Counted from the stretch's first letter, positions 1 to 64,000 are shown. The stretch is DNA of 64,000 bases from Bdellovibrionia bacterium (GCA_030427805.1 JAUICP010000002.1:558001-622000); one strand, 5' to 3'. Made by a program: numbers and translations. The notes: a model not told the origin generated them from the sequence alone.

Positions 1-2
1 TT

Positions 3-173
3 CACTACATAGAAAGAGCACGAAGAGATTTTTTAGAGTGGAAAAACGCAATTTCCGTTGCACGAGAAACTCAAAAATTTACAGAAGAATTTTCGCGCCC
101 CATCCTTAAAGAGTCCGATAGCCAAGTCGCCGAAAAAGCAAACGCCTACTTGGATAGCTTGCAATCCCTTTGA
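3..173 (+). CDS. C-terminal end of an unidentified protein (partial)
   Basis: An open frame enters from the left edge and ends with TGA at 171-173, giving 56 residues. The visible tail is charged and looks helical (ends NAYLDSLQSL). No domain can be recognised from so short a piece. Only 18 bp separate its stop from the stop of the convergent gene on the minus strand. The other two forward frames are closed here, which supports this frame. Confidence 0.55.
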   Translation, partial: HYIERARRDFLEWKNAISVARETQKFTEEFSRPILKESDSQVAEKANAYLDSLQSL

Positions 174-191
174 TTGAGTGAAGTTAGATAA

Positions 192-1601
192 TTAAAGACT
201 TTCTATTCCCAAAGTCTCTAGACATTGAATCGGATCATTAGTGATGACCGATTCGGCTCCGTCACAGTCACCCACCAATTCTCCCACGTCAGACCCTTCA
301 CCGATTCGACTCCAAAACAATTCGTGACATGAGGAACTCAAGTCTCTCTGAAGGCTAAGGTGTCCACCGTCTCTAAGACAATAAAGTTGGACTGCAGTAT
401 TTCGCTTCATTTGCGAGAAGTATTTCGTCGAATAGGCAATTGGAGTCAAAGTATCATGGGTTCCAGCAAATAGGTGAATCGGAGTTTGTCTAATAGGATA
501 AGCACTGAGCCTGAAGGGTTGATCAAGCTCTTGATCACTACAACTTCCTTCCTGCTCCAGACCAAACTGACCGTTTTCAAGGTGTAACCATCGAGCCAAA
601 CCGAGCCTCGTCATTTCTCGACATGCAATCGCAGAGTAGACCTCTTCAAATCCAGGAGGGTAAGGTGATTCACTCATATAAGCGCTAAAGAAAGTAGTCA
701 CCTCTTCGGGACTTTCAAGAGAAAGAAAATGCTGACTCGCAAGTTCGGGCTGGTCATTAAAAAGAATCATTGATGCCGCCACTCCCAAATGGATTTCGTC
801 GACCTGCCCCATCAGCTCATCCATTCGCGTTGAAAATTGCGCATAATAATCTCCAACGCGCTCTCTCAGAACTCGATTAAACACTCTCGTTTCGTATTCC
901 ACGTCCGAAATTTCAGCCTGAATCCCCTCCAAAACAAGGGCTTTGGGTCTCTCCAGACTCGAATTACTTTCTATTTCATGGGTGAGTATCGTCGCAACGA
1001 GTGTTCCATAGGAGTGACCATGAACAATGTAATTCTGTAAATCGAGAACTCTTATAATTTCTTTAATATCGAGAGCGATCTTCTCACTGGACAAATCTTC
1101 AGCCTGCCCACCAGACTCCCAAAAGGAATAGTTTTCACCGACACCTCTGGGATCAGTGAAAATGATGTTAAAGTTTTCGGGGAATTCACTGATCTGTGAT
1201 TCCATGGATGTTTCTCCCGGACCGCCTGGGATATAAATAATCGTCGGAAGGTTTTCATTCTGACAATCCAATCGAAACCGATAGGTGAATTCGCCTGACT
1301 CAATGGGCCTTTGAATACTCAATATATCGTTCTGTCCATCGCGACAGTATTCTTTAAACTCTTCAGATGGCTCTTCCGTTGGACCTCTCGAGCGATTATT
1401 GCTCGCGGGAACGATTTGCTCAGTGAATAACTCCGACTGCAGCAAGGAGTCTCTAATTTCTCGACCTGGCCCCTCGGGACTTCTATCAGAAAAAACAGTC
1501 ATGCCACTTTCAGTCTTATTGCGACTATCTTGAGGACAAGCAGCCAAAAATAAAATCAAAGGGAGATATACGAATGTTTTTAAAATTCGATTAAAAAGCA
1601 T
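192..1601 (-). CDS. Alpha/beta-hydrolase lipoprotein, proline-iminopeptidase-like (S33)
   Basis: The 469-residue product starts with a lipoprotein signal peptide (LAAC, Cys22), so it should be anchored in the cell envelope. The alpha/beta-hydrolase core shows the oxyanion motif PGGPGE near 125-130, FTDPRGVG near 148-154, the nucleophile elbow GHSYG with Ser197, a likely acid Asp383 (GTHDTLTP) and His414 (DGGHLSL). This layout is that of the S33 family (prolyl aminopeptidase, tripeptidyl aminopeptidase, TAP-like). The natural substrate is unknown; peptide hydrolysis is an inference. Its ATG directly follows the TAA of the upstream gene, so the two are almost certainly co-transcribed and translationally coupled. 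Confidence 0.8.
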   Translation of the reverse strand: MLFNRILKTFVYLPLILFLAACPQDSRNKTESGMTVFSDRSPEGPGREIRDSLLQSELFTEQIVPASNNRSRGPTEEPSEEFKEYCRDGQNDILSIQRPIESGEFTYRFRLDCQNENLPTIIYIPGGPGETSMESQISEFPENFNIIFTDPRGVGENYSFWESGGQAEDLSSEKIALDIKEIIRVLDLQNYIVHGHSYGTLVATILTHEIESNSSLERPKALVLEGIQAEISDVEYETRVFNRVLRERVGDYYAQFSTRMDELMGQVDEIHLGVAASMILFNDQPELASQHFLSLESPEEVTTFFSAYMSESPYPPGFEEVYSAIACREMTRLGLARWLHLENGQFGLEQEGSCSDQELDQPFRLSAYPIRQTPIHLFAGTHDTLTPIAYSTKYFSQMKRNTAVQLYCLRDGGHLSLQRDLSSSCHELFWSRIGEGSDVGELVGDCDGAESVITNDPIQCLETLGIESL

Positions 1602-2675
1602 TTATATTTCCAAGCGTGGCGTCGTTGCTGGATCAAACGATGGAGGCACAAAATTGTACTCGGGAAGGTCTCCCTCGGGTTCACGACGGGTGGGAAGGAG
1701 TTCATGTAAACCAATCACTCTTCTCAACTGACTGATTAGAGGGTCAATACCTTCGAAGTCTGATCTCGAAAAAATCTCACGACATGTGTACAGGGACTCT
1801 GAAACGATGTCGTACCAGGGTTCCGCTTGAGAACTAAAATCACTCTCAACATTTCTCGAGTGGGAGTAATTATGAAGGAGATTAATTTTTCTAGAAAGTC
1901 GATCCTGCATTTGTTGATAAAATTCTTCAGTGGGACCACGATACCCATTTTTTCCTGGGTTATCTCTTAAAGGAGTCATTTGTGGAGAAATAAATTCGAT
2001 AAATGCAGGGTTAAGCCTTCGTAACTGTCCATCCTGCCCAATAACGATAGCAGCTTGCTCTCCATCAAAATCACTGGATATGACTCTTACATTATCACCG
2101 AACTCTTCTCTGACTTGCTCATACGGAGTGCAATAATAAAAATTATTCTGTAGATAGTATTGGCGAAGATGTTCTCGAAATTGGGGATCTTCCAATTGCT
2201 CCTGAGTATATCGACCCACAGAAATCCCTTGTTCGATAAGAGCACTCACTAAGGCCTCTCGCTCCTCACAGGCGGCTGGTAGTTTGAAGGGTTGCGCCTC
2301 TGGCATAGGAATAAAATGGACGTGTCGACTATTGTAGATCCACAATCCGGGCTGTCCATCTCTCACTCCAATAAAAGTATCGTGATTGGGCTCTCGCATG
2401 GTCATTTGATTGTTTTCGCCGAACTCAACATGACCATAAATACTCAAATTATCGAGAACAGGTAGGTTACGATCCGTGGAACTCATCTCATCAAGGGCCA
2501 TCTGTGCACGACTCGGCTCGAAGGTTTGAAGGCCCCGATCAATGGCTTCTTCACATAGCTCCATGACACGGATCTGCGGATAGCGATGCTCCTGCGCAAC
2601 ACTCAAGCTCGTCGCAAAACTTAGCAACACCAATAGGTGCAATCTGATGATTTTAATCAAAGATCTCTCGCTCAT
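1602..2675 (-). CDS. Unknown secreted protein, first gene of a two-gene operon
   Basis: A 357-residue protein with an N-terminal signal peptide (hydrophobic stretch LHLLVLLSFATSL, likely cleavage after SVAQ). The mature part is acidic, soluble-looking, and has a few scattered Cys residues (for example CEE, YYCTPYEQ, YTCREIF). I recognise no family. It lies directly upstream of, and touching, the S33-like hydrolase lipoprotein gene, so it may act with it in the periplasm; that is inference from position only. Confidence 0.65.
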   Translation of the reverse strand: MSERSLIKIIRLHLLVLLSFATSLSVAQEHRYPQIRVMELCEEAIDRGLQTFEPSRAQMALDEMSSTDRNLPVLDNLSIYGHVEFGENNQMTMREPNHDTFIGVRDGQPGLWIYNSRHVHFIPMPEAQPFKLPAACEEREALVSALIEQGISVGRYTQEQLEDPQFREHLRQYYLQNNFYYCTPYEQVREEFGDNVRVISSDFDGEQAAIVIGQDGQLRRLNPAFIEFISPQMTPLRDNPGKNGYRGPTEEFYQQMQDRLSRKINLLHNYSHSRNVESDFSSQAEPWYDIVSESLYTCREIFSRSDFEGIDPLISQLRRVIGLHELLPTRREPEGDLPEYNFVPPSFDPATTPRLEI

Positions 2676-2892
2676 TATCTTTGGGTCCTCAATTCATTAA
2701 TCCTTAAGGTAATGTTATTCAAAATCCGTTCACAGACATGGACCTCCTATTCAAAACTAACCCCTCTATGGCGTATCATTTTGAGACAAATTAAAATGCG
2801 CAAAATGCCGCCAAATTTATTTGAACAGCTGTCAAAGAGGTAAACGCATCTAGAAAATTGGAATATTTTGAATGGATATTCATAATAATGAC

Positions 2893-2919
2893 TCCCGTTT
2901 GTATAGAGTTGAAACGGGA
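2893..2919. repeat. Perfect 8-bp inverted repeat upstream of the kinase gene
   Basis: TCCCGTTT at 2893-2900 and AAACGGGA at 2912-2919 flank an 11-nt spacer, about 45 bp upstream of the histidine kinase start. No U-tract follows, so it is more likely an operator or a 5'-leader hairpin than a terminator. The rest of 2676-2962 shows no gene. Confidence 0.45.
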
Positions 2920-2962
2920 ATGTTAAGCTTTGCGATGATAGTGTCGAAGTTAAACTAGACCT

Positions 2963-4384
2963 ATGGATGTTTTAATAAAGACGACATTTACTATCATTCT
3001 CTGCTTCTCAGCAGTTAATTTTGCCTACAATGTGATAGGCTATTTCTCTTCTAAAAAAAGAGATCAATTGCTTTTAGCAAATTTCTGGCTCGCCCTTATT
3101 GTAAACTTTTTTATTCAAGGAGCCGCTCAAGCTGACGAAAACCAAATTATCGCTTCGTTTGCTTTTTCACTCCTACCTGCGAGTTTGCTTTGCCTGTCGC
3201 TATTCTCTTTTCTAAACAAGAAGATTACCAATAGGTTTTTGTTTACGAATGCGTCTATCGCAATCATTCTCTCTTTTACTTTTATTGTTTTAGATATTGG
3301 TAGTTTTACGATTCGAGCTCTTCCCATTTCAATTGGTGGAGCTATTGCTATGCTATACACAGCTTACTTCATGACCAAAGAGTCTAAGGGTCGCCCTTTA
3401 TTCAAGGTGGCAGCATTCATTCTCGTTTTGACAACTATTCACGGAGTCAATTTTGCTTTTTTCCGTAATCAACCGGGAAATCAGGTTTGGGGTTGGCTCA
3501 CTGCTTATGCTCTCTACCAAGTCTTAGCAGCTCTCCTCCCTGCGCTCGCACTCGTAGAGTACAGTCGCGACGAAAAGAATAGACTCACTCAGATAATTAA
3601 CGAAAAAACCCAGGCGCTCAAAGCATCAAACGCCGAACTTGCAGCCAACGTCGGTTTTAAAGAATTCCTATTTAAAACTCTCTCACACGATATCGCGACC
3701 CCGATCATGATCGCCATGAATAGTATAAATTTACTCACCCGTGGCGAACACGACGAGCGAACCACTAAGGCACTCAACAGAACAAAAGTTTCCTTAGATA
3801 AGATTTCGGAGATCCTCATCGACCTAAGAAGCCTCGAGATTAATGATCCTCACACCCATCAAATTCCACTGAGTCAATGTGTTGAGAAAATAGAAAGTGA
3901 ATTCTCGGCCATGCTTCAGGACAAGCAGATCGATCTTAATGTCGATCCAAACATTGAAGATGTTATCGTCGAGGTGCACCCCTCAACTTTTACAAATTCC
4001 GTCCTTTCAAACATACTCAGGAATGCAATCAAGTTTAGTGAGAGAAACTCAAAAATTAATATTAATCTCGAAATGAAGTCCGAAAACAGGGTCCTCATCT
4101 GCATTGAAGACTTTGGATTGGGCATTCCAAATGAAATTCTAGAAAACATTTTTCACTTCTCGTCTGAGTCCAGTCGCCCTGGAACCGAGGGTGAACAGGG
4201 CACTGGCTGGGGCTTACCCATAGCTCAGACCATTCTTAAGAACTACGGTGGCGACATCTACATCGAGAGTCAGACCTCAAATGACAAAAATTCAAATAGT
4301 TTCACGCGGGTCTTTATCGAGGTTAACGGCTTCTTAAAAAACAATTCCGAGAGATTTTCGGAACTTAAGGAAACCGCGAACTAA
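2963..4384 (+). CDS. Seven-TM sensor histidine kinase
   Basis: 473 residues. The first 200 contain about seven hydrophobic segments (roughly 4-24, 37-55, 64-85, 92-112, 119-138, 146-165, 177-198) with very short loops, so sensing is probably within or at the membrane rather than by a periplasmic domain. A short coiled linker follows, then HisKA with the phospho-acceptor His242 (LSHDIATP), and an HATPase_c domain with N box (ILRNAIKFS, Asn354), G1 (EDFGLGIP, about 382-389) and G2 (GTGWGLPIA, about 413-421). No response regulator is adjacent. The next two genes, in the same direction after 80 bp, encode a GNAT-like protein and an HDO oxidase. Multi-TM sensor kinases beside a small-molecule synthase gene are seen in the CqsS/CqsA and LqsS/LqsA quorum-sensing systems, which is why I treat these as one locus. 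Confidence 0.9.
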   Translation: MDVLIKTTFTIILCFSAVNFAYNVIGYFSSKKRDQLLLANFWLALIVNFFIQGAAQADENQIIASFAFSLLPASLLCLSLFSFLNKKITNRFLFTNASIAIILSFTFIVLDIGSFTIRALPISIGGAIAMLYTAYFMTKESKGRPLFKVAAFILVLTTIHGVNFAFFRNQPGNQVWGWLTAYALYQVLAALLPALALVEYSRDEKNRLTQIINEKTQALKASNAELAANVGFKEFLFKTLSHDIATPIMIAMNSINLLTRGEHDERTTKALNRTKVSLDKISEILIDLRSLEINDPHTHQIPLSQCVEKIESEFSAMLQDKQIDLNVDPNIEDVIVEVHPSTFTNSVLSNILRNAIKFSERNSKININLEMKSENRVLICIEDFGLGIPNEILENIFHFSSESSRPGTEGEQGTGWGLPIAQTILKNYGGDIYIESQTSNDKNSNSFTRVFIEVNGFLKNNSERFSELKETAN

Positions 4385-4464
4385 AGTTAACTCTTCCTTA
4401 ATGTTAATTGAATCTTTACCATTATTAATTTTGCGATTGCGGTATTTCATTATAGAAGTACTGC

Positions 4465-5181
4465 ATGGAAATAGCTTACACAGATTTCGAACTTATAATT
4501 TTACCCGGTCGCAATCCCTCTAAGGTCTTCGAGACCTTTTATGAAGCGGCTTACGAGACTTGGCACAAAACCTGGACTGAAGCGGCTCAGGAGCTTGAGG
4601 ACTTTCCAGAAACTCTATACGCCAACGACTTCCTCTCGCAAAACGAAGTCTTTGGTTTGTTCTATCGTGGTGAGTGCACTTCTCTCGGCTTGCTGACTCC
4701 TCTAGATATGAACTTGAGAGCCTCAAGGGAAGACGCCTACTTCAAAAACTGGAATGACGAAGCCATTGAACAACTAACAAAAGATGGAAGCGTCGTCATA
4801 AAGAATAGTTACTTTACTGTCGAAAGAAAGTATCGTCGCTGGGCTAGAGAGCATGGCTTTAAATTTCCAGATGTTCATGTGGGACTTTTTAACAAACGTC
4901 TTGAAGAATCTAACTTTTCGGCAATGACTAGTACCAGTCGCAACAATCGCAAAATAAATGAAGTCTGTATCAACGGCGGTGCAAAAGTCATCTCTAAGGA
5001 TCTTGAACAGCATGGCGTAAAAATTGACCTTCTGAGTTGGTATAAAAATGATATTAAATTTAACCCGGATGTTTATGAACTCGTAGAAGACATTTGGAAT
5101 CGTCGAAAAATTGATCCAAAGGTCCTTCAATATCCCGATCAAGTCATCAGTGAGCCGAAACAACCAGATTTAAATATTTAA
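4465..5181 (+). CDS. GNAT / autoinducer-synthase-like protein (putative acyltransferase)
   Basis: A 238-residue cytosolic protein with no signal peptide. Around residues 55-85 it has a strand-turn-strand segment (EVFGLFYRGECTSLGLLTPLD), and near 110-128 a segment (SYFTVERKYRRWAREHGF) resembling motif A of GNAT acyltransferases, as in N-acyl amino acid or acyl-homoserine-lactone synthases. The likeness is structural and weak, so acyl transfer is a hypothesis. It ends 10 bp before the HDO gene, whose start has a clear AGAGG site, so the two form an operon. The intermediate C-terminal part (SRNNRKINEVCINGGAKV) matches nothing I know. Confidence 0.55.
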   Translation: MEIAYTDFELIILPGRNPSKVFETFYEAAYETWHKTWTEAAQELEDFPETLYANDFLSQNEVFGLFYRGECTSLGLLTPLDMNLRASREDAYFKNWNDEAIEQLTKDGSVVIKNSYFTVERKYRRWAREHGFKFPDVHVGLFNKRLEESNFSAMTSTSRNNRKINEVCINGGAKVISKDLEQHGVKIDLLSWYKNDIKFNPDVYELVEDIWNRRKIDPKVLQYPDQVISEPKQPDLNI

Positions 5182-5191
5182 AGAGGTAATT

Positions 5192-5788
5192 ATGAATTTA
5201 GAAAAAGAATTCACAGAATACTATGACAAGTGCTACCAACTGGATTGGGCTGACGAAAAATTTTATAAAAATTTTCTCGCGCAATCCTACTTCTATATCC
5301 GGCATTCGACTAAAACATTAGCCCTCGCCGCTTCTCATTTGAGCTTTGAGGACAATAAACTGTTTAAAAGAATGGTTAAGCATATCGCTGAAGAAATGAA
5401 CCATGAAATGCTTTGCACAAAGGACCTTAAAAATCTCGGCCATGGCATCGATGAGTTTCAAGAATTCCCAGAGACCCAAAGCCTTTACCAGGCACAGTAC
5501 TATAAAATCCAACATCAAAATCCAAAGAGCTATTTGGGCTACATCTATGTCCTAGAGAGTTCTTGTGTGAATATTCTACCAAGAATTTTAAAGGATAAAC
5601 TCAACGATAAATTTGATAAATTGGCTCTCACATTTTTAAGTGTCCATGCTGACGAAGACGTTGATCACATCGAATCGGCAAAGAAGGTCATTTCTGAACT
5701 CAGTGGATCTGATTTAGAGAGCGTCGAAGACAATATGAAATTTACAATGAAGAGTTATCTTAATTTCTTGCGAGCATGCCAAGAGTAA
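5192..5788 (+). CDS. Heme-oxygenase-like di-iron oxidase (HDO / TenA-fold)
   Basis: 198 residues, all helical. Candidate metal ligands are arranged as in HDO enzymes (UndA, BesC, CADD, SznF family): Glu68-x2-His71 (EEMNHE), Glu122 (VLESS), then His152-x3-Asp156-x2-His159 (HADEDVDH). The H-x3-D-x2-H spacing is the one described for CADD. Family members use O2 for oxidative decarboxylation, C-C cleavage, N-oxygenation or pABA formation, so the reaction cannot be read from sequence. The gene is directly behind the GNAT-like gene with its own good ribosome binding site (AGAGGTAATT before ATG). The stop codon lies only 3 bp from the stop of the convergent gene. Confidence 0.8.
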   Translation: MNLEKEFTEYYDKCYQLDWADEKFYKNFLAQSYFYIRHSTKTLALAASHLSFEDNKLFKRMVKHIAEEMNHEMLCTKDLKNLGHGIDEFQEFPETQSLYQAQYYKIQHQNPKSYLGYIYVLESSCVNILPRILKDKLNDKFDKLALTFLSVHADEDVDHIESAKKVISELSGSDLESVEDNMKFTMKSYLNFLRACQE

Positions 5789-5791
5789 CTA

Positions 5792-6535
5792 CTACGGGGC
5801 CTCACAGCCTAAACTCAGTGATTTGAACCTCACTCGGCCCCTGACAAGGAGTTCATTATTTTGTTCTGTACACGCATCGGGCTCAAGTAAATCAAATTGA
5901 ACTTTGTAAGACTCAGGGCACTTCTCTGTTTGAATATCAAAACTCTTCAATAGGCCCTGAGGGTTATTGGACTCAGATTCATCAATAACTTTGTACCTTA
6001 GTGAATGACTTCCCTGACTGGTCGCTATTTTGAATAGGGCCAAGTCCAGACAATAGTTCCCAGTTACAGTTTGTCGAATGGGGACAAACCCCACCTGAGA
6101 TACTTCCACTTCACTTAACTCCTCAGGAGCCAATTCATCAATCTGTCGCCACTGGGCTGCTTCAAGAGATTTATAACAGCGATCTACAACCCAGCCGTAG
6201 CCCCAACGCCAGGTCGATGGAAGCCCTGGCACTCCACCGACCGTCACTCCGGCTTCCATTAGGTTGCCTAGGGGTTCCAGCCCCTTTTCTTGGACGCATT
6301 TATTTAAGGCCCTGTCAGAGGCTGCCCTTTCTTCTTTGGTCCCACCCATCCAATAGGCTAAATCATGGGCCTTGCAGCAGATGGTCCAATCAACGTTTCC
6401 GAATGAGTCGGGAAACTTACTGCACCCATCGGTCTTGAAGGGAAGGAGTTCGTTTTCGAATGTTTTATACTCCCCTTGATTCCCAGTTGCCGACAGTGGA
6501 ATCAAAAGTAGCGTAATCAAAATCTTTTTAAACAT
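5792..6535 (-). CDS. Secreted phospholipase-A2-like protein
   Basis: 247 residues with a signal peptide (MFKKILITLLLIPLSATG). Residues 36-66 carry TDGCSKFPD, W..CC..HD..Y and a GGT: Cys53-Cys54, His57-Asp58 match the PLA2 active-site motif CCxxHDxxY, and downstream Asp/Cys (DRALNKC) fit the disulfide-stabilised helix. The rest (about 120-247) is a separate beta-rich domain with Cys residues that I cannot name. The expected role is hydrolysis of phospholipids outside the cytoplasm. The calcium-binding loop is not obvious, so activity is uncertain. The next gene upstream on this strand encodes a fatty-acid hydroxylase/desaturase-like membrane protein, which would fit a lipid theme. Confidence 0.65.
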   Translation of the reverse strand: MFKKILITLLLIPLSATGNQGEYKTFENELLPFKTDGCSKFPDSFGNVDWTICCKAHDLAYWMGGTKEERAASDRALNKCVQEKGLEPLGNLMEAGVTVGGVPGLPSTWRWGYGWVVDRCYKSLEAAQWRQIDELAPEELSEVEVSQVGFVPIRQTVTGNYCLDLALFKIATSQGSHSLRYKVIDESESNNPQGLLKSFDIQTEKCPESYKVQFDLLEPDACTEQNNELLVRGRVRFKSLSLGCEAP

Positions 6536-6584
6536 TTTCTATTACCTTTCTTTTAAAGCAACCTGCGAGTTAAGTTTCTAGGTC

Positions 6585-8027
6585 CTATTCGGGATTGAGA
6601 ACCGAAGCTCCCCAGTAATATCCCATATCGTGATCCCGATCCATTTCTGCAAGCTTCTCCATATCGGGCAGGCTTAACGTACCCAGTAGAATATCACCAA
6701 TAAAGTTCGTGAGATTAAAGTTTAAACTCGGTTTATCGTGATGAACCCAGTGAATTCCACGAATGATCTCTGAAACCTTTGTACTCAATGCCCCTCTTAA
6801 AAAACCATCTTCAGAGGTTATACGATCCAATTCTTCTTGCTTGAGGTGGGTATATTCATGAAATGTTAAAAGGCCTTCAGACTCGGGCCTTAAATCACCG
6901 CCCTCTTCATATCTTTTTTCGTGATTTTTCTCCGATAGCAAACCAATGGGATAGAAGTAGCCCGGACCCAGCAGTAGGGCCAATTGAACAGGCTCAACAC
7001 CAATAGCAAGCCCCAAAACAGTGAGGACGATAAAGGGACTAATTAAACTCAAATAGTTAGAATCCGATATAGCAAGACCATACCCTGTCTTCTTCATATG
7101 CTTCACATAGAACTCAGACATGTGTTTTAAAATAAAGTTATCCGTCTTCAGCATCTGGGCGATCGATTTGAACTGCTTGTTGTAATCTAGAAAACTGAGG
7201 GGACCATGGTGAACTCTTTGGTGATTAAAACCCGTGTCGTGAACCATTTTAAATAAACCCATCTTTACCGCAAGTTTAGACTTTTTAAGGGTATCCAACA
7301 TCTTCGCCGATGGATGGGCTAAATATCGATGGAAAAGATTTTCAGAGATAGACATTAATGCTACCCCAGAGATGCCAAGACTGAGATTCTGCCCACCGGT
7401 CACGGCAAAAGCCATTGATGTCACAATCATTGTCGTAATAAATGCCTTGTACTCGGCCTCCGTTGAAATCAGTTGATGAAAAATACTACTAAAAGTAGAG
7501 GTGCCGTCCTCGTTGTATTCATTAAAGCTAGTCTGATAGAACATTAAAACTTTGTTTGACTGCCCATCAAGGAGACTCCGAGGAAGGCGCTCACCCAGGC
7601 GAGCCCCTAGGACCTCCTCACCAACTAAATTTTGCCAACTTCTCTTTAAAAGGGCTTCAACCCGCAGTTTTAGACCATTTTGCAGACTTTCATCTACGGC
7701 GAGACCCAAATACTCGGGATTTCGATAGAGGTAAGAGAGGGCTGCATGCTCGGCCACACGTAAGTTTTCTTCTGAGGATTCCAGTTTTTCGATCCAACGG
7801 TTGAGCTGCTCTCGTTCTTTATCCTCGTTTAACACGAGCTTGAAAATGGCCTTTATAGCCTCTTCTTCAGCTAATTCTAATTGTGTTCGCAGATTTCGTT
7901 GAACCAGGGATTCTTGGTGCCGAGAGGACAATTTGTAGAGCTGAAATTCGCAAATCGGCATCGCCTTAAGGGCGAGGGGGAACAAAAACGAAAGTAATAA
8001 TGAAGTAATTAGACTTCTAATCAACAT
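6585..8027 (-). CDS. Membrane fatty-acid hydroxylase/desaturase-like protein with signal peptide
   Basis: The frame extends to 8048, but I place the start at the ATG at 8027 because it is preceded by CGGAG seven bases upstream; the ATG at 8048 has no such site. The product (480 aa) begins with a signal-like segment (LITSLLLSFLFPLALKAMP), then about 190 residues of charged helical sequence. The catalytic-type part follows with the histidine clusters HRYLAH (233-238), HQRVHH (269-274), HEYTH (390-394) and HWVHHD (426-431) and hydrophobic helices between them. This is the His-box pattern of membrane di-iron hydroxylases and desaturases. The long N-terminal extension with an export signal is unusual for that family. 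Confidence 0.65.
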   Translation of the reverse strand: MLIRSLITSLLLSFLFPLALKAMPICEFQLYKLSSRHQESLVQRNLRTQLELAEEEAIKAIFKLVLNEDKEREQLNRWIEKLESSEENLRVAEHAALSYLYRNPEYLGLAVDESLQNGLKLRVEALLKRSWQNLVGEEVLGARLGERLPRSLLDGQSNKVLMFYQTSFNEYNEDGTSTFSSIFHQLISTEAEYKAFITTMIVTSMAFAVTGGQNLSLGISGVALMSISENLFHRYLAHPSAKMLDTLKKSKLAVKMGLFKMVHDTGFNHQRVHHGPLSFLDYNKQFKSIAQMLKTDNFILKHMSEFYVKHMKKTGYGLAISDSNYLSLISPFIVLTVLGLAIGVEPVQLALLLGPGYFYPIGLLSEKNHEKRYEEGGDLRPESEGLLTFHEYTHLKQEELDRITSEDGFLRGALSTKVSEIIRGIHWVHHDKPSLNFNLTNFIGDILLGTLSLPDMEKLAEMDRDHDMGYYWGASVLNPE

Positions 8028-8168
8028 AAAACAACTCCGAACCAGCACATAGATCGAGGGAGTCTTAGTACCTCAAAAATTGAGTAGGAAGACTCATACG
8101 ATCAACAACCTTTAACTTCGGAGATTATGAGAGCAATTAGCAGACCAAAACGTCAACGTGATGAGAGT

Positions 8169-8193
8169 GGCCTTCGTTTAAAATATGAAGGCC
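8169..8193. other. Stem-loop between glmS and the upstream spacer
   Basis: GGCCTTC at 8169-8175 pairs with GAAGGCC at 8187-8193 around an 11-nt A/T-rich loop. It lies 15 bp past the glmS stop on the minus strand. There is no clear U-tract on either side, so termination is only possible. Confidence 0.4.
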
Positions 8194-8207
8194 TCTAATA
8201 AGAATTA

Positions 8208-10094
8208 TTATTCGACGGTGACGGACTTAGCCAGGTTACGGGGCTGGTCAACATCGTGTCCGAGGGCATCGGCCACATGGTAGGCGAGAAGTTGCACTGG
8301 TATCGCTTCTAGAATTGGATTCACACTCCAGTGAGCCTTTGGCAATGAAAGATAGTGTTCCGACATTTCCTTCAGCTCAGTGTTTTCTCCCGTGCCCAAA
8401 GAGATTACGACGCCACCTCGTGCTTTTGCCTCTTGTAGATTACTCACTGACTTTTCGTAGTGCTTATCCGAGGGGACCATCATCATAACGATCATTCGGT
8501 CATCGATGAGTGCAAGAGGGCCGTGTTTCATCTCTCCGGCGGCATAGCCTTCGGCATGCATATAAGCGAGCTCTTTCAGTTTGAGAGCTCCTTCCATGGC
8601 GATTGGGTAATTCACCCCTCTTCCCATATAGAGAAACCCGCGAAAGGTTTTTAGGGTTTTTGCAACCTCTGCAAAAAAGTTATCATAAACTAATACCGAT
8701 TCCATAAGACTCGGCACTGCCACCAGGCTCTGGGTGTACTCTTGCTCTTGAGCTTCGGTGAGCTTACCGCGAACGCGCCCGAGAAACACTGAAAACAAAT
8801 GAAAGACCGAAAGAGTCGATACAAAGGCTTTCGTACTCGCCACGCCAATTTCTACCCCGGCATTCATATAAAGGTGACCATCTGATTCGCGGTCGATGGA
8901 AGAGCGTTTCACATTACAAATTGAAAGGGTTAGGGCTCCCAACTCTTTGACCTGTCTCAATACTGCGAGAGTATCTGCCGTCTCCCCACTTTGCGAAACG
9001 ACAATGACTAACGAATTTCTGGGGATCACAGGATCGCGATAACGGAATTCAGAGGCAATGTCCACTTCGACGGGAATTTCTGCAAAGCTCTCTAATAAAT
9101 ACTCTCCAACCATTCCGGCGTAAAAACTCGTACCACAGGCAACGATGAAAATTCGCTCAATGCCCGACAACTTTTCGATCGTATTTTTTAAATCGTCTTC
9201 GAAATTTAATGAATCCAGTTTTTCGACCGAATCGACACCAAAGCCAACTCGGTTCAGCGCGACTCGATAATTATTGAGGTCAATGTGGGGATCTATCGCT
9301 GCCGCCACTGCCCGCGGTTGCTCAAAAATTTCTTTTAACATGAAATTCTTGTAACCATGTTTTTCCATTTGGTCGGCCGACCAACTTATTTTCACACTCT
9401 CTTTTCGAATAGGAAAACCATTTGCCGAAAAGAACTTCACATCGGTTCCGTCCACTTCGACGACTTCGTCGTCCTCGAGATAAACCACTTCTTGCACGTG
9501 ATCGAGAATAGCTTGCACATCACTTGCAATAATCACTTCTTTACGACTCGATCCCACGACCAAGGGTGGTCCCTCTTTAAAGGCGACGAGTTTATTCGGC
9601 TGGTCTTCACTCACAGCTACGATCGAGTAGGCTCCGCGAATTAAGGGAATAAGACGCTCGACCGCCTTTCTTAAATCCTTAGTCACTTGATATTCTTCGT
9701 TGAGAAGGTGGGCTACCAATTCAGTGTCAGTATCAGAAGCCAACTGGGCTCCGCGACTTTTTAAGTCTTCTTTAATCTCATGAAAATTCTCAATAATTCC
9801 ATTGTGAACAAGGGTGACTGGTCCAACCTTGTGGGGGTGGGCATTTCGCTCCGATGGCTCGCCGTGGGTCGCCCAGCGAGTGTGACCGATCCCAATACGC
9901 CCTGAGAAACTCTCGTTGCTGAGTTTCTCTTCAAGTGCTGAGAGCTTTCCAGAAGCTCGAACTCGTTTAAAAGTTGTTCCATCGTGAATGGCAACCCCAG
10001 CTGAATCATAGCCCCTATATTCGAGGCGCTTTAAACCTCCCAAAAGAACGTCTTTTGGGTCTTTATCACCGAGGTATCCAACTATTCCACACAT
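8208..10094 (-). CDS. glmS: Glutamine-fructose-6-phosphate aminotransferase (isomerizing)
   Basis: 628 residues, slightly longer than E. coli GlmS (609). The N-terminal nucleophile is present (MCGIVGYLG, Cys2 before Met removal), with the glutaminase motifs GHTRWATHG and LVHNGIIEN. Two SIS sugar-isomerase domains follow (CGTSFYAG, SQSGETADT, SICNVKRS, GRGVNYPIAMEGALKLKE) and the C-terminal tail ends DQPRNLAKSVTVE as in the family. It makes glucosamine-6-phosphate from fructose-6-phosphate and glutamine for cell-wall and LPS precursors. It is 48 bp downstream of glmU on the same strand; the two form a glmUS operon. No glmS ribozyme is visible in that short spacer. Confidence 0.97.
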   Translation of the reverse strand: MCGIVGYLGDKDPKDVLLGGLKRLEYRGYDSAGVAIHDGTTFKRVRASGKLSALEEKLSNESFSGRIGIGHTRWATHGEPSERNAHPHKVGPVTLVHNGIIENFHEIKEDLKSRGAQLASDTDTELVAHLLNEEYQVTKDLRKAVERLIPLIRGAYSIVAVSEDQPNKLVAFKEGPPLVVGSSRKEVIIASDVQAILDHVQEVVYLEDDEVVEVDGTDVKFFSANGFPIRKESVKISWSADQMEKHGYKNFMLKEIFEQPRAVAAAIDPHIDLNNYRVALNRVGFGVDSVEKLDSLNFEDDLKNTIEKLSGIERIFIVACGTSFYAGMVGEYLLESFAEIPVEVDIASEFRYRDPVIPRNSLVIVVSQSGETADTLAVLRQVKELGALTLSICNVKRSSIDRESDGHLYMNAGVEIGVASTKAFVSTLSVFHLFSVFLGRVRGKLTEAQEQEYTQSLVAVPSLMESVLVYDNFFAEVAKTLKTFRGFLYMGRGVNYPIAMEGALKLKELAYMHAEGYAAGEMKHGPLALIDDRMIVMMMVPSDKHYEKSVSNLQEAKARGGVVISLGTGENTELKEMSEHYLSLPKAHWSVNPILEAIPVQLLAYHVADALGHDVDQPRNLAKSVTVE

Positions 10095-10142
10095 GGTTTC
10101 TCCTTCATTTTCAACAGGACCGACAAGACTCTAGAGGCAAGG

Positions 10143-11585
10143 TTATTGGGTCGGTCGATCGGAGGAAGTATCACTTTTTTCAGATGAATTTGCTTCATCT
10201 TTACTGCTCTCTTCATCACTTTTTACAGTTTTAACGTAGTTTTCTTTGATGACTTGCTTACCGCGGGCCACAGCGAGGGCCCCGTCGGGTACATCTTTAG
10301 TAATAGTCGATCCCGAGCCAATGACCGCATTATCACCAATGGTTACAGGTGCAATAAACTGCGTATCACTTCCGATAAAGGCATTCTTTCCAATCTGTGT
10401 GCGATACTTCTTTTTGTCGACGGCATAGTTACACGTGATTGTTCCACAGCCAATATTGGTTCCCTCACCGATGTCTGCATCACCGATATAGGTGAGATGT
10501 CCGGCCTTTGCTTTTTTGCCAAAGGTCGCTTTTTTGACTTCAACAAAGTTTCCGATCTGTGCTTCCTCACCTATGATCGCTTCTGGTCGCAATCGAGCAT
10601 AAGGCCCAACAATGGCTCCTTTGTGAACTTCGGCTTTTTCGAAATAGCTACCCGCTCGGACTTGGACCCCATCTCCGATGATAGAATCGGTAATGGAGCA
10701 ATTCGGTTCGACGACACAGTAACTTCCAATTTGCGTAGCTCCGCGCAAATAGGTTCCAGGGTAAAGAACAGTTCCGGGGCCCACACTGACGAAGTCTTCA
10801 ACGTATGTATTTGTGGGATCGATAACGACGACACCTTCATCCATGAGTTCGCCAATTTTTCGCTTAAATATACTTTTGGTCGCTCGAGCCAATTGCTTTT
10901 GCGTATTCACACCGAAGGCAACGCGCGGGCTGGCTTTGATTGCCGAGATGGTATATCCCTCTTCGACCGCCCTCGGAATAATGTCTGTTAAGTAGAATTC
11001 GCCTTGGGCATTGTGATTGTCGATTAAAGGGAGCAAGGCATCTAGAACTTCGGCGTGGGCTACATAGATACCCGTATTTACTTCGTTGATTTTTAATGTC
11101 TCAGCCGATGCATCCGCGACTTCAACAATGGCCTTGAGGTCTCCCATATGACGAACAATTCGTCCCAGCCGGCCGGGATCTTTAACCACAGATGTAACTA
11201 CAGAAACATCAGCTTGATCCGCTTTGAAGTCTTCAAAAATTCTCTTGATGTGACCAGGCTCCAAAAGAGGATGGTCGCCATTGATGATGAGGACCATACC
11301 CTCAATGGATTCTAAGTCAGCAGACTTCACGGCATCTGCTGTTCCCAATTGCTTTTCTTGTTTATAACAGCCAACACCGAGGGGCTCGAGAACCTGCCTC
11401 ACCAATTTTTCAGAGTATCCAACGACGGCTCTGACTTCTGTAGCGCCTGCTTCTTTAGCGCAGTTTACAACTCGTTGAATCATAGGATATCCCGCAACGG
11501 GATGGAGAACCTTGGGCAACGGCGATTTCATGCGTGTGCCCTGGCCGGCAGCTAATATTATTGTAGTAAATTCTAACTGTGACAT
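10143..11585 (-). CDS. glmU: Bifunctional GlmU (GlcN-1-P acetyltransferase / UDP-GlcNAc pyrophosphorylase)
   Basis: The frame is open to 11663, but homology to the nucleotidyltransferase starts at MSQLEFTTIILAAGQGTR, so the start is the ATG at 11583-11585 (480 aa). The N-terminal Rossmann domain has LAAGQGTRMKSPLPKVLHP; the C-terminal half shows the hexapeptide-repeat left-handed helix (for example GDGVQVRAGSYFEKAEVHKGAIVGP, cut by me into its repeats: IGDG, VRAG, KGAI, and so on). It produces UDP-GlcNAc for peptidoglycan and LPS. The last ~35 residues are a Ser/Glu/Lys/Asp-rich tail (KSDEESSKDEANSSEK) absent from most GlmU proteins. It is transcribed with glmS. Confidence 0.95.
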   Translation of the reverse strand: MSQLEFTTIILAAGQGTRMKSPLPKVLHPVAGYPMIQRVVNCAKEAGATEVRAVVGYSEKLVRQVLEPLGVGCYKQEKQLGTADAVKSADLESIEGMVLIINGDHPLLEPGHIKRIFEDFKADQADVSVVTSVVKDPGRLGRIVRHMGDLKAIVEVADASAETLKINEVNTGIYVAHAEVLDALLPLIDNHNAQGEFYLTDIIPRAVEEGYTISAIKASPRVAFGVNTQKQLARATKSIFKRKIGELMDEGVVVIDPTNTYVEDFVSVGPGTVLYPGTYLRGATQIGSYCVVEPNCSITDSIIGDGVQVRAGSYFEKAEVHKGAIVGPYARLRPEAIIGEEAQIGNFVEVKKATFGKKAKAGHLTYIGDADIGEGTNIGCGTITCNYAVDKKKYRTQIGKNAFIGSDTQFIAPVTIGDNAVIGSGSTITKDVPDGALAVARGKQVIKENYVKTVKSDEESSKDEANSSEKSDTSSDRPTQ

Positions 11586-11640
11586 GGAAGCACAGTAAGC
11601 TCCACTCGACAACTTGGTCAAGAAGACCTTAAATGTTCTT

Positions 11641-12345
11641 ATGGTAGTTAACACAGTTTTCAAAGATATTTTGTGCCGCTCGAACGAAGGGCGAGAAATT
11701 CCATTTTTTAGCTCACACCATCTGCAAGAACTTGAGAGTCTAGCCCCGGTTATGATCCTCGGAGGAATTCACGGTGACGAGCCCGAAGGAGTGGAACTCG
11801 CCCAAAAATCTCTAGCCTGGCTCCAGTCCGCCACCCAAGCCTCTGAAGAATTGGTTCCCTGGTTTGCCCTGCCCTGCCTCAACCCCGATGGCTATGAAAA
11901 AAATCAAAGAGTTAACGGAAGAGGTGTCGACCTCAATCGGAATTACCCTTCTAAAAGCTGGTCCCCTGAGGCTAAAAAGCCACGCTATAACCCAGGCCCT
12001 AAACCTGGCAGTGAAATTGAGATTTCTTCACTTTGTGAGATGATCCTGCGCTTGAAACCGCGCCTCATTATCCATTGTCATTCGTGGGAACCCTGTATTG
12101 TCGCCACTGGAAAACCTGCCTATGCTGACGCACACCGTCTTGGGGAGAGCTGCGGCTATGAAGTCATCGAACACATTGGTTATGATACTCCCGGCAGCCT
12201 CAGCGAGTTTGGCTGGCATGACCATCAGATCCCAATCATCTGTATCGAAGAAAAGGAAGGGACTGCCCTTGACCAGGTTTGGCCCCACTTCGAAAATGGG
12301 ATAAAAGAAATTTTTAGGGATTCTTCTAATAGGCAGGTTGAATGA
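11641..12345 (+). CDS. M14-family zinc peptidase, murein-peptide-amidase-like (MpaA type)
   Basis: I use the ATG at 11641 (234 aa); an in-frame TTG at 11614 is an alternative. Zinc ligands are seen as H-x2-E in GGIHGDEPEG and a later His in IIHCHSW. The substrate-binding DLNRNYP and a catalytic Glu in ICIEEKEG are in the usual order. The small size and lack of a signal peptide fit cytoplasmic MpaA, which removes meso-DAP from recycled murein tripeptide, rather than secreted carboxypeptidases. That fits its place beside glmU, from which it diverges with a spacer under 60 bp. The stop overlaps the start of the HAD gene as ATGA, so they are coupled. Confidence 0.8.
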   Translation: MVVNTVFKDILCRSNEGREIPFFSSHHLQELESLAPVMILGGIHGDEPEGVELAQKSLAWLQSATQASEELVPWFALPCLNPDGYEKNQRVNGRGVDLNRNYPSKSWSPEAKKPRYNPGPKPGSEIEISSLCEMILRLKPRLIIHCHSWEPCIVATGKPAYADAHRLGESCGYEVIEHIGYDTPGSLSEFGWHDHQIPIICIEEKEGTALDQVWPHFENGIKEIFRDSSNRQVE

Positions 12346-13037
12346 ATGTTATCGCATTTGATTTAGACGACACTCTTTTAGATACGAGTAGCTGTTTGCT
12401 TCCCGTAGCCACAGCGGAGAGTTGTCAGGCCATGATGGGAGCCGGTCTGCAATGCTCCCAAGATGAGTGCCAAAAGAAAAGAAAAGAAATTGCTCAAACC
12501 GACCCCAGAAATTCAATTTTCGAAAGCTTAGCTCTTGCACTCCAACCGGAGCTTTCCGGAGACAGTCAACTTCTCAACAATATCGTCGAGGCCGGAAAAA
12601 GGGCTTTTTACGAAAGAGAAGTGAATGACCCACTTGTTCTTTGCGACGGCGCTCTCGAAGTTTTGCAAGAGTGTTTTAACAAGTACGATTTATTCTTAGT
12701 TTCTGCTGGCGACCGGAATACGCAAAATCAAAAAATTGATAATTTGGGAATTCGAAACTTTTTTAAGGACTGCCTCATTGCCGACCCCAAAGAAAATATG
12801 AGTAAGCTTGAGTGTTTTCAGACTATTTTAAATATCTACCCAAAGCTTGAACCAAATCAATTCTTAAGTGTTGGCAACCGCCTCGACACAGATATAGGTC
12901 ATGCTAAGCAATTGGGGTGGAAAACTTGCTACATGAAATATGGTGAATATGTTAACATGACCCCGGTTAATGATTTTGAAAAACCTGATTTTCAAATAAA
13001 AGGGATTCACCAATTAACAAAAGTATGTCAACTCTAA
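12342..13037 (+). CDS. HAD-superfamily hydrolase (HAD-IA type phosphatase)
   Basis: 231 residues. Motif I is DLDDTLLDT at the N-terminus (nucleophile Asp and acid/base Asp), motif II is the Ser of LVSAGD, motif III is a Lys near 140-150, and motif IV is SVGNRLDTDIGHA. A helical cap sits between motifs I and II (about 20-95), with several Cys residues. The substrate is unknown; small phosphorylated metabolites are typical. It overlaps the M14 gene by 4 bp upstream and the sensor kinase gene by 13 bp downstream, so three unrelated-looking genes form one transcript. Confidence 0.8.
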   Translation: MNVIAFDLDDTLLDTSSCLLPVATAESCQAMMGAGLQCSQDECQKKRKEIAQTDPRNSIFESLALALQPELSGDSQLLNNIVEAGKRAFYEREVNDPLVLCDGALEVLQECFNKYDLFLVSAGDRNTQNQKIDNLGIRNFFKDCLIADPKENMSKLECFQTILNIYPKLEPNQFLSVGNRLDTDIGHAKQLGWKTCYMKYGEYVNMTPVNDFEKPDFQIKGIHQLTKVCQL

Positions 13038-14917
13038 CTTCCAGCGTCCTGCTCGTAGAACATCCGCAGCCAGAAAATGTGACCTTTGGTTCTGACTTTA
13101 CCAATTTAAGTGATGCCCTTTCGAATATTGAAAACGGACAATATTCGGTGGTGGCCCTCCCCATAATTGAAAAAAAGGTAGATGAACTTTCTCAACTCCT
13201 TAGTGAAATTCAAAAAAAAGACCCAGATACATTAAATATTCTCGTTTACGATGGAGCACCATCTGAAAAAATAATTCAATTAATGGCACTGGGTGAAGTC
13301 TATCGGCTTGTGGAATCCTACCATTCAGAAGATTTCGAAAAGGCCGTTCAAGAATCCTTAGAGCAGTACAACCTTAAAAAACAAAACGAGCAGATGCTCA
13401 AACTTGTACAAGAACAAAACGAACGATTAACTAAACTTTCTCAAGATCTCGAGTCGCGAGTTTCGAAAAGGCAAAAGTCTCTCCGACAATCCCAGCAGAG
13501 GTTGCTCGATACAAATCAAAGGGTTATTGCCCTCCACAACACCCTCTTGGTGGTCTATCGCTCTAAATCGATTACCGAAATGGAAAGCCAAGTTACTGAA
13601 GCTCTAAATACCGTTCTTGACCTGAGTTGGATCAAAATTGTTTTCTCACAGGCCCAAGAGCAATCCTTGAACCGTATCAACTCCCAACAATTCAGTACCT
13701 TGAGAGTCCCACTTTTTAAAAGCAATGATCATATTGGCGCTATTTATTTTGCTAGAAAACCCCAGCAGCCTTTTTTAAAGGATGAAACGAATTTTTTAAA
13801 ACAAGTGGCAGAAGGTGTTTCACTGGCCATCGATCGCACATCGAAGCTTCAACAGAGTGAAACCCTTAAACAACAATGGGAAACCACCTTTGATGCCATC
13901 TCTAGCCCCGTGTCTTTAATTACGGAGGACTATATTGTTTCTCGCGCCAATAAAGCTTTTGCCGATCGGTCGCACCAAGAAATCGGAAAAATACTCGGAA
14001 AAAAATGCTACGCCGTTCTCTTCGATCGAAAAGATGTTTGTCGCAATTGTAAGTTGGGTAAATCATTTAAACTCAAGGCTCTCGATAAGGATGAGGGTAT
14101 TCAGCAAATCTATCGCGTACAGAGTCAATCGCTACCGTTTCGGTTTGCCGACAAAAAAGTTTTCTTTAATATATACTCCGATCAGTCCGAACAACTTCGC
14201 CTTGAACAGCAAGTTCTTGAATCGGCAAAGTTGGCAGAGCTGGGGACCATCGGAAGCTCTATTGCCCACGAGTTAAATAATCCTCTAGGGGGAATGCTCA
14301 ACTTTATTCAGCTCATTAAAATGGATCTGAATGGTAGTGAAGACTATTACGCAGACATTGAAGAAATGGAAAAGGGCGCAGAGAAGTGTAAAGAAATCAT
14401 TCAAAACCTTCTCGGATTTACGAGGCGTGCTGACCTGAACGAATTTAAAGAAAATGATGTCAGAGAAATAGTCGAACAAGCCCTAAAAATTACCGAAATA
14501 CAAACTCGCGCACTCGGAATTAAAACTTTTACCGAAGAACCTAAAGATGCGGTTCTTTTTAAAGTTCAATTCAACCTTCTTTCCCAGGCGATCAGAAATA
14601 TTTTACAGAATGCTCAAGAGGCGATCATAGAAAGAAAGAGCATCGATACAAGTTTTGAGGGTGTTATTAGTGTCAGCATTTCAGAAACAGCAAGAGGCAT
14701 CTTTATTAGTATCAGTGACAATGGCATTCCATTAGCGCCCGACTCTATTGAGCAAATCTTCAACCCTCTTTTCACAACAAAAGGCGAAAGCCACACGGGA
14801 ATAGGCTTATCAATCACTCAACAAATTATTGAGTCTCTTGGCGGCAGAATTGAAGTTGAAACTAAAGACGATGAGAAGATATTTTTAGTTATACTTCCCA
14901 AAGTAAAAGGAACTTAA
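13025..14917 (+). CDS. NtrB-like histidine kinase with N-terminal pseudo-receiver, GAF and PAS domains
   Basis: 630 residues, no membrane segments. Residues 1-120 have the alternating pattern of a receiver domain, but the position of the phospho-accepting Asp reads VVALPIIEK, so Asp is missing. A coiled coil follows (about 115-175), then a GAF-like domain (about 180-285), and a PAS domain (about 290-400) holding the Cys pair CRNCKLGK. HisKA carries LGTIGSSIAHELNNPLGG and the HATPase has LLSQAIRNILQNAQEA, ISDNGIP and TGIGLSITQQI. The kinase core is of the NtrB/HWE-independent class that pairs with NtrC-type regulators; such a regulator starts 1.4 kb downstream on the same strand. The Cys-containing PAS could bind metal or sense redox, which is inference. 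Confidence 0.87.
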   Translation: MSTLTSSVLLVEHPQPENVTFGSDFTNLSDALSNIENGQYSVVALPIIEKKVDELSQLLSEIQKKDPDTLNILVYDGAPSEKIIQLMALGEVYRLVESYHSEDFEKAVQESLEQYNLKKQNEQMLKLVQEQNERLTKLSQDLESRVSKRQKSLRQSQQRLLDTNQRVIALHNTLLVVYRSKSITEMESQVTEALNTVLDLSWIKIVFSQAQEQSLNRINSQQFSTLRVPLFKSNDHIGAIYFARKPQQPFLKDETNFLKQVAEGVSLAIDRTSKLQQSETLKQQWETTFDAISSPVSLITEDYIVSRANKAFADRSHQEIGKILGKKCYAVLFDRKDVCRNCKLGKSFKLKALDKDEGIQQIYRVQSQSLPFRFADKKVFFNIYSDQSEQLRLEQQVLESAKLAELGTIGSSIAHELNNPLGGMLNFIQLIKMDLNGSEDYYADIEEMEKGAEKCKEIIQNLLGFTRRADLNEFKENDVREIVEQALKITEIQTRALGIKTFTEEPKDAVLFKVQFNLLSQAIRNILQNAQEAIIERKSIDTSFEGVISVSISETARGIFISISDNGIPLAPDSIEQIFNPLFTTKGESHTGIGLSITQQIIESLGGRIEVETKDDEKIFLVILPKVKGT

Positions 14918-14918
14918 T

Positions 14919-15230
14919 GTGAATTTGTTTAGAGTATCCTGCATTGTATCTTCAGTATTTTTACTGATTTTTCTCGTTCTTACGACTATGGACCCCCAAT
15001 TCACTTTTGCTCGAATCGCTTTTTACTTGTTTGGCTTTTTTAGTCTTATTGTAACTCCAGCCATTTTCCTCATTAAAAAACGGGATTCTTCGGTGTTCTT
15101 TAGAAGTCTCGCCATTTCCATGGCTTTGATTTTTGTAGGACTATTTTTCTACTTGTCGACAAGTAGACTGACTTCGAATTCACCAACGGAGTTCACTCCC
15201 CCGACTGATGAGTCTGAGTTAGCCGAGTAA
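14919..15230 (+). CDS. Small membrane protein with three predicted TM helices
   Basis: 103 residues starting at GTG one base after the kinase stop. Hydrophobic segments lie near 5-24, 32-53 and 62-81, followed by a short acidic tail (PPTDESELAE). There is no recognisable domain. The tight spacing suggests translation coupled to the kinase, so it could be an accessory membrane partner, though nothing in its sequence shows that. Confidence 0.65.
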   Translation: MNLFRVSCIVSSVFLLIFLVLTTMDPQFTFARIAFYLFGFFSLIVTPAIFLIKKRDSSVFFRSLAISMALIFVGLFFYLSTSRLTSNSPTEFTPPTDESELAE

Positions 15231-15383
15231 AGTGTTAAATTATTCAACGTTTTAATCTACTTGTAGAAAACACTTTGACTACAAATTGGGCGCAAAACAA
15301 AAACTTCGAAATTATTAAATCAAAACGATCCTATTGAGAGAGAAAAGCTCTAAATCCCAGTAAAGAGCCGATAAAATTGGTTT

Positions 15384-16043
15384 ATGAGGCATATAGCAAT
15401 ATTGGCACTTCTCAATTTAATACTGATCGGATCGACGGCTTGTCAGAACAAGTCCGAGCCAGATTCTTTTAACAGTCTCGAAGCTCCACAAATAGAAGCA
15501 CTCTCAGGGCCGATTACGAGCCAAGAAATATTGGATAACTTTACTCTCGACTCTGAACAAGAAAAATTGGTTAAGGATGTTCTAGCCTCCAAACAAGATT
15601 CCGGTCACATACTATTTACCAGCGAGGAAGGGACGCAGATTATCCGCTTTTTTCTGCCACAAGAAATGAATGGGAGTATCTGGGACTATAACGTCAGCAC
15701 CTTTTACCTCACTCCCGATCAGCGCATAGCCGGAACTGAATATTTATTTTTGATTCTAGAGGATTCAACTTTAGTTGATTTGGCGAACCCTTCTCAACTC
15801 CTCCCCTATCTTATTCGACTTGATTCATTGAGTTTAGCGACCTTCCTGGCAGAACTCAGTGGCTTTAGAGATATCAATGGTACGGTCTACTATTCATCAA
15901 ACGAAAAGGAATGGCTACTTGTTAAAAGAGGCTGCCAAGGTACAGAGTTTCAAAGCTTTCTTATGCAGATTGATAAAGCGAATTTTAGTTTTGTTCTCAG
16001 TAGAAAAAACTATGAAGATGATTCTCTTCGCAGTTGTAATTAA
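15384..16043 (+). CDS. Unknown lipoprotein
   Basis: 219 residues beginning with a lipoprotein signal peptide (lipobox GSTAC, Cys at about 20). The mature protein is acidic with no repeats or recognised domain. Two Cys near the C-terminus (RGCQG and LRSCN) could form a disulfide. It sits between the kinase and the NtrC-type regulator, separated by 153 bp upstream and 315 bp downstream, so it may be a separate transcription unit. Confidence 0.65.
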   Translation: MRHIAILALLNLILIGSTACQNKSEPDSFNSLEAPQIEALSGPITSQEILDNFTLDSEQEKLVKDVLASKQDSGHILFTSEEGTQIIRFFLPQEMNGSIWDYNVSTFYLTPDQRIAGTEYLFLILEDSTLVDLANPSQLLPYLIRLDSLSLATFLAELSGFRDINGTVYYSSNEKEWLLVKRGCQGTEFQSFLMQIDKANFSFVLSRKNYEDDSLRSCN

Positions 16044-16221
16044 GGCCTCAAAAATTTGACTTCAAAAAATTGACTGTCATTTTTTTGAAACCCGGCAAGG
16101 CTTGACCTAGACCCTCGTTCAGAGCTTTCATTTCATTTCCTTAAGATTTTAAGAAGAAAAAAACTAGCCGTTCTCTATGTCCAGTTTTGGTTGAGGTCAG
16201 CCAAACAATTGACGCCTGAAT

Positions 16222-16250
16222 TTGACACAGTCAAAAAACTTACTTAGCCT
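16222..16250 (+). promoter_or_regulatory. Possible sigma-70 promoter for the NtrC-type regulator
   Basis: TTGACA at 16222-16227 is followed after 17 bp by TAGCCT at 16245-16250. The -35 is perfect and the -10 is weak. It lies about 110 bp upstream of the regulator start, and just upstream of a direct repeat that could be an activator or repressor site. Confidence 0.35.
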
Positions 16251-16260
16251 GTAACAGTAG

Positions 16261-16293
16261 AGCAAGCACAACTGAGTTCACCAGCAAGCACAA
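16261..16293. repeat. Two direct repeats spaced by two helical turns
   Basis: AGCAAGCACAA occurs at 16261-16271 and again at 16283-16293, a start-to-start distance of 22 bp. The copies face the same side of the helix, just after the putative promoter and 65-100 bp before the NtrC-type regulator gene. This arrangement suits binding of a protein dimer or autoregulation. The rest of 16044-16358 shows no gene. Confidence 0.4.
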
Positions 16294-16358
16294 TTAAGTA
16301 TTCGTAATAACAGGTTAATTTCAGGACGAAATCAGCCTAAAAGCGCAGGAAGGAATCC

Positions 16359-17756
16359 ATGCAAACGCGTAAAATACTCATTGTTGATGACGAACCCACT
16401 TTAAGAACCGCACTGAATAGAGTCCTTGGATCACGAGGTTATAAATGTATTAGTGCCGGTAATGTGGACGAAGCCAGACAGATCGCAAAAGCCCAACCAG
16501 ATATTTCACTCGCATTAATAGATTTACGCCTTCCTGATGGTGATGGTATCGAATTAATGGCTGAACTCAAAGCTGCCAACGATGATTTACAAGTTATTAT
16601 TTTAACTGGATTCGGTACGATCGATACCGCCGTTCGCGCTACAAAGAATGGTGCTTTTCATTTTGTTACCAAACCCTTCAATCTTGAAGAGATTAACTCA
16701 GTTGTTCTTAGGGCTTTTAGTCACAGTAACCTTGAAGCTGAAAACAAAGAACTCAAGAAGGAGCTCTCAGGACGCTATAAGTTTGACAATATTATTGGGC
16801 AGTCCGAGGGAATTCGAAATGTTTTAAGTCTTGTTGAGCGTGTTGCAGATTCTGACTCAACGGTACTCGTTACTGGTGAAAGTGGAACCGGTAAAGAACT
16901 GATTGCCAGGGCTGTTCACTTTAATTCTCCTCGAAAGAGCAAAGCATTTGTACCGATCAACTGCGGTGCTATTCCCGGCGAGCTCCTCGAGAGCGAACTC
17001 TTTGGTCACGTCAAAGGGGCCTTTACAGGGGCTGTGAATAATAGAACGGGTCGCTTTGAGCTAGCCAATGGCGGAACACTCTTCTTAGACGAAATTGGAG
17101 AACTGAGCCTGAACTTACAAGTTAAACTCTTGCGCGTATTGCAGGAGCGCCGCTTTGAACCCGTCGGAAGTGTAAAGACGATCGAGGCCGATGTTCGAAT
17201 TATCGCTGCAACTAATATCAATCTCGAGAAGGCCGTTAAAGAAGGTAAGTTCAGAGAGGATCTCTACTACAGACTTAACGTGATCCCCATAAAAATTCCA
17301 AGCCTCAAGGAACGTCGAGAAGATATACCCCTCTTAATAAAATACTTTATCGATTCTTTTAATAAAACCAAATCGCGCAGCTTGACCGGTGTCAGCGCCC
17401 ATGCCTTAGAGTATCTCAGCCATTACGAGTGGCCCGGTAATATCCGCGAACTTGAAAACTTTGTGGAAAGAGCTGCCATCTTAAAAGGTCAGGGCAATAT
17501 CGAGATCGATGATTTGCCAAGCCACATGCGAGAAGTATCAAACGCCTCACTCGGTGATATCGATATTGAAATTCCTGACATTGGTTTAGATTTCAACTCG
17601 GCCGTTGATGCCTACGAAAATGCCTTGATTCTTCAAGCTCTGGAAAAAACCGGATGGAACAGAAATCAAGCTGCGATATTGCTCAAGCTCAATCGCACGA
17701 CCCTTGTTGAGAAAATCAAAAAGAAGGGACTCAAACCCACCGAAGCCACCGCCTAG
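16359..17756 (+). CDS. NtrC-family sigma-54-dependent response regulator
   Basis: 465 residues with a complete layout. The receiver (1-120) has the DDE acid pair and the phospho-acceptor Asp in LALIDLRLPDGDG. The AAA+ domain (about 145-380) has Walker A GESGTGKE, the sigma-54-contacting loop GAFTGA, Walker B TLFLDEIGEL, and the R-finger region. A Fis-type helix-turn-helix ends the protein (GWNRNQAAILLKLNRTTLVEKIKK). It activates sigma-54 promoters after phosphorylation; the NtrB-like kinase at 13025-14917 is the natural candidate partner. The start has AGGAAGG upstream. The stop codon lies inside a long palindrome. Confidence 0.95.
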   Translation: MQTRKILIVDDEPTLRTALNRVLGSRGYKCISAGNVDEARQIAKAQPDISLALIDLRLPDGDGIELMAELKAANDDLQVIILTGFGTIDTAVRATKNGAFHFVTKPFNLEEINSVVLRAFSHSNLEAENKELKKELSGRYKFDNIIGQSEGIRNVLSLVERVADSDSTVLVTGESGTGKELIARAVHFNSPRKSKAFVPINCGAIPGELLESELFGHVKGAFTGAVNNRTGRFELANGGTLFLDEIGELSLNLQVKLLRVLQERRFEPVGSVKTIEADVRIIAATNINLEKAVKEGKFREDLYYRLNVIPIKIPSLKERREDIPLLIKYFIDSFNKTKSRSLTGVSAHALEYLSHYEWPGNIRELENFVERAAILKGQGNIEIDDLPSHMREVSNASLGDIDIEIPDIGLDFNSAVDAYENALILQALEKTGWNRNQAAILLKLNRTTLVEKIKKKGLKPTEATA

Positions 17757-17774
17757 GTAGAAGCTTCTACCTAG
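17753..17774. repeat. Perfect 22-bp palindrome covering both convergent stop codons
   Basis: A 22-bp perfect palindrome with core GGTAGAAGCTTCTACC contains the TAG of the NtrC-type gene (17754-17756) and, on the other strand, the TAG of the convergent gene (17771-17773). As RNA it could fold with a 9-bp stem and AGCT loop from either strand. There is no T-run. The same core recurs at 29760-29864. Confidence 0.75.
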
Positions 17775-18406
17775 AGGAAGCGGAATCTTTTGCGACCGAT
17801 TCCTTGGCAATTTTTGGGAATATCTGAGGCTTGAAGATCTTCTCGCGAATAGGCAGCATCGGGCTGACGTGTTTCATGGCGAACTCCACGCATGATCCAG
17901 TTCAATTTTTCTAAGAAGCGCATACTCAGAACTTCACTTTCGCCGGTCGGGCTCAAACTTTTGTATTGATCCGGTGAGTAGAAGTCCACTTTCTCAATCC
18001 ATCCAGGACCATCAAGAATAAATGAATAACTCACTTCATACTCAAAGTACTGACCTGTCATAGGATGCATAAAAGCACCTTGATAGATCGAAAAGCCAAT
18101 TTTCTTTTTCTGAGGCCGTCTTAGCTCGACATAAAAGGATGTCATTGTGTTGGAGTCATAGATGACTAAAACACGGAGGTTGTTATCGTAATCTTCTTTA
18201 TCAACGGCGCCAGGCTCATTCCACGTCGTAAAAAAGTAGAATCCATCTTGGTGGAGTATGGTTTCTTGTTCCGGATCGAATACCTCAAGGGCTTCAAGAC
18301 AAGAAATTTGGTTTTCGATCGTAGACTCAGACACTTGAGCAAAACCCAGAGAGCTCAGGGACAATTGCAGCGAAAGGATCGTCATTAATAATTTAAGTAG
18401 CTTCAT
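17771..18406 (-). CDS. Unknown secreted protein
   Basis: 211 residues with a clear signal peptide (leucine-rich core, cleavage expected after SLGFAQ). The mature part is beta-rich and contains two Cys (SCLEALE and KNCQGIG) at opposite ends. No known domain is recognised. It ends within the palindrome shared with the NtrC-type gene. Confidence 0.65.
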   Translation of the reverse strand: MKLLKLLMTILSLQLSLSSLGFAQVSESTIENQISCLEALEVFDPEQETILHQDGFYFFTTWNEPGAVDKEDYDNNLRVLVIYDSNTMTSFYVELRRPQKKKIGFSIYQGAFMHPMTGQYFEYEVSYSFILDGPGWIEKVDFYSPDQYKSLSPTGESEVLSMRFLEKLNWIMRGVRHETRQPDAAYSREDLQASDIPKNCQGIGRKRFRFL

Positions 18407-18647
18407 AAAAAACCTTACTCCTACTACCCCGAGTCCTTCGTATTCCCCAATGGCCCAAGCTAAAGGGAGCTCGGTAAATTCACAATGGCTAAGGAAGTCC
18501 TTTGAAGAATTTTCTAATGCATAACAATTCTCGGCAGGAATGAGATTAAATTACTATTACCGGGTTCAGAAATTAATCGCTCTTAGAAGTTGAGGGGTCG
18601 TTTGGGGATTTACTTAAGACGTGTATACTAGCAAAAGATACTTCTAG

Positions 18648-18672
18648 AAAAAAGGCCACTCGAGGTGGCCTT
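18648..18672 (-). terminator. Rho-independent terminator after the HAD phosphatase gene
   Basis: Read on the minus strand, AAGGCCAC pairs with GTGGCCTT around a 5-nt loop and is followed by six U residues. It lies about 75 bp beyond the stop of the gene ending at 18746. Apart from this hairpin, 18407-18745 holds no gene I can support. Confidence 0.8.
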
Positions 18673-18745
18673 CGTATTAACAGACTGTTTTTGCAGAAAA
18701 CAGATTCGCAAAAGAGATTACCACAAGTAAACAAAAATTCCGGGT

Positions 18746-19399
18746 CTAGTTTTCTTCTTCGAAGAGCTTTTTTACAAAGTTATGAAACTCATCGGGAGTA
18801 TGGAATTCATGGTGGGGTTCATGGTGAGTTTCACCCTTATGATACTCATTTTGCCAATGAACCTGAATGGCCCTAGCTCCAACTTCGCCAGCACCGTGAA
18901 CATCATGGGCATGATCTCCGATCATAATCATTTCATGGGGCTCTACCGATAAGCGATCGCTGAGCAACAACAGCCCCTCTGGATCTGGCTTATTCTTTTC
19001 TACACAAGTTCCAGAAACCTTGTCGTCAAAATAATGGTGGAGATCAAAACGGTCGAGAATTTCGGTCATTGAATTCAGATCTCTTCCGGTCCATATAGCG
19101 ACTTTGCGATCCTGGGCCTTCAAATACTCGATGGCTTCAAAAATCTCATGGAATAACTCTACTTGCTCGAGATACTTGCGATTATTTCGCACCAAGAACT
19201 CGAAGACCTTCTTTTCGTTTTCTTCGCCGACAAGAGAGCGAAACACCCGGTGAGGATGTTCATGTCGAATCAGCTCCATCGTCTCTGCTGTGAACTCGAC
19301 GCCGAAAGGCTCTAGGGCCTCTCGAAAGGCCGTCATAGAAGCCTTTCCCGTATCTACAATTGTGCCGTCAAAATCAAAAATCCAAGCTTTCACACTCAC
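18746..19399 (-). CDS. HAD phosphatase (phosphoglycolate-phosphatase/PpaX-like)
   Basis: 217 residues. Motif I is IFDFDGTIVDTGKA, motif II is AIWTGRD, motif III is the Lys of KNKPDPEG, and motif IV is MIGDHAHDVHGAGEVGAR. The helical cap (about 16-80) places it in the Gph/PpaX/pyrophosphatase group. The C-terminus is unusually His-rich (HHEPHHEFHTPDEFH), which may bind metal. The start codon used is GTG at 19399; a second GTG two codons on is possible. It ends upstream of a good terminator. Confidence 0.83.
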   Translation of the reverse strand: MSVKAWIFDFDGTIVDTGKASMTAFREALEPFGVEFTAETMELIRHEHPHRVFRSLVGEENEKKVFEFLVRNNRKYLEQVELFHEIFEAIEYLKAQDRKVAIWTGRDLNSMTEILDRFDLHHYFDDKVSGTCVEKNKPDPEGLLLLSDRLSVEPHEMIMIGDHAHDVHGAGEVGARAIQVHWQNEYHKGETHHEPHHEFHTPDEFHNFVKKLFEEEN

Positions 19400-19489
19400 C
19401 TCAATCTCATAGACCTGTCTAAATTACTAGCAAATTTAAAAGCTTTGTCGATTTTGCGTAATTTCAGGCCAAATATCCACCATTTAGTT

Positions 19490-19503
19490 AGCCAACATTG
19501 GCT
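19490..19503. promoter_or_regulatory. Palindromic 14-bp site, possible operator
   Basis: AGCCAA-CA-TTGGCT is a perfect dyad in the spacer between two divergent genes (HAD phosphatase and the 193-aa protein). A regulator site is plausible; nothing else supports it. Confidence 0.3.
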
Positions 19504-19534
19504 CAGCATTTGCTCATTTAAAAGGTAGGTACAT

Positions 19535-19606
19535 ATGAAACGCTTCAATCTGAGGCAGTTTCAATCTCCTCCGCTCACGTCAATTCTTAAGAGGAACAGG
19601 GTTTAG
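19535..19606 (+). CDS. Possible 23-codon leader ORF
   Basis: ATG at 19535 is preceded by AAAGGTAGGT and opens a 23-residue basic peptide (MKRFNLRQFQSPP then LTSILKRNRV) ending at TAG 19604-19606, 35 bp before the next gene. It could be a leader peptide or chance. No hydrophobic segment is present. Confidence 0.2.
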   Translation: MKRFNLRQFQSPPLTSILKRNRV

Positions 19607-19640
19607 TTACTAAGAGGATTTTACTACTTCGGGGGAATAA

Positions 19641-20222
19641 GTGAAAATCCAATTTAAATTCATTCGTCTTACATTTATAAAGTTTCTATTGGGACTGGTC
19701 TGCTTTGCTATGTGTTCAATTTGTAGCGCCTCGGATAGTTTTAACAACTATTTTGATCGCGGTCGACTCCTTCATCAGTCTATTGGTGAGCGCAACCCCT
19801 CTTGGGATATTAAATTTTTCATTCCTGACCAGCTTTCTTATAGCGATAAAGAGTCAGATATTGCCAATCAAATCTTCTCCCACACTCTAAAGAATTGGTT
19901 TAAAGAATTGACGACAATGAAGAATGAAGCGGCTTTGATGGTTCGTGAAGTGGAGAAAGCGGTTTCTCCTAAATTTGAAATTAGAACTTCGGCGAATTCG
20001 CTCATTAAGCATACGGTGAACCTCAAGTTTGTTCTCTGGAAGCAGGAACTTTTTATTCACTACAAAGGATTAGCCAACGTTGACCTCAAATTCGATGTTG
20101 CCGACTATCATACATCGGTCTATGTATATGAAAATTTATCCCCACAACTTAAAGTGGGATATAGTCATGACAACTTTCACTTTGGTCACTCAGACTTATT
20201 GAAGTTAGAATATGTATTTTAA
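19641..20222 (+). CDS. Unknown secreted, possibly outer-membrane, protein
   Basis: 193 residues starting with GTG, preceded by a strong GGGGG at the right distance. The signal peptide is clear (FIKFLLGLVCFAMCSICSAS). The second half shows alternating strands and the protein ends in Phe after aromatic and hydrophobic positions (LKLEYVF), which is the usual signature of an outer-membrane barrel end. The protein is short for a closed barrel, so this is tentative. Confidence 0.65.
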   Translation: MKIQFKFIRLTFIKFLLGLVCFAMCSICSASDSFNNYFDRGRLLHQSIGERNPSWDIKFFIPDQLSYSDKESDIANQIFSHTLKNWFKELTTMKNEAALMVREVEKAVSPKFEIRTSANSLIKHTVNLKFVLWKQELFIHYKGLANVDLKFDVADYHTSVYVYENLSPQLKVGYSHDNFHFGHSDLLKLEYVF

Positions 20223-20263
20223 GTTCAATGGGCTTAGAGGTTAAACTCTCTCAGCGGGCCTAA

Positions 20264-21556
20264 TTATTTTTCAGCCCCTTCATTAGATTGAGGTAGCTCT
20301 TTATCTCTGAAACTTGCACCAATGTCTTTGCGAAATTGCATTCCAGGCCAAGAGATCTTTTCTACGGCCTTGTAAGCATTGTCCAGTGCCGAGGCGTAGG
20401 TTTCCCCTAACCCAATAGCATTGAGAACTCGACCGCCATCGGTAAACCACTTATTTTCTGACTTCTTTGTGCCGGCATGAAGATAATACTGTGAAGCGCT
20501 CCCCAACTCACAAGGCCCTTCAATTTCGACACCCTTCTTAGCAGTGCCCGGGTAACCTTCAGCAGCCATGACCACGCAAACTGCAGCTCCGGACTTCCAG
20601 TGAAGATCCACAATATGACCCTCAGCTACTTCTTTAAGAACCTCGCCCCAGTCTCCATCCAAGAGTGGCAGCACCACCTGAGTTTCTGGATCACCAAAAC
20701 GAACGTTGTATTCAAGAGTAATGGGACCGTCCGAAGTCATAATAAGGCCAATAAAAATAACGCCTCTATAATCAATTTTTCGATTTCGCAATTGTCGAAT
20801 GGTCGGCTTAACAACCGTTTTCTCGATATTTAAAAAATCTTCTTCTGAAATGTGAATCGGAGCAATCGTACCCATGCCACCCGTATTGGGCCCCTTATTG
20901 CCTTCGAAGATCGCTTTATTATCTTGAGCTAAAGGAAGAATCTTATAGTCTTGTCCATTGGTCAAAACCAGTAGACTCAACTCATAGCCTTCGTGAAATT
21001 CTTCGAGAAGTGCATATTCACCGGACTCTCCAAGTATTTTGTCTTCGAACAATTGCTTCGCAGCGTGGGTCAACTCATCCAAGTCTTGGCAAATAAAAAC
21101 ACCTTTACCAGCAGCCAGTCCATCTGCCTTGAGAACATAGGGAGCGCTAAAGCTCTTTACCGCATTATTGATGTCATCAATACTACTCACCATGACGGCT
21201 GAAGACGTCGGAACTCCTGCCTCTTGCATAAACCTTTTGGCCGCCACTTTACTGGCTTCTAACTCAGCACCTTGTTTTCCTGGACCAAAAACAAGGACAT
21301 TGGATTCACGCAATTGATCAGCAAGGCCCTCTACCAATGGAACCTCAGGACCAATCACAACAAGATCGATCTTTTCTTTGCGTACAACATCAATGATTTC
21401 TGCAGCAGACATGCCCAGTTCTGGGTAAACCCGAGCCTCTAAAGCCATCCCCGAGCTTCCGGGAATCGCAAAAACTTCCTTCACACTCTCGGACTGATTC
21501 AATGCCCGAACCAGTGCGTGCTCTCTACCACCTTGACCGACTACTAATGCTTTCAT
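20264..21556 (-). CDS. purD: Phosphoribosylamine-glycine ligase (GARS)
   Basis: The family N-terminus (MKALVVGQGGREHAL) begins at the ATG at 21556, preceded by AAGGGG; the frame upstream to 21592 is not needed. The 430-residue product matches PurD (E. coli 429). Motifs include GPEVPLVEGL, the ATP-grasp stretch YVLKADGLAAGKGVF, PNTGGMGT and LEYNVRFGDPETQ. It makes glycinamide ribonucleotide in purine synthesis. No other pur genes are adjacent. Confidence 0.97.
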   Translation of the reverse strand: MKALVVGQGGREHALVRALNQSESVKEVFAIPGSSGMALEARVYPELGMSAAEIIDVVRKEKIDLVVIGPEVPLVEGLADQLRESNVLVFGPGKQGAELEASKVAAKRFMQEAGVPTSSAVMVSSIDDINNAVKSFSAPYVLKADGLAAGKGVFICQDLDELTHAAKQLFEDKILGESGEYALLEEFHEGYELSLLVLTNGQDYKILPLAQDNKAIFEGNKGPNTGGMGTIAPIHISEEDFLNIEKTVVKPTIRQLRNRKIDYRGVIFIGLIMTSDGPITLEYNVRFGDPETQVVLPLLDGDWGEVLKEVAEGHIVDLHWKSGAAVCVVMAAEGYPGTAKKGVEIEGPCELGSASQYYLHAGTKKSENKWFTDGGRVLNAIGLGETYASALDNAYKAVEKISWPGMQFRKDIGASFRDKELPQSNEGAEK

Positions 21557-21705
21557 GCCCCTTTTTGTTTCATAAATATGAAGGAGAGTCACTTTTTTAG
21601 GGCTTGAACTTACCGAGATTATGACGCATTTGTGAAAGGAGTCCAGGTCAGCCTGACAAGAATAAACCTTACAGTTAGCCTATTAAGTAATACCTGGAGT
21701 TTGAT

Positions 21706-22494
21706 GTGAAAGATTTTAAACTGAGTGATCGAAGTGTTTTTTTAACGGGCCCATTGAGTACATTTAATCAGGCCATAGCGCGAACCATTACACAAATGGG
21801 AGCCAACGTTGCCTTAGTCGATCGCAACGTTTCTTCGGCAGAACGTTTTGCCAATCAGCTCAGTGATGAAAGAGAAATCAACGAACGTTTTGGTAAAGCC
21901 ATTGCGATCGAAGCAGACCTCACGAAACCCCATCACGTACAGGATGCCATTGCCAAAACGGCAGAGTCCTTCGGCTCGGTCGACAGCTATGTCGATGGAC
22001 TCCTCGTCCACACGGCTCCAAATCGTTTTTATGACGAAAATGCTTTAGAGGACTTTGAACGCATTCTGGATATTCACAGCCGCTCTCCCTTGTTAGTCAC
22101 TCACAATATTTTAAAATTTCTAAAAGCGCGAAAACGGGGAAGAATCATTTACCTCATGCACGATCACGTCAACATGGGGTTGCCCCACAATACCTTACTC
22201 TCCGCGACTCGATCGGGCCTGAAGGACTTTACTAAGTCATTATCCCGTGAAGTGATTGAGCAAAATATTACTGTAAACTGTTTATTTATGGGAACAACCG
22301 AAGAGTATCTCATGAACTTTAAAAAGGATTCGCAAAGTATTAGCGATGCCCACAAAGAAATATCTCCCCAGGCACCATGGTCAAAAATTATGGATTCCAA
22401 TAAAATAGCCGAAGTCGTAGCCTTCTTACTTTCGAATGGCGCATCGGCAATGACTGGGCAAATGATTTCTGTGAGCGAAGGACTCAGCGTCTAG
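21706..22494 (+). CDS. Short-chain dehydrogenase/reductase family protein with a degenerate active site
   Basis: 262 residues with a GTG start and TGGAG upstream. The Rossmann-like order of SDRs is kept (FLTGPLSTFNQAIAR in place of TGxxxGIG, VALVDRN, IAIEADLT, and the C-terminal TGQMISVSEGLSV). The catalytic region reads TLLSATRSGLKDFTKSL, where the usual YSASKAGL is expected, so Tyr is Leu and Lys is Arg. The Gly-rich cofactor loop is also altered. It may be a non-catalytic SDR or use a different mechanism, as some enoyl reductase relatives do. It converges with a MaoC hydratase gene. Confidence 0.75.
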   Translation: MKDFKLSDRSVFLTGPLSTFNQAIARTITQMGANVALVDRNVSSAERFANQLSDEREINERFGKAIAIEADLTKPHHVQDAIAKTAESFGSVDSYVDGLLVHTAPNRFYDENALEDFERILDIHSRSPLLVTHNILKFLKARKRGRIIYLMHDHVNMGLPHNTLLSATRSGLKDFTKSLSREVIEQNITVNCLFMGTTEEYLMNFKKDSQSISDAHKEISPQAPWSKIMDSNKIAEVVAFLLSNGASAMTGQMISVSEGLSV

Positions 22495-22546
22495 AATAAT
22501 ACCTGACGGAAGACTCAGTGACTAAGTTTGTAAAAGCAAATATAGA

Positions 22547-22966
22547 TTAGGAATCTACTTTTTCAAAGTAAATGGCAACATCACCAGTCACCAAACACTC
22601 ACCGTCTTGATTAACGACTTCACAGGACGTGAATATAAGCGGTTTATCTTTTCGATATCTCTTAATGGTAATCTTTGCGGTGATGGTGTCGCCAATATAG
22701 CAAGGTGAGTGAAAAGAAAAACTAGAACTCAACACGATTGAACCCGGCCCTGGAAGTTGATTACCCGCGACCTTAGAGATCAAACTCGTAACAAATGCAC
22801 CATGGGCAATTCGCCTGCCAAATCGAGTCTTACTAGCAAAGCTCTCTTCCATATGGACCGGATTGGTATCGCCTGAAATTCGAGCGAATTCATTCACATC
22901 CTCTTCAGTTACCATTCTTGTTGTTGTCGCTGATTGGCCGACTTCAAAGTCCATAGTCTTTCCCAC
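22547..22966 (-). CDS. MaoC-like (R)-specific enoyl-CoA hydratase
   Basis: 139 residues forming a single hot-dog domain. The hydratase signature is present: ARISGDTNPVHMEE (Asp and His catalytic pair), then GRRIAHGAFVTSLIS and the strand YIGDTITAKITI. Size and motifs match PhaJ-type enzymes that hydrate trans-2-enoyl-CoA. It would act in fatty-acid or polyketide-like lipid metabolism. It is separated by 22 bp from the HD-hydrolase gene upstream on the same strand. Confidence 0.85.
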   Translation of the reverse strand: MGKTMDFEVGQSATTTRMVTEEDVNEFARISGDTNPVHMEESFASKTRFGRRIAHGAFVTSLISKVAGNQLPGPGSIVLSSSFSFHSPCYIGDTITAKITIKRYRKDKPLIFTSCEVVNQDGECLVTGDVAIYFEKVDS

Positions 22967-22988
22967 TTAAAATGTATAAGCTTAAATT

Positions 22989-24302
22989 CTATAAGCGCTT
23001 ATCTAGTATAATCTTACGTCCCTTGTCATACAAGTTCCGGTCGACGTAGAGTCTTTCAATGTTTCTGGTTTCTTCGTACTTGTGAAAAATCTGTGTACAT
23101 TGATCAATCGTAATGGGTTTTTCGGAATTGTCGTATTGATCAACCACATAAATTTGAAAAGCCTTATCCTCAGGCGAACCACCGTGGTACTTCGACAACC
23201 GGACTTTAGAGCTGGCTGTGATGACGTGGATCCCCTCGCCTTCGAGAGTTTTTTTCATCTTTTGAGCGCGCACGCTTTCTTTGGTTGAGTGCTTTTCAAA
23301 AACCATTTTGTAGGGGCGTCTTTGCGTAATTCTCTTAGCCCACTCGTTGTCACTTTCTGCCATGTGCTCGTAAAGAGAATAATCAGTACATCTGTTGTAG
23401 AGATCTATATCTGCCGGCAGTTTGTAAGTGCAATCTGGTGAGGTTAAAAACCGATAGAGCATTTCTTCGTAGATGATGGACTTGTGATGAAAATAAACCA
23501 TTAAATACATATGGTGGCGCGAAAGCAGGAAATCATCAAAGGTGTATAGGGCTCTTCGATTTAAAGCTAAATGCAACTCCTCTTCGACAATGTGGTAACT
23601 CATATTAGGAAGAAGCCAACTAAACTCAATCACGCCATAATTGGTTCCACAAAAATAAGAATCCCTAGCTAGATAATCCATGCGGTCGCAATCCATTTCG
23701 GAACTGACAACTTGGCTTAAAATTGTTCGAAAATCGAGACCAGCATCTTTGAAAAAATCATCTTCACAGACCAAGGTTTTATCAATGAGGCAAGCAACAT
23801 GATGAGGATCGATGTCGCTAAAGTTATCTTTAATCAAACGACTTAAGTTTGAGTCGGTAACAATCTTCACAGTGTAGTCTTCATGGTTAGCTATGGTTTG
23901 CTTGGACTCCATCAACTGAGTTTGCCCACGAAAGTTTCTCTGTGAGTAAGCTTTAATATTTAAGTCAGCCAATGGAGGCATGACTTCTTCAGTTGTATGG
24001 CTCAATGGACCATGACCAATATCGTGAAGAAGGGCCGCTAACCTCATACACTGACGAAAACGCTTTTTCACTCCAGGTTTTGAAAACTGAAAGTCTTTAA
24101 AAATGGAATCAAAGGCAAGCCCTGCCAAATGGGAGACTCCGAGAGAATGAATATATCGATTGTGAACAGCACCTGGAAAGCTAAACTCCGAAAAACCCAG
24201 CTGCTTGATCAAGCGCAGGCGTTGGAACTCGGGAGAGTCCAAAATGGCCACCTCGCCCTGACTGACTTCTATTGCACCATGTATAGGGTCCTTGATTTCC
24301 AT
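22989..24302 (-). CDS. HD-superfamily phosphohydrolase (dNTPase / SAMHD1-like)
   Basis: 437 residues. The HD metal site is seen as His52 (RYIHSLGV), His93-Asp94 (AALLHDIGHGPLSHTTE) and a later Asp in SEMDCDRMDYLARDS. This fits the subfamily related to deoxynucleotide triphosphohydrolases and SAMHD1. It probably hydrolyses a nucleotide. Its divergent neighbours, thyA and folA, supply dTMP, so a nucleotide-balance role is reasonable but inferred. Confidence 0.85.
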   Translation of the reverse strand: MEIKDPIHGAIEVSQGEVAILDSPEFQRLRLIKQLGFSEFSFPGAVHNRYIHSLGVSHLAGLAFDSIFKDFQFSKPGVKKRFRQCMRLAALLHDIGHGPLSHTTEEVMPPLADLNIKAYSQRNFRGQTQLMESKQTIANHEDYTVKIVTDSNLSRLIKDNFSDIDPHHVACLIDKTLVCEDDFFKDAGLDFRTILSQVVSSEMDCDRMDYLARDSYFCGTNYGVIEFSWLLPNMSYHIVEEELHLALNRRALYTFDDFLLSRHHMYLMVYFHHKSIIYEEMLYRFLTSPDCTYKLPADIDLYNRCTDYSLYEHMAESDNEWAKRITQRRPYKMVFEKHSTKESVRAQKMKKTLEGEGIHVITASSKVRLSKYHGGSPEDKAFQIYVVDQYDNSEKPITIDQCTQIFHKYEETRNIERLYVDRNLYDKGRKIILDKRL

Positions 24303-24459
24303 GGCCGGAAAATAGACCAGTCTTCGTCCTGAGGCAGCAAAAACTTTTCAAGTACTTAGTGCTTTGCATTATTTTCCAATATTGACCCCCAGAGGGCGAG
24401 CCGGTTTGATAGAGGCATCTTCTCTTCCGACCCCAAAGATTTCATCAAAGGAGTTCAGC

Positions 24460-25266
24460 ATGGCCAGCCAAGAACGGCAATATCTCGATTTAATGACAAA
24501 AATCCTCAAAGAGGGTGATGACCGCGAGGATCGCACGGGCGTGGGCACTCGGGCCTTGTTTGGCCACCAGATGCGCTTTGATCTCAGCCAGTCCTTCCCA
24601 CTACTAACAACAAAAAAAGTTCACTTAAAATCCATCATCCACGAACTCCTCTGGTTTCTCGCCGGTGATACCAACATCAAGTATCTCAAAGAAAACAAAG
24701 TCAGAATTTGGGATGAATGGGCTGATGAAAATGGTGAGCTGGGTCCTGTTTATGGAGCCCAGTGGAGATCCTGGAAGACTCCCGAAGGTAAGTCGATTGA
24801 TCAAATCTCAAATGTTGTAGAACAAATAAAGAGTAACCCAACATCGAGACGTCACTTAGTTGTGGCTTTTAATCCTGGAGAAATCGAAAACATGGCTCTA
24901 CCGCCGTGCCACGCTTTCTTTCAGTTTTTTGTTTCTCAAGGAAAGCTCTCTTGTCAGCTTTACCAAAGAAGCGCAGACATGTTTTTGGGGGTTCCATTTA
25001 ATATCGCTAGCTATTCTCTACTGACCTTGATGATTGCACAAGTTTGCGATCTGACTCCTGGTGAGTTTGTGCATACTTTTGGTGACGTCCATATTTATCA
25101 CAATCATTTCGACCAAGTGAAGACTCAACTTGAAAGAGAGCCAAGACCTTTCCCCAAAATGATTATCAATAAAGAGGTGAAGAGTCTTTTTGATTTCAAA
25201 TACGAAGACTTCCAGCTTGTAGATTACGATCCACATCCACGAATTAAAGCGGAGGTGGCCGTATGA
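24460..25266 (+). CDS. thyA: Thymidylate synthase
   Basis: The start is the ATG at 24460, with AAAGGAG six bases upstream; the upstream open frame to 24364 is not supported. The 268-residue product begins [12 protein letters not shown] and is close to the E. coli length (264). Family motifs include [27 protein letters not shown], the catalytic Cys in [27 protein letters not shown] and HIYHNH. It methylates dUMP using methylene-tetrahydrofolate. The stop overlaps the folA start (ATGA), a common coupling because thyA produces the dihydrofolate that folA reduces. Confidence 0.98.
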
Positions 25267-25772
25267 TTTCACAAATCGCTTGTATGGCGCAGAATCGAGT
25301 TATTGGTAAGAACGGAGACCTTCCTTGGGACCTTCCGGAAGATATGAAGTTCTTTCGCGAAAAAACTAAAGGGCACGCAATTATAATGGGTCGTAAAACT
25401 TTTGAAGCCATGCCCGGCGGAAAACTCCCTAAACGACTCAACGTTGTTGTCACTCGACAAAAAGGCTATAAAGCTGAAGGCTGTGAGGTTTTCAGTGATA
25501 TTGAATCCGCTATAGAGTTTTGCAAAACTCAGACTGACCAATGGGGCGAAGAAATTTTTGTTATTGGTGGTGGTGAGATCTATAAGCAAGCCCTCCCCTT
25601 TACCGATCGCATTTATCTAACTGTGATTCACAAGGACTTTGACGGCGACGCTCACTTCCCTGATTTTGCAACCATGGATTTTGAGGCCACCGAGAAAAAA
25701 GACCGTGAAGAACCCTTTCCTTTTTCTTTTATGACCTACGATCGAGTAATCTGTAAGAAACCGATGTCTTAA
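25263..25772 (+). CDS. folA: Dihydrofolate reductase
   Basis: 169 residues. Motifs are clear: [31 protein letters not shown], cut here into GxIGxxGDLPW and the acidic Asp of LPEDMKFF, then [12 protein letters not shown] and [12 protein letters not shown]. It regenerates tetrahydrofolate from the dihydrofolate made by ThyA. It overlaps thyA by 4 bp and is followed by a terminator. Confidence 0.97.
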
Positions 25773-25805
25773 GGTCTCAAAAAAGACGTTATCATCAACC
25801 ATTTG

Positions 25806-25835
25806 AAGGCCTGGATAACTACCGGGCTTTTTTTT
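25806..25835 (+). terminator. Rho-independent terminator after folA
   Basis: AAGGCCTGG pairs with CCGGGCTTT (one or two G-U pairs) around a 7-nt loop, followed by a run of eight T. It lies about 35 bp after the folA stop. Confidence 0.7.
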
Positions 25836-25981
25836 GAGCCTCCTCTCGAAATCAGAGTTCCGCTTTATGCGGCCTAGACCCGGCTCCCTCTCCCCCTAAT
25901 CCCTCTACCTTTGATCTGAAGCCAAAAACACTGGTTCCAAAATGGTACGTGAATTGTATTAACCAAGGGACGGAGGCATGA

Positions 25982-27130
25982 ATGACTAAGAATACTAAGA
26001 TCTTATTACTTCTATCACTTTTTACCACGGGACTTCTTGTTGCCTGCGGCGGACCTAAAAGTAACAACGATCGAAGAGAACCTATACTTAGTTTTAGAAC
26101 AACGGCCAACGATGGTAGCTGTGAGCAACCGATGAAGAGCTTCCAGGGACTTCAAGCCCTTTGCATGTATCTGATTGACGAAGATCGCAATGATGGTTGC
26201 GCCCAAAGAGAACGTTACGATTATTTTCGAGCTAACTGTATTATTGATGGCCGTCCTGTCATCGAAGATGTTCCAGAGTTCGTACTCAATCCTAATGCTC
26301 GGCCCGAAGGCGAGCAATGTGATCCTGACACAGACGAGGATTGTGAGGCGCGAACGGTTCAATGTAATCCAGCAACAGACGAGAACTGCGAAGCGACGAC
26401 GAGACAATGTAATCCGGCTACCGATGCTGATTGCCCAAGTCCGGCCGCCGATGTTCGCGACACGCGAAGCTGCGAAGAAGGAAACGAAGCCGCTTGTGCC
26501 GTAGAAACTGGACCCGCCAGAGCAGCTCCCGTCCCAGCAGATCCTGTGGTCGAAGACGAAAGCGTTCGTTTACCTTTCTCCTCTTACAACTCGGTTTTTG
26601 TTCCAGTCTCTGAGGACGACATTATCAGTTTTGATAACACGACCATTAACAACGACATAAAAACCATTGAGCTTCGAGTTCGATATCATTCAGTGGCCCC
26701 TACAGACTTTAATCAACAACTCGACCAGTTTAGAATTGCTGCTTCAACAGATGCCAATGTTTTACTCTCACTAGACTCTCTTGACGGAGCCAACATCAGT
26801 GAGTGCCAATGGGAGGTCTCTGGCAACTTCATTCTCGAGGGAGCCTCGCCAGATAACCCGGCGGAATTAATAATTCGCGGTGAAGATCCATCGGCCACTG
26901 ACTACACGAGCAGCTACGAACACGGGCCTTGTGAAAACCATGCCCTGCAAATTTACAACGAAGTTAAGAATGGCAGTCAACTCATGCTCGTGATCGAAAG
27001 CTTACCTGTATCTGAAATCGATAACTTGGTCCTAGCCCCTTTTACTCTGCAGATTGGTCTTGATTCGTCGAGCCCTGCGGATGTAGAGATCAACGGATCT
27101 GGTGCGCGAGAAGTCGGTGTTGCCGAATAA
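25982..27130 (+). CDS. Cys-repeat acidic lipoprotein
   Basis: 382 residues with a lipobox (LLVACGG, Cys at about 22). Residues 114-160 hold three tandem repeats of about 15 residues, with pattern QCNPATDxNCEA, preceded by a variant QCDPDTDEDCEA. The acidic D-x-D-x-D pattern with paired Cys resembles calcium-binding thrombospondin-type-3 repeats. The second half (about 195-370) is beta-rich with several Cys. Function unknown; surface localisation is likely. RBS: GGAGG 6 bp before the ATG (CGGAGGCATGA). Confidence 0.7.
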   Translation: MTKNTKILLLLSLFTTGLLVACGGPKSNNDRREPILSFRTTANDGSCEQPMKSFQGLQALCMYLIDEDRNDGCAQRERYDYFRANCIIDGRPVIEDVPEFVLNPNARPEGEQCDPDTDEDCEARTVQCNPATDENCEATTRQCNPATDADCPSPAADVRDTRSCEEGNEAACAVETGPARAAPVPADPVVEDESVRLPFSSYNSVFVPVSEDDIISFDNTTINNDIKTIELRVRYHSVAPTDFNQQLDQFRIAASTDANVLLSLDSLDGANISECQWEVSGNFILEGASPDNPAELIIRGEDPSATDYTSSYEHGPCENHALQIYNEVKNGSQLMLVIESLPVSEIDNLVLAPFTLQIGLDSSSPADVEINGSGAREVGVAE

Positions 27131-27183
27131 CCTCAGCTCGTTCAGGTCTAGTTCAGTCATACTATCAAACACATATATATAGA

Positions 27184-27209
27184 TAAGAGCTCCGCTTACT
27201 GAGCTCTTA
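27184..27209. other. Stem-loop after the lipoprotein gene
   Basis: TAAGAGCTC at 27184-27192 pairs perfectly with GAGCTCTTA at 27201-27209 around an 8-nt loop. No T-run follows. It may end the lipoprotein transcript or insulate the flagellin promoter. Confidence 0.45.
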
Positions 27210-27262
27210 CTACCAATTGTCACCGACCATAATCTAGTTTTCTCAAAAAAAGACAGAATAAC

Positions 27263-27289
27263 TAAAGCCTCGTTATGAGACACCGATGA
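27263..27289 (+). promoter_or_regulatory. Sigma-28 (FliA)-like promoter of flagellin 1
   Basis: TAAA at 27263-27266, exactly 15 bp, then ACCGATGA at 27282-27289. The consensus is TAAA-N15-GCCGATAA, so the -35 is perfect and the -10 matches at six of eight positions. It sits about 95 bp before the flagellin ATG. Confidence 0.6.
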
Positions 27290-27339
27290 GCTAGTTGTAA
27301 GTAATGATACCCATATTGAGTAGGTACTACTGCTCACTT

Positions 27340-27377
27340 GATCTCAAGGAAGAGGTTAAGGGATCTCAAGGAAGAGG
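27340..27377 (+). repeat. Tandem 16-bp duplication containing the Shine-Dalgarno of flagellin 1
   Basis: GATCTCAAGGAAGAGG occurs at 27340-27355 and 27362-27377 (22-bp period). Only the second copy, extended by AGG, is at a working distance from the ATG at 27386. The first copy has no start codon after it. It may be a ribosome standby site. Confidence 0.7.
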
Positions 27378-27385
27378 AGGATATT

Positions 27386-28231
27386 ATGGGTCTTCGGATT
27401 AATACAAACACGGCTTCTTTGAATGCACAAAGAAACTTGTTTGGAACTAAGCAAGCGCTTGATAAGAGCCTTGAAAAATTGTCCTCAGGTTATCGAATTA
27501 ATCGAGCCGGAGACGATGCAGCGGGATTAGCGATTTCAGAAAATCTTCGCGCGCAGATTCGAGGTTTAAAACAAGCTAATAGAAACGCACAGGATGGTAT
27601 TTCACTGATTCAAGTGGCCGAAGGTGGTCTCAACGAAGTCAGCTCGATACTTATCCGTCTGAGAGAGCTCGCCGTACAAGCAGCTTCAGATACGATCGGA
27701 CCCGTTGAGAGACAATTCCTTAACGTGGAATACGATCAACTCGTATCAGAGATTGATCGAATTGCCGATGGTACTGAGTTTAACGGTACACCACTCCTGA
27801 GTGGTACGGGATCCATTCTCGATTTCCAAATTGGAACTCGAAATGACCCAAATATCGATAGGCTCTCATTTGATGCATCCAAAGCGGACTCAAATAGTGC
27901 AGCACTCGGTGTGAATCTCACCAGTGTGGCTGATAAAGCCTCTGCACAGAACTCACTGGCTGCCATTGATGAAGCAATCGTCAGTGTCTCGGCCATGCGA
28001 GCGGACTTTGGTGCGATTCAAAACAGACTGCAATCGACCATTGGTAACTTGAACGTCTCACTTGAAAACTTAGCTGCTGCTAACTCTCGAGTTAGAGATG
28101 TTGATATCGCTGAAGAAACGGCGAGTTTTACAAAGAATAATATACTGACGCAAGCAGGGGTATCCGTACTCTCGCAAGCGAATCAGACAGCTAACTCGGC
28201 ACTAACACTCTTGAATCGATCTTTCTCATAG
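27386..28231 (+). CDS. fliC: Flagellin 1
   Basis: 281 residues starting at MGLRINTNTASLNAQ; the start is fixed by GAGGAGG five bases upstream and by the conserved N-terminus. The D0/D1 domain blocks typical of flagellin are at both ends: LDKSLEKLSSGYRINRAGDDAAGLAISENLR is present in pieces as SSGYRINRAGDDAAGLAIS, and the C-terminus ends with NILTQAGVSVLSQANQ and a hydrophobic LLNRSFS. The variable central domain is almost absent, so this is a minimal core flagellin. It is one of two adjacent flagellins. Confidence 0.97.
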   Translation: MGLRINTNTASLNAQRNLFGTKQALDKSLEKLSSGYRINRAGDDAAGLAISENLRAQIRGLKQANRNAQDGISLIQVAEGGLNEVSSILIRLRELAVQAASDTIGPVERQFLNVEYDQLVSEIDRIADGTEFNGTPLLSGTGSILDFQIGTRNDPNIDRLSFDASKADSNSAALGVNLTSVADKASAQNSLAAIDEAIVSVSAMRADFGAIQNRLQSTIGNLNVSLENLAAANSRVRDVDIAEETASFTKNNILTQAGVSVLSQANQTANSALTLLNRSFS

Positions 28232-28251
28232 GGGTAGTTTAACTACTACCC
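28232..28251. other. Stem-loop starting right after the flagellin 1 stop codon
   Basis: GGGTAGT and ACTACCC pair perfectly around TTAACT, one base after the TAG. No T-run follows. Confidence 0.5.
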
Positions 28252-28284
28252 TTCTGGGGAGAAGATTCGGTCTCTAACTCAGCC

Positions 28285-28337
28285 CTTTACTCTGTATGGA
28301 GTAATGTAAGCCTGAACTTTACTCCTACAGAGTAAAG
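28285..28337 (+). ncRNA. Long stem-loop in the flagellin 1-2 spacer
   Basis: CTTTACTCTGTA pairs with TACAGAGTAAAG (12 bp), and after a one-base bulge GGAGTAA pairs with TTACTCC (7 bp). The loop is about 14 nt. This is the strongest of several stem-loops between the two flagellin genes; others are 28403-28420 (GGGGGTCC/GGACTCCC), 28557-28573 (CTCAC/GTGAG) and 28689-28703 (GGTCC/GGACC). The 529-bp spacer has no other gene and may be a long structured 5' leader of flagellin 2 or a separate RNA. Confidence 0.5.
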
Positions 28338-28626
28338 CCTCTTCAGACGGCGGGTTCTTAGACCATGATCGCAAGTGTGAGCCCAACTGTTTCCTGCAAT
28401 TCGGGGGTCCTCGGACTCCCATTTTGAAAGAAACAAAAAGCAAAGCCGGGTTAGCTAATGATTTAAGGGAAAAGGCTCAATGAAAAAAAGAGCCAAGTGG
28501 ATCAGTGAATCCTCCCTTGAAGTGAAAAAAGAAAAGGCTTGAAAGCCGCTAAGGAACTCACTCTTAAGGTGAGCTATATGCATTTGTGCAAGGGACTTCT
28601 CCCGAATTCTTTTAAAATCTGGACTC

Positions 28627-28652
28627 TAAAACAAAAGACAAACAACCGAATA
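28627..28652 (+). promoter_or_regulatory. Sigma-28-like promoter of flagellin 2
   Basis: TAAA at 28627-28630, 14 bp spacer, then ACCGAATA at 28645-28652. It matches the sigma-28 consensus less well (five of eight in the -10) than the flagellin 1 promoter. It lies about 108 bp before the gene, downstream of most of the stem-loops, which suggests those belong to the first transcript. Confidence 0.4.
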
Positions 28653-28727
28653 GACAATTAGGAGTAGTTTACTCTGTTAACCAAGGATGGTCCATGAAGG
28701 ACCTAAGCCAATAAGGATGGCACTAGT

Positions 28728-28757
28728 CAAGGAGGATTAGCTATGCAAGGAGGATAG
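28728..28757 (+). promoter_or_regulatory. Duplicated Shine-Dalgarno and four-codon upstream ORF of flagellin 2
   Basis: CAAGGAGGAT is present at 28728-28737 and at 28746-28755 (18-bp period). The first copy is correctly placed for an ATG at 28743 that opens the ORF M-Q-G-G-stop (28743-28757). Its codons cover the second SD, and its stop is only three bases before the flagellin ATG at 28761, in the same frame. Translation of the short ORF would compete with or feed initiation at the flagellin start. Confidence 0.6.
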
Positions 28758-28760
28758 AAC

Positions 28761-29594
28761 ATGGGACTTAGAATTGCCACGAACGTGCCTTCGTTGAATG
28801 CCCAAAAGAATTTGATCGGTGTAAACAGAAGCCTCGATCAGTCACTCGCACGACTCAGCTCAGGTTTTCGAATTAACCAAGCTGCTGACGATGCTGCAGG
28901 ATTGGCGATGAGTGAAAACTTACGAGGTCAAATCCGCGGGCTTAAACAGGCCAACCGAAATGCCAACGATGGTATTTCTCTGGTACAGGTAGCAGAAGGT
29001 GGGTTGAACGAAGTAGCTAATATGTTGATTCGCTTAAGAGAACTAGCGGTACAAGCTTCTTCAGATACCATCGGCGATACCGAAAGAAAGTTTTTGGATG
29101 TTGAATACCAACAGCTTAAGTCAGAAATGCAAAGGATTGCGGAAGTTACAAAGTTTAATGATCGCGATCTACTGAACGGAACTGGTGGTCTCTTTGATGT
29201 ACAAATCGGTATCCATAACGACCCTTTTAAAGATCGAATTTCATTTAATGCCAGTGCAGCAAATGCTTCGATCGATGCCCTAGGTGTTGTTGCCGAATCT
29301 GTTGCTACTAAAGAGCAGGCGCAAACAAGTATTGATGTGGTTGATGAAGCGATGTTGAGCGTGAATGCGATGAGAGCCAATTTTGGTGCTCTTCAAAACA
29401 GACTTCAGTCGACAGTTAATAACTTGAACATTGCCCACGAGAACTACTCAGCTGCGAATAGCCGAATTAGAGATACGGACATCGCAGAAGAGACTGCTGA
29501 ACTCACAAGAAATAATATCTTGATGCAGTCAGGGATCTCAGTACTCGGTCAGGCAAACCAGATGCAATCAATGGCTCTTAAGCTTTTGAGCTAG
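28761..29594 (+). CDS. fliC: Flagellin 2
   Basis: 277 residues, MGLRIATNVPSLNAQKNL at the start and QSGISVLGQANQMQSMALKLLS at the end (in pieces). It is the same minimal type as flagellin 1, with near-identical D0/D1 blocks (SSGFRINQAADDAAGLAMSE) and a divergent middle. The tandem pair presumably arose by duplication. The start is set by the AAGGAGG site five bases upstream. It is followed after 62 bp by a 30-codon membrane peptide gene. Confidence 0.97.
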   Translation: MGLRIATNVPSLNAQKNLIGVNRSLDQSLARLSSGFRINQAADDAAGLAMSENLRGQIRGLKQANRNANDGISLVQVAEGGLNEVANMLIRLRELAVQASSDTIGDTERKFLDVEYQQLKSEMQRIAEVTKFNDRDLLNGTGGLFDVQIGIHNDPFKDRISFNASAANASIDALGVVAESVATKEQAQTSIDVVDEAMLSVNAMRANFGALQNRLQSTVNNLNIAHENYSAANSRIRDTDIAEETAELTRNNILMQSGISVLGQANQMQSMALKLLS

Positions 29595-29656
29595 GAACCA
29601 ATTTCAGGGGCTTAGGGTTTTAGGACCCTAAGCCTATGGCGAAAAAGGAGACCATT

Positions 29657-29749
29657 ATGGCTGTGGTATTAAACGAATGGAAAAACTCATTGGCAGCAAT
29701 CTTACTGATCTCAGTAAGCATCGCCGCCCTATATTCAAACCTCATCTAA
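29657..29749 (+). CDS. 30-residue single-TM peptide
   Basis: ATG at 29657 follows AAAAAGGAG at a normal distance. The product, MAVVLNEWKNSLAAILL followed by ISVSIAALYSNLI, has one hydrophobic segment of about 17 residues. It lies downstream of flagellin 2 and ahead of a strong terminator, so it is probably the last gene of that transcript. No known family; the good RBS and membrane segment support it being real. Confidence 0.55.
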   Translation: MAVVLNEWKNSLAAILLISVSIAALYSNLI

Positions 29750-29753
29750 AAGC

Positions 29754-29869
29754 CCAAAAGGTAGAAGCTTCCTTTTGGTAACTATAATGCGTTAAGGGCC
29801 CCAATGGGCCCTTAATTTTTTTAAAAAAATGATGCGATCGCGCTACCGAAAGGAAGCTTCTACCATTGG
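29754..29869. repeat. Long inverted repeat enclosing a terminator
   Basis: The left arm 29760-29780 and the right arm 29844-29864 are inverted copies matching at 20 of 21 positions. Both carry the GGTAGAAGCTTCC core. The left arm also folds alone (CCAAAAGG at 29754-29761 with CCTTTTGG). The arms flank the terminator at 29791-29822 and lie where the flagellin and pckA genes converge. Confidence 0.75.
29791..29822 (+). terminator. Rho-independent terminator after flagellin 2 operon
   Basis: TTAAGGGCCC at 29792-29801 pairs perfectly with GGGCCCTTAA at 29806-29815 around CAAT, then seven T. It may work in both directions because A residues follow the T-run. Confidence 0.9.
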
Positions 29870-29872
29870 TGC

Positions 29873-31567
29873 CTATAGGGGGGCGTTGAGGGGTTTGTCC
29901 GATTGGTTTTTCTGCCACGCCTGTGAAGAAAGACCCGGGCCATAGGCCATGAGACGCTTACCGGACTCGACATCGGTGAACTTTTCAAAGTTCTCGACAA
30001 ACATGCCGGCTAACTTCTCTAGGGTTTTATCGTACTCCTCTTTGTTTTCCCACGTATTTCTAGGATTCAGAACTTTAGCATCAACACCGGGAAGAGTTTT
30101 TGGAATTTCAAAGTTAAACAGTGGAAACTTAGCCCAAGTCGTTTGTTCGATGGATCCATCAAGAATTGCATCAATGATCAAACGAGTATCTCGAATACTC
30201 ATGCGATGGCCTTTACCGTAGGCTCCGGCAGTCCACCCCGTATTCACGAGGTAAGCATTTGAACCGTGCTTACGCATTTTCTTCGCTAGGATTTCACCGT
30301 ACTTAGTAGGGTGAACCGTTAGGAATGGGCCACCAAAACAGGGTGAAAATACAGCCGTTGGTTCTTTAACACCAATTTCTGTTCCAGCTACCTTAGCCGT
30401 GTAACCAGACAAGTACTGATACTCCGCTTGCTCAGGAGTCAGTCGAGAAACTGGCGGCAACACACCGAAAGCATCGCAAGTCAAAAATACGATGTTCTTT
30501 GGATGACCACCTGCTGATACGGGCTGAACAATATTATCAATGTGGTGAATCGGATAGGAAACGCGGGTGTTTTCCGTTTTAGATCCATCGGTAAAATCAA
30601 CATTACCATTTTCGTCAAATACTACGTTCTCTAACAAAGCGTCTCTACGAATCGCATTGTAAATATCGGGCTCATTTTCTTTTGAAAGATTGATACATTT
30701 TGCGTAACAACCGCCTTCAAAATTAAAAATCCCTTCATCATCCCAGCCGTGCTCATCATCACCGATCAGCTTTCTTTTAGGATCGGCCGACAAAGTTGTC
30801 TTTCCGGTACCTGAAAGACCAAAGAACAATGCTGTATCTCCAGACTCACCTTGGTTTGCCGAACAATGAAAAGAGCCGACACCTTTCAAAGGCAAGAAGT
30901 AATTCATAATCGAAAAAATGCCCTTTTTGATTTCGCCACCATACCATGTTCCGCCAATGAGCGTGAGGCGTTCTGAAACGTGGGCTGCGACATAAACTTC
31001 ACTGCGGATCCCAAGGTCTTCAAAATCTTTAGCTGATGTTTTACAAGAATCCAAAATAGTCCAATCCGGAGTGAAATCTTTGAGTTCTTCTTCGGTCGGA
31101 CGAATAAACATATTTTTTGCGAAATGAGCTTTCCAAGCGATTTCAGTTATCAATCGTACTTTGATCCGCGAATTGGGGTTCGCTCCACAAAAAGCATCAA
31201 CAACATAAAGGTCTTTACCATTAAGCTGCTCAAGAGTTGTGGTTTTAAGACGTTCCCAGGTTTTTTGATCAAGAGGCGTATTATCTGAACCTGTTCCTTC
31301 CCACCAAATATTTTCCTTACTATCCTCGTCAACAACGATGTACTTGTCTCGAGGTGAGCGTCCTGTGAATCGACCCGTGTCTACAGTGACTGCATCAAAC
31401 TCTGTCAGACGACCTTTAGCCCACTCGCCTTCAGGGTTGTTCGTCTCGTGCGAAAAAAGAGTTTCATAGGATGGGTTTCTAATGATCGAATTTGCAGTTT
31501 CAATTCCCGACTGATTCAGTCCAAGGGCTTTAATGACTTCAGAGGGTTCCAGCAAAGTAGAAGACAC
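29873..31567 (-). CDS. pckA: Phosphoenolpyruvate carboxykinase (ATP)
   Basis: 564 residues (E. coli 540). The start is GTG at 31567 with AAGGAG at a good distance. Motifs: [24 protein letters not shown], the P-loop [29 protein letters not shown], and [17 protein letters not shown]. It converts oxaloacetate to PEP using ATP and is the gluconeogenic entry step, suited to a cell growing on amino acids. It stands alone. Confidence 0.98.
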
Positions 31568-31897
31568 AATGACTCCTTAAAGTAAGGGTTTAGAGAACGC
31601 TTTTATTTGCCCTTGGGTTTAACAGAGATTTTTCTATTTGGCCAAAATTAGTAGTGGAAAATGATCCCCAACCCTGGTGCTCATGCCCTGCGGCATCCAA
31701 CCGACATCGGAACCTCAGAATGAGCTCTATGCTCCTGAAATCCCACAGATTTTTAGGTACAAAACCATCAAACTGTAAAGAATCTCAACAAAGCTGCCAT
31801 TTTGCCCGAAAAACCGGGAGAACTGGCCCTCAAATGCCATTAATTTTGATTTGAGCGGGAATACATCTCGCATTCTTAAGGCGTATAGGAGCAAGCA

Positions 31898-32041
31898 ATG
31901 AATTCACGCGAAATTATATACTTAATGCTTGGGATCTTTATCCTTCTGACCATGACCCTTTCCATGGTCTCCTACGGCCCTATCGATTCAGAGCCGTCGA
32001 ACCTTACAATCGACGCCTACCAAATTAATTTTTCAAAATAA
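31898..32041 (+). CDS. 47-residue single-TM small protein
   Basis: ATG at 31898 preceded by ATAGGAG at seven bases. The peptide has a hydrophobic segment (IIYLMLGIFILLTMTLSMV) and a polar acidic C-terminus with several Ser/Asn. It ends at TAA 32039-32041. It is isolated, with 330 bp of otherwise featureless sequence upstream (31568-31897) and 139 bp downstream before the FecR-domain gene. Likely a small membrane protein; function unknown. Confidence 0.5.
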   Translation: MNSREIIYLMLGIFILLTMTLSMVSYGPIDSEPSNLTIDAYQINFSK

Positions 32042-32180
32042 GCACCCACAATCTCGAATCACCATTGGATACAAAAGTAACTTCCTAGCCCAGCCCCCTA
32101 TTCTGGAACTTTTAAAGACATTACTTGATTCCTCATAGGGAGTTTTTAAACTATCACTGCGCAACACAGTGAGGTTTTCA

Positions 32181-33953
32181 ATGAGATATTCGTTTCTTCT
32201 ACTATTTGCATTTTTACTTCTTTCAAACACCTCCCATGCATTTCGAGCTAAGCCCTGGCAAATTCTTAGAACCAGCGGAGATGTGAGCGTTCAAAGAGGT
32301 GAAGAAATTCTAAAGGTCAGTCGAACCCCATTTCAATTGGAGTCGGGCGACATCGTTATCACCGAATCAAGGTCAAAGGCCCGCATTCGTAGAGAGAACA
32401 GTAGCTTTTACATCGGTCCCAAAAGCCAAACTCGAATCGAATTCAACAAGTCGGAGAACCCTAAAACAAAATCAGAACGTGGGATCATAGACGTTATTTA
32501 CGGAAAACTTCGCGCCGAAGTTAAAAAAGATACTGCCTCTAAATATAAAATTAAAGCGAAAGCTGCCGTCGCCGGAGTTCGCGGCACAGAGCTTTTTGTC
32601 CACGTCATAGGTGGCGAAGTCCAACTTTGTACCATTGAAGGCCTTGTCGAAGTCGAACTCGAGGATGGAAGCAAAAAAGAAGTCCCCGGAGGAATGGGAG
32701 TCACCCTCAAAAATGGTCAACCTCTTATTTACAGAGAGACGCCTATGGCATCCCTTGCGGCCTGGCTTCGCGAAACGAGCTTTGAAGAAGAACCTCAAAT
32801 GATGATGGCCACGAAGTATGCCCCTCGCTCTAACTGGATGACACTGTCTGATGATTTTAGACTCTACCATCGATTCGGATACAGAGCTCAATTTCGAGAC
32901 CAAACGGTCAAGGCCATCACCGATACCGAATATGTAAAAAACAATATTTATGAGGGATCATTCTTTTACGGCCTCAAACAGGGAATTGATTATGGTGTTC
33001 AAATCGAAGCTTCCCTTAACTCAATCGCTCAAGCCGAAAGACAAACTATCGATGGTTTCGCTGGATTTAATGAAACAAGCTACAGCCGCATCGCCCTGAG
33101 AGAAGCTCTCGCCTATTACGTGGATGGTCCATTTGAATTGAAACTCGGAATTCAATCTAATCACGTTGATTCAAAAGTGATTTTACCGAGACAGTTTTAT
33201 TTTCCGGAAGAAGATAGACACCTGGGTTTAGAAATTTCTTATGACATCGATTCAATGAATCGCTTGCGCTTTTTTATCAGTGAAGGTCTCGAAGACACCA
33301 ATGCCTTCGATCACCTCACACAAACCAGTGTCTATGGTGTTAATTATACTGGACCCGAAAAATATGGTTCATTAACCCTAGTATTTACCAGTGAAAAAAA
33401 TGAAAACCTACAGGGTATGAGCGCTCTCGCCTACAGAAACTTGATCTCGTATAGCGATTTAGCCTTTGAAGGAGAGTGGGTTTATCAAATCCTTGATCAA
33501 AACACTCCGACAAACAAGGAATCCAGCCATGAAACTTTCTTAGATCTCAATTTATCCTATGCTTTTCACCTGGGTATTCTTGGGCGCATTGACCTCGGCT
33601 TTACCCATGCCTCTGAAAATTTCAAGGGACTTTTTGAAGACCAATACCGCGCCGGAATTAGCGGCACCTATTCGCGATTTAGTAACTTGAATATTACGAG
33701 TATGGGTCTTTCTCTATCTCCACTTCTCAATCATTTTGCAGAAATTAGCTACTACATGATTAATGACGTGACCGATAGTGGATCCATAATTCGTACAGAT
33801 GCCACGACCAATAAAGTAGGTAGTGAACTCAATATTAGTTACATATACAAATACAGTAACTTCGTTGAGGCTAGTCTCCATGGCTTTTGGTTTAAAGGTG
33901 ACAACCTCTTCGAAAAGAATGACGGCTTCTTGATTCGACTTGAATTTAAATAG
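32181..33953 (+). CDS. FecR-domain protein fused to a beta-barrel-like C-terminus
   Basis: The start is the ATG at 32181 (590 aa) because GTGAGG lies six bases upstream; the GTG at 32169 is less likely. After the signal peptide (RYSFLLLFAFLLLSNTSHAF), a FecR-type domain (about 25-165) shows the pattern LESGDIVITESRSKARIR, a GPKSQTRIEF segment, and AAVAGVRGTELFV. The remaining 400 residues (190-590) have alternating beta strands, aromatic girdles and a final LEFK, like an outer-membrane barrel. No ECF sigma factor or anti-sigma gene is near, so a FecR signalling role is unlikely here; a structural peptidoglycan-to-outer-membrane role is a guess. Confidence 0.75.
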   Translation: MRYSFLLLFAFLLLSNTSHAFRAKPWQILRTSGDVSVQRGEEILKVSRTPFQLESGDIVITESRSKARIRRENSSFYIGPKSQTRIEFNKSENPKTKSERGIIDVIYGKLRAEVKKDTASKYKIKAKAAVAGVRGTELFVHVIGGEVQLCTIEGLVEVELEDGSKKEVPGGMGVTLKNGQPLIYRETPMASLAAWLRETSFEEEPQMMMATKYAPRSNWMTLSDDFRLYHRFGYRAQFRDQTVKAITDTEYVKNNIYEGSFFYGLKQGIDYGVQIEASLNSIAQAERQTIDGFAGFNETSYSRIALREALAYYVDGPFELKLGIQSNHVDSKVILPRQFYFPEEDRHLGLEISYDIDSMNRLRFFISEGLEDTNAFDHLTQTSVYGVNYTGPEKYGSLTLVFTSEKNENLQGMSALAYRNLISYSDLAFEGEWVYQILDQNTPTNKESSHETFLDLNLSYAFHLGILGRIDLGFTHASENFKGLFEDQYRAGISGTYSRFSNLNITSMGLSLSPLLNHFAEISYYMINDVTDSGSIIRTDATTNKVGSELNISYIYKYSNFVEASLHGFWFKGDNLFEKNDGFLIRLEFK

Positions 33954-34026
33954 ATTAAACTGACCCAATTTAATGTGGAAACCTGGTTTCAGATGCCTGG
34001 CGCATTAGGTGCAGTATCTCTAAACT

Positions 34027-34911
34027 ATGAAGAGATACTGCCCGAAATGCACTCACCAACACGGCAAAATTCGAAAACACGGATTTTTCAAACGAAAGTC
34101 AGACTATAAATTCATCCAACGATTTAAATGCATTCGTTGTAATACCACTTTTTCCAAAGCCTCAACACAAAAATGCATCCACCAAAATAAACGGCACCTG
34201 AATTCGATGATCCTCAAACTTATCGCCAGCAAGAACTCCCAGAGACGAATCGCCCTTCTTCTGGGCATTAGTAAAAATACAGTCGCTAAGAAAATTAGTT
34301 TTCTAGCTCGGATCGCCCGAGAAAAAAATCGAAAACAGTTAATCGAAAGTTCGTCAGTTCAAGAAATTCTTTTCGATGATATGGAAACATTCGAACACAG
34401 TAAAATGAAACCCTTAAGCATTACGGTGGTCGTGGAAAAGTACACTCAAAGAATTTTGGGAGCGAGAGCTTCCATCATGCCCGCCAAGGGCCTACTTGCA
34501 AAAAGGTCTCGAAAAAAATATGGTAGAAGAAACGATCATAGGCACAAAACGAGAGAGCAACTTTTTCAGGACCTTAAAAACACATTTGGGCCTCCGGTTA
34601 CGGTCGAATCCGACCAAAATCCCCATTACATAAAAAGTGTTACTCGGCATTTCCCTGAGGCCAACTACATCCAGTATCGAGGAAGAAGAGGATGTGTCGT
34701 TGGTCAAGGGGAACTCAAAGAAGGAGGCTTCGACCCTCTTTTTTATCTCAATCACACCTGTGCCATGATTCGAGATAATTTGGGGTGTTTGGTAAGAAGG
34801 ACTTGGTGCACATCTAAAACAATTCACCATCTTCAGGATCGTCTTGATATCTACACCTATTTTCACAACACCTTTCTATTGAAACGCCGGAAGAAAGTAA
34901 CCTTCTCTTAG
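34027..34911 (+). CDS. IS1-like single-ORF transposase-domain protein
   Basis: 294 residues. The N-terminus has a zinc-ribbon (CPKCTHQHG and CIRCNTTF), then a helix-turn-helix (SQRRIALLLGISKNTVAKKISF), then an RNase-H-like part with acidic positions at LFDDMETFEH and VESDQNPHY. The arrangement InsA-like plus InsB-like is fused in one frame. Its start has no clear ribosome binding site. The only candidate terminal repeats I saw are AAACTGA (33957-33963) and TCAGTTT (34913-34919), too short to be convincing. It may be a domesticated or degraded insertion sequence. Confidence 0.65.
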   Translation: MKRYCPKCTHQHGKIRKHGFFKRKSDYKFIQRFKCIRCNTTFSKASTQKCIHQNKRHLNSMILKLIASKNSQRRIALLLGISKNTVAKKISFLARIAREKNRKQLIESSSVQEILFDDMETFEHSKMKPLSITVVVEKYTQRILGARASIMPAKGLLAKRSRKKYGRRNDHRHKTREQLFQDLKNTFGPPVTVESDQNPHYIKSVTRHFPEANYIQYRGRRGCVVGQGELKEGGFDPLFYLNHTCAMIRDNLGCLVRRTWCTSKTIHHLQDRLDIYTYFHNTFLLKRRKKVTFS

Positions 34912-34990
34912 TTCAGTTTGTAAATTGAATCCAAATTCTTTGTTTGTGGAACGAGGAGAATCATTCTTTGTGGAAAGTGTTATGGGGGTT

Positions 34991-35058
34991 CATTTTTAGG
35001 GCTCTTGCCAGCCGGATGCGATCTGGGCAAGAAGGGCAGGAGCCCGGCCCTAAAAATG
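34991..35058. repeat. 68-bp cruciform element (REP/MITE-like)
   Basis: CATTTTTAGGGC at 34991-35002 and GCCCTAAAAATG at 35047-35058 are perfect 12-bp inverted arms. Inside, CTTGCCAG and CTGGGCAAG form a second stem with one bulge, and GGGCTCTTGCC can also pair with GGCAGGAGCCC. It lies 80 bp after the transposase-like gene and could be a mobile palindromic element or the stem of an IS remnant. Confidence 0.6.
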
Positions 35059-35132
35059 GACTCCTAGAATACTTGGAACAACTAGAACCTGATTCTCCTC
35101 GTACCAAAAACACAGGAATATGGGTCAGTTTA

Positions 35133-36794
35133 CTATTTCTTTATGTAATTATAAAATGCCAAGAGCGATAGTAATGAAGATAAGGTGTAAAAGAAGACGC
35201 TGACCACGGGGAGTCCGAGTACGGTGTACTGGGACTCATCGCCAAGAGACAGTGAACCGCCAATAATCATGCTTCCAATGAGAATTCCCAAATAGAGTAT
35301 ATTGGCGGAGTTATCCATCGAACGCCTCACGGCTTCACTTTGCAAGTGATCAATCTTAATTGCAAAATCGGGATGATTAATCCGTCTCAAGATTTGCTTA
35401 ATCTGTCTTGGTGCTGAATAGAGAAGAGTTGAAGATTCCCTACCTATGTGAGAGAGGTCCGTCAGGAGTTTGGTGCCATCATATTTGGTCTTTACGAGTT
35501 CAGACGCAAAATCGAGAGCATAGGGTAGAAGATCAAAATCCGAGATCACCTGGCGGCCCATACCTTCAACCGTCACGATCGATTTGAAAAACAGCATAAG
35601 ATCGGAAGGAATTTTAATCCGATGCCTCGCCGCCAATGAAGTCGATTCCATCAACAACTGCCCGAGATTCACAGATTTTAACGTCAATCCAAAATAAGGA
35701 GCTATGAGTTCCCGCAAATCCCTTGTAAATCGGTCGACATTAATTCGCTCATCATAGGGAGCCAAATCGACATACTCGTAGGCTAAACGTTCATAATCTT
35801 CGGTAGCAAGGGCAACAAACATGGCAGCAATAGAGTCACTCGTTCGACTTCCAATTCGACCAACTACACCGAAATCGATGAGTCCAATTTTACCTTCTGG
35901 CAAAATAAAAATGTTACCCGCATGAAGATCACCATGAAAAAGACCGTGCTTAAACACCATTCTAAAAAAGGCTTTAATTCCGGCCTTGATGTATTTTTCT
36001 TTCTCAGACCGATCTATATCCTTTAAAGAGTGAAGTGGAGATCCGTTGAGATGTTCCATGACCAAAACTTGTCGACCTGAATACTCAAGATAAACTTTGG
36101 GAATAACGATTTGTGGATTATCTTTGAAATTCTCAGTGAAACGTCTGATGTTATTGGCTTCGACGATAAAATTAGTTTCTAGCTCTAGGGTCTTAAAAAA
36201 TTCATCGACAACCCCGACTGGATTAAACACTTCTAGTTCTTCAAAATTTTTCTGCAGAAGGTCCGCAAGGAAGTAAAGTATTGAAACATCGTCGTCAATG
36301 ATCTCCCTGATTCCCGGGCGCTGAACTTTAACGACAACTTCAGTGCCGTCTTTGAGAATTGCTGGGTGAACCTGAGCGATACTTGCGGCGGCAAATGGCT
36401 GCTCATCAAAGTGCGAGAACACATCGTCAACATTTCCAAATTGATGATCGATAACTTTTTTAATTTCTGAATATGGAAGAGGACTCACCTGATCTTGCAA
36501 TTTCTTAAATTCGTCCACAAAGTCGGAAGGCACTAAATCTGGACGAGTCGCCAAGACTTGACCGAATTTTACAAAGGTGGGGCCAAGCTCCTCAAAACAC
36601 ATGCGCATTCTCTGGGCTGTCGTGAAATCGTCGTATTCAGGGCGATGAAATCGCTTGAGTAGAAATCCGCCAAGCTTGATTTTTTCAGTCACATCTTGAA
36701 AACCAAATTTTGCAAAAGTTGCTACAATGGTTCTTAAGCGCCCTGCATTTTTTAATGTTTTACCAATTTGTGTTGAGCTATGAATTATCCCCAT
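35133..36794 (-). CDS. UbiB/ABC1 family atypical kinase
   Basis: 553 residues. Family motifs: KFGQVLATRPDLVP (the KxGQ motif), AAASIAQVH (the Ala-rich loop), VVKVQRPGI with the catalytic Lys, and GLFHGDLHAGNIFI and LIDFGVVGRI. The C-terminus carries two TM helices (about 500-520 and 525-548). UbiB proteins bind ATP and assist ubiquinone or other isoprenoid lipid metabolism. It follows the RNase R gene by 10 bp on the same strand. Confidence 0.9.
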   Translation of the reverse strand: MGIIHSSTQIGKTLKNAGRLRTIVATFAKFGFQDVTEKIKLGGFLLKRFHRPEYDDFTTAQRMRMCFEELGPTFVKFGQVLATRPDLVPSDFVDEFKKLQDQVSPLPYSEIKKVIDHQFGNVDDVFSHFDEQPFAAASIAQVHPAILKDGTEVVVKVQRPGIREIIDDDVSILYFLADLLQKNFEELEVFNPVGVVDEFFKTLELETNFIVEANNIRRFTENFKDNPQIVIPKVYLEYSGRQVLVMEHLNGSPLHSLKDIDRSEKEKYIKAGIKAFFRMVFKHGLFHGDLHAGNIFILPEGKIGLIDFGVVGRIGSRTSDSIAAMFVALATEDYERLAYEYVDLAPYDERINVDRFTRDLRELIAPYFGLTLKSVNLGQLLMESTSLAARHRIKIPSDLMLFFKSIVTVEGMGRQVISDFDLLPYALDFASELVKTKYDGTKLLTDLSHIGRESSTLLYSAPRQIKQILRRINHPDFAIKIDHLQSEAVRRSMDNSANILYLGILIGSMIIGGSLSLGDESQYTVLGLPVVSVFFYTLSSLLSLLAFYNYIKK

Positions 36795-36804
36795 GACCTA
36801 AGCC

Positions 36805-39045
36805 CTACTTTTTTTTCTTTTTACGTTTCTTTGACGGCGCCGCCTTCTTCCCTTTACGACTCGTCTTTGACTTCTTACTCGAACGACTCACTCTTTCATC
36901 GAGAATATCAACAAGTGACTTCTTCTTTCCGCTCGATTTTTTCTTAGAGTTCGTCGAATTCGAATTCTTAGATTTGGATTTCTTACTTGAATTTCCCTCA
37001 TTCTTTTTACCGGAGCCCCGTTTTTTCATTCGTCGCGCCAAAGAATGCTCTCTTGATTTTTTCTTTTTAACTCTGAGTCTCTTATCACCCAGGGAAATGT
37101 CTCTATCGACTTCTCGTTCTTGCCTATCGATACGATCTTTTAATACAAAATCAATACGTCCTTCATCGATACTGACATTAGCCAGTGTGACTTCTAGGCT
37201 ATCCCCTATGGAGTAGCGCATTCCCGTCCGCTTACCAACAAGCTGAAGCTTCTCTTCATCAAACTCAAATTGATCGGGGCCCAAATCATCGAGACGAATG
37301 AGCCCATCGACATCGAAATTTCTCAGAAGAACAAACACTCCAAACTTGGCGACTGAACTAATTACGCCTTCAAAGTTTTCACCGAGACGTGGGTACATAA
37401 AGCGGGCTTTTTTGATTGAAATAACCTGTCTCTCCGCTTTGACCGACCTCTGCTCGGTCGCCGACAACATGGTTCCCGCAGAAGCAAGATCTTCTTCGGT
37501 CATGCGATCACCGGCATAAGCAGGGTACTTTAAACTCTTTAACAAGCGATGAACAATTAAATCTGGGTATCTTCGTATCGGAGAAGTAAAATGTGTGTAG
37601 TCGTCGAAACCTAAGCCGAAGTGCCCTATATTATCAGCCGAATACTGGGCCTGGCTCATTGCACGTAAGGTTAATATATTGAGAACTTGCGCTTGAGGCG
37701 TTCCCCGAAACTCTTGCAGAGCCTTAGTTAATTTCTTTTGCAGCTTTCCCCCAGTGACCCTTCCTTTGGCTCCGAAAGAATGAAGGAACTGCTGAAGTAA
37801 ACTAACATCTTCTTCTTTAGGAGGTTCATGGACTCGGTAGATGGCTGGAATTTCAGCCTCTCTAAAAACCTTTGCTACTGTGACATTCGCAATCAACATT
37901 AATTCTTCAATTAAACGGTGAGAAAAAATTCTTTCGTTTCTTGTTATATCGACTGGAATACCATCGGAATTTACCAATACCTCAGTTTCAGGTATTTCTA
38001 AATCTAAGGAGCCTTCTTTAAATCTCTTGCCCATTAGCACTTTTGCCAAGTCAGCTGCTCGAAGGATATTTTCTTTGACATGATCAAATTCTTCGAGAAC
38101 CACGCCCTCGATAATTTCTTGTGCTTCGCCATAGGTGACTCGAGCCTTACTACACATGACTGCTTCATAGTAGTCAGATTCTAATACCTCGCCTTGAAAC
38201 GAAATTAACATTTCACATACCATGCAGAGGCGATCAACCTTTGGATTCAAAGAACATAAACCGTTAGAGAGATTCTCCGGAAGCATCGGAACCACATAGT
38301 TTGGAAGATAAGTACTATTACCTCTTTGGTAGGCTTCTTCATCGAGGGCTGTTTCTTTTTTCACATAGTGACTGACATCCGCGATGGCAACCCACAACCT
38401 AAAACCTCGATCTTCGGTTTCGACACATATAGCATCGTCAAAATCTTTGGCGGTCACACCATCAATAGTTATCAAATTAATGTTTCTAAGATCGACTCGT
38501 CCTTCTTTGTCACTTTCGGTGACTTCGGTACCAAAAACTTCAGCCTCTTTAACGACCTGCTTAGGAAATTCATCGGGAATTTCATTGGCTATAATTACTT
38601 TGTGGATATCATTAAGCGCATCCTCTGCGTCACCAAGAACCTGAGTGATCTTTCCTAAAAAGTCTCCTCGAGCACTGGGATAAGAGAGGATTTCAGCAGA
38701 AACCAACTCTCCATTTTTTGCTCCCATTGCATTTTCCGAAAAAATTCTAAGATCAGCACCCCATGCTTTTGAAGAATCGAGAATCAAACCTTCTCTCTCG
38801 TTGAGCTGAGAGTACACTCCCACAACTCGAGTTGTGGAACGCTCGAGGACATCCTCGATCTCTCCATAAAAGCGATCCCCTTTTCTGGAGGGGAAGACAC
38901 GGGCACTCACTCGATCATTGGACATGACCCCAAGCATATCGTGTTTGGAAATATAAACATCGGGGTGCTCACGGTCTTCTGGAATCAGAAAACCAAAACC
39001 GTCGGGATGTCGCTTAACTAAGCCTTCTAATAGATTCTTTGACAT
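36805..39045 (-). CDS. rnr: Ribonuclease R
   Basis: 746 residues. N-terminal cold-shock-like domains (PDGFGFLIPEDREHPDVYIS), the RNB catalytic domain (about 205-530) with the acidic motif TIDGVTAKDFDDAICVE and SPIRRYPDLIVHR, and an S1 domain (about 580-660: GENFEGVISSVAKFGVFVLL). The last 75 residues are extremely Lys/Ser-rich and end in a Lys run. The role is 3'-5' degradation of structured RNA. The basic tail is longer than usual and may tether ribosomes or RNA. Confidence 0.95.
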   Translation of the reverse strand: MSKNLLEGLVKRHPDGFGFLIPEDREHPDVYISKHDMLGVMSNDRVSARVFPSRKGDRFYGEIEDVLERSTTRVVGVYSQLNEREGLILDSSKAWGADLRIFSENAMGAKNGELVSAEILSYPSARGDFLGKITQVLGDAEDALNDIHKVIIANEIPDEFPKQVVKEAEVFGTEVTESDKEGRVDLRNINLITIDGVTAKDFDDAICVETEDRGFRLWVAIADVSHYVKKETALDEEAYQRGNSTYLPNYVVPMLPENLSNGLCSLNPKVDRLCMVCEMLISFQGEVLESDYYEAVMCSKARVTYGEAQEIIEGVVLEEFDHVKENILRAADLAKVLMGKRFKEGSLDLEIPETEVLVNSDGIPVDITRNERIFSHRLIEELMLIANVTVAKVFREAEIPAIYRVHEPPKEEDVSLLQQFLHSFGAKGRVTGGKLQKKLTKALQEFRGTPQAQVLNILTLRAMSQAQYSADNIGHFGLGFDDYTHFTSPIRRYPDLIVHRLLKSLKYPAYAGDRMTEEDLASAGTMLSATEQRSVKAERQVISIKKARFMYPRLGENFEGVISSVAKFGVFVLLRNFDVDGLIRLDDLGPDQFEFDEEKLQLVGKRTGMRYSIGDSLEVTLANVSIDEGRIDFVLKDRIDRQEREVDRDISLGDKRLRVKKKKSREHSLARRMKKRGSGKKNEGNSSKKSKSKNSNSTNSKKKSSGKKKSLVDILDERVSRSSKKSKTSRKGKKAAPSKKRKKKKK

Positions 39046-39139
39046 ACTTAGAGAAAACTATCACCTTTAAATCCGACATACAAACTAAAGGCGCGAATCC
39101 TCAGGCAAAATAGAAAATTCTGCAGCAAGAATTGGCTCC

Positions 39140-39688
39140 TTAAAATTTATAAAAATGGAGCCCTAAGGCAAAACTGAGGGCTTCTAGGCCTGTATTTCGA
39201 CTGAGCTCTGCTTTCCTCAAGCCAGCCTCCAGAGAAAGACCCAATTTACCTATCTTGAACTCATAGCCAGCACCTGCATATAGACCAGCTCCGTCAGGCG
39301 AATCCCCCGCAGATACTTCTAAGAAATCATAGTAGATTCCACCACGGGTATAGAGACCAAAATCTTTGAGAGGAAAGTATTTGATCTCACTTCCTACAAA
39401 GAAAAGTTTGATTTTATCTCCCAAAGGAGCAGTCATCTCGTCTGTTTTTGCCCCTCCAATAACAGGTCCAAATGCAAATCCGTATGAAAGGTCAAAAGGT
39501 TCCTCTTTCCAAAAATTAATTGTGTTACTCAAACCAGAATATTTAATTTCAGTCCCAGAATTTTTAATTCGAAACTGATCATAGGTCTCGCGAGCACGAA
39601 ACTTCCAATCCCCTGCATGACTCACACTTGGCAAAAAAACCTGTAAGAATACGAGTAAAATGAAAAATGTATTTTTGTTAAGACTCAT
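39140..39688 (-). CDS. Small outer-membrane beta-barrel protein
   Basis: 182 residues with a signal peptide (FFILLVFLQVFLPSVSHAG). The mature part has about eight amphipathic strands with many Gly and aromatic residues (GLYTRGGIYYDF, GAGYEFKIGKLGLS) and ends in Phe (ALGLHFYKF), the usual BAM recognition signature. Likely an OmpX/OmpW-like eight-strand barrel. Ligand unknown. Confidence 0.75.
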   Translation of the reverse strand: MSLNKNTFFILLVFLQVFLPSVSHAGDWKFRARETYDQFRIKNSGTEIKYSGLSNTINFWKEEPFDLSYGFAFGPVIGGAKTDEMTAPLGDKIKLFFVGSEIKYFPLKDFGLYTRGGIYYDFLEVSAGDSPDGAGLYAGAGYEFKIGKLGLSLEAGLRKAELSRNTGLEALSFALGLHFYKF

Positions 39689-39838
39689 ATAAACCTACTA
39701 TTCTCCAGTCTCCCCTATTAATCAAGTATTCGCACCCATCACTCGAGATGTTACAGACCCAATAACTTTTTCAATAATTACCCATGTATCAATTTGAAGT
39801 ACTTGGCCTTTCTGAAAAATTGCACTATACCCAGACCC

Positions 39839-40564
39839 ATGAAATTTACCTACGAGGCCATTGGTGTCATAAAATCCAGTTTCAATGAAAAGTTTGGTAC
39901 ACCTAGACAACCTCACCTCAATCCCGATTCAAGGGGAGAAATTCATTTAAACCCAAGGTTAAACCCCGAACAGTCCTTAAAGGGACTCGAAGAGTTTTCT
40001 CACCTTTGGGTTCTTTTTCACTTTCATCTCAACCGCTCTTCGGGATTCAAAGCCAGCATCCATCCACCGCGACTCAATGGCAAAAAAACCGGCGTCTTTT
40101 CGACTCGAAGTCCCCACCGGGCGAATCCAATTGGGCTCTCAGTGGTAAAAATTGAACGAATCGAAAATGGAATTATCTATGTTTCGTCACTCGATTTGGT
40201 AGACGGTACTCCCATTATCGATATTAAGCCCTATATCCCCTCAGCCGATCGAGTCGATCACGCCGAAGGGGCATGGACCGATCAGATTGATGACCAACAA
40301 CTCCAGGTCAACCTAAGCTCATTTCCAGAAATACCGGGCAATCCCTCAAAAGAAGAAGCGGAACGACTTAAAGCCCTCTTTACGAGAACCATCGAATTGG
40401 ACCCACGGGCCCTACCCTACAAGGGCGACAGAGAGAATCCCCATCCCTACGGCAATCGTTATGCGATTTTAGTCGAAGACTACAATGTCGTCTTTCAACT
40501 CGAAGGGACTCAGGCGCAAATCATTGAAATTAGTCAGGGATATAAGAAACCGCAAAAGAACTAG
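39839..40564 (+). CDS. trmO: tRNA m6t6A37 methyltransferase TrmO (TsaA/YaeB family)
   Basis: I use the ATG at 39839 (MKFTYEAIGVIKS, 241 aa), where similarity begins; a TTG at 39794 is also open. No strong ribosome binding site is visible at either. Family motifs: EEFSHLWVLFHFHLN, RSPHRANPIGLSVVKI, and LVDGTPIIDIKPYIP. The enzyme adds a methyl to t6A at tRNA position 37. A C-terminal extension (170-241) contains PRALPYKGDRENP, which matches the longer E. coli-type members. Confidence 0.87.
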   Translation: MKFTYEAIGVIKSSFNEKFGTPRQPHLNPDSRGEIHLNPRLNPEQSLKGLEEFSHLWVLFHFHLNRSSGFKASIHPPRLNGKKTGVFSTRSPHRANPIGLSVVKIERIENGIIYVSSLDLVDGTPIIDIKPYIPSADRVDHAEGAWTDQIDDQQLQVNLSSFPEIPGNPSKEEAERLKALFTRTIELDPRALPYKGDRENPHPYGNRYAILVEDYNVVFQLEGTQAQIIEISQGYKKPQKN

Positions 40565-40700
40565 GCAGGGTTTCGCCCCTCTCGGCCCCTTTGGCCTTCA
40601 AAATTCTTGCCCATGAAACTCTGATCCTCCTAAAAAACTTTCAAGGTCTATTGATTAAATACCTGGAATCACTTAAAGATGGCGCTTGAAGGAGAGTTCT

Positions 40701-41642
40701 ATGGAGCAAAGAAAAGTCCCCGAATTACGTTTAGCCCAGTACCTAGAAGGTTCAGATTCAGAGAAGAAAGAATTTATCGACCAACTTTTCATGGGTCTTA
40801 AAGAGTACGGATTTATCGTTTTAAAAGATCACCCCATTAGCAATGAGTTACTCAACAAAGCCTACTCTCTTTCGGAAGCTTTGTTTTCTCTTCCTGACGA
40901 CACAAAGAAAAACTATGTTTCAAAGAATGGTGGAGGCCAAAGAGGCTATACACCTTTCGGTGTGGAACATGCGAAGGATCAAGCCGTTGCTGACCTTAAG
41001 GAGTTTTGGCACGTCGGAAGGGAACTCCCTGAAAACCACAAGTATTCACAGGTTTACCCACAAAACCTTTGGCCTTCTGAACTTCCAGAATTCAAAGATG
41101 TATTTACTCGTATCTATAGCGAGCTCGATCGCTGTGGAGAAATTATTTTAGAGGCTCTCACACATCCACTTGGCGTTGAAAAAAATTACTTCAGTAATAT
41201 GATCGAAGACGGAAATTCCATTTTGAGGCTTTTACACTACCCTCCACTCCCTGAAGATCGTGATCCGAGAGCCATACGTGCCGCTGCCCACGAGGATATT
41301 AATCTCATTACACTTTTGGTGAGTGCTTCGGCCTCAGGCCTCGAACTAAAAGACCGTGATGGTAAGTGGCTATCGATAGAGTCTGACCCCAATTCTATTA
41401 TTGTGGATTCAGGAGACATGCTTTCGAGACTCACAAATGAAGTCATTCCGTCCACAACCCATCGAGTTGTAAATCCGGATGATAGCAATACCAATCGCTA
41501 TTCAATGCCTTATTTTATGCACCCTCACCCCGAAGCAGTTTTAAGCTGCCTGGATTCTTGCAAAGGAGAGGGAGCTAAATACCCAGATATCACTGCTCAA
41601 GATTTTCTTATGCAAAGGTTGAAGGAGATTGGTCTCGCCTAA
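40701..41642 (+). CDS. 2-oxoglutarate/Fe(II) dioxygenase, isopenicillin-N-synthase family
   Basis: 313 residues from the ATG at 40701 (GAAGGAG upstream); a TTG at 40686 is not needed. Iron ligands are His and Asp in AAHEDINLITLL and His in PSTTHRVVNPD; the 2OG-binding Arg is in NRYSMPYFMHP. The N-terminal DIOX_N region has LKEYGFIVLKDHPI. Members of this family hydroxylate or cyclise many small molecules; its substrate here is unknown and no pathway partner is adjacent. Confidence 0.88.
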   Translation: MEQRKVPELRLAQYLEGSDSEKKEFIDQLFMGLKEYGFIVLKDHPISNELLNKAYSLSEALFSLPDDTKKNYVSKNGGGQRGYTPFGVEHAKDQAVADLKEFWHVGRELPENHKYSQVYPQNLWPSELPEFKDVFTRIYSELDRCGEIILEALTHPLGVEKNYFSNMIEDGNSILRLLHYPPLPEDRDPRAIRAAAHEDINLITLLVSASASGLELKDRDGKWLSIESDPNSIIVDSGDMLSRLTNEVIPSTTHRVVNPDDSNTNRYSMPYFMHPHPEAVLSCLDSCKGEGAKYPDITAQDFLMQRLKEIGLA

Positions 41643-41718
41643 TTTTTCAAATTGAATGTTTTATTTCGATACTAACTTCGAGAGTTGTTTTAGATCGATA
41701 AATTTTCTGATTTTTTTT

Positions 41719-41751
41719 AAAGAGTCTCAAATCTATTTGAGGCTCTTTTTT
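41719..41751 (+). terminator. Rho-independent terminator after the dioxygenase gene
   Basis: AAAGAGTCTCAAA pairs with TTTGAGGCTCTTT (one G-U pair) around TCTA, followed by a T-run. The rest of the 342-bp spacer to 41984 holds only a possible promoter. Confidence 0.85.
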
Positions 41752-41878
41752 GTTAAAAACATCTACGGTTCCCATAACTTTCCTTCGATTCATAGACTTT
41801 CATTTTCTTCACGCAAAAAATTTTTTATTGTTCAAAAGTTTCGTCTATTTAGTTTTCACACTCAGTGTAATTTGAAAT

Positions 41879-41907
41879 TTGACAGCTAGCCCTTGGTCCT
41901 GTGAAAT
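41879..41907 (+). promoter_or_regulatory. Possible sigma-70 promoter for the VWA lipoprotein
   Basis: TTGACA at 41879-41884, 17 bp spacer, TGAAAT at 41902-41907. It lies about 80 bp upstream of the gene. Confidence 0.4.
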
Positions 41908-41984
41908 GAATTCAAGAGATCAGATTTTGTTCATGTAAGCTCCGAGATGATCTGAAAAGGTTGTACGTTAATTAGGAGAAAAGC

Positions 41985-43292
41985 ATGGAACGATTGACTC
42001 TCAGTAATCTGGGAAAAATTCTTTTACTTGCCCTCACTGCACTTATCTTAGGTGCTTGTGAACTCGAGCAAGGAGATATTGAGCTCATTGATGACGCTCT
42101 TCTTGTTAACGAAGAAATGCCTCAAGAAGTAGATCCACCTGTCGTTGAAGATATGTGTTACGCCACACGAGTTGAACAGCCCGAAGCTGAAATTACTCGT
42201 AAGATCGATATTCTATTTGTGACAGATACCTCTGGTTCACTCGCTCAAGAAAGGGCTGCCATTGCCGAAGGAATCGAAGCCTTTGTCAATGAACTTCCCG
42301 AAGAAGCTGACTATCGAATTGGTGTGCTCCTCGGCCACGGAAGTAAAAGTAAGTACTCAGGTCATCTCTATAAATCAAGTCATCACGAACCCATTGTTTT
42401 GGATTCAGCTGAATTGAGTCTTAATGACATCCAAAGGCACTTAAAGAACAAACTGACAAGGACCAAGGGTGACAGTTATTCAGATGGTGGAGAGGAAGGC
42501 CTATACTCCGTTACACAAATGCTCAAAGAAAGTAATCTAAAGTGCACTCAAGAATCTGGTTTCTTGCGAGAAGATGCCGCTCTTGCTGTGATCTGGATCG
42601 CCGATGAAAATGATATCTGTGCTCGATACCCCGATGGAGTGACCCCGGTATACGATCCCAATAAAATCGAACCTAAAGCATTCCAGAGAGATTGCGCCGA
42701 TGTCACTCCTGAATCCGTTGTCGCGGGACTTCGCGAGCTAAAAGGTGACCTCCCCCTATTAATCGCGGGGATTACCTATAACAATGTAGATACGGTTCCT
42801 AGCGGCGGCGAAAATGAAGTCGGCTACGGTTATCTCGAAACAATTGCAATCAACAAAGGTTTAAGCATTGATCTTGCCAATGGTGATTACGAACAGGGCT
42901 TAGCCGATATCGGCTTACTTGCCACTAAACAACTGAATCTAATTACCAGAGTAAAACTAGAAAGAGATAATATAGACAAAGAGTCAATTGAAGTCTGGGT
43001 GGACGGTCTTGCGGCTCCATTTGAATACCTTGAAGATACCAAAGAAGTTTACTTGCCTGAACCTGGTCAAGATCGTTCTTTGGTGGACATTAAATATTGT
43101 ACTGTGAAGCCGACTCCAACTCCGACACCAGACGCTTCACCAACTCCGGCTCCAGATGTCGATCCGACGCCTACACCGAATCCGACACCGGCGCCAACTC
43201 CAACACCTGATACAGACATGGACCCTACGCCGACACCAACCCCACCAGTCGGTGACGAACCCATGGATATACCCGACGACCCTAACCTTTAA
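41985..43292 (+). CDS. Von Willebrand factor A-type lipoprotein with Pro-Thr tail
   Basis: 435 residues. Lipobox LGACE (Cys at about 24). The VWA-like domain (about 60-320) has the MIDAS motif DTSGS in ILFVTDTSGSLAQE, followed by VWA-type strands (YRIGVLLGHGS, AALAVIWIADEND). Residues about 368-425 are a Thr-Pro repeat (PTPTPTPDASP, PAPTPTP) that would be rigid and could be glycosylated. It suits adhesion or protein binding at the cell surface. A terminator follows directly. Confidence 0.8.
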   Translation: MERLTLSNLGKILLLALTALILGACELEQGDIELIDDALLVNEEMPQEVDPPVVEDMCYATRVEQPEAEITRKIDILFVTDTSGSLAQERAAIAEGIEAFVNELPEEADYRIGVLLGHGSKSKYSGHLYKSSHHEPIVLDSAELSLNDIQRHLKNKLTRTKGDSYSDGGEEGLYSVTQMLKESNLKCTQESGFLREDAALAVIWIADENDICARYPDGVTPVYDPNKIEPKAFQRDCADVTPESVVAGLRELKGDLPLLIAGITYNNVDTVPSGGENEVGYGYLETIAINKGLSIDLANGDYEQGLADIGLLATKQLNLITRVKLERDNIDKESIEVWVDGLAAPFEYLEDTKEVYLPEPGQDRSLVDIKYCTVKPTPTPTPDASPTPAPDVDPTPTPNPTPAPTPTPDTDMDPTPTPTPPVGDEPMDIPDDPNL

Positions 43293-43296
43293 CCAC

Positions 43297-43327
43297 AAAG
43301 GGGACGAATCCGTCCCCTTTATTTTTT
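43297..43327. terminator. Terminator between convergent genes
   Basis: AAAGGGGAC pairs perfectly with GTCCCCTTT around GAATCC, followed by six T on the plus strand. Confidence 0.85.
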
Positions 43328-43351
43328 CTAGTTGTTTCGTAAGATTCAATT

Positions 43352-44350
43352 TCAATTCTCGTTAGCACCACCAACTACCGATGCTAATCGACGATCAGCC
43401 CCTACAATATCATCTTGCCCAAGGCGTTCACGAATAGGCTGCAGAATCGACCCAAAGTTATCAGCCAATCGATTGGCCAAAACTCCAGCAAATGGCCCAC
43501 TGATATTTCCGACGATCTCGGTATCGTTAGTCGTGTATTCATCGTGCTGATAAACAGCGACAAGATTGCTCTCTTCACTGTTTGTACAATCGAGATCCCT
43601 TATCAGGGTTAAAGAAGAAGCCTCATCCACTCGATAGTTTCCAGAAAAATTCACCAAGGTCGTTAGGAGGCCATAGGACTGGCGACCATTTGCCTCTGGA
43701 ACTGGTACCAATTCGTGCATGAAGAATAGACACTCGCCGCCTTCAGTTGTACAGCGTTTTACAAAGTAGCGCTTTCCAACTTGCATACCTTCGGAACGGA
43801 CTACGGCCTCCTGCCCACCGCCTGATGTATCGCCACTTGGAACGGCGAATACAACTGGATAATCGTAACCTTCAGGTGGGTTCAAAAGTTCGGTCGTAAT
43901 TGCTCGAGCGACCGCCTCGGCTGAACCACCATCTGTGCTTATTTGCGGTGATACTACCATCGGGCTTCGATATCGAATCCTCGCGTAACCGCTGCTGAGA
44001 TTGGTGGTCGAAAAACCGATATTTGCGCCATTGCGACGGGCCCCTTCGCCAGAAAGACCTGCTAGAGCCGTTTGCAGCTGCTCTCCATCTGTTCGTGCAG
44101 ACTGACAGGCATTCTCTGCTTCGCCCATTTGTCTTTCGGCCGCACTCACCTGAGCACAAGCCATGGCTCGTGTATGGTCACCACCTGAAACTTGGCCGTA
44201 ACCACCAGCATAGGGGCGGAGTCCATCGATCGCTAAAAAGTCTGAAAAATCTTGATATAAATTTTGATAGGCTGAACTACTCACGCCATTGCAGTTCGCC
44301 CAGGCACAGATCGGCCCTAGCGCTAATAGCACTCCAATTACCACTCTCAT
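43352..44350 (-). CDS. Unknown secreted protein
   Basis: The start is the ATG at 44350 (AAGGAG seven bases upstream), giving 332 residues; upstream codons to 44410 are dropped. A signal peptide (MRVVIGVLLALGPICAWAN) is followed by a helical, Cys-containing N-terminal half (residues 20-110) and a beta-rich rest. Cys residues in CNGVSSS, ACAQVS, CTTEGGECL and DCTNSEE suggest disulfides in the periplasm. No family recognised. Confidence 0.65.
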   Translation of the reverse strand: MRVVIGVLLALGPICAWANCNGVSSSAYQNLYQDFSDFLAIDGLRPYAGGYGQVSGGDHTRAMACAQVSAAERQMGEAENACQSARTDGEQLQTALAGLSGEGARRNGANIGFSTTNLSSGYARIRYRSPMVVSPQISTDGGSAEAVARAITTELLNPPEGYDYPVVFAVPSGDTSGGGQEAVVRSEGMQVGKRYFVKRCTTEGGECLFFMHELVPVPEANGRQSYGLLTTLVNFSGNYRVDEASSLTLIRDLDCTNSEESNLVAVYQHDEYTTNDTEIVGNISGPFAGVLANRLADNFGSILQPIRERLGQDDIVGADRRLASVVGGANEN

Positions 44351-44472
44351 TGCACTCTCCTTGTTAGCCTTTACTAGAGCAAGGCCTGAGCCGAAAGGAA
44401 TCTGTCCCAAATCGAAACACTGGCTAATAGAGACACAATTTGAAATTCACTGTCTAATGTTTTATCGACAGC

Positions 44473-44545
44473 CGGGAGGTTTCTATACAAAAAACTCCCA
44501 CAAGAAACCGCCACAAAAACACCTATAGATAAGCCATGGGAGTTT
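44473..44545 (-). other. Competing stem-loops between valS and the secreted-protein gene
   Basis: On the minus strand TGGGAGTTT (44500-44492) can pair with the upstream AAACTCCCA (44545-44537) or with the downstream AAACCTCCC (44481-44473), so the two hairpins exclude each other. Neither is followed by a U-tract. A pseudoknot is also possible with GGTTTCT/AGAAACC (44478-44484 and 44503-44509). Confidence 0.4.
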
Positions 44546-44569
44546 GGAAAGAATAGTTACAAGTGTAAT

Positions 44570-47245
44570 TTATGAAAGTCGATTCAAACTCTCTTGGAGC
44601 CCAGAAAGCTGAGTTTTAAGGGAACTTAATAGCTCTTTATCTGCTGCCACTAAATCTTCTGGAGCATTCTTCACAAAGTTCTCGTTACCTAACTTCTTTG
44701 TGAGTACGCCAATGTCTTTTTGAATTTTCTCCATTGATTTATTAATCCTCTTAATCTCTTCTTCAATATCAACAAGGCCTTCAAGAGGAACAATCACACT
44801 AATTTGATGACCTGAACTATGAACAGGAGTCACCGCACACTTCGAGAGATTTCCTTCTTCACCGATCTCGCAAGTCTTCAATCGACCTAGGCGCATGATC
44901 TCAACTTTGTTGGACCCTAATATCTTTTGGGCCGTATCATCAAAAGGAGCTAAACGAACATCAATTTCAATATTGGGTTTGATGCGATTCTCCCCTTTAA
45001 TGTTTCGAATGGCAGAAATGACGTCTTTAACCATTTCCATCTCTTTTGCCGCTTCCTCTGATCCAAGTGACAACCACTGAGCATCTTTTTCTGGAGTCGG
45101 AAATTCTTCGACGATCAAAGCCTCTGACTTGATCGGCAATTTGGCATAAAGTTCTTCTGTTATAAACGGAATAAAAGGATGAAGAAGACGCATGATTCGA
45201 TTTAATGTCTGGGCAAGAACTAACTGACTAGCCTTACGATCATCACTAGCATCACCGTAAACAACGGGCTTAACAAACTCCAGATACCAATCACAGAACT
45301 CGTGCCAAACGAATGAATAAACATTCTGCGCAGCCTCTTGAAAATTCATCTGCTCGAGGTTGCGATTCACATCTTCTTCAATTTGCTGAGTCTTATAAAC
45401 AATCCACTGATCCGCAACCGACATATTTGATTTTGACGGAAGCGCATTCACGCCCTCGGCCGGCACTTCAAAGTCTTTCAAAGCTCCCAGGGCAAAGCGA
45501 GTCGCATTCCATATTTTATTCATGAAGTTGCGGTACCCCTCAAGTCTTTGTTGAGAGAACTTTATATCTCTTCCTGCTGCGAGCGAAGACATTAAGGTAA
45601 AGCGAAGGGAGTCCGCTCCGTAATTTTCAATCAATTCAACTGGGTCAATCGAGTTACCGAGAGACTTAGACATCTTTCGCCCTTGAGAGTCTCTAATTAA
45701 GCCATGAATATAAACTTTCCTAAATGGAACATCTTCCTTAAATTCAAGGCCCATCATCATCATACGAGCCACCCAAAAGAAAATAATATCGTGCCCAGTA
45801 ACAAGAACATTAGTTGGATAAAAAGTCTTCAGGGTCTCAGTCTCTTGAGGCCAACCCATGGTACTAAATGGCCACAGGGCCGAGCTAAACCAGGTATCGA
45901 GCACATCGGAATCTTGATCTAGCTCTTTACTTTTACAAGACTCACATTCTGTTGGATCAGTTTCACTAACAGTGACATGCTGACAGCTCTTACAATACCA
46001 GGCTGGAATTCGATGTCCCCACCAAAGTTGTCGCGAAATACACCAGTCCTCAAGAATATTCATCCAGTGGAGATAGGTCTTCGTCCATTGCTCTGGTTCA
46101 AAAACGGTGCTTCCGTTTTCGACGACATGTCTAGCAGGTACTGCCACTTCCGAAACATTCATAAACCATTGTTCAGATAAGTAAGGCTCAACGACAGCAC
46201 CAGATCGCGAACAGTAACCCACTTTATTTTTATAGGGTTCAATTTTGTTGAGAGCTCCTTCATCTTCTAGAGCCTTTACCACCTGCTTGCGAGCCTCTTG
46301 AGTTTTTAAACCCCTAAATTGCGCAGCATTTTCATTCAAGGTTCCATCGATATTGAGAAGATTTATAAACTCAAGGTCATGGCGCTTACCAATTTCATAA
46401 TCATTGAAATCATGAGCCGGTGTTATCTTAACAACACCCGTTCCGAACTCGCGCTCTACGTACTCATCTGCGATAATTGGAATTTTTCGACCCGTAAGAG
46501 GAAGAATAACATTCTTCCCGATAAAATCCTTATAGCGGTCATCTTCAGGATGAACAGCAACGGCAGTATCGCCCAACATAGTTTCTGGTCGAGTGGTGGC
46601 TACGGTTAATTTAGCGTCAGTACCTTCAACGGGATAGTCGAGATGCCAAAGACTACCCTTTTGTTCTTTATACTCAACTTCTAGGTCAGAGATTGCTGTT
46701 TCTAATGGAGGTGACCAATTCACGAGTCGAGTTCCTTTGTAGATCTGACCCTTTTTATAAAGACTTACGAAAACTTTTCGAACAGCTTTAGAAACATTGT
46801 CGTCAAGTGTGAAGACCTCACGATCCCAATCTACAGAGTCTCCAAGTCGGCGCATTTGCTTATAGATGCGATCCCCATATTGTTTTTTCCAATCCCAGAC
46901 CCGCTCTAGAAATTTTTCTCGGCCCATTTCTAGGCGATTGGTTCCCTCTTTACGAAGTTCTTTTTCGACAACTGATTGAGTAGCAATTCCCGCGTGATCT
47001 GTTCCAGGCATCCAAAGGGTGTTAAAGCCGCTCATTCTCTTCCAACGAACGAGAACGTCTTGAATAGTATGATCGAGAGCATGCCCCATGTGTAAAAAAC
47101 CAGTGACATTCGGCGGAGGAAGAATAATTGAAAAGGGCGGTTTGGTAGACCGGTCTTCAGCTTTGAAGTGACCGCTCTCTTCCCACCATTTATAAATTCG
47201 GTCTTCTACTTCGGCATGGGAGTACCGATCCGATAATTCACTCAT
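44570..47245 (-). CDS. valS: Valyl-tRNA synthetase
   Basis: I place the start at the ATG at 47245 because GGAGA lies just upstream; the first ATG at 47257 lacks a site. 891 residues. Class I motifs: PPPNVTGFLHMGHA (HIGH-like), the editing domain with ATTRPETMLGDTAV, and KMSKSLGN. The C-terminal coiled-coil arm is present (KRINKSMEKIQKDI). It charges tRNA-Val. No T-box is expected or seen. Confidence 0.98.
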   Translation of the reverse strand: MSELSDRYSHAEVEDRIYKWWEESGHFKAEDRSTKPPFSIILPPPNVTGFLHMGHALDHTIQDVLVRWKRMSGFNTLWMPGTDHAGIATQSVVEKELRKEGTNRLEMGREKFLERVWDWKKQYGDRIYKQMRRLGDSVDWDREVFTLDDNVSKAVRKVFVSLYKKGQIYKGTRLVNWSPPLETAISDLEVEYKEQKGSLWHLDYPVEGTDAKLTVATTRPETMLGDTAVAVHPEDDRYKDFIGKNVILPLTGRKIPIIADEYVEREFGTGVVKITPAHDFNDYEIGKRHDLEFINLLNIDGTLNENAAQFRGLKTQEARKQVVKALEDEGALNKIEPYKNKVGYCSRSGAVVEPYLSEQWFMNVSEVAVPARHVVENGSTVFEPEQWTKTYLHWMNILEDWCISRQLWWGHRIPAWYCKSCQHVTVSETDPTECESCKSKELDQDSDVLDTWFSSALWPFSTMGWPQETETLKTFYPTNVLVTGHDIIFFWVARMMMMGLEFKEDVPFRKVYIHGLIRDSQGRKMSKSLGNSIDPVELIENYGADSLRFTLMSSLAAGRDIKFSQQRLEGYRNFMNKIWNATRFALGALKDFEVPAEGVNALPSKSNMSVADQWIVYKTQQIEEDVNRNLEQMNFQEAAQNVYSFVWHEFCDWYLEFVKPVVYGDASDDRKASQLVLAQTLNRIMRLLHPFIPFITEELYAKLPIKSEALIVEEFPTPEKDAQWLSLGSEEAAKEMEMVKDVISAIRNIKGENRIKPNIEIDVRLAPFDDTAQKILGSNKVEIMRLGRLKTCEIGEEGNLSKCAVTPVHSSGHQISVIVPLEGLVDIEEEIKRINKSMEKIQKDIGVLTKKLGNENFVKNAPEDLVAADKELLSSLKTQLSGLQESLNRLS

Positions 47246-47264
47246 TGCATTCTCCATTGGATAT

Positions 47265-47277
47265 CTCGACAGTCGAG
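47265..47277. promoter_or_regulatory. Palindromic site upstream of valS
   Basis: CTCGAC-A-GTCGAG is a perfect dyad 20 bp upstream of the valS start. It could be an operator. Confidence 0.25.
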
Positions 47278-47340
47278 CTAGAGACCTAAAGTATCAAAAT
47301 CAGCGCAAAAGACAAGCCGTGTCGCAGTCTGTGAGGAGGA

Positions 47341-47541
47341 TTAGTTCGTAGGTCGAATCCAGGTTTTAAAGGAGTTTTTGTTGATTTCATCAACCTGCTC
47401 AACGGATTTCATGACATCCTGAGGACTCAGTTGAGGCTCTTTCTCTGGAGCCTGAATAAAGGCGAAGTGGCCCAAGGCTAAAGATAAAATGAAGAGAAAA
47501 GTCGCTATAGATTTCACGGTTGCTAAAATGAGCAAGACCAA
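47341..47541 (-). CDS. Small membrane-anchored or secreted protein
   Basis: 66 residues with a hydrophobic N-terminal segment (KSIATFLFILSLALGHFAF) and a short polar tail. The start is uncertain: the reading frame begins at TTG, and a GTG at 47517 is possible; neither has a good RBS. It is last in the direction of the polyketide operon, 55 bp past the FAD enzyme gene. Confidence 0.4.
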   Translation of the reverse strand: MVLLILATVKSIATFLFILSLALGHFAFIQAPEKEPQLSPQDVMKSVEQVDEINKNSFKTWIRPTN

Positions 47542-47595
47542 GACCAGGCTCTATAGCCTCTCAATGGCAATAGAGGGCCAAACGGGGTGAAATTA

Positions 47596-48738
47596 TTACC
47601 CCATCGTCCTCCAATAGTAGGCTTCGGGACACCTGGTTTTTTCAAAGAGAAATGGAACAACCCCTGGAACCCACTTTATGGAGTGCCCCACAATAGAGGC
47701 CAAGGGACCGCGCATGAGGCTGTGTATAGGAAGGGCTAAATTCATCCGCCCCTTGAGAATTCGAGCCAGGTAATCGTGATACTTATGACTCGCGCTCGGC
47801 GAAAATTTGTGGCTAACGATCAGATCTGTCGCCATCCGCGCTGACAAAAGGGCAATACTCATCCCCTCTCCCGTAAAAGAAGGAATGACGGCGGCCTGAT
47901 CTCCCAATAAAAAGACACCGGGTGGTACCTTGGATGGGTCCAACATGTGGCCATAGGGAACACCCGAAATAGTAACCGGGCGATCCATTCGCTTTTGGCT
48001 CATCCTCAACCGATCGGCGAGAACTCCATTTCTCTCCGAAAGATATGATTGAAGGAGCTCCCAGGAATGGGTGAGGCTATGATCTTTGAGTTTCTTCTTT
48101 TCAAGTAAAAAACAGAGGTTAAAACGGCCTGCCTCTATCGGCGATAGACCACCATAGCCACCTTCAAAACTGAATAACTCTATACTGTTCTCGAGATTCT
48201 GTTGATGGGCTGGAGTCAAATCCAAGTGAATTTTAAAACCGACAAGATCCCTTTCTTTTCCGACACGCTTATGAAGCTTTGGCAGGTCATGCTTTCCAGT
48301 TGCTAGGAGAAGTAATGGGGCCAAAACTTTTTGGTTTTGTCCTTCAATTAAATAATATTCTTTTTCTCTTTTATAAGCCTTCACTCTCTCACCCAATAGG
48401 ACCTGAACTCCTAGGGACTCAGCCTTGTCGAGTAAAAATTGATCCAAAAGAAACCGAGAAATTCCGCGAGCTTTACGCTGCAATTTTTGTTGCAAACTGA
48501 CTTTTGGAGCGTGAAAAGAAAAGTCATCGATCAAGGGCGACTGAGCAAAATTAAAATCAAAACCAACTTCTTCGAGGTAATAACAAGCCTCTTCACTGAG
48601 GTACTCGCCACAAACTTTGTGATGTGGAGCCTTTTCTTTTTCAAAGAGGCAGACTCGCAAGCCTTTTTCCGCCAAATGAATTGCCGCTAAGCTTCCCGCT
48701 AAACCACCACCAACAATTAAAGCGTCATAGACCTGCAA
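47596..48738 (-). CDS. FAD-dependent oxidoreductase (geranylgeranyl-reductase/monooxygenase family)
   Basis: 380 residues. The FAD Rossmann motif DALIVGGGLAGSLAAIHLAEKG is at the N-terminus (in pieces), followed by LFEKEKAPHHKVCGEYLS, and the second FAD motif GVFLLGDQAAVIPSFTGEGMSIAL. The family includes phenol hydroxylases and prenyl reductases. It is the third gene of a PKS-methyltransferase-FAD operon, matching SrsC in position and type, so hydroxylation of an alkylresorcinol-type ring is the favoured hypothesis. Confidence 0.85.
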   Translation of the reverse strand: MQVYDALIVGGGLAGSLAAIHLAEKGLRVCLFEKEKAPHHKVCGEYLSEEACYYLEEVGFDFNFAQSPLIDDFSFHAPKVSLQQKLQRKARGISRFLLDQFLLDKAESLGVQVLLGERVKAYKREKEYYLIEGQNQKVLAPLLLLATGKHDLPKLHKRVGKERDLVGFKIHLDLTPAHQQNLENSIELFSFEGGYGGLSPIEAGRFNLCFLLEKKKLKDHSLTHSWELLQSYLSERNGVLADRLRMSQKRMDRPVTISGVPYGHMLDPSKVPPGVFLLGDQAAVIPSFTGEGMSIALLSARMATDLIVSHKFSPSASHKYHDYLARILKGRMNLALPIHSLMRGPLASIVGHSIKWVPGVVPFLFEKTRCPEAYYWRTMG

Positions 48739-48757
48739 GTTCAGTGTAACTCTCCAT

Positions 48758-49480
48758 TTAAGTTTTTGCGTGGATCTTCGATACGAGAATTCTAAAAGAC
48801 CAGTACCAGTCGATCTTTATACCATCGGCACTAATTCCCGCCTGCCCAATGTATCTCTTCCAATCGTCTTTGCTAAAACTTCGGGCCACAGACAATGGGG
48901 CATCATTTTTAATAAGACGATTTTTCGATACCAGCTTTGTTACATACTTAATAAAATAATAAGCCAACGGATGCCTGTGAAGGTCGTTGATGATCCAAGC
49001 ACGAGTCGAACTCTGGTCCATCCATTTTACGAAATTGCGAATTTCTTGATCGCCCAAATGGTGCATGAAAAGAGAATTCATAATGACATCAAAAGAGTCC
49101 TCTTTGCTGCACTCAAAGGCGCACTGCCGCCGATACTGAACCCTTAAAGATGGATCTGTGTGAGCTGCTGCCAAGTCCACACATTCGGGGTTGAGATCGA
49201 GCCCTAAAAACTCAATATTGTAGTCTTTCTTTTGAGCCCACTGAGCGAGATACCGCAAACTATCCCCAAAGCCAAAACCGACATCGAGTACCCGCATCGG
49301 CTTAACCTTATAATCTTCATGATTGTAGACTCTTTCTAAAAATTGACTCAAAGGAAAATAAGCGGCGGTGAAGCGATTGATTTGCTCCAACTCAGTCAGA
49401 CACTGAAAAAACTCTTTCTTCGAATAGTCACCACTATCCATGAGTTCTTCGGCATAAGTCCTTTGACTGAAATCGATCAT
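48758..49480 (-). CDS. Class I SAM-dependent methyltransferase
   Basis: 240 residues. The SAM-binding motif is VLDVGFGFGDSLRYLA, followed by an acidic residue after GLDLNPECV and by the post-motif DVIMNSLFMHHL. It starts 4 bp inside the end of the type III PKS gene (ATGA overlap) and precedes the FAD enzyme gene by 19 bp. By analogy with SrsB it may methylate the polyketide product, an inference from context. Confidence 0.83.
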   Translation of the reverse strand: MIDFSQRTYAEELMDSGDYSKKEFFQCLTELEQINRFTAAYFPLSQFLERVYNHEDYKVKPMRVLDVGFGFGDSLRYLAQWAQKKDYNIEFLGLDLNPECVDLAAAHTDPSLRVQYRRQCAFECSKEDSFDVIMNSLFMHHLGDQEIRNFVKWMDQSSTRAWIINDLHRHPLAYYFIKYVTKLVSKNRLIKNDAPLSVARSFSKDDWKRYIGQAGISADGIKIDWYWSFRILVSKIHAKT

Positions 49481-50547
49481 AGTGCACTTTTAGTAAATGA
49501 CATGGTTTCAACCGTCAGTCCGGGTCCGAAGGCGAGCGCAATACCCGACCCATCGGTCTTAATGTCCTTCATGATTTCTTTCATCACAAAAACGACTGAA
49601 GGTGAAGACATGTTGCCAAAGTTATCGAGTACAAAGCGAGAATAAGACATGTCCTCTTCGGCGATCTCTAAACCAGTTTGAACAGCATCTAAAATGGCTC
49701 TTCCACCCGGGTGAATGGCAAAAAGAGACTTGTCCTGCAATTGGACTCGCTCTTTAAAACGATCCCCTAACTGGAGAATTCCTTGCTTCAGAGCCTGCGG
49801 AACTTTCGTATCTAAATGCATTAGAAAACCCGAGTCCGCGACCCTCCAGGTAATCAGCTCTTTATCCTCAGCTAAGACATCACAGTGAAATGAATTGATT
49901 TCAAGGGGAGAACTCTCTCCAGAGACAACGCTGGCCGCACAACCATCTGCGAACAATAAAAATGACAAAAGGTCTTCAACTTCGCGACTCTCTTGCAGGT
50001 GCAAACTACAGAGTTCAAGATTAAGCACAAGAACTTTAGACTCAGGTTGAGATCGAACAATGTGATAGGCCGCCTTGTAACTATTGATTCCGGCATAGCA
50101 TCCCATAAAACCAATGAGTGACCTCTCCACATTAGGAGAAAGTCCAAGCTTAAAAATGAGATCCAAGTCCGGACCCGGAGCGTAAAACCCCGTGCAACTT
50201 GAAACTATAAGGTGAGTAAAAGATTTGGGATCATGTTTTTTAAAAACAGGTTCCAGGCATTGAGACATTAAATGAAATGCTTCGTCCTCATATTTTTTCA
50301 TTCTCTCAGCGGTCGATGGGAAAGCTCCCAATTTATAAAACCCCTCATCATCCAAAATTTTAGGACTCTTATCGGGTGCGAGAACACTGTATCTCTTACT
50401 GATGCCCGATTTTTTTTCGAGGCGCTTAAACAAGCTCAGCTGTCTCTTATCGCTCAAGAGTTGGGGAATGAAATCGACAAATTTTTGGTGCATCTGGTGG
50501 GCGGGAACCGCCGTTTCAATTTGTTCAACAAAGACTCGGTTTTCCAT
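49477..50547 (-). CDS. Type III polyketide synthase (chalcone-synthase-like)
   Basis: 356 residues. The catalytic triad of the family is complete: Cys150 (GFMGCYAG), His279 (FAIHPGGRAILD) and Asn312 (LDNFGNMSSPS). SSCTGFYAPGPD marks the neighbouring loop. Bacterial members of this type make alkylresorcinols, alkylpyrones or tetrahydroxynaphthalene from malonyl-CoA and a fatty acyl starter. With a methyltransferase and FAD enzyme behind it, phenolic lipid synthesis as in the Streptomyces srsABC operon is the closest known model. The MFS gene lies upstream on the same strand after 109 bp. Confidence 0.93.
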   Translation of the reverse strand: MENRVFVEQIETAVPAHQMHQKFVDFIPQLLSDKRQLSLFKRLEKKSGISKRYSVLAPDKSPKILDDEGFYKLGAFPSTAERMKKYEDEAFHLMSQCLEPVFKKHDPKSFTHLIVSSCTGFYAPGPDLDLIFKLGLSPNVERSLIGFMGCYAGINSYKAAYHIVRSQPESKVLVLNLELCSLHLQESREVEDLLSFLLFADGCAASVVSGESSPLEINSFHCDVLAEDKELITWRVADSGFLMHLDTKVPQALKQGILQLGDRFKERVQLQDKSLFAIHPGGRAILDAVQTGLEIAEEDMSYSRFVLDNFGNMSSPSVVFVMKEIMKDIKTDGSGIALAFGPGLTVETMSFTKSAL

Positions 50548-50656
50548 GGATTCTCCCCTTTAGCTCGAAGATCTAGCATAAAGCAATGTGTGCAAAGGAC
50601 AAGTCAACAAGGGTAAAACTTAGTTCAACAAGTGTTATGACGCCGCTTTTATAAAA

Positions 50657-51859
50657 TTAAGTAGAAGTGTCAGGTTTTAGTCTTAGGACGACTACTAAAA
50701 AAGCTAAAAAGGTCAGAGCGCCCGATAGAATAAAGGGGCTGCCAATAGATATGTGCTGATAGAACCAACCACCAATGACTGGACCAAGAATCCGACCGAG
50801 GGCCGATAAACTCTGGGTGACACCCATAACTTGCCCCTGCTCATCTTTTGAGGAATATCCAGAAATCAAACCCATGATAGGAGGGCGCATAATTCCGTTC
50901 CCTAGAGCCAGCAACGTCATGGTCACTGCGAGCAATGCGATACTCGGAGAGAAGGCAATGCCGCCAAGACCCACAGCCATGACAACGAGCCCAAAGAGAA
51001 GTAGCCCTCTCTCGGAGTGTTTCTTTAATAGCTTTCTAATCAGATATCCCTGAACAAAAACCATTACGAAACCGACGTAGGCGAAACCATAACTCGCTTT
51101 TTCAATCCCCCAGCCAAAGACATCTTCGACAAAGGGGAATAGCATGACTTCCATAAGAGCCATTGCTAAACTCGTAAGAAAGAAAGCACTCATCAATGAC
51201 CCGACCTTGGGCATCTGAAAATGATGAAACAACTTCTTAAAGCGATTTTTCTTTTCAGCGGAGACTTCAAGGTTTTTAATTCGAGTTTCTTGAAGTTTAA
51301 AAAAGGCAAAGGCGAAATTAGCAAAACAAAGAGCCGCAGCACCCAGTGCTGAGAAGCTTTGACCAAACGGTGGAGCGTCGCCGATCGACTTGCCTAAAGT
51401 TGCGAGCAAAGCACCAATCAAGGGGCCAAAAATAAAACCTAAACCAAATGAGGCTCCAATCAAACCCATGCCTTTGGAGCGCTCTTTCCCCTCTTCGGTA
51501 ATGTCAGCAATATAAGCGTTAGCCGTTGAGATCGTGGCGCTAAATGTTCCAGCAAAGGCACGAGAAATAAAAAGCATCCAATAGGTCGTTGAAAAAGCGA
51601 AGCCAATATAGGATAGACCTGCACCAAACAAACTTAAGATTATAATGGGGCGTCTACCAAAGCGATCACTCAATGTTCCCCAGAGCGGAGAAAAAATAAA
51701 CTGCATGAGAGAGAATATGGACATCAAAAGTCCGATTTTTATCGGGTCGGCAGAAAACTGGCGCGCCAGGTAAGGGCTGAGAGGAATAATAATGCCAAAA
51801 CCGACCAAATCGATAAAAACCGTGAATATAACGATAAATAGCGAGGATTTACTTTTCAT
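50657..51859 (-). CDS. MFS drug/efflux transporter (TetA-like, DHA1)
   Basis: 400 residues and about twelve hydrophobic segments. Motif A is GTLSDRFGRRPIII, and the N-terminal GFGIIIPLSPYLARQF and the repeat PPIMGLISGYSSKDEQGQVMG are typical of the TetA group. A proton-driven export role is expected. It may export the product of the type III PKS operon downstream, but a resistance role independent of it is equally possible. Confidence 0.9.
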   Translation of the reverse strand: MKSKSSLFIVIFTVFIDLVGFGIIIPLSPYLARQFSADPIKIGLLMSIFSLMQFIFSPLWGTLSDRFGRRPIIILSLFGAGLSYIGFAFSTTYWMLFISRAFAGTFSATISTANAYIADITEEGKERSKGMGLIGASFGLGFIFGPLIGALLATLGKSIGDAPPFGQSFSALGAAALCFANFAFAFFKLQETRIKNLEVSAEKKNRFKKLFHHFQMPKVGSLMSAFFLTSLAMALMEVMLFPFVEDVFGWGIEKASYGFAYVGFVMVFVQGYLIRKLLKKHSERGLLLFGLVVMAVGLGGIAFSPSIALLAVTMTLLALGNGIMRPPIMGLISGYSSKDEQGQVMGVTQSLSALGRILGPVIGGWFYQHISIGSPFILSGALTFLAFLVVVLRLKPDTST

Positions 51860-51952
51860 TAGAACTCATTTCTGACACAGGCCCTATAGAAAGTCATCAC
51901 TACAAAAGCGAAAGGTCGTTGACGCCCAATGGCGGCGTGCTAAAATTTAAGA

Positions 51953-52987
51953 ATGAGTCGCTTACTTTTCCTTTTATTACTCGTTAGCCCAACAGCGGTT
52001 TGGGCCCAAAGTTTCGGCCGAGACCCCCTACCTCCGAGTCCCGTTTGGTCCAAGGGAATTGAATTCGGAACTCAAGGCTTTTACCTCTTGTCAGAGTCGA
52101 ACTACGTCACTGCCGGCGGAGAATTTGAACGCCTCCCCAACGAAAATGATATAAGTGCCCTCGGCATAGAACTCTTTGCCAACTATAGTTTTAATCGAGA
52201 TTTTCGTATCAATGCCTACGGAGCAATCAATCGAGTTGCCGTTACTGATCAAGGGGTGAGTACTTCAAACTTTACAATGGAAGGAATCGGAGGAGGTCTT
52301 TCTTACGTCGTATGGAAAAAATATGTTCGCGTCATCTTCAAGGGTAAATTCCATTATACTCTTGATGACGTTAGTTATGATCGAACAGATCCTTTGACTG
52401 CTGATGGAATTTCCTATGTTCTCCCTGAACTTTACCTCTATAAAAAACTGGGACGAGTTATCCTATTTACAAACCTCGGGGCCCGCTTTCCGACTGAAGG
52501 GTTAGCCAGTCACTTGTTTTGGGGGATCGGCAGTAGTTTTCAAACCAATAAATTTCAGTTTGGCGCACAACTTCGAGGAACAAGTTTTATCGGAGTTGAT
52601 GAATTTTCTCTCACACCCTCTGTTCGAACTGATGTCACGGATCGAGTTAACGGTACTAGCCTTCTTTACTACGCCCCAGATCCAGAGCTGCTTGATATAA
52701 CCCTGTGGGGCGGAATGAAAATCCGCCACAACCTTTCGATTGCTCTTGGTTTTAATAGTACCATTGACGGAAAAAACTCCGCTAACAGTAGTTCCTTTTT
52801 ATTTGGGATTCGCTACGAAATGGGAAAAAAGAAAAAGTTCCGCAAAAAAACGTCACGAGTTACCGAAGAAGATTTTAAAATCGAATCGCGCACCGAAAAA
52901 ATCAGTGTTGATGACGAAGACAGCTTCACAACTCCAACCCGTTTTGGTGACGATGGTATGCCATTAGAGGATACTGAACAAATGTTG
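51953..52987 (+). CDS. Outer-membrane beta-barrel-like protein
   Basis: This covers the core of a 352-residue frame that runs to the TAA at 53009-53011; the last 24 bases of the frame fall in an inverted repeat listed separately. A signal peptide (LLFLLLLVSPTAVWAQ) precedes many amphipathic strands (residues 20-300, for example FRINAYGAINRV, YVLPELYLYKKLG, FGAQLRGTSFIGV). The tail from about 300 is acidic and Lys-rich (KKKKFRKKTSRV, SVDDEDSF), so it may be periplasmic. No known barrel family is recognised. Confidence 0.6.
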
Positions 52988-53033
52988 GAAGACAGAATTA
53001 ATCGCGACTAATTAGGCGATTAATTCTGTCTTC
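52988..53033. repeat. Perfect 18-bp inverted repeat at the ends of two converging genes
   Basis: GAAGACAGAATTAATCGC (52988-53005) and GCGATTAATTCTGTCTTC (53016-53033) are perfect inverted copies with a 10-nt spacer. The left arm is the end of the plus-strand barrel gene and the right arm the end of the minus-strand gene, whose stops abut (53011/53012). Both genes encode real residues across the repeat. No T-run is present. Confidence 0.85.
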
Positions 53034-53689
53034 TCAATCTCTTCTTCGTTGTTATCTTTGATGATTTTCTGAATGAGTTTATAGATGCGATCAAGGGGGC
53101 GTCTCTCTTCGATGCAATTCACTAAGAGGCTGCGCTGCCAGTAACTAGGTCGAAAACTATCTTTTGCATCATTGAGCATACGTGATTGAGAGCGTCTTTC
53201 GCCTGAAAATTTAGGCACCTGATAGAAGTCAGAAAGCGTGCCACCATTGTTCACACAATCGACAAGGCGAATGGCATAGGCTTCAGCAGAACGTGAAAAA
53301 TCGTTTCTGACATCCTCGATAGTTTTTTCACCCTTGATGAGGAGTTCTTTCCAGAATTTTTGACTTTTAAGATCGGGATCCCTTTTAAGGATCGATTGAT
53401 AAATGGTAACCAATTGCTGATCGATTAAACTCTCATCTAAATCACTGTATAACCCGGATTCTTCATCAAATTCTATAATCTCAATAATCTGACTATTAGA
53501 TTTAAATAGTGAGTTAGATGCGAGCTTCGATTCCAGCTCTGTCCCCTCAGAGACTGAAAACAAAACTTCAATAATATTACTCGTCAGTTGGTCCATTATT
53601 TCCCCCCGAAACTCTTGGCCCAAATAAATGGCCCAATTGTCTATTCCCCCCATGTTTCTATCATCCCTAAAAGCGAATGCTTTTCCCAC
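53012..53689 (-). CDS. DUF4214-like protein of unknown function
   Basis: 225 residues without a signal peptide. Residues about 88-145 (TIYQSILKRDPDLKSQKFWKELL followed by TIEDVRNDFSRSAEAYA) resemble the DUF4214 linker seen in S-layer and RTX-type surface proteins. No calcium-binding or RTX repeats are present. Acidic C-terminus. Its last codons lie in the inverted repeat shared with the barrel gene. Start at 53689 is tentative, since an ATG further in is possible. Confidence 0.6.
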   Translation of the reverse strand: MGKAFAFRDDRNMGGIDNWAIYLGQEFRGEIMDQLTSNIIEVLFSVSEGTELESKLASNSLFKSNSQIIEIIEFDEESGLYSDLDESLIDQQLVTIYQSILKRDPDLKSQKFWKELLIKGEKTIEDVRNDFSRSAEAYAIRLVDCVNNGGTLSDFYQVPKFSGERRSQSRMLNDAKDSFRPSYWQRSLLVNCIEERRPLDRIYKLIQKIIKDNNEEEIEKTELIA

Positions 53690-53840
53690 TGATAAAAACT
53701 GATTGAACCCATCTCAATATTAGACAATTAGGGCCACTCTGTTCGATCTATGCAATTGTTAAGGAAACGTTCAGGACTCTTATATCTAAGACGACTCAGT
53801 CCAAAATCGATTCAAAAAAAAACAATTTTTCTCTCAGATC

Positions 53841-53872
53841 AAAAAAAAAGCCCGGAGAGCACTCCAGGCTTC
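53841..53872 (-). terminator. Rho-independent terminator after divIVA
   Basis: Read on the minus strand: AAGCCTGGAG pairs with CTCCGGGCTT (one G-U pair) around TGCT, followed by nine U. It is 25 bp beyond the divIVA stop. Confidence 0.88.
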
Positions 53873-53896
53873 GGATATTTTTGTCAATTGCAGGGA

Positions 53897-54436
53897 TTAC
53901 TTCATCTCGAGATTGCGAGTCGGACTCTTGGCCATCGGGTCTCTTTGGCCGCTCGCCGAACTTCGCGGACCCGCCTGGATATCGTTGGTAAACATCTTTC
54001 CTTGATCGAGCATGGCCTGATGAGCTTGAATCAATGCTTTCAGATTGGCTTCAAATTGCATTCGAGATCGCTTGAGGTCAGCAATTTCTTGATAGATTTG
54101 CTTAAGCGAATCTTTCGCATCTCGAGTGATCACGTCTGCCTTATGCTCGGCATCTTTGATAATTAATTTGGCCTCTTTCTCACTATCCTGCTTTATCTGC
54201 TCAGACATTTTCGTAGCCGTCTGAATCGTCGCCTTCAGAGTTTCATCTCTTTCTTTGTATTCCATTACCGAGAGTTCTTTTTCTCTGAGTTGTTCTTTTA
54301 GGGAATTCCGTTCGCGAATGATCTCTTCCATTTGATCGGCGACATCACGCATGAAATTATAGACATCTTGAGGCTCTAAACCGTTAAACTTTCTTCTAAA
54401 GGTTTTGTGTGCGATATCAATCGGCGCTATTTTCAT
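53897..54436 (-). CDS. divIVA: DivIVA-like cell-pole/septum protein
   Basis: 179 residues. The N-terminal membrane-binding domain is present (PIDIAHKTFRRKFNGLEPQDVYNFM, in pieces: IAHKTFRRKFNG and DVYNFMRDVADQ), then a long coiled coil from about 30 to 150. DivIVA organises poles and septa in Gram-positives and in Bdellovibrio-type cells. It is 98 bp downstream of proC on the same strand and ends in a terminator. Confidence 0.92.
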   Translation of the reverse strand: MKIAPIDIAHKTFRRKFNGLEPQDVYNFMRDVADQMEEIIRERNSLKEQLREKELSVMEYKERDETLKATIQTATKMSEQIKQDSEKEAKLIIKDAEHKADVITRDAKDSLKQIYQEIADLKRSRMQFEANLKALIQAHQAMLDQGKMFTNDIQAGPRSSASGQRDPMAKSPTRNLEMK

Positions 54437-54534
54437 GGTTTTTCCCTCCTAAGCCACTATCCTGGCAGCTCGTACTCAATGGAAAGCTTATAAAAAAGAC
54501 ATATTCTGGACAAGACAAATGTTTAGATCTGGTC

Positions 54535-55365
54535 TCATTCTAAAAGTTTTCCTAGCTCTCGGTCCCGGATAATGGCCTTACCAAAGCTGATTCTTAGTCC
54601 ACGCTCTATTTCGTTTTCACGCATCGACTCGAGTCCAGCGGCCGTGACGCCCTTTTTCGAAGTGACCTTTCGTTGAAGCGATTCTAAATCGACTTCACTG
54701 TCAAAACGAGCTAACTCGGCAGCACCCAAGAACGTTTCCACCACCATTCTTCGAGCGACATCTGGCTCAAATCCATGCTCCTGAATCCATTCCTGCCAAT
54801 AAAGCATTAATTCAAATACAAACCCGGTTCCACTTCCACATGCCACCATTAGGGCTTCAAACATTTCGCCCTCATCGACACTGGTGACGTAACCCATAGC
54901 TTGGAACAAGTCTTCTACTAAAGACTTTACCGGCGATTGGCTCTTATCAAAACTGAGTCCAATGACGGCCTTCTGGATTTGAATCGGAGTATTCGGCATG
55001 GCTCGTACTATATGAGCACCAGGTAACAGCCTTTTAATATCTCTAATCTGAATCCCAGCCGCTAAGCTAATTATTATGTGGTCTTCATTAACAAATGAAG
55101 AAAGATTTTCTACCGTCGATTTAAAATCCTGGGGTTTAACCCCGATGATAATTATATCAGACACATCAAATAGTTCTTGGTTATTGGCTACGGCATTGAT
55201 CCCCGTCAATTCTACTAATTTATTGAGTTTTCCGGGCGTTCGGTTCGCACCATAAATATTGTGGGGCTCAATAGTCCCCGTTGAAATAAGAGACCGAATG
55301 ATCGCTTGCCCCATATTCCCAGTCCCTAAAAACCCTACCTTTTTAGTTTTAAGCAAGTTCGACAT
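54535..55365 (-). CDS. proC: Pyrroline-5-carboxylate reductase
   Basis: 276 residues. Rossmann motif VGFLGTGNMGQAIIRSL, the family region IRAMPNTPIQIQKAV, and the C-terminal signature of P5C reductases (VTSKKGVTAAGLESM, followed by LRISFGKAI). It makes proline from P5C using NADPH. It follows yggS by 8 bp, in the common yggS-proC neighbourhood. Confidence 0.95.
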   Translation of the reverse strand: MSNLLKTKKVGFLGTGNMGQAIIRSLISTGTIEPHNIYGANRTPGKLNKLVELTGINAVANNQELFDVSDIIIIGVKPQDFKSTVENLSSFVNEDHIIISLAAGIQIRDIKRLLPGAHIVRAMPNTPIQIQKAVIGLSFDKSQSPVKSLVEDLFQAMGYVTSVDEGEMFEALMVACGSGTGFVFELMLYWQEWIQEHGFEPDVARRMVVETFLGAAELARFDSEVDLESLQRKVTSKKGVTAAGLESMRENEIERGLRISFGKAIIRDRELGKLLE

Positions 55366-55373
55366 TCTACCTC

Positions 55374-56066
55374 CTAGTTTCTTTCTCCAAAAATGGCACT
55401 TCCTATGCGTAGCAAGGTAGAACCTTCTTCGATGGCAATTGGATAGTCATGAGTCGTACCCATAGATAAGACGTTAAAATGATCGCTAAGGTTCGCGGAA
55501 AGCTTTTCTTTAAGCTCTGAAAACAATTCTGCTGCATCTTTATAAAATTTCCGCAAGACCTCTTCACTCTCCTGGGGAGGGAAGAACATTAGGCCGCATA
55601 TTTTAAGTGCCCCATAGTTTTCAAAAGATTGACTCAACTCCACTAATTCCGAAGGAGAAAAGCCCCCTTTCGTCTCTTCTTTAATGAGGTTAACCTGCAA
55701 AAGCACCTTTTGTTGAACTCCCAACTCTCGCGCTTTTTCATCACAGAGCTTTAGAATCTTAAGTCGATCTATAGAGTGAATTAATTCGACCTGACCGACC
55801 ACATCTTTAACTTTGTTGGATTGCAGGTGACCAATGTAATGCCACTTTATGGCCAGTCTTCCGCCATTGAGTTCCATTTTCTCCTGGAGCTCTTGGACAT
55901 AATTTTCACCAAAGTCATGTAATCCTAAACTGTAAGCTTCTTCGATCTCAGCAAAACTTTTCTTTTTCGAGACTGCGACTAACTGTAAGTTAGATACATC
56001 TCGCGAGGACCGCACACAAGCTTCACTCATCTTCTTTTTTACCAAATGAAGTTTGTCGGCGATCAA
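55374..56066 (-). CDS. yggS: YggS/PLPBP family pyridoxal-phosphate-binding protein
   Basis: 230 residues. The PLP-lysine region is LQLVAVSKKKSFAEIEEAY (in pieces: AVSKKKSFAE), then FGENYVQEL, WHYIGHLQSNKV, HSIDRLKI, and MGTTHDYPIAIEEGSTLLRIGSAIFG. It maintains vitamin B6 and amino acid balance. The start overlaps maf by 4 bp. Confidence 0.95.
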   Translation of the reverse strand: MIADKLHLVKKKMSEACVRSSRDVSNLQLVAVSKKKSFAEIEEAYSLGLHDFGENYVQELQEKMELNGGRLAIKWHYIGHLQSNKVKDVVGQVELIHSIDRLKILKLCDEKARELGVQQKVLLQVNLIKEETKGGFSPSELVELSQSFENYGALKICGLMFFPPQESEEVLRKFYKDAAELFSELKEKLSANLSDHFNVLSMGTTHDYPIAIEEGSTLLRIGSAIFGERN

Positions 56067-56650
56067 ATTATCACTCCTATTTCAGCAAGGTCATTCTTAA
56101 TTTTCGCAATTGGTAAACCTACGACGTTCAAAAAATCACCATCAAAGCTATCGACAAATTCACCCGCTTGCCCCTGAATTCCGTAAGATCCCGCCTTATC
56201 CATAGGTTCACCGGTTGCTATGTACCGATCTATTTGCTCCCGATCGAGAGATTTAAAATGAACTTGCGTCCGATCGAAAGATTGAATCCAATGTCGACTC
56301 GAAGAGACGAAGACAGCATAACCAGTAATAACAGAGTGTGACTTGCCTGAAAGTTTTAACAAAGTTTCTCGAGCTTCTTGTTCGGAGACCGGCTTACCGA
56401 GAATCTCTCCTTCGAAAACAACAATTGTATCTGCTCCAATGAAAATTGCCTGATCCTCATTGGCAAAATGATTCGAATGAATGTAGGCCTCGACCTTAGC
56501 CCGAGCCACTTGGGCGACCGCTTTTTCAATACTTAAATCTGGATTTAAGAACTCCTCAATATCGACCTTAACAACTTTAGGTGAAATTCCAGCCTCTTCA
56601 AGGATCTGCTTCCGGCGGGGGGACTGGGAGACTAAAACAATGGGAGCCAT
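56063..56650 (-). CDS. maf: Maf-like nucleotide pyrophosphatase
   Basis: 195 residues. Motifs: APIVLVSQSPRRKQILEEAGI at the N-terminus (SQSPRR), GADTIVVFEGEILGKP, and DKAGSYGIQGQAGEFVDSFDGDFLNVVGLPI in pieces (KAGSYGIQG, VVGLP). It hydrolyses noncanonical or canonical NTPs and is linked to septum control. First gene of the maf-yggS-proC unit. Confidence 0.93.
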   Translation of the reverse strand: MAPIVLVSQSPRRKQILEEAGISPKVVKVDIEEFLNPDLSIEKAVAQVARAKVEAYIHSNHFANEDQAIFIGADTIVVFEGEILGKPVSEQEARETLLKLSGKSHSVITGYAVFVSSSRHWIQSFDRTQVHFKSLDREQIDRYIATGEPMDKAGSYGIQGQAGEFVDSFDGDFLNVVGLPIAKIKNDLAEIGVII

Positions 56651-57020
56651 GATTGATTTAGACCATAAATATCTAAAAAGAGGAAGCTTTTTAAAGCTAC
56701 GTCCAGACTGTAAAGAATCTGGCCAGAGGGGTCCTTTTGGAGGGTCTTTTGTAATTTGGACGACCAGAAATTTTACAACTTTAGTCTAGGTTCTCCCCAA
56801 ACACCCCTATTGACCCAAATTAATTTAATAATTTTAGATAGTTACAACTAACAAATCAGGCAAAAATCGATCGCTAAACGATTCAGCAAATTCAGGTTTT
56901 CACTAGGAATTTCCGATAGTTCCTAATGAAGAGCCATATTTTTTTAAAAGACGGCCCTTTAAGAATACGTTGGAGAACAGTCTTTCTTGTCGTCGAGATA
57001 GACACTCTGTTGGGGATATT
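56651..57020. other. 370-bp divergent spacer with possible promoters
   Basis: It separates maf (minus) from the tadC operon (plus). I see a possible weak -35 TTGACC near 56812 with an A/T-rich -10 area, and a small hairpin TAGGAA/TTCCTA near 56909-56930. No gene or strong repeat is seen. Confidence 0.3.
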
Positions 57021-57914
57021 ATGAGCAATGATCTTTTACTTTACGGTGGACTCGTACTCGCGGGTTATAGCGTCTACCTCATTATACTTTCAATTTTTGG
57101 AGATAACTCTGAGGGACAACTTCAGTGGGCAACCGGTGACGAACCTCAAAAGTCGCCAGTCCCTCTCATCGAAACATCCCGCCCCCTCGTTCACCAACTC
57201 ACTCTTCACCACGCTCGAAGAATCAAAAGTGAGAACTATCGCAAGAAAGTAGAATACAAAATACTAACGGCTGGTTGGGAAGCCTCCTTGGCAGTCGATG
57301 AATACATTGGCTTGCAAATTCTCTGGGGAATTCTCTTGCCGGTTCTCCTTGTCGTAATGAAGTTTGCGCTTTCGCTAGACTACAACCTCTTTATCCCGAT
57401 CGCTCTCGGCCTCGTCGGTTTCTTTTTACCGGGAATGATGGCCAATAGTTCTAAGAAAGAGCGATACACGGCTGTCATTTTAGATCTTCCTTTCTTCATT
57501 GATTTGTTAGCGCTTTCAACTGAGGCAGGTCTCGACTTTATTGGCTCGATAAAGAAGATCGTTGAAAAAGCCAATGGCAGTGTTCTCGCCGACGAATTCG
57601 ATAAAGTAATGCGCGACATTTCATTGGGAGCCACGCGAGAGCGTGCACTCAAAGACATGTCTTATCGTCTAGATATCAACGAAGTCACAAGCTTCGTCAA
57701 CGTGTTAACAGATGCCGATGCCACCGGTGCCAGCATCTCGACAGTTTTAAAAGATCAATCGGAACAAATGAGATTAGAGCGTTTTGTACGCGCCGAGAAA
57801 GCCGGTGCCAAAGCCTCCCAAGCAATGCTCCTGCCCATGATGGCTTTTATTTTACCAGCCGTTTTCATCATGGTTTTTGCTCCCGTTGCATTACAGTTTT
57901 TCTACGGGAAATAA
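57021..57914 (+). CDS. tadC: TadC-like type II secretion F-domain membrane protein
   Basis: 297 residues from the ATG at 57021 (TTGGGG upstream); the frame to 56970 is not used. One TM segment at the N-terminus (LLLYGGLVLAGYSVYLIILS), others at about 100-120, 125-145 and the C-terminus, and the T2SF region (about 150-285: DLPFFIDLLALSTEAGLDFIGSI in pieces, GATRERALKDM, LRLERF-like stretch). TadC is an inner-membrane platform protein of Flp/Tad pili. TadA, TadB and the pilin are not in the window, so they must lie elsewhere. Confidence 0.87.
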   Translation: MSNDLLLYGGLVLAGYSVYLIILSIFGDNSEGQLQWATGDEPQKSPVPLIETSRPLVHQLTLHHARRIKSENYRKKVEYKILTAGWEASLAVDEYIGLQILWGILLPVLLVVMKFALSLDYNLFIPIALGLVGFFLPGMMANSSKKERYTAVILDLPFFIDLLALSTEAGLDFIGSIKKIVEKANGSVLADEFDKVMRDISLGATRERALKDMSYRLDINEVTSFVNVLTDADATGASISTVLKDQSEQMRLERFVRAEKAGAKASQAMLLPMMAFILPAVFIMVFAPVALQFFYGK

Positions 57915-57934
57915 ATTTGGGTAAAGAGGATAGA

Positions 57935-58282
57935 ATGAGAAAGTTAGTTAATCAGACCAAGAACATAACCATCGCCGAAAAAGTTATCGAGGCCGATAGC
58001 ATTGGCACGCGTATGGTTGGTCTTATGTTCAAGGATAGCTTTCCAGAAAATCAAACTCTTTGGATTTCTCAATGTAATTGGATTCACACTTTCTTTTGTC
58101 GCTTTCCACTCGATGTCGTGTTTGTCGACAAAAAACTCGTTGTAAAGGGAATAAAGCGGCAACTCAAACCATGGAGACTTCCAGGCCCAGTTTTTTCTGC
58201 CAACTCGGTTTTTGAACTGACAGCAGGTCAAGCGGCTACAAACCAAATTGAAATCGGAGATCAACTCTATGTGGGCAATTAG
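57935..58282 (+). CDS. DUF192 family protein
   Basis: 115 residues from the ATG at 57935 (GAGGATAG upstream). The DUF192 core is recognisable: GLMFKDSFPENQTLW, WIHTFFCRFPLDVVFVD, LKPWRLP and GQAATNQIEIGDQL. Function is unknown in the family. It sits inside the tad/FHA operon, 20 bp after tadC and overlapping the next gene by 14 bp. Confidence 0.83.
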   Translation: MRKLVNQTKNITIAEKVIEADSIGTRMVGLMFKDSFPENQTLWISQCNWIHTFFCRFPLDVVFVDKKLVVKGIKRQLKPWRLPGPVFSANSVFELTAGQAATNQIEIGDQLYVGN

Positions 58283-59942
58283 ATTACTCAACGGAAAAAA
58301 GGCCGGTAAAGTTTGCCCACTTAAAGAAGGGTCAAACATACTCGGGCGCGGTCCCGAGGCCACAATTAAAATCGCCTCTTCGGGAGTCTCCAAGACTCAT
58401 GCGAAGTTTCACATCAGTGGAGATAAAATTATTGTTTCTGATATGAACTCAAGAAACGGAACTTTTATCAATGGTGTCCGTATACAAAACCAAAGAGTTC
58501 ACATCGGTGACAAGATTGCACTTCACGACGTTATTATTGAAATACTAAATTTGCCAAACGCAGCTGTAACACCCATGGTTTCTCCTAACCAAGGTGTACC
58601 AATGGTCCAAGGTAATGCCGCCGTGCAAATGAATCCGCAAATGATGCAGCAGATGCAAGCCAACCCACAGATGATGCAGCAACAAATGGGGATGCCTCAG
58701 TACCAACAAATGGAAGACGATGAGGAAGAGGCCGAAAGAGCTCCTACCTCAATTCGATCTTGGGACGATGTCATGTACTACGTGCATAAGTACATCGACG
58801 ATGTAGCGATGCCAGGGGTTTATAGACTCGTGGAACTCTTTGAATTCAAGTTTGTGATGCTCGGCTTTGTCATCGCCTTTATCTTTTTAGTGACCTTCCT
58901 CTCTGTGATTCCGATGTCGCAAATGACAAAAGAAAATATTCAGAAAGAGAGTCAACGTAGAGCCTTAACTATCGCTACAAATTTGGCTCTCTTTAACCGT
59001 GGCATTGTCAATGACCGCAGTGGATTTACGGCCGAAACGAGAATGGCTGAACGGGAAGAAGGTGTAGAGAAGGCCTTTATAGTGAGTGCGAAAAACAGTG
59101 GAGCTATCATTGCCCCTGTCGGTATATCGAGCTCCTATGCGAGACAACCCTTTGTAGCAAAGGCTAGAAAACAAGATGACCGCATCGTCGAGCAAATCAC
59201 AAGTACTAAAATTGGTGCAGCCGTTCCTATTAAAGTCTTCGATTCCACTACTGGGAATCAAACGGTTCACTCTTACGCCGTTGTTATCTACAATATGGAT
59301 GGCCTGGCGATCGATTTCAAAAGAACATTGAGTCTCTTTATACAGATTTTCATTGTCGCTTGTATACTCGGCTCCTTACTTTACTTCATCCTCTATAAAA
59401 TCAACACTTTCCCATACGTATCTCTTAACAAGCAGATGAACGTCGCACTTAAAGAGGGACGAGACGATTTAGAAGTCGAATTTAAATTTCCTGAATTGCA
59501 AAGCTTGATATCAAATATAAATAGCTCTTTAAGTCGAGCGGCCCTCGCTGGAGCGGCTCCCGACAACATGGGTGATTCAACGACCTCTAAAGAAGAAGAG
59601 GCTGAGGCCCTTGTCAATATGATGGGTTGGGGAGCTTTTGCAGTTAGTGCCATCGACGAACGAATCATTTATGCCAACGATGCCTTTATCGACCAAATGC
59701 TCGGTGGCGCTGGTGGCATCCAGGGACAGGGAATTGAGTCACTAACTGACCCTGCTCTACAAGAGTCGTTAAAGGATTTAATCATTCAACTTCAAAGTGG
59801 AATCCCACAAGCTATGAACCAACTTCCTAGCCAGGGATCAGAAATGTTTGAAATTACAGGGCGAACAATTTATGGCTCGCAAGAGCCCGCCTATTACATC
59901 TTTAGTGTCGTTCAAAGAGATGCTGAGGAGGATTACGGATAA
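58269..59942 (+). CDS. FHA domain membrane protein with PAS-like C-terminus
   Basis: 557 residues, start at the ATG at 58269 (GGAG upstream), overlapping DUF192 by 14 bp. FHA domain 1-95 with pThr-binding residues (NILGRGPE, SGVSKTHAKF, DMNSRNGTFING). A Met/Gln-rich linker follows (115-150), TM1 (194-215), a putative extracytoplasmic domain (220-353), TM2 (355-376), and a PAS-like C-terminal domain (about 440-555, GAFAVSAIDERIIYANDAFI). It is probably a phospho-dependent scaffold that also senses an external cue. Confidence 0.85.
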   Translation: MWAIRLLNGKKAGKVCPLKEGSNILGRGPEATIKIASSGVSKTHAKFHISGDKIIVSDMNSRNGTFINGVRIQNQRVHIGDKIALHDVIIEILNLPNAAVTPMVSPNQGVPMVQGNAAVQMNPQMMQQMQANPQMMQQQMGMPQYQQMEDDEEEAERAPTSIRSWDDVMYYVHKYIDDVAMPGVYRLVELFEFKFVMLGFVIAFIFLVTFLSVIPMSQMTKENIQKESQRRALTIATNLALFNRGIVNDRSGFTAETRMAEREEGVEKAFIVSAKNSGAIIAPVGISSSYARQPFVAKARKQDDRIVEQITSTKIGAAVPIKVFDSTTGNQTVHSYAVVIYNMDGLAIDFKRTLSLFIQIFIVACILGSLLYFILYKINTFPYVSLNKQMNVALKEGRDDLEVEFKFPELQSLISNINSSLSRAALAGAAPDNMGDSTTSKEEEAEALVNMMGWGAFAVSAIDERIIYANDAFIDQMLGGAGGIQGQGIESLTDPALQESLKDLIIQLQSGIPQAMNQLPSQGSEMFEITGRTIYGSQEPAYYIFSVVQRDAEEDYG

Positions 59943-60937
59943 TGAATCAACCGATGATGGGTGAACATAGGATCCTGATTGCTTCGGGTCCAGATAAAGG
60001 AAGAGCATTTAGAATTCTTCCTCCCCAAGTTCGTTTAGGTAGAGACCTAGACAACGACATCGTATTGACTGATCCGAGAATTAGTAGAAATCACCTGGTC
60101 CTTGAATTCATCGAAGGTCGCTTAAAAGTAAGGGATATCTCGAAGAGACCTGGATTAAAGGTTAACTCGAAGCCAACAAAAGAGGTCGGTCTCAACAACG
60201 GAGACCAAATCCTACTCGGCTCCACGAAAATGCTCGTGCAAGTTGTGCAAATGAACCAAGGAGCCGCTCTTCAGGTTGCCCAAAGCGGACAAGCGATGGC
60301 CCATGCGCAACAGGGTTCTTCGGGGCTGGGTCCATCAGCCTATCAAAACTATGGTCAGCCGGGTCCCAATCCAAATATGCAGGCTGCCAAACAGGGCGGC
60401 AGCAAAAAACCACTGATCTATATCGTTGTTGGAGCCATATTACTCTTTCTATTTTTAGGCGATAGCGACACCAAAAAGAAGAAAGTCGATGACTACGACA
60501 TTACTACTTCAGAAGAAATGGACGAACTGATTGAAGAGACACAAAAGCGAAATCAAGAGATGAGAGAAAAAAGATCGTTTGCTTCTGTCGAAGAAAAAAT
60601 CAGATACGAGACAGCCCAAGCTCACTTTATTATAGGTCGACGAGATTATACCAAGGGCAAGTTTGATCGGGCCATCGAAGCCTTTCAAACGGCTTTGGCC
60701 AGTGACCGTAATCACGAGGATGCCAGACGTTACTACTACTTAGCAAAAAAACGAAGAGATGAAGTCATCGACTCCCATCTCAGAGAGGGACAGTACTACG
60801 CCAATAATTCTCATTACGATAAATGTGCTGCATCTCTATTAAAAGCGATGGTTATGATTAATAACCCACAGGAAGAAAAGTACAAACAAGCTAAAATAAA
60901 AAGAGAGCAATGTCAGTTGCAAATGGAGAATAGATAG
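59942..60937 (+). CDS. FHA domain membrane protein with TPR-like tail
   Basis: 331 residues. FHA 8-100 (VRLGRDLDNDIVLTDPRISRNHLVLEF in pieces: LGRDLDND, PRISRNHL), Gln/Ala-rich linker, TM 157-173 (LIYIVVGAILLFLFLG), and a TPR-like region (224-325: FIIGRRDYTKGKFDRAIEAFQTALA in pieces). Overlaps the previous stop by one base (TAATG). Confidence 0.87.
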   Translation: MNQPMMGEHRILIASGPDKGRAFRILPPQVRLGRDLDNDIVLTDPRISRNHLVLEFIEGRLKVRDISKRPGLKVNSKPTKEVGLNNGDQILLGSTKMLVQVVQMNQGAALQVAQSGQAMAHAQQGSSGLGPSAYQNYGQPGPNPNMQAAKQGGSKKPLIYIVVGAILLFLFLGDSDTKKKKVDDYDITTSEEMDELIEETQKRNQEMREKRSFASVEEKIRYETAQAHFIIGRRDYTKGKFDRAIEAFQTALASDRNHEDARRYYYLAKKRRDEVIDSHLREGQYYANNSHYDKCAASLLKAMVMINNPQEEKYKQAKIKREQCQLQMENR

Positions 60938-62974
60938 TTGCATAAACTCAAGGTTTTAGAAAGAGGAATAGAAATACTCGAAGTCGAACTCCAGGTCGAT
61001 TCTGAGTACATTGTTGGACGCAAGTCCGACTGTGATATTGTTCTTGAGGAACATCCCGGTATTTCTCGGCAACATTTTAAGGTCTATCACGATGGGGCCT
61101 CTTGGACTGCTGAAGTCCTTTCACATTTTGGAGAAGTGTTTTACCAGGGCCAAGTAACGACCCATATTTCTCTCAATGAGGGAGATCAATTTGAACTTCG
61201 CCCTTACACTTTCAAATTTCTAGAAGAGATCCCTGAAACTCAAGAGGATGCTAGCGAAAATCAGCAGGCTGGAAGCTCAAAAAATCTACCGTCGATTGCT
61301 CCGGCACAAAATCAAGGTGGACCGGCGAACCCCCAGGCTCTCCCGGTTATACAGCAACCCATATCCGCTCAAAACCTTATTAATGAATTTAATGAGGACA
61401 ATGACGAAGATGATTTTATCGATGAAATCACTAATCCCGGCGTATCATCGGTGAAACCCTACATTCGAATTCGTCGCGAAAAATCTAAGAAAGAAAAGGT
61501 ATTGCGACTCGAAGGAAATTACTGGGTACTAGGAAGGGATGAAAACTGCGAAATCACCCTCCCCGACCCAAAAGCAAGTCGTAAACATTTTGAAATCATA
61601 AAAAAGAATGCCGACTTTTTTATCTCAGATCTCGGTTCGGCCAATGGAACCCAAGTCAACGGTCAAACACTCACAAAAGGTCAAAGCAGAAAACTCGAAA
61701 GTGGTGATATTATTGTCATCAATAATTTGAGTATTTTCTTTGAGATGAGAGACCCCAGTTTCAAGTCGCGGCTCGAAGAAGTTCCAGACGAAATTAAAAA
61801 TAATTTACCAATGCCCGTTGGTGGCAATTTGCCGATGGCTATGAATCAGCAATTCGCGGCTCCCATGATGTACGATCCGAATATGGCCATGGGCTTTCCG
61901 ATGGAAGCGGAAATCGAACCACAAAAGAGTTTCTATCAAAAACATAAAAAACAAATTTTATTAGCTGCCATAGCAATCGTTTTTCTGGCTCTCCTCATGC
62001 CTGGCGGCGAAGAGGACGGCGAAAAAGACCTCTCTACCGAAAAAGTGGCTTTTAACAAGTTATCTGAAGACCAGCAAAGAATTGTCATCGAGACCTATAA
62101 ACTGGCTAAGAACCTTTACATCAAAGGAAATTTTCAACTGGCAGCAACTCAATTAGAGAAGTTACATCGAATCATTGATAACTATGAAGAATCTCAACAA
62201 ATAGCTAAATTCTGTCAAAGTTCAATCGACATGCAGCTTGAACAAGATCGAATCAAAGAGATGCGTGAACGAGAACGACTGATGAAGATGAAAGTACAAA
62301 GTATCATTGCAAATTGCCAAGAGATGGCCATGAGTACAGATGATATTGAAGCTATTAAATCGTGCCTAGCCCCGGCTCGCGAAAACGATCCATCAAATCC
62401 TGCGATTGATTCAATCTTAACTGAAGTTCAAATGCGTCAGGATGCAAAAGAAGAGGAAGCCAAAAGAAAGGCCCGCCATCGTGCTCGAGTACAAAAGGGA
62501 CGCGTTCTCTTTCAGACCGCGGAAGCTCTTAAGGACGAAAAGAAATGGCTCAAGGCTATCGACGCCTACGAAAAACATATTTCGTCGGCCTATCCAGATC
62601 CTGACAAACTGAAACAGAAGTCTCAAAGGTCTATCGCCTCGATTGAAACGAATATGAATAAGGCTCTTGGCAAAGTAATGCAAGCGGCGCAGGATCTCTA
62701 CTCCCAAGGGAACCTCGCGAATGCCATCAATGAAGCTAAGAAAACTTTGGTAATGAATCCGAACTACTACGAAGCCGTGAGTTTTATAGAGAAAGTTAAG
62801 AAGGAACTCAATTCTCAACTGAGAAACATTTATACCGACTCCGTCCTTGAGGAACGTTTCGGTAACATCGATGCCGCCAAAGAGAAGTGGCGAAAAATTA
62901 AGAGCCTCGATATTAAAACTGGCGAATACTACAACAAGGCAAAACGAAAGCTCAAGCAATATGGGGAGGCTTAA
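60938..62974 (+). CDS. Double-FHA membrane protein with coiled-coil/TPR-like tail
   Basis: 678 residues. TTG start immediately after the previous stop. FHA1 (about 1-92: YIVGRKSDCDIVLEEHPGISRQH) and FHA2 (about 172-270: WVLGRDENCEITLPDPKASRKHF, DLGSANGTQVNGQ) are both intact. TM at about 343-362 (KKQILLAAIAIVFLALLMPGG in pieces). The rest (380-678) is coiled coil and TPR-like helices. Two FHA domains allow cooperative pThr binding. Confidence 0.85.
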   Translation: MHKLKVLERGIEILEVELQVDSEYIVGRKSDCDIVLEEHPGISRQHFKVYHDGASWTAEVLSHFGEVFYQGQVTTHISLNEGDQFELRPYTFKFLEEIPETQEDASENQQAGSSKNLPSIAPAQNQGGPANPQALPVIQQPISAQNLINEFNEDNDEDDFIDEITNPGVSSVKPYIRIRREKSKKEKVLRLEGNYWVLGRDENCEITLPDPKASRKHFEIIKKNADFFISDLGSANGTQVNGQTLTKGQSRKLESGDIIVINNLSIFFEMRDPSFKSRLEEVPDEIKNNLPMPVGGNLPMAMNQQFAAPMMYDPNMAMGFPMEAEIEPQKSFYQKHKKQILLAAIAIVFLALLMPGGEEDGEKDLSTEKVAFNKLSEDQQRIVIETYKLAKNLYIKGNFQLAATQLEKLHRIIDNYEESQQIAKFCQSSIDMQLEQDRIKEMRERERLMKMKVQSIIANCQEMAMSTDDIEAIKSCLAPARENDPSNPAIDSILTEVQMRQDAKEEEAKRKARHRARVQKGRVLFQTAEALKDEKKWLKAIDAYEKHISSAYPDPDKLKQKSQRSIASIETNMNKALGKVMQAAQDLYSQGNLANAINEAKKTLVMNPNYYEAVSFIEKVKKELNSQLRNIYTDSVLEERFGNIDAAKEKWRKIKSLDIKTGEYYNKAKRKLKQYGEA

Positions 62975-63654
62975 TGAATTTTGATAGCCGATCCTACGGC
63001 GGGAAATACTTTAGACCCTCACCAGATATCCACCAAGACGAGGGCCTGCCACTACTGATTATCAGTACTCCTTGGGGAGCTTCTAATGGCTCGCAAAAGG
63101 TCTTTGATCGCATGCTCGAGTATTTGCAGCTGGCACAAAAAGACGAAGAAATTACTTCGCCTTTTCCGAGACAAACCTGCTTAGGTTCTGTTGCTAATAA
63201 TCTACGGATCGCCACCCTTCTTGCCAACGCAGCTCTGTATAAAGAAGAAAACCAAACTGAGTACTCTTCAGGAGCCGAACTCTTTGCCTGTTATAAAGAA
63301 GATAACGAGTTTACCTGGATTCAAGTCGGACAACCCAACATCGTTCTCTGTCGAGAAGGTGAAACACCAATGCCTCTTGGTTCCTTTCCAGACTTGGTAC
63401 TCGACTTCGAAAGGCAAGAGACTCGACTCTCACCTTTACCATCTAACCTTATTGGGATTGAAAATAGCTTGAACCTCAACATAAGTTCCTTTCGTCCAAA
63501 TAAGGGGGATAAAATCTTATTAATAAGTCGGTCTCGGGTACCGGGGACTTTGTTTAGTTTAGAAAACAAAGATATTAATCTGGACCTTGTAAGCCGTACC
63601 TTAGCTAAGGACCGAGAAGACCAGCCTTTTTGGTTAGGCCTTATCGAGATATAA
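62974..63654 (+). CDS. PP2C-like protein lacking catalytic residues (putative pseudophosphatase)
   Basis: 226 residues, overlapping the previous stop by one base. It follows the PP2C strand order: IISTPWGASNGSQKV where DGxGG is expected, FACYKEDNEFTWIQVGQPNIVLCREGE where vanvGDSR is expected, and GDKILLISRSRV where GDxxLLxSDG is expected. The Asp residues that bind the metals are replaced. Similarity is by pattern only, so the fold is inferred. In a cluster of FHA proteins it could be a phospho-binding or scaffold partner. Confidence 0.5.
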   Translation: MNFDSRSYGGKYFRPSPDIHQDEGLPLLIISTPWGASNGSQKVFDRMLEYLQLAQKDEEITSPFPRQTCLGSVANNLRIATLLANAALYKEENQTEYSSGAELFACYKEDNEFTWIQVGQPNIVLCREGETPMPLGSFPDLVLDFERQETRLSPLPSNLIGIENSLNLNISSFRPNKGDKILLISRSRVPGTLFSLENKDINLDLVSRTLAKDREDQPFWLGLIEI

Positions 63655-63679
63655 TGAATGAGTTAGGAGACTTGCATAT

Positions 63680-64000
63680 ATGCAAAACGCAGTAGCTAAA
63701 GACACGACATACGAATGGGGACTCAGTCACGGTCCCGTTCAATCTCCCCGCTTTGGGAACCATGTTGAAGTGAATCCTCTCGGCCAAGAAAAGGTTTGCT
63801 CATTTGACTGCCCTTACTGCAATCTTGGCCCTTCTTATATGCGAATGAATCAGATCAAAAAAGAATATGAATTTCCTAGCATCGCCGAAATAGAAGAAAG
63901 CACTCGAATGACATTGAGAGCTGCTCGAGCCAACAATGAAAATTTGAATACAATTTTGGTGTCTGGGAACGGAGATCCTAGTCTCTATCCCAACTTAGCT
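63680..64000 (+). CDS. Radical SAM protein, N-terminal part (runs off the window)
   Basis: ATG at 63680 with AGGAG nine bases upstream. The 107 visible residues contain LSHGPVQSPRFG and the cluster motif CSFDCPYCNLG (Cx3Cx2C), with VSGNGDPSL soon after. This matches COG0731-type radical SAM proteins (YGPVPSRRLG...CSFDCVYC). It is 25 bp downstream of the pseudophosphatase gene and may belong to the same operon. Confidence 0.85.
   Translation, partial: MQNAVAKDTTYEWGLSHGPVQSPRFGNHVEVNPLGQEKVCSFDCPYCNLGPSYMRMNQIKKEYEFPSIAEIEESTRMTLRAARANNENLNTILVSGNGDPSLYPNLA

Follow-up and report, generated by a model that had tools for sequence, protein, structure and literature searches.

A membrane-embedded histidine kinase linked to a divergent GNAT-type protein and a heme-oxygenase-like oxidase: a candidate signalling cassette in Bdellovibrionota

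Does a histidine kinase whose sensor is embedded in the membrane read the product of the two putative biosynthetic genes that follow it? The question is raised by a 64,000-nucleotide stretch of DNA from a Bdellovibrionia bacterium (GCA_030427805.1 JAUICP010000002.1:558001-622000; this whole stretch is referred to as the window), for which a sequence-only reading had proposed a possible new signalling-molecule system. The three open reading frames were found in the window sequence where that reading had placed them, all on the plus strand: TMHK, a histidine kinase of 473 aa with about seven membrane segments followed by HisKA and HATPase_c domains (2963..4384); SYN, a divergent GNAT-superfamily protein of 238 aa and putative acyltransferase or synthase (4465..5181); and HDO, a protein of 198 aa assigned by family and ligands to the heme-oxygenase-like di-iron oxidases (5192..5788). 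The kinase stop and the SYN start are separated by a gap of 80 bp (4385..4464, plus strand), and HDO starts 10 bp past the SYN stop, with AGAGG preceding its ATG. A scan for promoters and terminators gave nothing confident, with promoter-like sites at or below the shuffled expectation and none on the plus strand of the 80-bp gap. The same layout is present in the nearest sequenced relative, a second genome of the genus, in which SYN is 98% identical; this near-copy is not counted as independent evidence, and a search of viral contigs found no related locus. The locus of the window is the rarer form; the commoner form has a PAS protein, often together with an XRE regulator, instead of the kinase.

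The kinase is recognized by its HATPase_c (E 6e-17) and HisKA (E 1e-5) domains, and its H-box reads LSHDIATP, with H242 as the histidine. The proposal that its sensor is embedded in the membrane was borne out by hydropathy analysis, in which about seven membrane segments occupy residues 1-200 and are followed by a short linker, with no periplasmic domain. No significant match to this membrane part was obtained in Pfam, NCBIfam, the PDB or plasmids. The remark that no response regulator is close holds for the window, where none was found near TMHK and the nearest one found, of NtrC type, lies at 16359-17756, about 12 kb off, but it does not extend to all relatives, some of which have single-domain regulators beside the kinase; the kinase has a response regulator close by in G060, G061, G062, G065, G014, G017 and G019.

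HDO matches PF14518 (Haem_oxygenas_2) above the cut-off (E 3.3e-13). The six ligands that had been read from its sequence (E68, H71, E122, H152, D156 and H159) proved to be 100% invariant in 51 homologous sequences sharing 23-40% identity with the HDO of the window, and three histidines with three carboxylates (3H/3C) is the ligand set of the HDO superfamily (PMC13108848). The closest solved structures are 3dde, of unknown function (profile E 1e-21), and MboA, of mangotoxin biosynthesis (E 6e-7). UndA, BesC, MboA, CADD and AetD share both 3H/3C and PF14518 with the HDO of the window, and SznF shares PF14518 but has a 3H/4C set. HDO is thus predicted to be a di-iron, O2-dependent oxidase, with the reservation that very different chemistries share this one ligand set. 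To our knowledge, none of the characterised HDOs belongs to a synthase-sensor cassette.

The assignment of SYN is more demanding. Relatives were found by BLAST in 76 of the 141 genomes of the order, and a profile search found the family in 108 of 291 genomes of the phylum. The single sequence gave no significant match in Pfam, NCBIfam or the PDB, and neither did a 61-sequence profile or the 61 members themselves, the Pfam GNAT models included. Among the matches listed for these 61 members, the AHL-synthase model (Autoind_synth) is absent from those to Pfam and NCBIfam and FeeM from those to Pfam; weak FeeM matches were obtained only for proteins that replace SYN, in G064 and in Deefgea. The family consensus carries a "TVxPxxRK" motif followed by a "RxDxxV...G" block. 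When a profile of 81 SYN sequences was aligned by hhalign with one of 26 ordinary GNATs, a match over 94 columns was obtained (P 6e-5, Prob 65), in a register that places "eyltVxPxxRk" on motif A (beta4, then V-x-P-x-x-R) and "RxdxxV...Ga" on the C-terminal "N..ai.fY.k.Gf" region. Six random halves gave P values from 2e-5 to 1e-3, reversed profiles gave 0.25-0.38, five unrelated non-GNAT families gave 0.2 or worse, and the best value among the remaining pairs of profiles was 0.029. The match to the PF13444 profile is collinear in register and weak (P 0.015-0.018). The earlier description of SYN as GNAT-like is thereby supported at the level of profile-profile alignment; the AlphaFold2 model built from the single sequence reached a pLDDT of 33, too low to be informative on the fold. 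We take SYN to be a probable divergent GNAT on this profile evidence. The structures of LuxI-type synthases are similar to those of GNATs and of FeeM, even though no sequence similarity links these synthases to FeeM (PMC9654057). Other identities were considered for SYN and rejected: PDB matches to repeat proteins (E 0.03) were dismissed as helical noise; T_hemolysin is not supported as a homologue (profile P 0.37 against SYN and 0.18 against the GNAT profile); and a GNAT toxin-antitoxin pair of SYN and XRE does not fit, because HDO is the usual partner and the locus of the window lacks XRE.

SYN and HDO form one unit. Within the order, BLAST found 96 SYN places, of which 72 have an HDO no more than 1500 bp away, 63 of them with SYN followed by HDO on one strand. 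The profile-based count in the order, HDO near 90 of 110 SYN loci, is somewhat inflated by loci that were picked on HDO, and outside the order, where loci were picked on SYN alone, HDO was present in 34 of 40. Natural fusions of SYN and HDO into a single protein occur in two genomes (loci L089 and L110). In addition, a mirror-tree comparison of SYN and HDO gave r 0.45 against a permutation maximum of 0.19, an agreement that a shared species history could also cause. As SYN relatives are widespread and HDO is usually near them, the locus is not a chance arrangement. The isolate Bdellovibrio sp. HM001 also carries the SYN/HDO module, on a plasmid, and complete genomes contain relatives, which brings experiments within reach.

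Both members of the pair can be exchanged. Among the loci without HDO, a fatty-acid desaturase-type gene adjoins SYN in nine loci of the order, and the desaturase-type genes in L117 and L121 match PF00487 at E 1e-28 to 3e-38; at two further loci (L385 and L386) a FAD_binding_4 oxidase occupies the place of HDO. On the other side, HDO is overlapped in G064 by a GNAT-like protein other than SYN (Acetyltransf_5 E 0.0085, FeeM E 0.05), follows a FeeM-like protein (E 0.0039) in the betaproteobacterium Deefgea, and is partnered by a SAM methyltransferase-like protein in G061 and G062. The partners in G064 and Deefgea also fit the reading of SYN as a GNAT. The constant theme across loci is a GNAT with an oxidising enzyme, and the oxidase is exchangeable. 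Plasmids of Vibrio, Pantoea, Citrobacter and Pseudoalteromonas carry an operon of HDO, T_hemolysin, an AMP-binding protein and an SDR. This gammaproteobacterial operon is similar in that a related HDO accompanies a small enzyme-like protein, sometimes followed by response-regulator and kinase genes, but it differs in its longer pathway (AMP-dependent ligase and SDR) and in its kinases, which carry 2CSK_N.

Is the kinase, then, a true companion of this pair? The gap of 80 bp without overlap, the absence of a response regulator and the non-independence of the near-copy could all be cited for a chance neighbourhood of kinase and SYN-HDO. Against this, the neighbourhood survey found kinase, SYN and HDO kept together in distant genomes, at 20 loci including the window, in four families and two classes: five loci in families f1, f3 and f9, and 15 in f18, which belongs to another class. 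Of the 40 SYN loci surveyed outside the order, 16, in f18, have TMHK within 3.5 kb, and 15 of these have HDO as well. The gene order and strands of the window recur in six of these f18 loci, and loci elsewhere show HDO-SYN-kinase order, a divergent kinase or a downstream kinase, with varying flanks; as orders and flanks differ, the triad is not one inherited block. Within the order, the TMHK membrane domain was found in 20 of 141 genomes. The eight best copies comprise those of the window, the near-copy, G060, G065, G067 and G098, all with SYN and HDO, and those of G061 and G062, where HDO is accompanied by the methyltransferase. Five weaker copies, in G097 and in four g7 genomes (G014, G017, G019 and G024), adjoin a divergent HDO-like protein in which three histidines and three carboxylates are kept, with D/E swaps, which also speaks against chance. 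In sum, 13 of the 20 copies in the order adjoin an HDO or an HDO-like gene with the 3H/3C set; the other seven, of which some are on cut contigs, lack a neighbouring HDO. A chance neighbourhood is scarcely credible, and within the limits of synteny the survey refutes it; TMHK, SYN and HDO very probably constitute one functional cassette. The sequence-only proposal is upheld in its conservation and, as far as profiles reach, in the GNAT relationship of SYN.

A further line of evidence comes from the alternation of sensors. At 150 SYN loci, a PAS gene was found at 111, TMHK at 21 and both at none; the remaining 18, a few of them at contig ends, have neither sensor within 3.5 kb. Fisher tests of this exclusion, which ignore phylogeny, gave 3e-15 overall, 1e-4 in the order and 1.5e-8 outside it. 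The PAS protein, c1, has about 240 aa and ends in a PAS fold, as shown by its hhalign match to PAS_9 (P 3e-6, Prob 88), and it is often accompanied by c2, an XRE-type HTH protein of about 95 aa (HTH_3 E 3e-16); c1 and c2 are commonly convergent to the SYN-HDO pair. The genome of the window has a single SYN, and no c1-family PAS gene was found in it by the model that detects PAS in G075, G067, G046, G109 and G071. In two genomes, G075 and G067, a kinase locus and a PAS locus coexist, and each has a SYN-HDO pair to itself (in G067, the kinase locus is C27 and the PAS locus C33). When the sensors are mapped on an HDO tree, four changes are needed for the TMHK label, and well-supported branches force at least two of them. 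That two unrelated sensors alternate at one enzyme pair is most easily explained if both read the product of the pair.

In the CqsA/CqsS and LqsA/LqsS systems, synthase and receptor genes are regularly adjacent (PMC3285556, PMC3376566), and most cqs- and lqs-like clusters consist of synthase and sensor only (PMC3376566, PMC3285556). The cassette resembles these systems in that a putative synthase gene lies beside a kinase with a membrane-helix sensor and no large periplasmic domain, and TMHK shares the architecture of CqsS/LqsS-type receptors, in which a sensor of transmembrane segments only is followed by HisKA and HATPase_c. CqsS has six membrane helices (PMC4821796, PMC3285556). It differs from TMHK, which has about seven segments with HisKA and HATPase_c, in these six helices and in carrying a receiver domain. 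The enzymes differ as well. CqsA and LqsA are PLP enzymes, whereas the putative synthase of the window is of GNAT type and is accompanied by HDO. Similarly to LuxI/LuxR and LuxM/LuxN, the synthase adjoins a receptor gene, the receptor being either cytosolic (LuxR, comparable to PAS) or a membrane kinase (LuxN, comparable to TMHK). Unlike AHL systems, the cassette shows no AHL-synthase match among those listed, includes a predicted O2-dependent oxidase, and has a PAS and XRE architecture in place of that of LuxR. FeeM N-acylates tyrosine, and FeeG then oxidatively decarboxylates the N-acyl amino acid (PMC8762209). The cassette likewise pairs a putative GNAT-type N-acyltransferase with an oxidase, but this oxidase belongs to the HDOs, a sensor of its own is linked to the pair, and the FeeM model is absent among the SYN matches listed. 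The retention of synthase with sensor, a criterion for quorum sensing, is observed here at 20 TMHK+SYN+HDO loci and at 111 SYN loci with PAS. The cassette would resemble synthase/receptor quorum-sensing pairs in its working, and by family models it appears to lie outside LuxI and FeeM.

We propose, with a slight preference based on synteny and sensor exchange, that SYN and HDO make an oxidised acyl-type signal and that TMHK senses it. In this mechanism, SYN, judged by its superfamily, would act as a GNAT-fold acyltransferase that acylates an amine or amino acid, and HDO, from the same operon, would oxidise the SYN product or its precursor in an O2-dependent manner. The small product would be sensed by TMHK through its membrane domain, and phosphotransfer may then proceed to a response regulator encoded elsewhere in the genome of the window. 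In most relatives, SYN-HDO would instead be served by a cytosolic PAS protein, in many cases together with a DNA-binding protein of XRE type. The product class is guessed, by analogy with FeeM/FeeG only, to be an N-acyl amine or N-acyl amino acid in oxidised form.

The same genes may also be read as a biosynthetic locus under external control, in which SYN and HDO make a regulated metabolite, such as a lipid, an antibiotic or a metal ligand, and the kinase or the PAS/XRE pair only adjusts its production to something external, for instance oxygen, iron, the state of the membrane or prey. Heme, flavin and other cofactors are frequent ligands of PAS domains, and HDO requires both O2 and iron, which would suit such a cue; moreover, HDOs serve mostly natural-product pathways (PMC13108848), and the gammaproteobacterial HDO lies in a biosynthetic operon that is twice followed by response-regulator and kinase genes, the kinase being of the other N-terminal type. 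This reading deserves serious attention as a minority view, but it has to accommodate the strict alternation of a membrane-embedded and a cytosolic sensor at the same pair (none of 150 loci with both) and a pathway of just two enzymes, as in known signal synthases, with no transporter or NRPS gene consistently near the SYN-HDO loci.

Membrane-lipid remodelling is the narrower variant, in which SYN would make an N-acyl amino-acid lipid, HDO or the desaturase would modify the chain, and the 7TM kinase would read the bilayer in the manner of DesK. GNAT-type enzymes (PF13444) make aminolipids, a sensor of transmembrane segments only fits a membrane cue, and desaturase-type genes adjoin SYN in several of the HDO-less loci. 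However, 112 of 140 genomes in the order encode a PF13444-type acyltransferase at another place, which would make SYN a second and highly dissimilar one; bilayer state would be an unusual thing for a cytosolic PAS/XRE pair to read; and FAD_binding_4 oxidases can replace HDO. We regard this remodelling role as improbable.

No account of such a unit, whether GNAT/HDO/kinase or GNAT/HDO/PAS, was found in the literature searched, which covered few subscription papers, and nor was a published signal synthase for Bdellovibrionota. Neither SYN nor the TMHK membrane domain nor the whole unit has a name in the family libraries (Pfam, NCBIfam). The cassette yields named, testable genes, namely a SYN family and a kinase sensor domain outside Pfam, an HDO subfamily and an alternative PAS module. 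In addition, where unrelated sensors alternate at one biosynthetic pair, genome comparison can argue for a ligand-receptor relation, a line of reasoning that is usable elsewhere. We suggest tentatively, and with somewhat more doubt than belief, that undescribed cell-cell or self-sensing signals may exist across the phylum Bdellovibrionota, produced by a new family of GNAT-type synthases with an HDO, a desaturase or a flavin oxidase, and read interchangeably by TMHK, through a new type of sensor domain, or by PAS, often with XRE. If true, this would amount to a native chemical language for predatory bacteria.

SYN, the divergent GNAT-type putative synthase, and its usual partner HDO, the heme-oxygenase-like di-iron oxidase, occur as natural fusion proteins at two loci, L089 (5913-7280, 455 aa) and L110 (5459-6835, 458 aa). 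Exchanges of single components were also observed: an FAD_binding_4 oxidase adjoins SYN in the usual HDO position, with the PAS protein close by, in L385 (3158-4828) and L386 (5725-7326), and a SAM methyltransferase-like protein takes the place of SYN, flanked by HDO on one side and the 7TM kinase on the other, in L125 (1002-1829) and L126 (6248-7075). At L204 (3965-7790), an HDO-like protein and a 540-aa Pyr_redox_3 flavoprotein adjoin a distant 7TM kinase, and this gene set is perhaps a further pathway with the same sensor type as reader.

In the window, HDO is adjoined on the minus strand by a 247-aa protein with a signal-peptide-like N-terminus (5792-6535), which weakly matches prokaryotic phospholipase A2 (E 0.005). 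Two genes downstream of HDO, also on the opposite strand, a 487-aa His-rich membrane protein (6585-8048) gave no significant Pfam match; by eye, with its FHRYLAH, HQRVHH and HWVHH motifs, it resembles fatty-acid hydroxylases. In f18, a family in another class, a biopterin-dependent aromatic amino-acid hydroxylase (Pfam-checked in L372, with look-alikes in L373, L374 and L378) lies immediately upstream of kinase-SYN-HDO, a possible hint of an aromatic substrate, or of genus synteny only.

A related HDO belongs to a T_hemolysin/AMP-binding/HDO/SDR operon on gammaproteobacterial plasmids (L305-L308 and L310), and in two cases genes for a response regulator and a kinase follow it. The protein named "thermostable hemolysin" may in fact be a biosynthetic enzyme. 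SYN, HDO and the PAS protein are encoded at 707-2393 on pBdHM1, a plasmid of Bdellovibrio sp. HM001 (AP029175.1, L309), all annotated as hypothetical, the annotated SYN ORF being probably too short. Thus, the module can be carried on a plasmid.
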